Shown: piece by piece, positions 1 through 36,432 of the stretch | Layout of the letters: every line of letters begins with the position of its first letter | Position numbering within the stretch: the first letter of the stretch is position 1 | DNA from: Jaapia argillacea MUCL 33604 | Taxonomy: Eukaryota; Basidiomycota; Agaricomycetes; Jaapiales; Jaapiaceae | DNA length: 36,432 nt | Reading direction: 5' to 3' | Assembly: GCA_000697665.1 (NCBI GenBank) | Contig: KL197718.1 | Span: forward strand, 402,976-439,407 | Program-made: the position numbers and the translations under genes | Notes under the pieces: generated by a model | What the model saw: only the letters and a program-made list of their open reading frames with translations | Told to the model about the DNA's origin: nothing | The model's database searches: none

Positions 1-579
1 TTAATCCCTCAATAGCTGTTGCGAGAATCAGCATTTTTCTCGAGTTAGAGTCAGATATTTGGTGGACCCCTACAAAAATACCTCTCTATCTATCCCAAAT
101 TCACAGATGACCTCTCATACTTTTGCAGAGACAGATGTTGGGTGAACAGGTCTCTATTACCCCAAGCAGGACTCCCCCAGCCACTCTGCTTAGTCAGATC
201 TCACACTCGTGGCTTGACCCAAAATACTTTTGTCCCTCAGTGTAGTACACAGAATTCAAAGACGAGCAATGTTCGAATTCTATGTATGGACCCAAGCCGA
301 GCTCGCGAAAACGTCTCTTGATCTCCCTCTTGTTCAATAACGCGAAAGGCCGCATGAGCGGCAGAGCCTGCTACACTTCCAGAAAATACATGCCAACAAG
401 CAAACACTTACTTAGTAGTGTACGATCCAAAGCATCGTGGTAGCTATAAGGAGCCTGACCAGAACGTTACAGGCTTGACCATTAGGAGATCACAAAAGGT
501 CACAGATCGATAAGCAGCCGAAAAATGGCGCTCTGCAAAACTGTTCGTACCTACCCACTTCGTGACTTTAAACATTACC
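1..579. other. Intergenic stretch, no gene recognised
   Basis: No frame on either strand gives a recognisable protein and no RNA gene is visible. The last part (from about 525) may hold 5' leader or an unseen first exon of the kinase-like gene that follows. An ATG at 525 opens only a 21-codon frame that is out of phase with that gene. Confidence 0.5.
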
Positions 580-1874
580 ATGCCGGTTGAAAACCTTTCA
601 AACGTCGTTTCTCGGGCTGGAAGTAATTGTATAATCTACGGTGACACTTCTGACATTTGGCTAGCTTCCTGGTCCTCATGGTCTGGAGACCAACCAGTCC
701 GTCGCTTCCATCGTGTCCCTCTGCATTTCGCTCACCACTCGTAGGCTAGCGTTATCAAAACGCTCGGAGGCGTTTCTGCTGTCCCTCAAGAACGACAAGA
801 TGTTCGAGATGTGAGTATCTGTGTCCTTATCCTCGAATCTGAGGAACATCGAACCTTTGTCTTCTAGAAATTGCTTGCACTCTTTGACCAGTGGTACGAA
901 GTCGACAAGCTTCGCCATCCCAACATCTCTCGCTTCTTCGGAATCGTGGATAATTGTGGCCCTTTGCCCTCCATCGTCCGCCCTTTCTATCACAATAACA
1001 ATGCGCTCGCTTACCTCAAGGCGCATCCGAAGGCCGACAGGTTGGCCATCGTAAGCTCGGAAACCGCTTCGTCTGCCCGTGATTCACAGTGACTCGTGTT
1101 GACAGTTAAGCGAAGTCGCCTCCGCCTTGGAGTTCTTACACTCGCTCGCGCCTCCGGTCATACATGGGAATGTCAGAGCGGTGAGTAGGAACTGTTTGTT
1201 CTCCGAGTGCTGCGCGCCTGACAAGTATCCATCAGTCTAACATCATGATCAAAGCTGATGGCGTCGCCTGTCTGACCGATATTGGACTCTCCGCTATCAC
1301 TGCAACCGCGAATATTATAACCCCGAACATAGGGGGATCATGTCGTTGGGTGGCCCCTGAAGTCATGAATCCTCCCGAAAGCGACGACATTGACGAGGAG
1401 CCCGGTGTGCAGTTCACACCCCAGAGTGACGCATACTCGTGGGCGATGGCCGGCCTTGAGGCAAGCACACCATTTGACTTCGTTCTTTCTATCTCGTACA
1501 AAAACTGTGAAACTGACGACTGATCGATTCGATAGATATACACGGGGAAACCACCCTTCTACCAATACAAATTGGACACGGTGGTGATTAGGAAAGTTGT
1601 GAAAGGACAGCAACCCCAACGCCCTGAAATCGATGTACCTGAGCATGTATGGAAGCTATGGGTGCGTTGTTGGGCGCTGGATCCGTCCCATCGACCATCT
1701 ATGACTCAGGCCAAACAAGACTTGACTCGTAAGGAAAAACCAACCCCCACTTATCTTGGTGGCTGGCTGTTCGCATTTTGTGTGGCTTTCGGGACTCTTG
1801 TGCAACGCATCTTATCCCTTAACTATTAACCTTCTTCAGTATCGAATCTGACTTATGTGTATTCTGCCCAGTGA
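580..1874 (+). CDS. TKL-like protein kinase domain protein, probable pseudokinase
   Basis: I join exons 580-696, 745-810, 868-1050, 1106-1180, 1236-1460, 1536-1728 and 1840-1874 into about 297 residues, nearly all one kinase domain. Visible in order: a degenerate glycine loop (YGDTSDIW), the beta-3 lysine (SVIKTL), alpha-C and RHPNI, the catalytic loop HGNVRASN, TDIGLS in place of DFG, WVAPE of the APE motif, and DAYSWAMAGLEIYTGKPPF. The catalytic loop has Asn where active kinases have Asp (HRD/HGD), while the DFG aspartate is kept. ATP binding is therefore possible but phosphotransfer doubtful. The intron 1461-1535 begins with GC; no nearby GT keeps the frame. The last junction is less sure: reading on from 1728 without splicing gives a hydrophobic tail ending at 1829. 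The start at 580 is the first in-frame ATG; an upstream exon is possible. Related genes are expanded in Agaricomycetes, but the substrate is unknown. Confidence 0.8.
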
Positions 1875-2700
1875 GCGATGCGCACCTCCTGGCGAGATCC
1901 TGTAACCGTATTATACCGTGCTTACGTTCCTCACCCTCGTACTCATGTATCTCTACAAGTAGCGAGCCTGTACTTACTGTATTGGCATTCAATGTCAACT
2001 CTCGGTTGATTCATAAGGCCCAAAGCCACATGCGCCCGCTACCTTTCAAAAACAAAACAGGCCCAAGAGGATTGCCAGTAGATGTACTTATCATATCTAT
2101 TAAGTATAACATATCGAAGGGTAGTATTAGACGGAACGACTGCCTGAGGTGAGTACGAATCAGCAAGGCTACAATGCCAAGTCCCTAAGACTCGAATTAG
2201 ACTAGGAGGGTTTAGGAAAAGGAGATAACCAGCCAATAACCAGCTCCAAATAATGCCAGGAGTCAGTCGAATCAATAGGATACACACCACAAGTCCAAAG
2301 ACCGTCGGGTCCGAAAGTGAAAGCGAATCAGAAGGGAAAAGCCGAAACTCAGACGCCGGCCCTACATCGAATCAATTAGATCGCAGGAATGATAGAAAAC
2401 TTAACAGGATATGTACCTCAGTGTAAACCAGCTACCAAGGTAGCGGGAATTTCGCGAGATTCTTACTGATACCATCGGATAGCCAGATGTTCTGCCTCGT
2501 TGCTTTGGTGTACGTTGGTCCCCCTCCAGATCTTCGTGTATCGTCTGACATCTCTCTTGCGATGTAGAGCCGATTGTACAGGAGTCTGATATGGTCAGCC
2601 CATCTGGGTTTTTCGACCAGCTCGAGTGACCTCTACTTGCAAATAATCGTGGAGACCGGTGCTGGGATTATCATTCTCGCCCAAATCTGTATGATCTATA
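1875..2700. other. Intergenic stretch between kinase-like gene and hAT element
   Basis: The region is AT-richer than its surroundings and has only short frames without recognisable similarity. I see no RNA gene or repeat here. Confidence 0.5.
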
Positions 2701-2718
2701 TTAGTGTTCCGTGAATAA
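2701..2718 (+). repeat. Left terminal inverted repeat of the 2701-3966 element
   Basis: This 18-nt repeat starts TTAGTG and pairs with 3949-3966 with a single mismatch. The flanking octamer 2693-2700 is the left target-site copy. Confidence 0.75.
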
Positions 2719-2737
2719 CACACCTTTTCCCAACAAG

Positions 2738-2774
2738 GTTATTAACAGGGTGTTAATAACACGTTAATAACCAG
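2738..2774. repeat. Subterminal TTAATAAC repeat cluster with inverted arms
   Basis: GGTTATTAAC and GTTAATAACC form perfect 10-nt inverted arms around another GTTAATAAC. Such subterminal repeats in hAT elements are typical transposase-binding sites; that role is inferred here. Confidence 0.6.
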
Positions 2775-3948
2775 GCCTCCGAGGGTGCCGAAATTTGACT
2801 GTTAATAATTGTGATTAATTCCTACCCCCACAGCCCTTCCTCAGCCCTCCTCACGTCCACTCTGCACCTCTCTTGCAATTCTAGAACAGCTCGCACCCAT
2901 ATTTAGGCGATTTGAACTAAGGATGAGTCGAACCCGTTCCCGGGACTACTCTGTGCTCAAGTTGGATCAAGTGAGGTCTCCGATTTTCTCTCCTTTTGGC
3001 CCTGCATGGTGGGGCATCACACAGGCGATTCCTCTCACGGAAAGCTACTCCAGCCAATTCACAATCTTTCTTGGTGGCCTTCCTGGCCTGCCGCCACTGG
3101 ATATGAAGGCTGGTGCACGAGGTGAGTCGTCCACTCACGTACCCCCAGACCCGGGCGGAGGAAACTAGAAATCATGATCGGCGATTTTGTCGAAGCCGAT
3201 CTTCCTTACTTCTCCAATACATCTCACAAATATCTTCACCTCTCGTCGTCCGTCTCCTATCTCACCGACCTCTATTCCGCGTCGCAATATTAATCCTAAT
3301 GTTCCAACATGAATTCGTTCTCCGACTTCTAGCATGGAACTGAACTATGGTCACGGTTATCCGCCAGCGTCCGACTCTACGCCAAGGTCGATCATATCAT
3401 GAAAGTGATTCGCCCCTCTCACCACAGACGAAGGCTACGAAACGGACAGACGAACGACAACCCACCAATGCCAATATAATGACAGCCAAGTTTGCCAAGT
3501 ACCTCGGGCGTGCCTGTGATCACCGACGATGCTGACTTGGAAGGCGAGATGGGCAGCAGTCGGGCACCGAGTTTAACCCTCCAACCACCCGACCTTCCTA
3601 TCGACATCAACCTCTCCCCAACTTCCTCGAGTAAACTCTCGGTATGCACAATCTCGACTTGCAAATTGGCTTCTTCGTTGTGATTCACTGAGCCATTGAT
3701 TACCCCTTCACTCGGCCGGGTCTGGCGGTGAGGGGGACACCCTGAAATCAGGTTCTTTGGCTGATGTGATCGCCGATTCTGCACGCGGCCCCAGGATTGG
3801 TGGTTTTGTGAGATTGCTGTCTGATGTGCTATTCATAGTCCCAAGACGGTCCTCTCGAATGAAGACAACCATGCTCTCCATCCCGATGGTCTCTTTTCCT
3901 TTTTTTAACGTGGATTTGATTTGTAACAACGTTGAAATGCGCGGGGAT

Positions 3949-3966
3949 TTATTCACGGAGCACTAA
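3949..3966 (-). repeat. Right terminal inverted repeat of the 2701-3966 element
   Basis: It ends in CACTAA and is the reverse complement of the left end at 17 of 18 positions. The following GATTCTATA is the probable right target-site copy, with one extra T. Confidence 0.75.
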
Positions 3967-4735
3967 GATTCTATATTGCCATGGCATGAGGGAGGCTCTG
4001 GTTGATGGTGGTATATCATCGATACTCTCCCAGTCACCGGTTTGTAATCCCCCTATCTCCTTCGGATAGCTTGCTGATCGTTGTGGCCTTGTGGTTAGGT
4101 GTAACTTTCAGTACGGCAAAATCGAGGGCGTAAGTTTTCATAACATGTTCATACCATGTGTATCCACTTTCAACGCACAGACTTTAGCTGATGTTCTAAC
4201 GCCATCTTGATAGGCGTCAACTATTCATTCCATCGTCCTACCAGTACCAGCGGTTTCAGCCCACTTCTGAGACACCTGCCATCTCAAATCGTTTGTCGTC
4301 CTACTCCAGCCAGCGACAGAAAACGTGGCGCTCTAATTCAATTCTATGGGCTCGCCGATGCCATATGCTCAATCTCTGTGGCAGGACTCCCCTCCGTCTA
4401 ATCGTCTTTATAGGTCAACTCGTCCTAAGAAACTCCAGGCGTATAACACAATACGACAATATTTTGCCAATGTCATCGTCTTTCCATTGGAAATGGTTTG
4501 AAGTATGGATTTAATCTGCGTCTTCCACATGGACGGTCCCATTCATAGTTCGCATCGCCAAGATATCAACCAGACTAGATTTTATTCCTGACTGATCTTC
4601 CGTGCTGGACGGCTTCTGAGGGGCTGACATGCATTGAACTCCACTGTCAGCCCTCGCTCGACTGCTCTGTCTTGTCGACATTGCCCATCGGTTTCGTCCT
4701 TCGTCTCCTCACCAATCCAAATCTGCCCCCCCGCG
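3967..4735. other. Stretch with only weak coding signals
   Basis: A possible small spliced frame starts at ATG 3986 with a donor-like GTAAGT near 4131 and an acceptor-like TTGATAG near 4214, but it soon meets a stop. A 51-codon frame at 4346-4501 (starting MGSPMPYAQSLWQ) looks protein-like but is unrecognised. From about 4636 the sequence becomes pyrimidine-rich with a CCAAT near 4713, which fits the leader of the gene starting at 4736. Confidence 0.3.
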
Positions 4736-5734
4736 ATGGCCATACAAACTTCACCTCACGATACTCGCCTATCTCGCAAGACGTCCCGTAAATCCAAACG
4801 TTACTCGGTATTCCTCAAGCCCAAGCTCGTGACGCATGCCATGGCGAAGTACGAGTCCCTCGCATATCCCCTCTCCACTACTTCTTCTATCCCCGGCAAA
4901 GAGAATCTAGTTCCTTTGACTAGTGTTCCGGTTGCTCTCCCCATCGAGTCCCTCAACGGATCGAAGCCGAAACCAATTCTTTCGGACAACAACCCAAACC
5001 GACCTCGCTTACTCGTCAACACCGCTCTCTCCCCTGGAGCCCTTCTCGAACATTGTCCGACAGCGATCGCTCTACCTGTCGTCATCGAAGGGATCGAGAA
5101 GAGATACGCGAGCAAGATGCTCGAGCTGGTCATCCTACTCAGTCAAAGAGAGGTGGACTGTGGACAGTTGAAAGAGGAGCTTGATGACTGTCGAGCAGAG
5201 TTGGCTAGGGAGAAAGAGAATGTTGAGATCCTCAGAAGCACAGTGGTGGAGCAGGTTGTTGAACGTCACCGATTGTTAGAGGAGAATTTCGCCTTGCAGA
5301 AAGAGGTCGCAGTTGGCTGTTTTGGATTGAGCATCCCCTCGATCCTGAAACCGACTGACTCCACCCCGGAGAGTGCACACCCTCCTGCCACGACGAGAAA
5401 CTACCCTCGCGCCCTGCCCACCTTGGCCTCTATCGCTATCGAAGAAGAGAAACTACGACTGACGTGTCTGGTGGTTGACGAATTGACCACGTCCAAAGGG
5501 AATGTAACGACGGCTCGCAAGTATGCACCCGACTCTCCTCGGCCTGTCGCCGAGGTACAAAGTGAATTACAGGCTTATTTCAGAGGCGAGAAGAAGCTTA
5601 CCAGCCCTATTCCCTCGTCAAAGATTCATAGTGCGACTGCAACGAAGGTGAGATTCATTCCCCGTCACGTTGACATTGAGATTGACAATGATTGTCTAGT
5701 CGAATGCTCTTCAAGGCCCACATCCAAAAATTAA
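4736..5734 (+). CDS. Unknown coiled-coil protein with KEN-box and D-box-like motifs
   Basis: This is an intronless frame of 332 residues, unusual among its intron-rich neighbours. The start at 4736 is the first in-frame ATG after a pyrimidine-rich leader, in good context (cgcgATGG). The N-terminal 35 residues are basic and Ser/Thr-rich. A KEN motif lies at residues 55-57 (PGKENLVP), an RxxL motif at 89-92 (RPRLLVN), and a long charged heptad-like helix at about 117-192 that contains a second KEN. The C-terminal third is loosely structured, with several SP/TP sites. KEN and RxxL motifs are recognition signals of the anaphase-promoting complex in known cell-cycle proteins, so a role in division is possible. 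I do not recognise a family; the resemblance to shugoshin- or securin-like proteins is only in general architecture. Confidence 0.65.
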   Translation: MAIQTSPHDTRLSRKTSRKSKRYSVFLKPKLVTHAMAKYESLAYPLSTTSSIPGKENLVPLTSVPVALPIESLNGSKPKPILSDNNPNRPRLLVNTALSPGALLEHCPTAIALPVVIEGIEKRYASKMLELVILLSQREVDCGQLKEELDDCRAELAREKENVEILRSTVVEQVVERHRLLEENFALQKEVAVGCFGLSIPSILKPTDSTPESAHPPATTRNYPRALPTLASIAIEEEKLRLTCLVVDELTTSKGNVTTARKYAPDSPRPVAEVQSELQAYFRGEKKLTSPIPSSKIHSATATKVRFIPRHVDIEIDNDCLVECSSRPTSKN

Positions 5735-6536
5735 CATAGGACAACCATGCGACGAGACCGACAAAATGAGATTGAATAGCCCCATCGTTCAGAGGGAACT
5801 CAATGGATTGCGGACCAAGCGGATCGTCACACAAGGTCCCAAAGGCTCACAGCCCAGCCGAGTTGACCATGATCTGTCTCTGTATGTGCTGGACGTTCTG
5901 CAAAAGTACCGGGCGAACAGTGGAGAATAAATGGCTAGGCGGCCGGATAAGAGGGTCAAATGTAGATCCCCCTGGTGAATAATGCCCGTGTACGTGCGTG
6001 CAGGTTGTTCTATTCATGGATCGGTAATGTTCAGGCTGTCGAGCTCTTGTCTCAAGAAATGGTCTTCTGGGTGTCACCGACGCCCACTTTGGCTCTTTGG
6101 TCGCAAAGGATTCACAAGTAGACTCGGGAAACAGCCGGAGGGGTAAAAATGTGAATCGTGAACTCCGAAATCAATGTCAGTCTCCGATGTGGCCGGGTGT
6201 TGACTTGGTTGCTGGAACTGAGGTATCCCAGTAAGCTTATCTCCCTTGACGAGGCGACTGCAACCTGCTGGACAGTGACGACAGAGATGATGTCGGTCGA
6301 TTGTAATTTGGTTTTGACTCTCGAGACCATTCGGCAATTGTCGGTGGCTGAGAATCACTGCCACGATCAGGAACTTGGCGTCGGCTACTGTCAGTTTATG
6401 TATCAGGAACGATCAGGCATGAAGAATTGTGAAATTGAAAAGCCCTTTCCCCACACGAACCAAAACCTGCACTGCTCTCGTCCGCAACGACTTTCTCCTC
6501 CCAAAACTTTGCAGTTCTGTGCATCCAACACTAGAA
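5735..6536. other. Intergenic stretch upstream of the DUF7514-like pair
   Basis: Frames of 70-136 codons on both strands overlap one another and have no recognisable motif or splice pattern. The last 80 nt are pyrimidine-rich (cccacacg, ctcgtccg, ctttctcctccc), which fits the leader of the gene at 6537. Confidence 0.4.
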
Positions 6537-7980
6537 ATGGGAACCGGTCAATACACACCTCCACCTAACCCAGGCCCGGGAGCGTTCGGGCCACCATACA
6601 GACACGCACAGTCTGTACCTCCACTAGGCAACCCATACCCCCAGATCCCCCGACACTCATCGTCTTTCTCTGCTGGACAGTATCAGACGGGACCGCCCAC
6701 TACCCAGATCCCGAATCGTTCTTGGGGAGCTTCCCCAACTTCGGCAGGACCGAGCCCATCTACCTCAGGCTACGCCCCCGTGCAGTATGATTCACCTTAT
6801 GGTGGAGGTGATTTTTATGGATCGTAAGTATTGAACTGAGGCAAATTTGCCGATCCTCCATTCGTCCATCATCTCACCTCTTGCATATCAGACTCATCGA
6901 CGCAAATGGTCGCCCATCTCAGATCCTGGCGCGCTTAGCAGACGCGCTGTTTTTCTACATGGATCAATGCTGTGATGTTGTACAACTTCGTGGAACAAAA
7001 AAGATCGAACCCGCGAAAATTTCCTGGTTAGCGCTCAAGATGGGGGAGGATCAAGCCTCGGTAACGCCATTCACTGTCACACTGAGATCTGACACTGATT
7101 CATTTTGCAGGCTGATGCCACGGAAGAGCTATTACAGTCCTACTACGACGCAGGTTCCATCCCCTACACGATCGGCGTTGTCAATGGACGACAGGTACCA
7201 GTTCTGGACCGACGAGGCTTTCTTCACATGGTCGTGTACGATTCGCGGGCCATTCCTGTCGAAGAACACAAAGTTAGTCCCCAACATAAGTTTGCATATT
7301 GTTCTACTGCTCAACTCGGATCTTAGTACTGGAGCAAAGTCCTCAACATGTTCCGCCTTACCGATCCTGCAACTCGTCAACCCTTCCCTACACCCATCCC
7401 ACGATCCGCGTTTCCGATCTCCCCAGACATGACTCTCAGTCTCTCTTACAACAACTGGCGGATGCAAGCTGCGAGAGTCATTGGTACCCGTAAAGCTCAG
7501 GCCGCGATGTCACAGTTCGGCAAACCTGCCGCGGCAGTAGCTGCAGGCGGCGCGACGGGCGTCAGTGCAGATTACCTCGCACAATTACAAGGTATGGCAG
7601 GGTCGGGAGCGTCGGCTGCCAGCGGAAGTAGCACAGGACCCTCGTTGGCGACTGCAGCGAAATTTGCGACTTCCGCCTACAAGGTTGCCCACCATTTCAT
7701 GGGTAACAACAACAATTCGACATCAAACCAGTTTGGTACCACTCCATCATTCGACCCAAATTCTTTCGGCATGAATTCCCAGGGATTCGACCCCAACTCT
7801 TTTGGGTTGAATAACCAGGGATTCGACCCTAGCACCCTCTCCCAGTTCACCAACCCCGGAGGGTTTGATCCCAGCTCATTAACTGGGCTGGTAGACCCCA
7901 ATGGACTTGGGGGACTCGCGGATCCCAATATGATCTCCGGTTTACTGGATCCCAATCTTTTGGGCAATCTTTACAACTAG
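6537..7980 (+). CDS. DUF7514-like protein A (tandem pair, long repeat-bearing tail)
   Basis: Exons 6537-6823, 6892-7060, 7111-7272 and 7327-7980 join in frame to 423 residues. The N-terminal 90 residues are Pro/Gly/Ser-rich (low complexity). Next comes a globular domain of about 150 residues beginning LIDANGRPSQILARLADALF and continuing through QLRGTKKIEP, LLQSYYDAGSIPY, VPVLDRRGFLHMVVYD and PRSAFP. The motif DANGRPS plus the following helix resembles the fungal DUF7514 family, whose function is unknown; the assignment is from memory of the pattern. The C-terminal tail is Ala/Gly/Ser-rich and ends in repeats of FDPNSFG / DPN type. The gene is directly followed by a paralogue at 8468-9511 with introns at matching positions, so the pair arose by tandem duplication. 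Confidence 0.82.
7747..7971 (+). repeat. Imperfect tandem coding repeat (F/L-D-P-N units)
   Basis: The 3' end of the DUF7514-like gene A encodes about eight units built on (G)FDPNSFG, GFDPSSL and LVDPNGL/LLDPNLL, the first three about 45-50 nt apart and closely similar at DNA level. The repeat is absent from the neighbouring paralogue. Confidence 0.7.
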
Positions 7981-8467
7981 CCATCTTCTCCACAACGAAC
8001 GATGGGCAGATACGTGTCTCCTTTTCATTATTTCTATACCTCATCCATGTCATATTTCGGGGAACTCTCCCTGGTCGGCTTTTGGCAAGTCTCCCGTGTA
8101 TCTTATCACTACAATCTCTTGGGACATTGTTGCTTCACGCTTTTATCACCCCTCATGCCTGTACCCTCGCCCTGTACCCAGATGATCCGGTCTTTGTCCA
8201 CGACATTTTTTTTTTTGCATCCCTTGCCTGGGCTTATCGAGTATTTTTAGACACATCGATGTGCATTGCTGTGCACGTCAATGCCAGCGTCCAAAAGTTG
8301 AACTCGGCAACTTTTGAACTTTAGTCGTGATCCCATGCCTTTCCCGAATCAGGTGAACAAGAGTACTGAGCCACGAGCCAGTATCGGAGTCTAAACGACC
8401 CTTGAGCTGGACGTCTTTGTCTGGTCCGCCTCCTTCACCCTGATACACTTTGACGACTGAGTTGCCC
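7981..8467. other. Spacer between the two DUF7514-like paralogues
   Basis: It contains a T run at about 8207-8217 and otherwise only short frames. It should hold the 3' end of gene A and the promoter of gene B. No further gene is seen. Confidence 0.45.
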
Positions 8468-9511
8468 ATGGTCCACTTTCCTGACGTCCCTCCCCCACCT
8501 CCGCCCAAGGTCAACACGAATACGGGCCCAACTCCCTCACCTGGTCCCTACTCTCCAAGTAGCTCCACGTCCACCCATAGCTCAGGTTATGTTCCCGTTC
8601 AATTCGATATACCTGGCGGGGGAGAAGAGTTCTATGGCCAGTACGTCCCACTTGGTCCATCAATTCGTGTGGCCCTTGTCGCTCATGACCTTGCTACCAG
8701 GCTTTTAGACCAAGCAAACCGCCCGACACAAGTACTCTCCCGTCTTGCAGATGCGCTCTTCTTTTATATGGATCAGTGTTGTGACATTGTTCAATTACGA
8801 GGCACACAACACATCGAACCTCAGAAATACGTTTGGATGTTGAAGAAATTGGGCACAGACAAATCTTTGGCATGTATCCACCATCGTGCTGGAGAATGAG
8901 TTGAGCTAAGTGTCGTTTTGTTGACATAGGCTGACCCAATGGAATATTTGTTGAGGTCTTATTATGACGCTGGTGCCATACCGTACAAGGTCGTTGTTGT
9001 CAATGGCGTTCAGATACCTGTTGTCGACAGAAGGGGTTGGCTCCATGTAGCTGTCTTCGACATCCGCTCAAATCCCGATGAGGCTCTTAGAGTGCGTGCC
9101 ATATTCCTTCTCATCTAAGGGGATCGATCGGTTGATCTCGTTGCGATTCCATTATGAAGCATTGGACGAAGTGCATCAATACCCTTCCACTATTGGATCC
9201 GGCCACCACTCAACGTTTCCCTGCACCAATCCCTCGATCTGCATTCCCTCGAGCTGCAGATTTCTATTGTAGCCAGGCGGTGCTCACCTGGCGCTCGAGA
9301 GGAATTGCCGAGGTGCACCAGAGACAGAGGTCAGCCATGGTGAGCGTCATTCTTTGCTTTTTGCCCTCAGGATGACATCTGACTATGTGGGCGACGCCAG
9401 ATGCAACGGCAACGGAACAAGATGATGGTTGGCGGTGCGGTCAAACTTGCCTCGAACCTATTTGGTGGGGGAGGATTGGGTGGCGGTGGGTTTTCTGGCA
9501 CCGGTTTGTAG
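8468..9511 (+). CDS. DUF7514-like protein B (tandem pair, short Gly-rich tail)
   Basis: Exons 8468-8640, 8701-8869, 8930-9091, 9160-9339 and 9401-9511 give 264 residues. The Pro-rich N-terminus is short (PDVPPPPPPK). The core repeats that of gene A almost residue by residue: LLDQANRPTQVLSRLADALF, FYMDQCCDIVQLRGT, LLRSYYDAGAIPY, VPVVDRRGWLH and PIPRSAFP. The tail differs: about 55 residues with a Gly-rich end (FGGGGLGGGGFSG) instead of DPN repeats. Introns 1-3 fall at the same places as in gene A. Intron 8870-8929 starts with GC where gene A has GT; no alternative keeps the frame, because using the nearby GT creates a stop. The start at 8468 is the first in-frame ATG. The gene ends 101 nt from the convergent OYE gene. 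Function is unknown. Confidence 0.8.
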
Positions 9512-9612
9512 CCGGTTTCCTTCTATGTTTTATCAGGTGTATACCAAGAGATCTATGTTTTTGTATTCTTGTTTGCTACCCACGAATTCACTGGCTGCTT
9601 CGTGACCTTTGT

Positions 9613-11320
9613 TCATCCCTTTGCAGCGGGGATGGCACTATCGACGATCCCGCCATTGATCATCTTGAAGAGTTGTGATTGACCCTTGTCAGTTTGATCA
9701 GCAAACTCTCGGTGTGGGTGGATAGTGTAGCCTAGAGCGTTGTCCGGAAACGGGCCATAGAATGTCGAGCGGTCTACGATGGGGATGTCGTCAGGAAGTG
9801 TCATACATGAAGAAACCTGGAAGGTGTTCACCGCATCGGTATAGTGGCTTGCCCGTCCGCAGACGGCCGACCAAGTCCTCGTTGGAAACAAAGTATCGGC
9901 CAAAGGCTATCGCGTCATATTCACCCTGACCGATCCCGTCAGTTACGATAACCAACAGTGAAACCAGCGGGTTGGGTCCACCTTCTCGATACCCTCCCAG
10001 CAATTGTCCCCATCATAGCCGCCGGCGACGATACATTTCGTGGGGCTCTTGATGGCTTTCTGATAAGGGGCCAAGGAAATATCGTGCAAGTTTGGCGTCG
10101 AATGGAGTGAAGCAAGCTTGTCGGATTCTGATTGTAATTCGTCGAATCGAGGTTCGATGAGGTGACTGGGAGGTGTCAATAATGTGATGGGAAGATTCGA
10201 ATGCGAAACCCACATGTATGCGATGGATAACTTCGATAGTTCGGAGCAGAGGTAAACCCACTGAGGCTCTCTCTCCTCGCCTCTTGTCTACTAAGTTAAT
10301 AAGGTGAGGTTAGGGTCCAAGTCAACGGTAAACCGAGAAAAAATTCCCCGACCTCGTTAAACAATCCGAATGGCGCTAGACGAAAAGCGACTCTGTCGCT
10401 ACCGACGGCATCACAGAGCTTCTGCGCTAACGTGATTGTGAAGCGACAGCGATTCTCAATTGATATGCCGTATTCATCTGATCGATGGTTGATGTTGGAG
10501 TGGTGGAACTGGTCAAGAAGATAACTAACAGCCATTGGTTTCTCGCCAGAAGGACAGGACGATAGTAATTGGGACACACCCATTGGCTGCGTGCACCTCG
10601 ATTCCGTCGAACTTGCATTCTTCGATGGCCATCTTCGCGGCGGTGACATACTCATTTTGGACTTGGACTATCTCATCAAGGGTCATTTCATGTGGGGCCT
10701 CGTATGGAACAGGCTCGAAGCCCTTGGCCCTGTGAGAATTCCCTTGGATAGGGATAGAAAATGAAGACCAAGGCCTCGAACCCGATAAACGCGAGTGTGT
10801 GGTCCTTCCTTGGTGCCATACTGCATTTCCAAAGCTGAAGTGAGGTCTTGTAGGTTGGAGAAATATGAGGACGGACGTTGACAAAAGATGAATCCATCCT
10901 TGTTATGAACCGCAGACGAGACACGGCTCCACCCTTCCCGTTGCTCTGGAGTGAACATCCCAGGAATACCCAAGGATCCAGACGCTAGTAAAGAGACGGG
11001 TCTAACGATGAAGTAATTTCATCAGATGCATGAAGGGACCGCGAGGATGAACTCACACAGCCTCCGTAATAAGCAAGCCGCCTGGCGTAGCTCTTTGAGA
11101 GTAGTAAAGGATATGCAAGGCATCTGGATACCAAGTCCTTTCGAAGGTTTGGGATGGAGTACCTCGGTTGCGAGTCAAAGGTGCTAAGACGACCCTTGTA
11201 GAGGAAAGTCTCAGCTGGGGAAAATGGGCGGATATTCTACTAATACCTATGTGACAGCCTTACAGCACCGACTTCCAGAGCCGTGAAAAGTTTCGAGCTT
11301 GAATGATCGCAGTTGCTCAT
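9613..11320 (-). CDS. Old yellow enzyme family NAD(P)H:flavin oxidoreductase
   Basis: Nine exons join in frame (minus strand): 11320-11247, 11194-11057, 11001-10877, 10820-10580, 10524-10353, 10287-10214, 10165-9982, 9925-9832 and 9773-9613, giving 420 residues, normal for a fungal OYE. Landmarks in order: SSKLFTALEVG and VVLAPLTRNRGTP at the N-terminus, LLITEAV, FCQLWHQGR, VPYEAPHEMTLDEI, the active-site HAANGYLLDQFHHSNINHR with the substrate-binding His and Asn and the proton-donor Tyr, RLAPFGLFNETRGEE, IEPRFDEL, and the FMN-phosphate region AFGRYFVSNEDL followed by DRSTFYGP. Members bind FMN in a TIM barrel and reduce activated C=C bonds with NAD(P)H; the natural substrate is rarely known. 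The gene diverges from the Zn2Cys6 regulator at 11715 over 394 nt. No signal peptide is seen, so it is probably cytosolic. Confidence 0.93.
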
Positions 11321-11714
11321 AAGTTGCTTCTTATTGACCCCGACGGGGGATGGTCGCCGTTATACCAAAGTACGGAAAGGCTCAGCGGCGTAGAGGTGGG
11401 GCGATACTAGCCAAGATAAGTAGCACAACTTGAAGCTTGCCAATAATAAGTTGAGAGACAACTGTGAGCAACATACATAGTTTGAGCAATGAGGCTAAAG
11501 CTCTGAGTCCCAAGTGAAAAGTCGCACGTTGCCGGCGGCAAAGTCCACAGAATCCCCCATACAGCATCACGCACCCTATCTTGTTTCGTTGAAGACCTCG
11601 AGCGGTGTAAACCCCCTTACGCTTTCCCCTCAGCTTGAAGCGACCCCGTTAGCCGCTCATTCCTACGGCAGGCACTTGGACGAGTCGAGAAGAGCAACCC
11701 TTGCACAAACGGCG
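11321..11714. promoter_or_regulatory. Shared divergent promoter region, OYE gene / Zn2Cys6 regulator
   Basis: The 394 nt between the two divergent starts must hold both promoters. A near-palindromic CCCCGACGGGG lies at about 11338-11348. The frame upstream of the regulator is open back to about 11514 but contains no in-frame ATG before 11715. No other gene is seen. Confidence 0.45.
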
Positions 11715-14547
11715 ATGGATTCGCAAAACACCGCAACAATGATCCCTGCCGTCGGCTCAATGGCTGCCCCCATTCACACCAAACGAGGTTCTGTAGCTGT
11801 AAATGAGTCCCGGTTTGCATGTCATGCGACGTGTTGTTGACTCTCATATGACAGTGTAAACGGTGTAGGAGGGCGAAAACAAAGTGCTTGCACACCGGAA
11901 AACCGCCTTGCCGTTCGTGGCGCAGTTCATTTCAGATAAGCAACAAAGCTCATGGTTTATCGATTACAGGAAGTTGTTCGGAAGCAGGGCTTGCTGCCGC
12001 ATGTGTATTTCCTCCCAAAGGAACTAGTTTCATTGATCGAGCGGTGAGTTTATCGCTTTGGAGGAGATCGGCGTCCACTGACTGATGGCGCTTCCCAGCC
12101 TTCGAAAAGGGTCAAGAGAGAAAGTGATTCTAGTCCTGCGAGTCCACCTCATGGGGAGGGCTCAAGATCTCGCCCAGTTTCTTCTCATCAGATTTCTTCA
12201 CCTTCTGACACGCCGTTATCTCCTTCGGAGAGGGGAAGTCCTCATCAACAAACCAATGGGTTGATCACTCACTCACCAATACAAGGAGCCGAGGAGTTGT
12301 AAGCGTTCTGTGATCACTCGATTCCCGTTGCGCCTGATCTGATTTCCTTGAGCTCAGGCTGCCATCGATCACGCTTATCGAGGAGGCATGCGACATTTTC
12401 TTTGTCAGAGTGAACCAATGCGGTTAGTCCTTTCCTTCGTCTCCTCAAAGCCGGTTCTCAATTTCTTTTACCCCTCAGCATTCTTACACAAGCCAACATT
12501 CATCAGCAAGCTGAGGGATCCCGCTCGGGTCGTCAGCCCTCTCCTGATTTTATCGATATGCGCTCTTACATACCGTTTCTCTCCTGGACTTGCCCAATTT
12601 TGCGGTTCCAATAAACGCCCTCCGAGCTACTTCGGGGACAGAGCGCGAGTGCTTCTCTTCGAAGCCCTGAATGAGCCCACACTGGAGTCTTGCCAAGCTG
12701 GGTACTTTCTTGGCTTGGCTGACTGGGGAGCTTGTCAAGGGAAGAGGAGCTGGATGTTAATGGGTATAGCTCTTCGTAGTATGTGATTGCCGCCTTACCC
12801 CGACCTCGACCGTCTTTGACGCAATCTGGTAGTGGCGTTTCTACTGGGCCTTCACAAGGAAGAAACACATGCTGTGCCACCGAATGCTCCTCCGGACCAG
12901 ATCATCGCGGCGGAGGAGTCGCGTCGCACATTTTGGACACTTCTCATTAATGAGTGAGTGAAATAACCCACTTTCCGACAGTACCTAGTCGGTCTCAATT
13001 GATCGCCTTCCATTTCAGCCGATGTGTGAGCAGTGGCGGCTGCCGTCCCTCCAGCATCGTTCCCAGTGACATCTCATCGCGTCTGCCGTGCGATGAAGAC
13101 AGCTTTGCCTTTGGCACTCCTACACCAGCCTTCTATCTGGACGGTTTCCACAACCCGCCTCTGACGCCGAATGGAACGTATATGGATATGGGAATGATGG
13201 CATATATGGTTCAAGTGTCAGAACTGTGGGGAAGGGCCGCGCGTCGTGCTTGTAGTACAGACCTCCTGAAAAAGGACACCACAGCTCCCTGGGAGCTCAA
13301 CAGCGGCTACTTCTCAATCAAAAACGATCTTGCTCGGTGGACATCGGTATGATTGACTCAACCCATAAATATATCCTCTCACTCTAGCTCCATAGCAATT
13401 ACCCGGGAGGCAACAATACAGTCGTGGCAACCTCGCCGTCTATTACCAAAGATGTTTGGAAACTGTGGGTTCGTCTTTGTCTCCGGGCTATCGTGTACTC
13501 ACTTTTCCATCGCTGCCAGGCATTCACCTTCAATCATGTGGTTCACAAGGCAGCCGAAGTCATCCTAAGGCGACCTTACCTACCATTCATTATCCGCGCC
13601 GCAGCTCCCGAATCTTCAGGGCTATCTTTGAACACTTTGGAGACTCCTTGGCGAACTGAAGTTGCTCCTTCCCCTCAATTCTGGCTACAATGCGGAAAGG
13701 AAATGTTTTACGCGGCGGCTGAACTGGTCACAATCATCAATGACTTTACGTCTTTAACTCACTACGCTGGGCTCTCACCACACCTGGTAAGTGCACTACT
13801 TGGCACCGACGACTTTGTTTCTCACACCCATTCTCAGGGTTTCAGCACCTTCCTCGCTGCCGCTACTCTTACATATGTCTGGAGATGGCCTTGGTGTAGG
13901 TTTACTATTTATATATCCATTCCGATTTCATCCCAACATTCACACCAGTATTCCCCGAACGAGCAATGGAAGTCCCCGCTCTCGTCCTCCGGTCTACAGA
14001 AATTTTATCGTCGATGGGTCCGACTTGGCCGATGGCACGACACTGGGTTCGAATTCTAAAACAACCTATCAAGAAGCGGATTGACGAGGCCGTCCAGGAA
14101 GATATGGCTACAGACCAGCGTGAGGGCATCTACCGCCAGAAAGCTCCCACCGCAGAGGGAGGCGAATCTTCGAGCGAAGATTTCCCTGAACCAATGGTTC
14201 GAATGCGGCAATCCAGCCCAATGATGTCACCTGGCAATGCTCCGGCTCTCCACACCCTGGCACTTGCTGCCGCTGAATCTATGACAGGGCCCACTTCCTC
14301 GCACCCTCATCAGCTCTCCCATCCTCACCAACAACTTCAAGGACAGGTCCAGCTTCATCCGCCCCTGCCTCCGATCGCGCCCGGACCCCATCCTGGGCCC
14401 CTTCAAAATCAACAGGATCTTTCCTTATATTCTTTGATCGGTCCCCACGCTGAGATGCCCTTTGGCGATCCGAGTAACCCGCAGTCTTTCAACGATGTAC
14501 TCGCGTTCATGGAAGGCGCAGAGCAGTGGTCCTATGCATCAGCTTGA
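11715..14547 (+). CDS. Zn2Cys6 transcription factor with fungal-specific trans-activation domain
   Basis: Exons 11715-11798, 11855-11912, 11970-12043, 12099-12298, 12358-12422, 12479-12778, 12833-12953, 13019-13346, 13388-13786, 13838-13895 and 13949-14547 give 761 residues. The zinc cluster starts at about residue 29: CKRCRRAKTKC, then GKPPC, RSC and SEAGLAAAC, so the second half crosses an intron. It is followed by a basic Ser/Pro-rich linker (PSKRVKRESDSS). The middle homology region is recognisable by AFLHKPTF, MGIALRMAFLLGLHKE, EESRRTFWTLLINDR and GRPS-like CRPSSIV. The C-terminal 150 residues are His/Pro/Gln-rich with an acidic end, a likely activation region. Such proteins bind CGG half-sites, usually as dimers, and often control neighbouring metabolic genes. 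The exon 13388-13786 is the least certain; part of it (about 13465-13532) could be an unspliced intron. Confidence 0.9.
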
Positions 14548-14715
14548 TTGCCATGGATGATTTCCCTTCCCCCGTTGTCGCTTGTTATTGCTTTCATTTG
14601 CTAGATATCGGTTCGGTATGGGGCTTTATTGATGAAGTTTGAGGTACCAGGATGTACCCGTAGTTTACATCTAGTTTGAGAATGTATCCTTTCTAAAATC
14701 ATCTCCGCGGACGGC

Positions 14716-16818
14716 TTACAATTCCTTCCAGTTGAATCTGTCTTCCCATGCCAACGCCGCACGATACATGGTGAGTTCGTCGAAGTGCTTCCCCACTATC
14801 TGGAATGCCACCGGCAGCTTAAGATCTTCCGGCCCCTCCGGAGGACTCAGCATGCCAATAGGAAGCGACAGGGCGGGATGACCTGTCTGGTTGAACATCG
14901 CACAATTCAGGTTCTAGGGGAAGCCTCAGTGTTATGAATCCCCGCCCACAGATTAAACGAAAAATTCGTACCTGACCGACAGTTTTTGCCAATTTCTCCA
15001 TCGGGGAATCGGAGTCCCTTCCGAGTGTATTCGCAACCTGAGGAAGGGCGGGAAGGATAATGAGGTCGTACTCCTTTAGTTTCTCGTCGTACGCGTCCTT
15101 GAGCTTCCTCAGCAAGTTCTGTGTCTTTCCATATAACTATCGCAGGCCTGGTGAGTGATTTGAACTGCAAAGCATCGTGTCCAACTCACCGAAGGCCATT
15201 TATCCCAACAGTACGCTCCATTTATCATCATGTTACTCGCCGAAGGGAAGAGCTGGTGGAAAATAAGGACTATACTCGGAGCGCCGTGAGGTCAGCTCAC
15301 CTTATCCCACTTTTCTTGATCCCATGGCAAGAACTTTTCTGTGAGATCGGTCAAGTAAAGCTGCCTTCTAGAGCTCGCCAGACCCATTCTACCCAAGAAC
15401 CCGGCCATCCTTCCCACGGTGACATGATACGCTGGGCCGTCCATGTGCAGGGGAACAGATATTTCTTCCACTTCAGCGCCTAGTTCCACGAACTTCATCG
15501 CACTTGCGACTACCAGATCCCGAACACGTGGATCCATGCAGTGCATATCCAGCCCTTCGCGAAGGAGTCCAAACTTCATGCCCGTGAGAGGTTGATACCG
15601 AGTAGACAGAAGAAGCGAATGATAAGGGAGGACTGCGTTGGGGAAGGGACAACCGGCCCCTTGTCGGTCATCAATTCCATCCGCGCCAGCGATAGCTTGC
15701 AGAAGAAGAGCATTGTCGAGAACATTGCGAGTCATGGGACCTAAATCATCCGTGATTTCAGTTGTTGAACCAGAGCAACAATCCTTGTCACATACCTGCA
15801 TGATCGTTCGTTGCTTCATTAGAGACAATCCCAGTGAAGGGCACCAAACCAAAGGCTAGAAGAAACCCTCTCAATCGACGATTCGAAGGAGAAGGAGCCG
15901 AAAATTCTCACTTGGTTTGAGACCGACGCAGCCGCATAACGCAGCTGGCATCCTGATACTACCACCTTGGTCCGCTCCAACGGCCATATCTACCGCATTA
16001 GACACAACAAGAGCAGCACACCCAGAAGAGGAGCCCCCGGCGCTCCGACCTTTCGCATAAGGGTTATGAACTGGTCCGGTAGCAGCGCTAAACGATGCCG
16101 CAAATGTACACATGTTTTCACATACGGCCTGCCCCACTATTGTTGCACCAGCTTCAAGTAGTCGAGTCACAACCTACAAGGCAAGAATTTCGTCAGAACG
16201 AGTTTCGAGTTTGAACGGTAGAGTCACTTACCGTCGCGTCGCTTTTCGGAATCCAGTTCTTGATGACATCCGTTCCCAACAAACAGGGAATATCTGCCAC
16301 GCCAATGCAGTCCTTCAGACAGATAGTCCGCCCGGCCAAAATACCGGTGGACGTCGCGTCGGTCTTCACATCATTTAATGTGTATCTAAGGGTGACTCTT
16401 AGGCATATTCACCGGGATAGGAAAATAAAAACATACCTCCACGCCCATGCGCCAAGCTGATTGTCCTCGGCCTTGGGGTAGAATACGTTCCGTCTGGGGT
16501 AGCGTTCAAGATCTGGGAGTGGGTAGTAGTCTTCCTCTTCTAATAGGCTGGGAATCTGCACGTAAGGCGCTAGCAAAAAAAGAACCAACAAAGCGGGACA
16601 AACAGTTGAACCGAGTCGTGCATCGCTTGAAGGACTCTGTGGTAGTCCTTCTCTTCCGCCTCTCTCAGGTGAATTGCTCCAATCTTGCCTACTGTCCTGT
16701 TGAGATCATCAAGAGTGACAGGATTGTCGCTGAAAAGAGGTCTCGTTAGCTTCCTAATGTGCTTCACATCGAATGAAGGTCCAACTGACTGTGATACTTG
16801 TAAAGACACGACAGACAT
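14716..16818 (-). CDS. Amidase (amidase signature family, acetamidase-like)
   Basis: Exons on the minus strand: 16818-16612, 16555-16437, 16385-16232, 16173-15912, 15855-15796, 15740-15301, 15252-15190, 15136-14972 and 14913-14716, joining to 555 residues, the usual length for fungal acetamidase-type enzymes. The Ser-cisSer-Lys triad is present: Lys in ICLKDCIGV, the cis-Ser in RSAGGSSSG, and the nucleophile Ser in GADQGGSIRMPA. Other family motifs are DHAGPMTRNV, EYDLIILPALP and the C-terminal QTGHPALSLPIG. The family hydrolyses carboxamides to acid plus ammonia, which suits a nitrogen-scavenging context next to an allantoinase and a nucleobase permease. No signal peptide is evident, suggesting cytosol. 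An alternative first exon (ATG at 16965, donor at 16928, acceptor at 16797) also keeps the frame and would add about eight residues net at the N-terminus. The gene converges on the regulator gene, 168 nt apart. Confidence 0.92.
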
Positions 16819-16965
16819 TATCACAACCCGGGGAGATGGGACCAAAGGTAATTTGAGAAATGGGGGGTCAGATAGGGAGTTTGGACTGCAGGATGACCCA
16901 TGAATGTGATAGTTGATTTACTTAAGACCGCCATTTCGAAGGGCTGCAGGAGAAGGAAGCTTCAT

Positions 16966-17854
16966 CGCCGTCGGCAATGGAGGAATGGCCACTATCTTGC
17001 CGTGAATTCGAACCTCGAAAACGTGGCATGGGACCTATCCCACGTGGATGCTAGAGTTCCACTTCGCCCCTCCTCCCCGAAAGCACGGTGCTAGCTGTAG
17101 GACTCGGCTTATCGCTCAGTAATCTAGGTGTAGCGTCGCTTTTACGGTGGCTCTTCGCAGACTGTTAGCCACTCAACCGCCAGTAATACAGGGTTAGAAG
17201 GTCTGATTGCAAAACAGTCCGTTCAGACTTCAAATCGCCAGCTTTCTCCACCGATTTTCCGTGGTCCGGCTGAATGATTGTCAACTGTTGGTCGCTTTGA
17301 CTTTATCTCTTAGCACCATCTGTATATATTCTCTAAGCTGTATATATCCTGCGGATCCGGAGCTTTGATTTCGCCTGAGATTGCTGTAGCTAAGATGGTT
17401 CATTTCGCTCCCAGCGGAAGTACAGTGGCGGACTATATCAGGTCTGTCCCTGCAGGCGGGGATCCTGCGGTGCCGGTTCGCGCCAGGGCGCCGGTGGGAT
17501 GAGATGCTTCTTATATCCTCGTTCTCATCGGGGAATTCGAGGGTGGTGACCCGGCACAAGAAAACCCTGTAAAACGGTCAGCAGTCGTTTGACCGTGAGT
17601 GTATCGGAAGGTATATCAACGAGATAACCTTTTTGAATTACATACCCGTCGTCATGAGATGGTTCACGTTCAATTCGAGCGCTCCGTTGGTTTGACAGAG
17701 GTGGATCCTGGTTCGGGCAGAGTCTAAATTATGCACCGCCTGTCATGGTATGTGCCAGTAGAACATGCGCGCCTAAAGATATACAAGGTATTGGTTATCA
17801 ACTTTCGAGCTTCTACCGGTGGTGACCTAGGTCTGAGAGGTTCTAAAACAGTCT
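16966..17854. other. Intergenic region between amidase and allantoinase genes
   Basis: No convincing gene. Two copies of TGTATATAT lie at about 17321-17329 and 17339-17347. A perfect CGGATCCG palindrome is near 17352. An E-box-type CACGTG lies at about 17041. A perfect inverted repeat with CGG and CCG arms is at 17574-17596. These may serve the amidase, whose start is 150-760 nt away; the function of each is untested. Confidence 0.4.
17574..17596. promoter_or_regulatory. Inverted repeat CGG-N15-CCG, possible Zn2Cys6 binding site
   Basis: Arms ACGGTCA and TGACCGT are perfectly complementary with nine nt between, giving CGG-N15-CCG spacing. Zn2Cys6 dimers bind inverted CGG triplets. The assignment to the regulator encoded at 11715 is inference only. 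Confidence 0.3.
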
Positions 17855-19415
17855 CTACCAGGGTTCGGCGAATGGTAGGGCATACTTCACTTCCTCCGGC
17901 TTGTACGGAAACTGTTGCGCGCTCAGTAGGGCGGAGGGAGAGAGTGACTAAAGCTCACCTTATCTATCCAGTGTTTCGCAATCTCGGTCCTGGTAGCGAT
18001 CCAGACACCTTGCTTCTTGGAGATATATTCGACAAAGTTCTTCAGTGCGGGGAACCGCCCTGGTTTGCCGATCCTGATAGGTCGGACAGAATGGATGGGC
18101 TGTTAGTTTATCCTGCCTGAGGGAGGTAATAATTGCACCCGTACACTCGACAGTGGAGTCCAATGGACATCATTTTACCCCCTTCCTCTGTGTGGGTCAG
18201 GGATTAGCAAGAAGATCAGACGTCAAAGATGAAATCCTCACCATAAAGGGTGTCGAACGCGTTGATGAGATGCTCTTCAAAGCCTTTCGCGGATGTCCAC
18301 CCCGGGGGTGTGGAGAACTTGAAGTCATTGTTGTCGTATGCTAGAATGGGGCCGTGAGCCAAAGATATCTCGACTGATCGGTCGCGCTTCACGAACAATA
18401 GGGTATCATGAGCAATCCTTCAGACTTCCTACCACCGGGATACGGTATCCAATACGGCAAGTCATCTGAGTCTGGTATCGAACATCGATGGGTGAGAGCG
18501 GCTCCGATATCCGAGGAGATATCTTAACTCACAGGAATCAGATTGCCATAGAAGAGGCAGATCCATTTCCTTATGAACCTGAGCAATCAAAGCCCTCGTC
18601 TTGCTCCTACACAACGGGTGTTTTAGTGGAAGATAACATGATAATGAGCGCCGATGCATACGAGGGCCGTCCAATATACCACCCGGTCGGCGGTCTACCG
18701 GAAGGGGAAGATTTCTGAACGGCTTCGATGCCCTTCCGGATGAGGGCCTTCTCAGCTTCTTCGTCGCCTTCGAACTCCCCATATTCAATCCATCTGTGGG
18801 ATCAGTTACGACAAAGTGAACCACAATAACAATTTCGACTGACCGGTAACCGTGCATTGCAAGCTCGTGACCGTGCATTTCGAATTCGGGCCCCGCGGGC
18901 GGGTTGACTTCCAGCGCACGACCCACAGCGTAGATGGTGATCTTCATGTTGTGCTTGTCGAAGAGGTTCCTGATAGCAGCATAAGTAACCAATGTCAGAA
19001 GAAAATGGGAGGTCAAGGGCTTGCATTATTCTCCACACGCCGGCGCGACTTCCGTATTCGAATTGAGATTCCATAGGCACGTCCCGTCGTCTGGAGTGTC
19101 GTTAGTGGCGATAGGAGTGCAATAAAAGCCACACCTACCCTCCTCGAATTGGAACAGCTCCAAAACGTTCATTGAGGTTTGCCTCTGTCCTATTATCGCC
19201 ATTCAACGGGCCATACTGTCACATCCGATGCTGAGGCTAAGCTGACTATCGGAAAACGAGAAGAAGCTTACCTCGCCTCCCTCTTCATAATTGAGCACAA
19301 AAGATACAGCAATCCGTGCACCGTTAGGCCATTCGGCGTTTGGGGGGTTGCGGCCGTATCCCACAAAATCCCGGAGGGGATTATCGGTGGAGTTGAATTC
19401 TTCCGCTGTCGACAT
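17855..19415 (-). CDS. Allantoinase of the polysaccharide deacetylase (PuuE-like) family
   Basis: Eleven exons join in frame: 19415-19272, 19182-19139, 19090-19025, 18969-18844, 18793-18662, 18606-18533, 18471-18397, 18340-18242, 18187-18145, 18073-17959 and 17911-17855, giving 324 residues, the length of PuuE-type allantoinases. Landmarks: DFVGYGRNPPNAEWPNGARI at the N-terminus, NYEEGGE, EYGSRAGVWRI, the metal-site segment HGHELAMHGYRWIEY, TGWYIGRPS, WQSDSYSDDLPYW, PYSYDNNDFKFS, MMSIGLHCR and GKPGRFPALKNF. These match the cofactor-light NodB-fold allantoinases that open allantoin to allantoate, rather than the amidohydrolase type (DAL1). Some relatives are annotated as chitin deacetylases, but there is no signal peptide here, which argues for an intracellular role. 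Intron 18970-19024 has a GC donor. The gene diverges from an NCS1 permease at 20142, strongly suggesting uptake and use of allantoin or a related cyclic ureide. Confidence 0.9.
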
Positions 19416-20141
19416 GAGATCAAGTAGGAAAGAGATACTAACGGGAGGGGGAGCAGCTGTTCCAGTTGGCGCAGATCATCTCTGTGACTGCTCTGTGGTA
19501 CTTGAACGATTTCCGAAAAGCATCTTGCCGTCGGAAGTTCGTTGCGATGCCTGTGGCACGATAAGAAGAAGAGTAGGCGGCAGATCCGGTGACAAGAATT
19601 GTTGATTGCAGTTGTGGATTTATGATAACGCGTCGATCAAGCAAAATGATACTGAACGACTTTGTACTGAACGACGACGAGCAAAAGGACTTCAGCTTGT
19701 GCTGGTATGCAGCATGACGGCACCACGCGACTAATTTGGTCCTTGGTCCCTGGGGTTCTCAGGGATGCCTTATCTGGCCACAGTCCACCAGATCTGCGTC
19801 CCATATTTACGTTTAGGTCAGCATTTGTTACAGCCTCCAGCAATTGACTAGCCCGCTACCAGCAACGGATACCCTTGACCTTCTCGGTCTTCGTTTCCTT
19901 CCCGTCTCTGGAGTCTCTGGTCACTTTGTGTTCGCTCCGGTCGTCGACATTCCTGGACTGGATCTACTTTTGGGCTCGAAGATAACTTCTTCTGACACGG
20001 CCAGCCTTCTGCTTCGCGACTTCGCTGGATCATTGAATTTGGAGCTTTGTTTTGAGGCGGTCTGCACTCAGCACTTACAAAGACTCGACAGCAGAAATTT
20101 ATAGCGGACTGATATCTCCCGCCTTTGACAAGTTTGCCGTC
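19416..20141. promoter_or_regulatory. Divergent promoter of allantoinase and NCS1 permease with GATA motifs
   Basis: This 726-nt region lies between two divergent starts. It contains several HGATAR-type motifs: TGATAAC at 19623-19629, AGATAAG on the minus strand at 19769-19775, and AGATAAC at about 19980-19986, plus further GATA cores. Fungal nitrogen regulators of the AreA/NIT2/Gln3 type bind such motifs, and allantoin genes are classical targets. Frames inside (for example 19844-20104) have no recognisable similarity and are not called as genes. Confidence 0.5.
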
Positions 20142-22730
20142 ATGACTATACTTCGTCGTGCTCGTCAGGCTCTCTCAAGCCCGGCTGCTTTTGTCAGTGC
20201 TATCGAGACTCCGTAAGTTCCCGCCCTACTCTTCCAGTAGTGGCACGTCTCAAGCTTAGTAGTGGCTCTGAGGAGTTTCGTGGTCGTCATCAGTGGAGTA
20301 ACAAAGGCAAGCTCAGTTTTTTTCTCGTCTCAGTTTTGAACTTATCGTCGGAAAGACTTGGACCCGACCCCCGTATCTGAACGGAAATGGACGAAGTGGG
20401 ATTACATGGCATTATGGTGAAAGATATACCCAGTTCACCTGAGCCTCCTCTTGCTCACTATGCCTCTACAGGTGGGGCTCTGCTTTCAATGCAAATGCTT
20501 GGGCTGCGGCCAGTTCCTTGGTCTCTGTGGGCCTCGATTTTTCACAAGCCATGGGCGTCACTATCGTTGGGTCCGCCATAATGTCGCTAGCCACGGTAGC
20601 CAATGCGAGGCAAGGAGCACTATACCACATCGGTACTTATCTGAATGTGCATTTACGGCATACTGAACTCTAACCCTCCCGTTTCAGGTTATCCTATCGC
20701 CGTGCGATCACAAATGGGGGTATGGGGGGGATACTTTTTCGTTTTTCTGCGTGCTGTTGTGGCGATAGTGTGGTAGGTCTCACGATACATTCAGTGGAAT
20801 TATGCTAACGACTTTCCCATAGGTATGGAATTCAAAGCTATTACACAGGCCGGCTTTTCAGCGTAGCGCTCCGCTGCATGTGAGGATATCGGATTCATTA
20901 CTCCTGTTCTCACACTTACATCTTCCCGCCAGTTTTGGTCACAAATGGACGGACATTAAACCGTTCCCTATTAGTGCAGACATTACATCGTCTGACTTTA
21001 CGGCATTCATGCTAATCTGTGAGTAGAGTTCATTTTAGTATTGTATTGCCATACGATCTTTGAATTGTTGCAGACCTACTCCAATTGCCTCTGGCGAGTT
21101 CTCTATACTCGGGTCCTATTCGATATACTTGACGCTAACTAGCTCTCCACAGATGTTCATCCATCCTTCCAATATCCGCCGCGCATTCGAAGTTAAAGCG
21201 TTCATCCTTCCACCATGCGCCATCGGTCTTACCGCCTGGGCCTGCGTCAAAGCGGGTGGATTTGGTAAATTTAACTTGGCAACTAAAACTACTATCCATG
21301 GCTCCGCCCTCGGATGGGCGTGGATGAACGGGATCAACACAGTCATTAGCAGTGTAGGCCTTTCGTTCATACCACAACCAGTTTTCCATTCGTGTTTGAC
21401 CATGGAAAATAGGTATCCCCGATGATGCTCAATCAGCCAGATTTAGCCAGGTATGCGACCAAGCCTGGCGAAGCAGGAGTTTATCAGGTCTGTATCTTCG
21501 TTGTATTCTCCGAGAAGTTCGCCTGATTACTCTCCTCTTCTTTAGGGATGGGCAATGTTTATTTGCAAGATCCTTGTCTCCTTCGTAAGTCTGTTCCCAC
21601 TCGTCGGTCCAGTCAATGTTGATAATTTGGTACACAGATGTCCGTGGCCACGACATCTGCTCTGAAAGTTGCATACGGTGGCGCTGCCACTTGGAACTTG
21701 TGGGATCAATTATCCCTGATTCTTGACCATAACTGGAACCCTTTGGCCCGGTTTTCCGTTTTCCTCGTCGCAACGATTTTCTCCTTTGCGACTATTCTCA
21801 CAAATATCTCCGCAAATTCGATCCCGTTTGGTGCCGACAGCACCGGTGTTGCTCCAAGATGGTTAACCATCAGGAGGGGCCAAATCCTATGTTGGATCCT
21901 TGGATTGGCTATCGTCCCTTGGAAGTTCTTGGTTGATGCGGCCAAGTTCATCACTTTCTTGGGCAGTTATACCATCCTAATGGGGGCCGTCATCGGGGTT
22001 GTGTTGTGCGACTTCTTCGTTATTCGACGAGGAAATATCCATGTCCCATCTTGCTAGTCGGTGCTTTCTCTTCTGCTCAGGAACTATCATCTGATATCTT
22101 TCCCACAGCGATGGAACACCAGGTGGATTATATTACTTTACAAGAGGCGTTAATTGGAGAGGGTGCAGTACGTGTTTAGCCGCTCTCTGTGGACCTTCCT
22201 CGAAGCCGATCTCTTATTTTATAGTCGCATGGCTCTGTGGCTTCATCGTACCTTTCCCCGGTCTGATCGGGAGCTACGATATCAACGCTGTTAACCCTGC
22301 AGCCATCAAGATGGTATGTTGATCGATGTCAGCTACATCTTCCTCTTCCTTACTCACGCTGTGTCTTCAGTATGAACTTGGCTGGCTTCTCAGCGTCTCC
22401 ATATCATTCTCTGTGCACTGGATCTTGAATCTAATGTTAGCTCTATCCACACGCTTGCCTATCTCCCTCTAACTTAGCCGTGACTTTAGATTCCCGGTTC
22501 CAGTATTTCCCCGAAAGTACCAAGATATCCCCGTTACATACGAATACCTCGGGGATCAAACGCGAAACGGCGTCTTCGACGACGAACACTGGGCCGGTCC
22601 AAGCGAACCGCAGCTATCCCAAGTCGAATCAGGAACTCCTAGTACTAGTGTTGGAGACCACGACGATGAAAAGAAGGCACGGAGCAACCACGTGTCTCCT
22701 GCTGAATCGTATGTTTTAGCGATTCGTTAA
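20142..22730 (+). CDS. NCS1-family nucleobase/allantoin cation symporter
   Basis: The gene starts at ATG 20142 (first exon to 20212) and ends at TAA 22728-22730, with more than a dozen short exons; every junction I checked keeps the frame. NCS1 landmarks in order: PTPVSERKWTKWDYMALWW (N-terminal signature), FNANAWAAASSLVSVGLDF, VRSQMGVWGGYFFVFLRA, WYGIQSYYTG, LNQPDLARYATKPGEAGVYQ, FGADSTGVAPRWLTIRRGQI, LGSYTILMGAVIGVVLCDFF with VIRRGNI, DGTPGGLYYFTRGVNW and GLIGSYDINAVNP. Around 12 hydrophobic segments are visible. The family (Fur4, Dal4, Thi10, plant and bacterial relatives) imports uracil, allantoin, thiamine or hydantoins with a cation across the plasma membrane. Substrate cannot be read from sequence, but the divergent allantoinase makes allantoin or uracil-like compounds the best guess. 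The hydrophilic C-terminal tail is acidic and Ser-rich. It converges on the MAK21 gene, 245 nt apart. Confidence 0.93.
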
Positions 22731-22975
22731 TCCTCCACTTCATCTTGTCCTATTCAGCAGATCTCCAAGTGTAAATGTGTAAAGTTCTTCTCATCAGTAT
22801 TCTCTCCTGTCTTGTCATTGCTCTCCTGTTTCGGTACCCTACGTTTACGGTTTAGATGTATATTATTTGTTGGTTGGGTCGTATTGGATTAGACTTTCTC
22901 AAGGGCCAGACAGGGCAAAGGGGAGTGATGCCCACCCACACCGAATATTTCAATCAGGGAGTCGAAGTGTATGTG

Positions 22976-25900
22976 CTAGATATTATCCTCGGGACCATCC
23001 TCGATCATTTTGGCGTAGTCATCGTAACTGGCGAATGTTGGCAGAGACCTCAGTTTCTTCTTGCTTCCTCCCTTGTCCTCCCCATGCTTCCGCTTTTTGT
23101 TGGGTTCAGCCCCGAAACCAGCCCACTCCTCGCCGTCTGCTTCGGCGTCGGATCCGTCATACTCAATCAATCCGTCAGGAATGTCATCGTCAAGCCCAAC
23201 GAGATCTTCAGCATCCGAACCTTCGACCATCGAAAATGCGTCGTCATCCTCATCGCCGCGGTCTTTCTCCTCCTGTTCATCTTCGTCGCTGACGTTTTCG
23301 GCTCCGATGAGGACTTCGTCCAGATCTGATGGGACATCGTCGCTGTCTTCATCAACCTCGAGCAGATCGGCGACATCTGCATCTCCCAGCTTGGTCATTG
23401 ATGCTTTCATCGCCTACCAATGTCGAAGACATAGTCAATATTCGACCACAGAATCGTCCAGAATCCCACTGACCTTCCAGATCTCTGCTTCCTCCAGATC
23501 ACTGTCCTCGTCGACCGCATCACCTTCCCCTGCTTCCTTCTCTTCATCGTCGCTCTCCTCGTCATCGCTCTCCTCTTCACCGAGGTCCACCTCATCGTCT
23601 TCTTCTTCGCCATCACTCAAAAGTCCACCTCCATCATCCTCATCGTCACTCCCATCCCTGCCCTTCCCCTTCTTCCCCGATCTGCTCTTCTCAATCTGGC
23701 TCTTCTTATTGAAGAACTTGTGGAAGAAGACCTAGATAACCCACAAATCAGCTTCATACATCCTTACCCCACCAAACGACCAAAAGCGAACACATACCTG
23801 ATCAACCGGAACGTTATCCACACTCCTCTTCCACCACTTCTCATCATTGACCGGAACTCCCTTCCCTCCCTTCCCTCCTCCCTCCCCAACTTCACCCTTG
23901 ATCAACTTCACACCTCCACTCCCATCAGCAGCAGTAGCGGCGGGTTGCATAGCACTAGATCCTTTCGACTTGATTTGCTTAGGGTTCTTGTATACGAACC
24001 TGTCTAGGAAATGGGAGAGTGTGTTTAAGGAGAGGTCGGGTGTTGCTGTTATTTGTTGGCCTGAGAGGAGTTGGTGAGCGTATAACGAGATCGTAGGGTG
24101 GTAGTGGAGGAGGAGAGGTGTCTAGTTAGGGGCGTTAGGATGGAAGTAAATAACAAGCACAAGAAAGAAGCATAAGATTAAGACATACAAGTTCCCATAG
24201 AGGCGACGACGATGCGTGGGCAAACTGAGGATCTCGTTTCCGAGGATCATAGCTCGTGTCCGCTGTCACTTCACTCAACGGAGGCTCCGTAACCATACTC
24301 TTCAACCCCGGGACCGAACTAAACAACTAAAAACCAAACCAAACCAAACCCCACTCAGCCCGAATTCACTTAAACCACAAAAACGAGACGGGCACTCACC
24401 TCCCCAAGTAAATACAACCCTCCAGCCACAAATTCCGTCGCACCACTAACACCCCCCACAAGCAACACCTGCACAAACCTCCTCAAAAACGCCTTCACCC
24501 TCTCCTCCTCCGCATCCACTTTGACACTTTTAAACAACAAGTTCAGGTACATGGCTTGTTTGTTCGAGGTTGCGAGCCGAGGATCGAGGAGGGATGCGTA
24601 TAGGGTTCGGTAGAATCGGGATGTTATTGATTTCGCTATTGCCGTTTGGGAGGGAGTAGAAGAGAGAGAGGGAGAGAGGGATTTGGTGATTTGGAGGAGG
24701 AGGAGCAGGGACTGGAGGGAGATGTTGAATGTGGATTTGTGAGTTATCAGGAAAAGCGTGTCGATGTGCTTGTTGAACCTATCCCAACATCATCATCGTC
24801 AGCCGCCAATCGATCAATCGAGTGAGGAAAACGTACACAGCATCGCTAGCATCCAACCGAGCAAACGGTAAAGCCCTGTTCACACCCGTCAAGATCTGCG
24901 ATATCAACTTCGACCTAGCATCTTCAACTTCAGCGAACCCAGCTTCCCCTCTAACTTCCTTCTCTCCATCTCTCCCCTTCCCTTTCCCCTTCCCCTTCCT
25001 AGGTTTCCTCCCCACGTCAACCTCCTTCCCATCCTCCTTCTCGTCCTCCCCTCTACCTCCCCCTTTTCCTCTCCCTTTGCCCTTTCCCTTGCCCTGATTG
25101 TCTGCACCATCGTCATCATCCTCCCGCTTCTCCCTAACCTCATCATCCTTCCCATCCCCCAAAATCTCCTTAAACATTTCGAAATAAACATTAACTAAAC
25201 CCCTAGCCACATCCCTATCCCCCTCCGAATGCGACAACACGATCTGGTTGAACGTAATCGAGGCATAATACCTGATATTCGGGTTCCCTCCTCCCGTTCC
25301 CTTCCCTTCCTTGTCCTTCGGTTTTGCAGAGTCCTTGGGTTTCGCAGAGGTAGACTCGTCAGAGAACCTTATATGCGTACCCGATGCGGCGGCAGAAACG
25401 GCGGCAGAAGCGAGGGCGGTAGCAGCGGACGTAGTCGGAGGTCGGAATACCAACGAAGATACTTCTCGGATGACGATACCTTTCATCGCTGGGTGTGATT
25501 GGAGGAGTTGGAGGAGGCAATGAGAGGTTTTCGAGCATATTGATCTTTCAGTGTCACCCTGTGTGATTAATTCGGGAGTTGAGATGGGTAAGGGGGGGAA
25601 GGGATAGAATAGGACGTACGAGTTTGTTAACGAGTAGTCGAAGTAAGTTCTGTTCTTGCTCGGGTTTGTCTCGAAGTAGTGTGAATATAAAGGTGATAGC
25701 TTGCGTGCGGACATATGCTAACGGGTCCAACGACAGGGCCTGCGACGCCGCACAAGATTGGTCAGTTCGAGGGCCTGTAAGAGCGAAGGACACTCAAACT
25801 GACCTCGAGGATTTGAAGGAAGGAGAAGAAATATTTTTTGAGCCAATCTTCGAAATACCATAGGACGAGATGGGCATCTGTTACAGATGGATGGAGGAGT

Positions 25901-27075
25901 GGTTGGTCGCGGAAATATCTAGTGAGGAGGGCTGGTTAGTGCCATCATCTATTCATCACCACGCGAAACCGGACGGCATCAAAACAGAATTGCCACCCAA
26001 AAGAGGGGAGCTTCAAACCGACAGGAGATAGAAGGGAACGAAACGAAAACACCAACATAAGAACGATCAAACTCACTTCAATTTCCTCCCAGCTCCCCCT
26101 CCTCCAACCCACCAATCAACAACACATCTCACAGCTTTCAACCTCTCCTCCCTCCCTCCTCCCTTCTTCCCCGCCATCCCTCTCAACACCTCCAACGCTT
26201 TAACGTTATGTACCGGACTTCCTTGCACCAACAACGTCAACGCGCTCAACTTATCCGACAACGTTCCCGACTGCAAGATCTTTTGGAGGAATACTGCGTC
26301 CGATGCAGAGGAGGATGGGGTGGAGGAGGTGGTGGGAGAAGAGGAGTAGGTGGAGAGGTCGGTTGAGTGGAGAGTGGATGCGTGGGTGAGGAGGGAAGTT
26401 AGTTGGTCTGCGGTTGGCGTTGGAAGGGGAGTGGGTGATGGGGGGAGAGGAGGGAGGGAGGTGTACCAGTGAGATGTGGGTTCGATTATGAACTTGGATT
26501 TTGATTTTGATGAGGTTTTGGAGGGGAGGGTGGTGGGCGGTGGCTCCGTGGCTTGTGGAGGAGGGAGGGAGGCCTCAGGTTTGGGCTTGACGGTTTGCAT
26601 TGTAGATTTTGAGGGTTTCTTGGATGGTTTCGATGGTTTCGAATCCTCTGCGGGTTCCGATGATTTTGATTTACCATTCCCCTTGGCCGAAGGCTTCGTT
26701 TGACTAGCATCCGAAGGTTCTCGTCTCTCCTTCTCCTTCGATTTGGCCACCTTCCCACCTCCCTTTAGATCCCTCAGAAACTTCGAAACGTCCTGCGTCA
26801 ATTTAGGCTACAACCGCCAACATATTCTCAGCGTCAAGTCAAAACCACACGAAAACCCAGTAGGAACGTACATCTTCCCGCAAAGCATCATCACCACCTA
26901 TCAAGTCCTCCACGCCCTTGATCATCTCAAAATCGTCCTCGTCACCACCCAAAGCTCTCATCTGCTCCTCCAAAACAGCATCTTTGGACTTGGGTTTTGA
27001 CGATGCAGGTTTTGAGGAAGACGGTGAGGCTACGACCTTGATTTTTGAGCCTTTGTCTTTGCGTATGCGAGCCAT
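22976..27075 (-). CDS. MAK21: MAK21/NOC1-type ribosome biogenesis protein (CBF/MAK21 family)
   Basis: The start at 27075 (MARIRKDKGSK) and stop at 22976-22978 enclose about a dozen exons. The N-terminus is basic and Ser/Pro/Lys-rich. The middle is helical: FLQKILQSGTLSDKLSALTL, LVLWYFEDWLKKYFFSFLQI, LAYVRTQAITFIFTLLRDKP, IVIREVSSLVF, ANSN-free IRYYASITFNQIVLSH, AVNR-like GVNRALPFARL, and FNKHIDTLFLITHKSTFNIS. The CBF core follows with FYRTLYASLLDPRL, MYLNLLFKSVKVD, DTSYDPRKRDPQFAHA and LLHYHPTISLYAHQLLSGQ. The C-terminus is very acidic and ends PTFASYDDYAKMIEDGPE, a typical MAK21 tail. In yeast Mak21/Noc1 pairs with Noc2 on early 60S precursors in the nucleolus. A Gly/Lys-rich insert (about 25060-25110) and other low-complexity inserts lengthen the protein. 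The coding strand is strongly purine-rich. Confidence 0.92.
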
Positions 27076-27634
27076 GGATAGTTAGCAGTGGCTGCCTCCG
27101 ATGGGAGACTAGGAGATGGAGGTCAGCAGGTCGGTGTCGATCCCATGTGTACCGCGGCAAAAAATATTGGATTGCCTTTTATGGGCAAAACCCTAACCTT
27201 ACTTCCTTCACACAAGCCAGCAAACTCTGACCGCGTCCCCCTGGAGCTATCCTAATAATCTGAATCAATCAACCAGTGATTGAGGATGAGCGTTTGATTC
27301 GTTCACAGGTCCGACAACCGTCCAAACTTTCAAAGAAAATTACGTGGCGAGTCCGTGACACGATGTAACGGCTGACCGAGAGCTCCCCCACCAAAAGCAA
27401 GGGGAATCCACACGAACTCGACCTGACATCAGAAATGCACTGCTGATGGTCTCTCCATAGATATTCTGACCAAATTCTCTAACCCTTGTGGGGTACATCC
27501 CATTGCGAAAAATCCCGTTAAAATCACTCCAAAAGTGGTCAACTTGGCGAGACACACTGACCATTACCCCCAAGCAATCGTTGAAAATCTTGACCTCGGT
27601 AACTCAAAAGAAAAAAGACGACATCAATCATAAA
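27076..27634. other. Upstream region of MAK21 up to the tRNA-Pro gene
   Basis: It holds the MAK21 promoter, including a telobox-like AAAACCCTAACC at 27187-27198. No protein gene is supported in the rest; frames near 27340-27573 have no recognisable content. Confidence 0.45.
27187..27198. promoter_or_regulatory. Telobox-like element in the MAK21 promoter
   Basis: AAAACCCTAACC lies 112 nt upstream of the MAK21 ATG. AAACCCTA-type teloboxes occur in promoters of ribosome-biogenesis genes and are bound by Tbf1/Myb-type factors in fungi and plants. Its action here is inferred from position and sequence. Confidence 0.45.
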
Positions 27635-27737
27635 GGGCCTGGCCGGGAATTGAACCCGGGACCTCCTCCATGGCCCAGCCAGGGTTCAACGCCCCGGCAT
27701 ACCCTAAGAAGGAATCATACTACTAGACCACCAGGCC
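27635..27737 (-). tRNA. tRNA-Pro (anticodon AGG) with a 31-nt intron
   Basis: On the minus strand the acceptor arm GGCCTGG pairs with CCAGGCC, followed by discriminator C, usual for eukaryotic tRNA-Pro. The D-arm reads GTCTAGTAGTATGAT. The anticodon stem CCTTC pairs with GGAGG (one G-T pair) around loop TTAGGGT, giving anticodon AGG. The T-arm contains GTTCAAT within CCCGG/CCGGG. An intron of 31 nt (27671-27701) sits at the canonical place one base 3' of the anticodon. Internal A and B boxes for RNA polymerase III are in the usual positions. Confidence 0.93.
27671..27701 (-). other. Intron of the tRNA-Pro gene
   Basis: Removing these 31 nt restores a standard 72-nt tRNA with a seven-base anticodon loop. 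The intron is GC-rich and can extend the anticodon helix, as expected for the tRNA splicing endonuclease. Confidence 0.85.
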
Positions 27738-28521
27738 GATACAATCGGTACACGGGAGCTAGAGATCACCTGGCTATCTACAACAATCGCACTTTCAGTC
27801 ATAGTTTTTACATTCATAGGTAGAGAATTATCCCCTCTCCTCAAATCCGCGATTATTTCATGGATACGTCGCTGCTAGCGCATATCGGAGAGAATCCGGT
27901 GGAGGGTGTCGAAAACATGGAAAAGCGTGTTACGGGCGGGTCACAAGTCAAATTTGACACTCCGCTCGGCAAGCCAGCCAATTCGACTGGGCGGAGCTCC
28001 AAATTGTCACGTCACATTGTGGCGTAGACGGCCTCTGAGTCATACTTCAGCCCGTAGAAATGGCTACGTCAAGTATTCGATTGTGCTGACTTCACGAGTA
28101 TTATAGCGGGGAAGGGGGGGAGGGTTTGAACCCTCAGTAATTGTAATAACTGAGGGGCCGCGGGCTTCGGCAAAATCGGCATTTATTTAAACTCCGCTCA
28201 ACAAACATCCCCCCGCCACAAGTAGTACCACCCGGCTTCACGAAGTATTTAATATCCATCGTAAGAACTTGTATTCAGTACCGCTAGGGAGTTGAATGAG
28301 GAATGGAAGTGCTAAATACAGATTTAATTCTCGTAGGTTTGCAATCCCGCGGTTCGATAGTTGGGGTATCTTACCGACAGTACCCCCCTCCCAGAGTCAG
28401 CGTACTCTCTGACCAGTGACTATTGACAAGAGAAATTGAACTCGAATAGCTGCTATGGATACATGGAATAACCCTGAACAATTAAAGTCCCTCGCATAAA
28501 CCCACAAAGACCCACCCCTCA
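27738..28521. other. Intergenic stretch between tRNA-Pro and the LKR/SDH gene
   Basis: No gene or RNA recognised. A G run lies at about 28115-28122. The last part should be the 3' untranslated region of the convergent minus-strand gene. Confidence 0.45.
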
Positions 28522-31500
28522 CTACCTCCTCCCCAAACTCCTCCCCAGCCCATCAACCAAAACACCCTCCATCCCAGCACCCACCCTCATCCCCTCCTTC
28601 ATCCCCAACCCAACCCTCTCCATCCCTCCAAGCACACCCCTCCAAACACTCTCCTCCTCAGGTCCCCTAACACCTCTCATCCCAACCCCCCCATCCAATA
28701 CTCTCAAAGCGGCAAACGCAACAGGTAACCCGACACATAACGCCATAGCAGAATGTCGGGGCGTACCGTACGTCGTCAACGTTGATGTGTATATATGTTG
28801 TTCGGCCGGAGGCGAGGGCTGGGATGTCGGCGACGAAGGCTGAGAGGGTGGAGAAGATGGTCGAGCGACGATTTCATGATGAAGAATAACCATATCCCTC
28901 TCCCCCTCTCTATACTTCAACTTCTCCCCAAGAACCAAAGCAAACAATTCAATAGGCGCCACGGGCCTCCTCGGCAACGCCATACCAGTCCTCCCTCCCA
29001 AACTAGAAGGTAACATCCCCAACCAAGTAAGCGCCTCAATAACCTTCGGTGCAGCCTCCCTCCCAACAATACTCTTCAACTCCCTCAAAGTCGGTCCACC
29101 TTCCGGGACTGTATGTCCAAGGACCCCTTCAATCGCCCGTCGAGTGAGTGAAGACCACGAATCCAGTGGTTGGATCAAAGGCTCGAAACTGAGCAAGCCA
29201 ATTTGTTTGAAAGAATGCATCAACTCGCAAAAACCTGGGTATCTGCCGACCCAACATCATCGTCAAGCCACCGAAAGATTGAAAGAAAACTGACATACCT
29301 CAAAGTCCCTCTCAACACACTCCTCAGCGCACTAACATCCCCCATCCTATAAACCCCAGCATAAGGCAAACTATTCCTATTGGCCAATCCCTCCAACCTA
29401 AACTCATCAGAGATAGGAACCTCAGGGAAATATTGTTTCAAAATCTTCTCTCCGGGTATCTCATACTCCTACACCCAATCAACATCCCGAAGCCTGACAA
29501 CCGCACAGAGATGAAGACAACAACATACCTTGCCAGCCAACTTGAACTGCGCCCCTTGTAACGCAGCTCTCAAAACTCCCAGAACACTCCAACTAAACTT
29601 ATACCCAAGCGGTCCATGTCCACCTTCCTCCAAACTTCTCCCTGTACCACCACAACCACCACCCTCGACAAACTCAGGCGCAGGTAACCCCCCACAAAAC
29701 GACACGAACGACTCTACCTCCCTCCCCGCCGACCTAATATCATTCAACAGCGAAAGCGCCGAACAATGATCTACCCCCGGATCCAACCCAATCTCGTTCA
29801 AGATCAAAGTATCCGCCCCTAGCGCCCTAAATACGTTGGGAAAGGTGAGTGGGGTAAGGGGAAGGGGAAGGATGAGGAAGAACGGACCGTGCATGGAGGT
29901 CTTTCATGGGTGGAGAGATATACGAAGCAGTGATCATATGTTTCCTCCTCTCGATACATATCTCCGCGATAGAAGGGTGGAACGGAACCGGTAACAAACT
30001 ACCCAACGAAACCAAAACCAATAAACTCGGATTCCAAAAACAATATTAAAACACGAAACCTAAACTGACCTGACGACAACATCAGCTTCGTCAACCAACC
30101 CCCCAATCCTCTCTTTATCCTCCACATCAATAAGAACGGCTTTAACATTCTCTAACCCTTTCACCAACCGCTCAGCTTCATCCAACGAGTTACTCCCTAC
30201 ACCAAAATCCAGTCACGCGCCGAATATTCAACGAGAGGGGGCGCACCAACGATCAACTCGACATCACCCCTCTTTGCAATCTCCTCGATAGCAGGACCCG
30301 CTACCATCCCACTCTACGCAAGACAGATGAGCGACAGAAACAGCTAGAATGGAGGTACTCACACCAAGCATCAAAACCCTCTTCTTCTTAACCACCCCAT
30401 CACCTTTCTTACATCTCCCAACCACACCTTCCACCGCACTCTCCTCCTTCACGCCAACCTCCTCCCTCACCGTCCCCATAACACTCCTATCCCCCACCTC
30501 CCTCCCAGATTTATCCCCTTCCCCGATCACCCCCTCCCTCCACTTCCCCAAAGGACCCGTCAACCACCCAAACCCCCCACTCAGCTTTCCCCCTCTCACA
30601 ACCGTAGCCCTCTCCAACGCTCTACCCACTTCTCCTTCCACTTCCTCACCTACACCACCAAAAAATCGCCACCAAAAAAATCAGCACTCCCCCTTTCTCA
30701 CACGGACACGAAACAAAAAACTCACCTCGATACCCCCTAACAACACCCCCCACATACCTCCCCAACCCCTTACTAAAGTGCACACTAGCATCAAGCGGTA
30801 AACTCGCAGGTAAGATATCAACAGCCATAACCCTTACCCCTCCCAATTCTTTTGGTAAACAAGAAGGGAGGGTGGTGAAAGAGGGTTGAGAGAGTGTTGA
30901 GGGGTGGGGGAGGAATTGGAGGCCTCCCTATACGGGATGGTAGGGAAGTGAGCCTGAAAACCGATGGTAGGAAAGGAAGAAGGACGAACATGAACATCAC
31001 AGCTAACATCACCCACACACCTCCCCCTCATCCCCCCCAACCCATCAGCCTTCCTCAACGCCAAACCCAATTGTTCATTCGTCATCAACCTAGGGAACCC
31101 TTCCGACCACCCAGTTCCATTTAGCAGGAGGGTTAGGTAGGGGTAAACCTGCACACGCAAATCAACACGCATCAAACGCAATGAGCAAGCATCCAACAAA
31201 GAGCTCATATCTAAAGTAAACTGACCTTGTCCCCGAAATCGGACTTGTATAACCCAGGATTGGTATAATAATCACTCCTCTCATATTTCCCTCCATCCAT
31301 TCTTGAGAAATAATCTTTGGGGAGGGCGTGTACGAGGTATATCTACGCCCGGGATCATGTTAGAAACGGATAAACAGCGAATGCGGAGAGGAAGAGAAGT
31401 TGTGTAAGCAAGAGTAAATGGTAAGAACTAATACTAAGAAACAGCGAACGGAAGAAACAGCGTAGCACACACCTTCCTTAAATCCGTATCTAACCACGAA

Positions 31501-32648
31501 GAGAAACTTATCAGCTACTGCTACTCGAAGTGGGAGGAACGAAACTTCATACCAGGGTTCGAGACAAGACCCGGTAGATCCTTCACCTCAACTCTCACAA
31601 TGGGAAGTTCATCAAGGATACTCAGCATTCCTTGCGCTACCTTCCCCGTCCTATCCCCACAAAAAAATCAGCTCAAAGGAACGAAGCTCGATTCAGAACA
31701 CGCGTACCCAGTGACACCGATAACGACAGGACCCAATTCCCGTGGTGTCCCGTTCTCCACTATGAGGTTCCCTATTGATCGAAGGGAGGAACGGAGGGAG
31801 GGGATTGAGGGGTGGGTGTGTGGACGGGGTGTGTACTAGTTAGATGACATGAGTGAGATGAGAGGTGAAAGGGTGGAGGGGTGGGGGACGTACGAGGAAA
31901 GGAGACGATATACCCGCTTCGAGGTGGAGGTGTGCGAGAGTTGATAAAGATTCCAGGGCTCCCGCAACTAAACTCACATGATAAGCTAAATGCCATCGGG
32001 AAGTGTGAATGTATGCGAGGTACTGACCTCCAGCGAACCAACCAAACCCAACCGTCCTCTTCCCATCTTCACCTGTGAGTAATTCATAGTCGATTAACCG
32101 CGGTAGGGAATCGGAATCGTATGATAGGGGGTCAGGTGTGGGATGACCAGATACGAAACGGGATAGGAGGGGCATGTTGTATGGTTGTCCTTTGATTGTA
32201 TGCGAGAACATCAAGTGAGTTCTTGGCACTTTGGTTGAAGAGGAAGAGGATGGGGAGGGTACAGGTGAAGTGAGGAGTTCGTCAAGAGGCGTTTCCTTGA
32301 TTCCTATTATTATATGCGCGGGTTCGAGAGTGGGATGAACCTCTGCTCCAGCCTGACGCCGTGCCAAGCATCAACGAGACATGAAGACACGAAGGAAGGT
32401 GAAGCGCGTACCTTGACGAACTCATCAACTTTAAACACCCTCCTCGCACATTCCTGCACCAAAACTCTTACACCCTCTTTGCTCACGAGGTCATGAACGT
32501 CATCAGGAGTCAAAGGACACCTCCTCTCCCAAATCCTCGCAGGGTCTTCACGTCGTATACCGACGGTGACTCTGTGAGGGGCGGCGGTGGAGAGAGAACG
32601 ATGGGGGAGGAAGGAGAATGGAGAACGACGGAGGAGAGGGATGGTCAT
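28522..32648 (-). CDS. Bifunctional lysine-ketoglutarate reductase/saccharopine dehydrogenase (AASS-like)
   Basis: The start is at 32648 and the stop at 28522-28524, with many short introns (first exon 32648-32412, second beginning 32352). The first 22 residues (MTIPLLRRSPFSF, then HRSLSTAA) are Arg/Ser/Leu-rich without acids: a likely mitochondrial presequence. The LKR half shows GIRREDPARIWERRCPLTP, IIIGIKETP, MFSHTIKGQ, FGWFAGVAGALES, the nucleotide-binding GVTGTGKVAQG, and RCVGDVSCDV. A charged linker leads to the SDH half: VLMLGSGMVAGP (Rossmann start), KHMITASYISPPM, LILNEIGLDPGVDH, SFVSFCGGLPAPE and YKFSWSVLGVLRAALQGA. Together these are the two domains that convert lysine plus 2-oxoglutarate to saccharopine, then to aminoadipate semialdehyde plus glutamate. 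This one-protein form is best known from lysine degradation in animals and plants; fungal biosynthesis normally uses separate Lys1 and Lys9 proteins. Confidence 0.9.
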
Positions 32649-33095
32649 GGTTGAATATGGGGGGTGGAAGCGAGGCGGAGGGTGGGTTTATGGGATGAAG
32701 ATCCGGCCGGGACGTAGAGCTTCGTTGGCGGCTAAGATGTATTGAGTGTCCTCACCCCGGTTTTTACGGAACTTGGCACGCCGTTTGAGCGGGTCCTGCC
32801 ATCCTACGATGACATTACTAGCTCATCCCAGTCCCTGCCTTTAGAACGACGCGTCCGAATCGCGTCAATGTTGAAAAGCCATTGAGATTTGAGGTGGTCA
32901 GGGGCACGTCAGGGGACCGTCGCTCGATTCTGGGGGACCACGTGGCCATCCTCAGCCTCGTGTGGTTGTTCAAGTGACTTGAAGTCTCATGAAGTTCTCA
33001 GTCGCCAATATCTGCATATTCTGAAGTATTATTCTCTCTCTTACCCGACCACTGTACCAACAGCCAACGCCGACACCCTTATCTGACCTCGCCAC
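32649..33095. other. Upstream region of the LKR/SDH gene up to the hAT left end
   Basis: It contains the promoter of the minus-strand LKR/SDH gene and the flank of the transposon. No further gene is supported. The last eight nt before the element, CTCGCCAC (33088-33095), would be the left target-site copy if the element starts at 33096. Confidence 0.4.
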
Positions 33096-33119
33096 TAGTG
33101 TTGAGGAAAAAACCCATAG

Positions 33120-33165
33120 GTAAATTACCGAGGGTAAATTATAGAGTAAATTACTAGTAAATTAC
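33120..33165. repeat. Four subterminal GTAAATTA(C) direct repeats
   Basis: Copies at 33120-33128, 33134-33141, 33146-33154 and 33157-33165 are spaced 11-14 nt apart. Shorter GTAAA copies follow near 33197 and 33206. They are candidate transposase-binding sites. Confidence 0.65.
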
Positions 33166-33243
33166 CCTTGTTTACCGGGACGTCCACGAGAGGGGGTAAA
33201 GAATGGTAAAGAAACCTGCGTAGGTCAGGCCCTCCAGCGAGCA

Positions 33244-33804
33244 ATGTCTTGGGCGGCGGGACCGTCAGCGCAAATCAAATTTGAGGGTAGCGGCGGGCAA
33301 AAATGTATTGTAAATGAGAATTCTTCAATTCCCCTCCACCTCCTCATGGGCGACATTTGTGCAGACGACGACCAAGGCTTCAGGAAAGCCGAGGATCTCA
33401 CTCTGACATTGAGGGATGTCCCTCCGATCACCGAAGATTTCTTCCTCGAGGCACTCGCTATCCCCGTACTTCTCCTTCCTGCGCTCCTTCCAAAGGAGGA
33501 CGTATCTGTGGTGGACTTCGTTAATCGGAAACTTCCCCCTTTCACACCTGAAGAACCAATCAACTCACCAAAAGCACTCGACCTGTTGTTCTCCTTGGGC
33601 GATGCACCGGATCCGGATCCCACACCTGAGAAGCTCCTCCAGGTTACCGTACCTCCCCTGGACGACATACGCCGGCTTCTTGCGTCACACAGCCAAGCAT
33701 GGCTAAATGGCCAGAATTCGATTTCTCTCACCGGGCCCTCCATGGAGCCCGAGGTGCTTCCCGTTTGGGTGCTCACATACTGGGAGCGCCTCCACTGCTT
33801 GTGA
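33244..33804 (+). CDS. N-terminal segment of the Ulp1/hAT protein, ended by an in-frame TGA
   Basis: This 186-codon frame starts at ATG 33244. It contains no catalytic motif but has a helical, Leu/Asp-rich character, and ends with LPVWVLTYWERLHCL, a segment that in fungal Ulp1-type proteins leads straight into the next helix. The same frame continues beyond the TGA at 33802-33804 with HREWQRAWTWFKKKRVAPQ and then the protease domain. No intron of usable length and phase removes the stop. The simplest reading is a nonsense mutation splitting one ancestral gene; CGA to TGA at a CpG is a likely route. A strain polymorphism or assembly error is also possible. Confidence 0.6.
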   Translation: MSWAAGPSAQIKFEGSGGQKCIVNENSSIPLHLLMGDICADDDQGFRKAEDLTLTLRDVPPITEDFFLEALAIPVLLLPALLPKEDVSVVDFVNRKLPPFTPEEPINSPKALDLLFSLGDAPDPDPTPEKLLQVTVPPLDDIRRLLASHSQAWLNGQNSISLTGPSMEPEVLPVWVLTYWERLHCL

Positions 33805-36432
33805 GGCACGCACCGAGAATGGCAGCGTGCTTGGACGTGGTTCAAGAAAAAGAGGGTGGCCCCTCAAGCTGTTCGACGAGTTGAGTATGACCAGACGGAG
33901 TACTATCTTCGGTCTTTCACTTGGGAGGGGGAGTTGGGTTTGAATGCAGATCAGGGGAAGAATGTTTCGTTAGCCCATTACTTCAGCCAGGATTGGTTCA
34001 ATGATATTCATATGAACGAACTCATCTCCGTACTCGATCACGAAATCTCCGATTCATCCCTCTACCTCCCACAAAATCACCTCCTCCTCACAACCTACAG
34101 CACCAAGAGACTACGAGACACATACCAGCGCTCGGAGGAAACCCCTTATTCAGCAGAGAACTACCTTTGGAAGATCGGCACCAGCCTCAGCGTTGGTGGG
34201 CTTGAGGTCGTTGCAGGGATCTTTTTGGTTGGGGGGAACCACTGGGTGGCAGTTGTTGTCGAGGTTATGAAGCGGAATGTGCTATATGGCGATTCGTTCG
34301 GAGCACCACCGGACTCGACCATTGTTGCGGCGTTAATGTGGTGGCTTGCCCAACACGTTTCAGGCGAGTTCTCGTTATCGGAGCTTGGGGTGGCGAAACA
34401 GCAGGATTCATTTTCGTGTGGATTGCTTGCATTCAACGCCCTCGCTGTCTACTTTTTACCCAGCCAGTACAGTTTGCTTGATTCCACTGAGACATCATGC
34501 GACTTTGGGAGGATGGCCATGTTTCGGCGAGTCCTACGATGCATCCAGGTGAGTTTACTCATTAAATTTATGTGTATGAGAGACCTGAAATGTATTGTAC
34601 AGACGAAACAATTCTATGAACGCATGGCGCTCCTCAGTAGCACCAAGTCACCTGACAATACGCAACCGGCTTCCCCTCCGTTGACGACAGACCTGCCCAT
34701 CTTGCTCGCTGACCTCACTCTGACCCCCAAGCGACCATCTGCGCCGAAGCGTCCCCACGAGGATGTGGCATCGCCCACAACCGAGAGAACTCCTGCAATG
34801 GAGCCAGATGCACCGGCAAGCCCCAGCATCTCTCGCAGCCCAAAGAAGAAGAAGATCAAGACTCTAGGGCCCTCAAAACCTTCAAAGGCAAAGACATTGA
34901 CTTTGAAAGGGCGAAAGTCAAAGCCGCAGAGTTCCATGAAACAATCATCACTTCACGTGTCGTTTTCCAGTCTCGCCACCAAGAACCAGACTTTGGTGAG
35001 TCTTCAAATCTTTCTTATCTTCCCAAATTTCTAATGAGTCTTGTAGGCTTCAATTAGCGCCTCTAACGAAGATAATGACTCGGAGAGCAGCGCCAACAAT
35101 ACATCTAATCGACCTCACACCAAATCTGTTGGTCGACCCCGTATCACCCTCCTCGATGACATCACCATTACTGTTCCAACGAATGATCCAGCCAAGTCCA
35201 CGTATCGCTGTGCGGGAACAAAGTGTACAAAAACATGGTCGAATCGCAATAGTGCTCGCATTTTTGCCCATGCTAGTCTCTGTCGTGGTCTCAAGTCAGC
35301 GGTGAGGAAGGCGATCTCAGCGAGAAGTGCCGGAAAGTCGCTAGGGGCACAGATGGCGAGAGCCGATTCTACTGTCACAACTGCCCCTCCACCTGATCCA
35401 TCAGTGGTGGCAGTTGAGGAATTTGATGCTAGGCCCACGTCTCACGCATTTGATACGTTCAAAACACAGGGCCACATCGACCTTCAAACAAAACTTGACT
35501 TTGCAATCATGAAGTTTGTCTGTGTTTGTGGTATCCCCCCTCATGTTGTTGACCTTGAAGAGTTCAAGAATATCCTTGCTGTGGCCAACAGCAACTACAA
35601 CCCTGTTTCGAGGACAACCCTTGTCGATGTCCATATTACTCGTGAGTGTGAACACATACGTGCCAAGCAAATCAAGATTCTCTCCACGGAGCGAAACCTC
35701 ACCCTTGGCTTTGATGGAGGGAGTACCATGGTGAAGTACGCCTTCTATACTGTCTCGGTAAACACCACGGATCAAAGGAAGTTTTTTCTCGAGGGAGAAG
35801 ATTGTACGGGGGTCATTCATTCCGGGGTTTGGATTAAGGATCTACTTCTTGATGTAAGTGCCAGTAGCTGCCGCTCTGCCCTGACCTCACCACGACTTTG
35901 CTTTATTTGTCAGGTGATGCAACGTGTTGGAACCGCTCGCTTCGCTGGTGTCTCATCCGATAATACGGGGAATACACAGGTTGCTCGACGCGAGCTATGC
36001 CTTGCCGTGAAGACCCTTATAAATGTGCCTGACCCAATCCATCTCATCAATAATGCCATCCAAGATATTGTCCTTCTTCCGTTCTTCAACGATGTAAGTG
36101 AAAGTTCTTGTTGCTCGATCTATATTAACCGGCTTCATTAGGTCAAGACAAAGTTGCGAGGTGTCATCAAGTTTTTCAACAAGTCAACAGCTGCCACGAC
36201 AGCTCTACGTACTGAGCGTAAGAAGCGAAACATTGGACAGGGCCTTCAGTCAATTGGGAAAACTCGCTTCGGAACTTTGATCATCTCCGCGATTTCGTTG
36301 CGCCGTTCGCTTGAAGCAATTCACGATCTTGTGGCATCTGGCAACATTGACATTGATGTAAGCGTGATTCTAAATCTACATCGACCCCATTTTTTGAACT
36401 GTCCTCAAATCAGACACATGCCGAGCACTTCA
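33805..36432 (+). CDS. Ulp1-like cysteine protease - BED-like finger - hAT (DUF659) transposase, 3' partial
   Basis: The frame follows 33244-33804 after a stop; the first ATG in frame is near 34012. Introns: 34549-34602, 34996-35046, 35854-35913, 36094-36141 and 36358-36413. The C48 protease part shows His (GGNHW, 34240), Asp (YGDSFG, 34291), Gln (34399) and Cys (QQDSFSCG, 34417), so the whole catalytic set is present. A basic stretch (SPKKKKIKTLG) is probably a nuclear signal. Next comes a BED-like finger (YRCAGTKC ... HASLC) and then a hAT transposase with LGFDGGS (first Asp, 35713) and GVSSDNTGN (second Asp, 35959), followed by the LINNAIQDI helix. The C-terminus with the third catalytic Glu and the dimerisation domain lies outside the window. 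The transposase would cut and paste the element; the protease may act on SUMO-like conjugates or on the fusion itself, which is speculation. Confidence 0.78.

Follow-up and report, generated by a model that had tools for sequence, protein, structure and literature searches.

Ulp1-type proteases have been described in several kinds of mobile element, and among the closest of these to the locus analyzed here is Ginger1 of Hydra and others, a TIR element in which an Ulp1 or OTU domain lies in one protein with the transposase (PMC2836005). The hAT-type element described below resembles Ginger1 in that the Ulp1 protease and the transposase are predicted to lie in the same protein within a TIR element. 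However, the Ginger1 transposase is Gypsy-integrase-like, the protease is C-terminal and the families tabulated are animal (PMC2836005). Ulp1 domains are also carried by MULEs (KAONASHI; melon, rice and grapevine) and by CACTA elements, and rice proteins with both Tnp2 and ULP1 are reported (PMC2528002). What these plant elements share with the fused hAT is an Ulp1 domain inside a DNA transposon, whereas they belong to other transposase superfamilies, some families carry the domain in reverse orientation, and the domains are termed transduplicated gene fragments (PMC2528002). The oomycete CryptonF and CryptonS likewise have a C48 peptidase in a mobile element, and domain shuffling between groups was considered; they differ in using a tyrosine recombinase with no DDE transposase, and the CryptonS peptidase is an additional protein (PMC3212892). 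Finally, the fungal transposons with TET/JBP genes, hAT7 among them, are alike in that an accessory enzyme gene occurs across many superfamilies. They differ in that the enzyme is a dioxygenase and the duplications are of 7 bp; in three hAT7 families the enzyme gene precedes the transposase and points the same way (PMC12730594).

An Ulp1 domain joined to a transposase is already known from Ginger1 and from Tnp2/CACTA proteins, as is an association with MULEs and Cryptons. To our knowledge, the role of Ulp1-type proteases in Mutator, CACTA, Ginger1 and Crypton elements is unproven. A search of the full-text literature, a scope to which Repbase reports and most subscription papers do not belong, returned no hAT-Ulp1 fusion named in the titles or abstract openings among the matches listed. 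The sequence-only reading that preceded this work had also counted KDZ elements among the carriers of Ulp1 passengers, which was not confirmed, as "ulp" does not occur in the passages of KDZ-related literature that were searched.

The stretch of DNA analyzed here (the window) comprises 36,432 nucleotides of Jaapia argillacea MUCL 33604 contig KL197718.1 (C10:402976-439407), and all genome searches were made within this one 43.7-Mb genome, whose introns and transposons look like those of a basidiomycete. The flagged gene region makes up the 5' portion of a hAT-type transposon of 5,252 bp, which extends from window position 33096 to C10:441322, ~2 kb beyond the window end. A second full copy of 4,963 bp lies at C6:1381878-1386840 and has identities of 93.8% and 95.4% in the two aligning blocks; searches of the genome with left-end and with right-end DNA each returned the C10 and C6 places only. 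In the genome record both copies are readable in part. Both full copies are surrounded by a perfect 8-bp TSD (2/2; CTCGCCAC on C10 and TTTCACCA on C6), and both start with TAGTGTTGAGGAAAAAAC and finish with its near-perfect inverse. The TIRs of hAT elements are short and have a (C/T)A(A/G)NG-type start. The short TIR seen here, TAGTGTTG(A/G)GGAAAAAAC, 17/18 paired, agrees with this consensus, and the 8-bp TSD is of the hAT length. The left end of the element contains the following features:

33088-33095, no strand: left TSD copy CTCGCCAC; the right copy lies beyond the window end at C10:441323-441330.
33096-33113, + strand: left TIR TAGTGTTGAGGAAAAAAC, 17/18 against the right end at C10:441305-441322.
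33120-33165, + strand: three subterminal GTAAATTAC repeats at 33120, 33146 and 33157, candidate transposase binding sites.

Three occurrences of GTAAATTAC compare with 0.12 expected in the window. The motif GTAAWTTAC is present five times in the C10 copy and six times in the C6 copy, always within ~100 bp of the ends and nowhere else in the readable part. Chance is a poor explanation for the protease and transposase lying together, because the arrangement recurs in two TIR-bounded copies at separate places. That the protease might belong to a host Ulp1 gene rather than to a transposon was considered and rejected, as the gene lies within TIRs and TSDs at two places.

Between these ends a single gene model can be drawn, which leads from an N-domain of ~150 aa and a C48 protease through a basic linker and a zinc-finger-like motif to a DUF659/hAT transposase. 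Once five phase-0 introns, all canonical and 48 to 60 nt long, are removed, a single frame runs from 33244 beyond the window end, save for one TGA. The features of this model are as follows:

33244-34548, + strand: exon 1 of the splice model, N-domain and C48 protease, broken by one TGA.
33403-33846, + strand: N-domain, common to the modules on C5 and at C6:328k and, more weakly, to that of a pogo element.
33802-33804, + strand: in-frame TGA between N-domain and protease in the C10 copy only; a sense codon in the C6 copy.
33994-34470, + strand: Peptidase_C48 (Ulp1-type) domain, by PF02902 match.
34549-34602, + strand: intron 1, 54 nt, GTGAGT...CAG; in frame and open too in the C10 copy.
34603-34995, + strand: exon 2 of the splice model, end of the protease region and the basic linker, which is rich in Ser/Thr/Pro and contains a KKKK run.
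34996-35046, + strand: intron 2, 51 nt, joining protease-side to transposase-side exons; the C6 copy retains both splice sites.
35047-35853, + strand: exon 3 of the splice model, with the zinc-finger-like motif and the beginning of the transposase core.
35209-35283, + strand: BED-like finger motif C-x4-C ... H-x4-C, by motif only.
35644-36159, + strand: DUF659/hAT core, introns included, by DUF659 match and 33% identity to a relative on C17.
35914-36093 and 36142-36357, + strand: exons 4 and 5 of the transposase in the splice model.
36414-36432, + strand: start of exon 6 in the splice model, the gene continuing past the window end.

The presence of an Ulp1 protease and a hAT transposase in one element is well supported, because of the TIRs, the 8-bp TSD at 2/2 copies and the intron 2 splice sites kept in both copies. 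A further question is whether the two are also one gene. If they were two genes or two transcripts inside the same element, a separate transposase could start at one of the linker Met codons at 34624, 34798 and 34936. However, the protease and transposase frames are separated by only the 51-nt canonical intron, exon 3 has no in-frame Met before the finger (the first, at 35353, is downstream of the motif), and in the related module at C6:328k (L013) a single 1,059-aa frame takes in N-domain and protease and continues into and past a finger-like region. Two genes therefore appear highly unlikely. With only a 51-nt intron between the frames, and no Met in the transposase exon until past the finger, the sequence is best modelled as a single gene, from which one mRNA and one protein would follow. 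Near the right end there is a frame with a C-terminal stretch matching the C17 relative at 28/54 residues, and an acidic frame closes ~200 bp before the element end. Open frames over most of the readable element leave little room for a second gene, and these last frames are probably part of the same one. The earlier claim that one gene joins an Ulp1 protease to a hAT transposase therefore stands insofar as phase-0 exons join both within one element, but the frame said to run without break is interrupted by the TGA in exon 1.

The protease matches Peptidase_C48 (PF02902) at 2.5e-07, with 31.2 bits against a cut-off of 20.7, and its catalytic residues are His 34240-42, Asp 34291-93, Gln 34399-401 and Cys 34417-19. 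All four are invariant across four aligned transposon-borne modules, and with the domain match they place the protein in C48. The His-Asp-Gln-Cys set is present as described earlier, but "intact" and "without break" do not hold for the C10 copy, whose frame is broken. Sequence matches of the protease in the PDB are weak (best ULP_PROTEASE entry 0.036; Ulp1, 1euv, 0.42), single-sequence structure models were unusable (pLDDT 35.1 and 34.3), and the N-domain matches no Pfam family.

The C48 clan also includes viral processing proteases, and the long flexible linker would be a plausible cut site, so the protease could in principle cut the fusion itself and free the transposase from a polyprotein, as the sequence-only reading had suggested. 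The distribution of candidate sites speaks against this proposal: of three GG sites in the readable protein, two lie inside the protease fold and one at the DGG motif of the transposase, and the sole adenain-like match (LVGG) adjoins the catalytic His. With neither kind of site in the linker, processing of a polyprotein is disfavoured and we give it scarcely any weight. Scans of viral contigs with the protease half and with the transposase half returned no relative of either.

After splicing, the transposase part gives a DUF659 match of 29.5 bits (7e-07), below the Pfam curated cut-off of 34.7. The two Asp residues noted previously were found again, at 35713-15 and 35959-61, in motifs common with the C17 relative; the Glu of a D-D-E triad did not appear in the readable part of the transposase. 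At E up to 1 the core gave no sequence match in the PDB, and at E up to 0.5 none to an integrase family, and so lacks the Gypsy-integrase-like core of Ginger1. No Pfam hAT match (Dimer_Tnp_hAT region) was found at E up to 1 in the four readable C-terminal pieces, and the genome, searched with PF04937, yielded none, perhaps since introns split the domain. The finger is BED-like by its C-x4-C ... H-x4-C motif, but its region has no Pfam BED match at E up to 0.5. The earlier designation as a DUF659/hAT transposase is thereby kept, with a domain score that falls short of the cut-off, and the assignment to hAT is carried by TSD length and TIR together with DUF659.

The C17 relative is 33% identical in the transposase core and 52% identical in the C-terminal stretch. 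This DUF659-type hAT differs from the fused element in that no protease match turned up across the readable sequence of a 10-kb stretch, which indicates that not all such transposases need one. No TIR pair was found for it in a search limited to TAG/CAG ends and 8-bp duplications with at most one mismatch.

Does the same protease module occur with other transposases? By hhalign, the N-domain of the hAT element matches the C5/C6:328k alignment at E 4e-11, and the C5/C6:328k N-domain in turn matches that of a pogo-type element at 1.7e-06; the same comparison with a frame of a C45 locus gave nothing. The pogo-type element (L030:3521-8318, on C6) has the TIR CTGTACCATTACGA and TA on both sides. 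Within it the order is a protease frame (C48 16.5 bits, below the cut-off) and then DDE_1 at 1.2e-05, such that the N-domain and protease module lies 5' of a pogo-type DDE_1 transposase in a TA-flanked element. A diverged partial match on C14, at a locus of which much is unreadable in the genome record, has the left part of the pogo element in common. On C45 the module is split into an N-terminal match (89024-89611) and a protease match (96296-96772), with a Plavaka transposase frame (3e-26) between the halves and DDE_1 (7.8e-10) after them, which looks like a protease-pogo element into which a Plavaka has inserted. At C6:328k the 1,059-aa frame is uninterrupted, its protease scores 19.7 bits, just below the cut-off, and it is followed by frames without Pfam match, a context that recurs at C1:334k. 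From these two diverged copies, the unclassified protein may be a transposase. A MULE transposase (8.2e-10) at C14:71k is preceded by a frame that resembles Ulp1 weakly (4.3e-4) and has no Pfam match, and a FAR1 match there is slightly below the cut-off. The C5 module scores 25.8 bits and has no transposase among the two frames of at least 200 aa in 10 kb. TIR searches at the C5, C45 and L013/L032 loci gave no convincing pair. The strongest C48 match of the genome is on C19, and a locus on C3 looks like a cellular Ulp2-type gene.

The N-domain and protease are best read, on these comparisons, as a portable accessory module. We tentatively extend this to a broader proposal that we hold to be possible though short of probable, namely that a portable N-domain and Ulp1-type protease has been joined in front of several unrelated transposases (hAT and pogo-type DDE_1, likely the unclassified protein, possibly MULE) and would serve as a shared counter-silencing or repair-steering device traded among transposons, like the TET/JBP genes in fungi. 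A module shared across transposase superfamilies is the part worth following, and one homologous protease module before unrelated transposases in one genome offers a ready-made comparison. Should the module promote transposition irrespective of the catalytic core, one would expect it to act on a shared host factor, perhaps one in SUMO-dependent silencing or repair.

The interruptions in the two full copies bear on the history of the gene. In the C6 copy, other TGAs occur at positions equivalent to 33814 and 33922, along with indels near 33235, 33331, 33711, 35404 and 36225 and a lost intron 4 donor. At the site of the C10 TGA, the relatives L012, L013 and L030 are open in a continuous four-way alignment, and the C6:328k and C6:603k modules align with the C10 sequence through it without a change of register (2.2e-24 and 2.2e-28). 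An intron at 33802 instead of a stop was also considered. Ten in-frame GT..AG pairs surround the TGA, of which the best donor is GTGAGG at 33801, and the sole in-frame acceptor for it between 33840 and 33960 is 33854 (54 nt). This candidate was rejected, as the C6 copy lacks such a donor and has a sense codon there, and as the relatives' continuity and the one-register matches run through the same stretch. By these alignments, the TGA at 33802-33804 is a nonsense change private to the C10 copy. Since the interruptions in the two copies do not coincide, their parent probably had an open frame through this site. Both visible copies are decayed and probably dead, and neither should be assumed active.

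Such damage raises the possibility that the element captured the protease once and has since carried it as a passive or decaying passenger that plays no part in transposition, the stops marking its loss. In the codon alignment the stops do fall within the protease or next to it (33802 in C10, 33814 and 33922 in C6), none occurs in either copy among the readable transposase codons compared, and the hAT relative on C17 does without the protease. However, the C6 copy is damaged on the transposase side too, by a 7-bp deletion and the intron 4 donor loss, the four catalytic residues are invariant in the four aligned modules, and the order of module and then other protein recurs with an unrelated transposase. 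The 178 substitutions between the two copies include 150 transitions, 77 of these of CpG type, and dN/dS between them (codons with stop, gap or N excluded; small counts) is 0.41 for the N-domain, with 7 synonymous and 9 nonsynonymous changes, 0.33 for C48, 0.22 for the linker and 0.24 for the finger and hAT part. The protease value, small counts included, argues against a passenger, and both halves look constrained before decay. For these reasons we consider a mere passenger unlikely.

How, then, would a protease serve a transposase to which it is tethered? We consider it reasonably likely that this hAT transposon gene, with its N-domain, C48 protease, linker, finger and DUF659/hAT transposase, encodes a tethered protease that acts at the transposon ends and is probably a deSUMOylase. 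In this model, the finger, perhaps with the linker, would bind the subterminal GTAAWTTAC repeats and so carry the fusion to the transposon ends, where the protease would remove SUMO or a related modifier from host proteins. Removal of SUMO would then counter silencing or help excision and repair. The host factor HMGXB4 activates Sleeping Beauty transposition, and SUMOylation is reported to dampen this activation (PMC10138897); for the Ulp1 and OTU domains of transposases, the Ginger work suggests a possible role in activating DNA repair factors as transposition proceeds (PMC2836005). No psi-K-x-E site was found in the readable protein from the protease onward, so the transposase itself is no obvious SUMO target and host substrates are favoured. 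C48 enzymes are mostly deconjugases, and since SUMO also mitigates the HMGXB4 activation of Sleeping Beauty, removal of SUMO from host factors would be the most likely act of the protease; its substrate could instead be NEDD8, ubiquitin or a peptide.

The ends of the fused element are also found on smaller elements. A TIR search of the genome with at most one mismatch returned nine sites, four of which are the ends of the two full copies, and the other five belong to short elements of 356, 373, 388, 707 and 873 bp with near-identical TIR, one of which is mostly unreadable in its interior. A perfect 8-bp TSD flanks four of the five, and each has five to seven subterminal GTAAWTTAC repeats. Counted over all seven elements the motif occurs 5-7 times in each, against 0 in 118,208 bases of other DNA given the same count. 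Against the interior of the fused element the short elements match at chance level only (E 0.7 or worse), and alignment is confined to pieces within ~105 bp of either of its ends (71-100% identity, best E 3.7e-5). By these features the five resemble non-autonomous hAT elements, which suggests that a transposase of this end specificity was once active in trans.

Comparison of the two copies of the fused element, located in the window (contig C10) and on contig C6, reveals that 115 of 1619 sites differ after the protease exon and 63 of 1505 before it (Fisher p = 4.8e-4). The additional differences past this exon are concentrated in the linker and finger region (window 34603-35495), where the raised divergence may reflect fast evolution or recombination between elements.

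The window copy lies beside a candidate host gene:

Window 28525-32687, minus strand: divergent frame or frames with Pfam matches AlaDh_PNT_N and Sacchrp_dh_C; transposon side at 33088

The AlaDh_PNT_N match (2.8e-06) is just below the cut-off, and the transposon is positioned ~0.4 kb upstream of this frame; the Sacchrp_dh_C match (1e-23) lies on the same strand, 3 kb further along. If these belong to a single gene, its domains may specify a bifunctional lysine-degradation enzyme, and the transposon may have inserted in its likely promoter.

Short elements also carry hAT-type ends:

L042-L046 (contigs C12, C24, C26, C43 and C53): five TIR elements of 356-873 bp that contain GTAAWTTAC repeats

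Their alignment to the fused element is confined to stretches close to its ends, and no autonomous partner was found for them besides it.

The protease module of the fused element also precedes an unclassified protein:

L013:3905-9051 and L032:4240-8358: unclassified protein behind the protease module

The two loci share about 77-81% DNA identity. For this protein none of the scanned frames matched a Pfam family at E up to 0.5, and it could represent an undescribed transposase family.

L016 (C45:91500-101400): Plavaka transposase frame inside a split protease-pogo element

Because this frame separates the two protease-pogo halves, the arrangement suggests a nested insertion.
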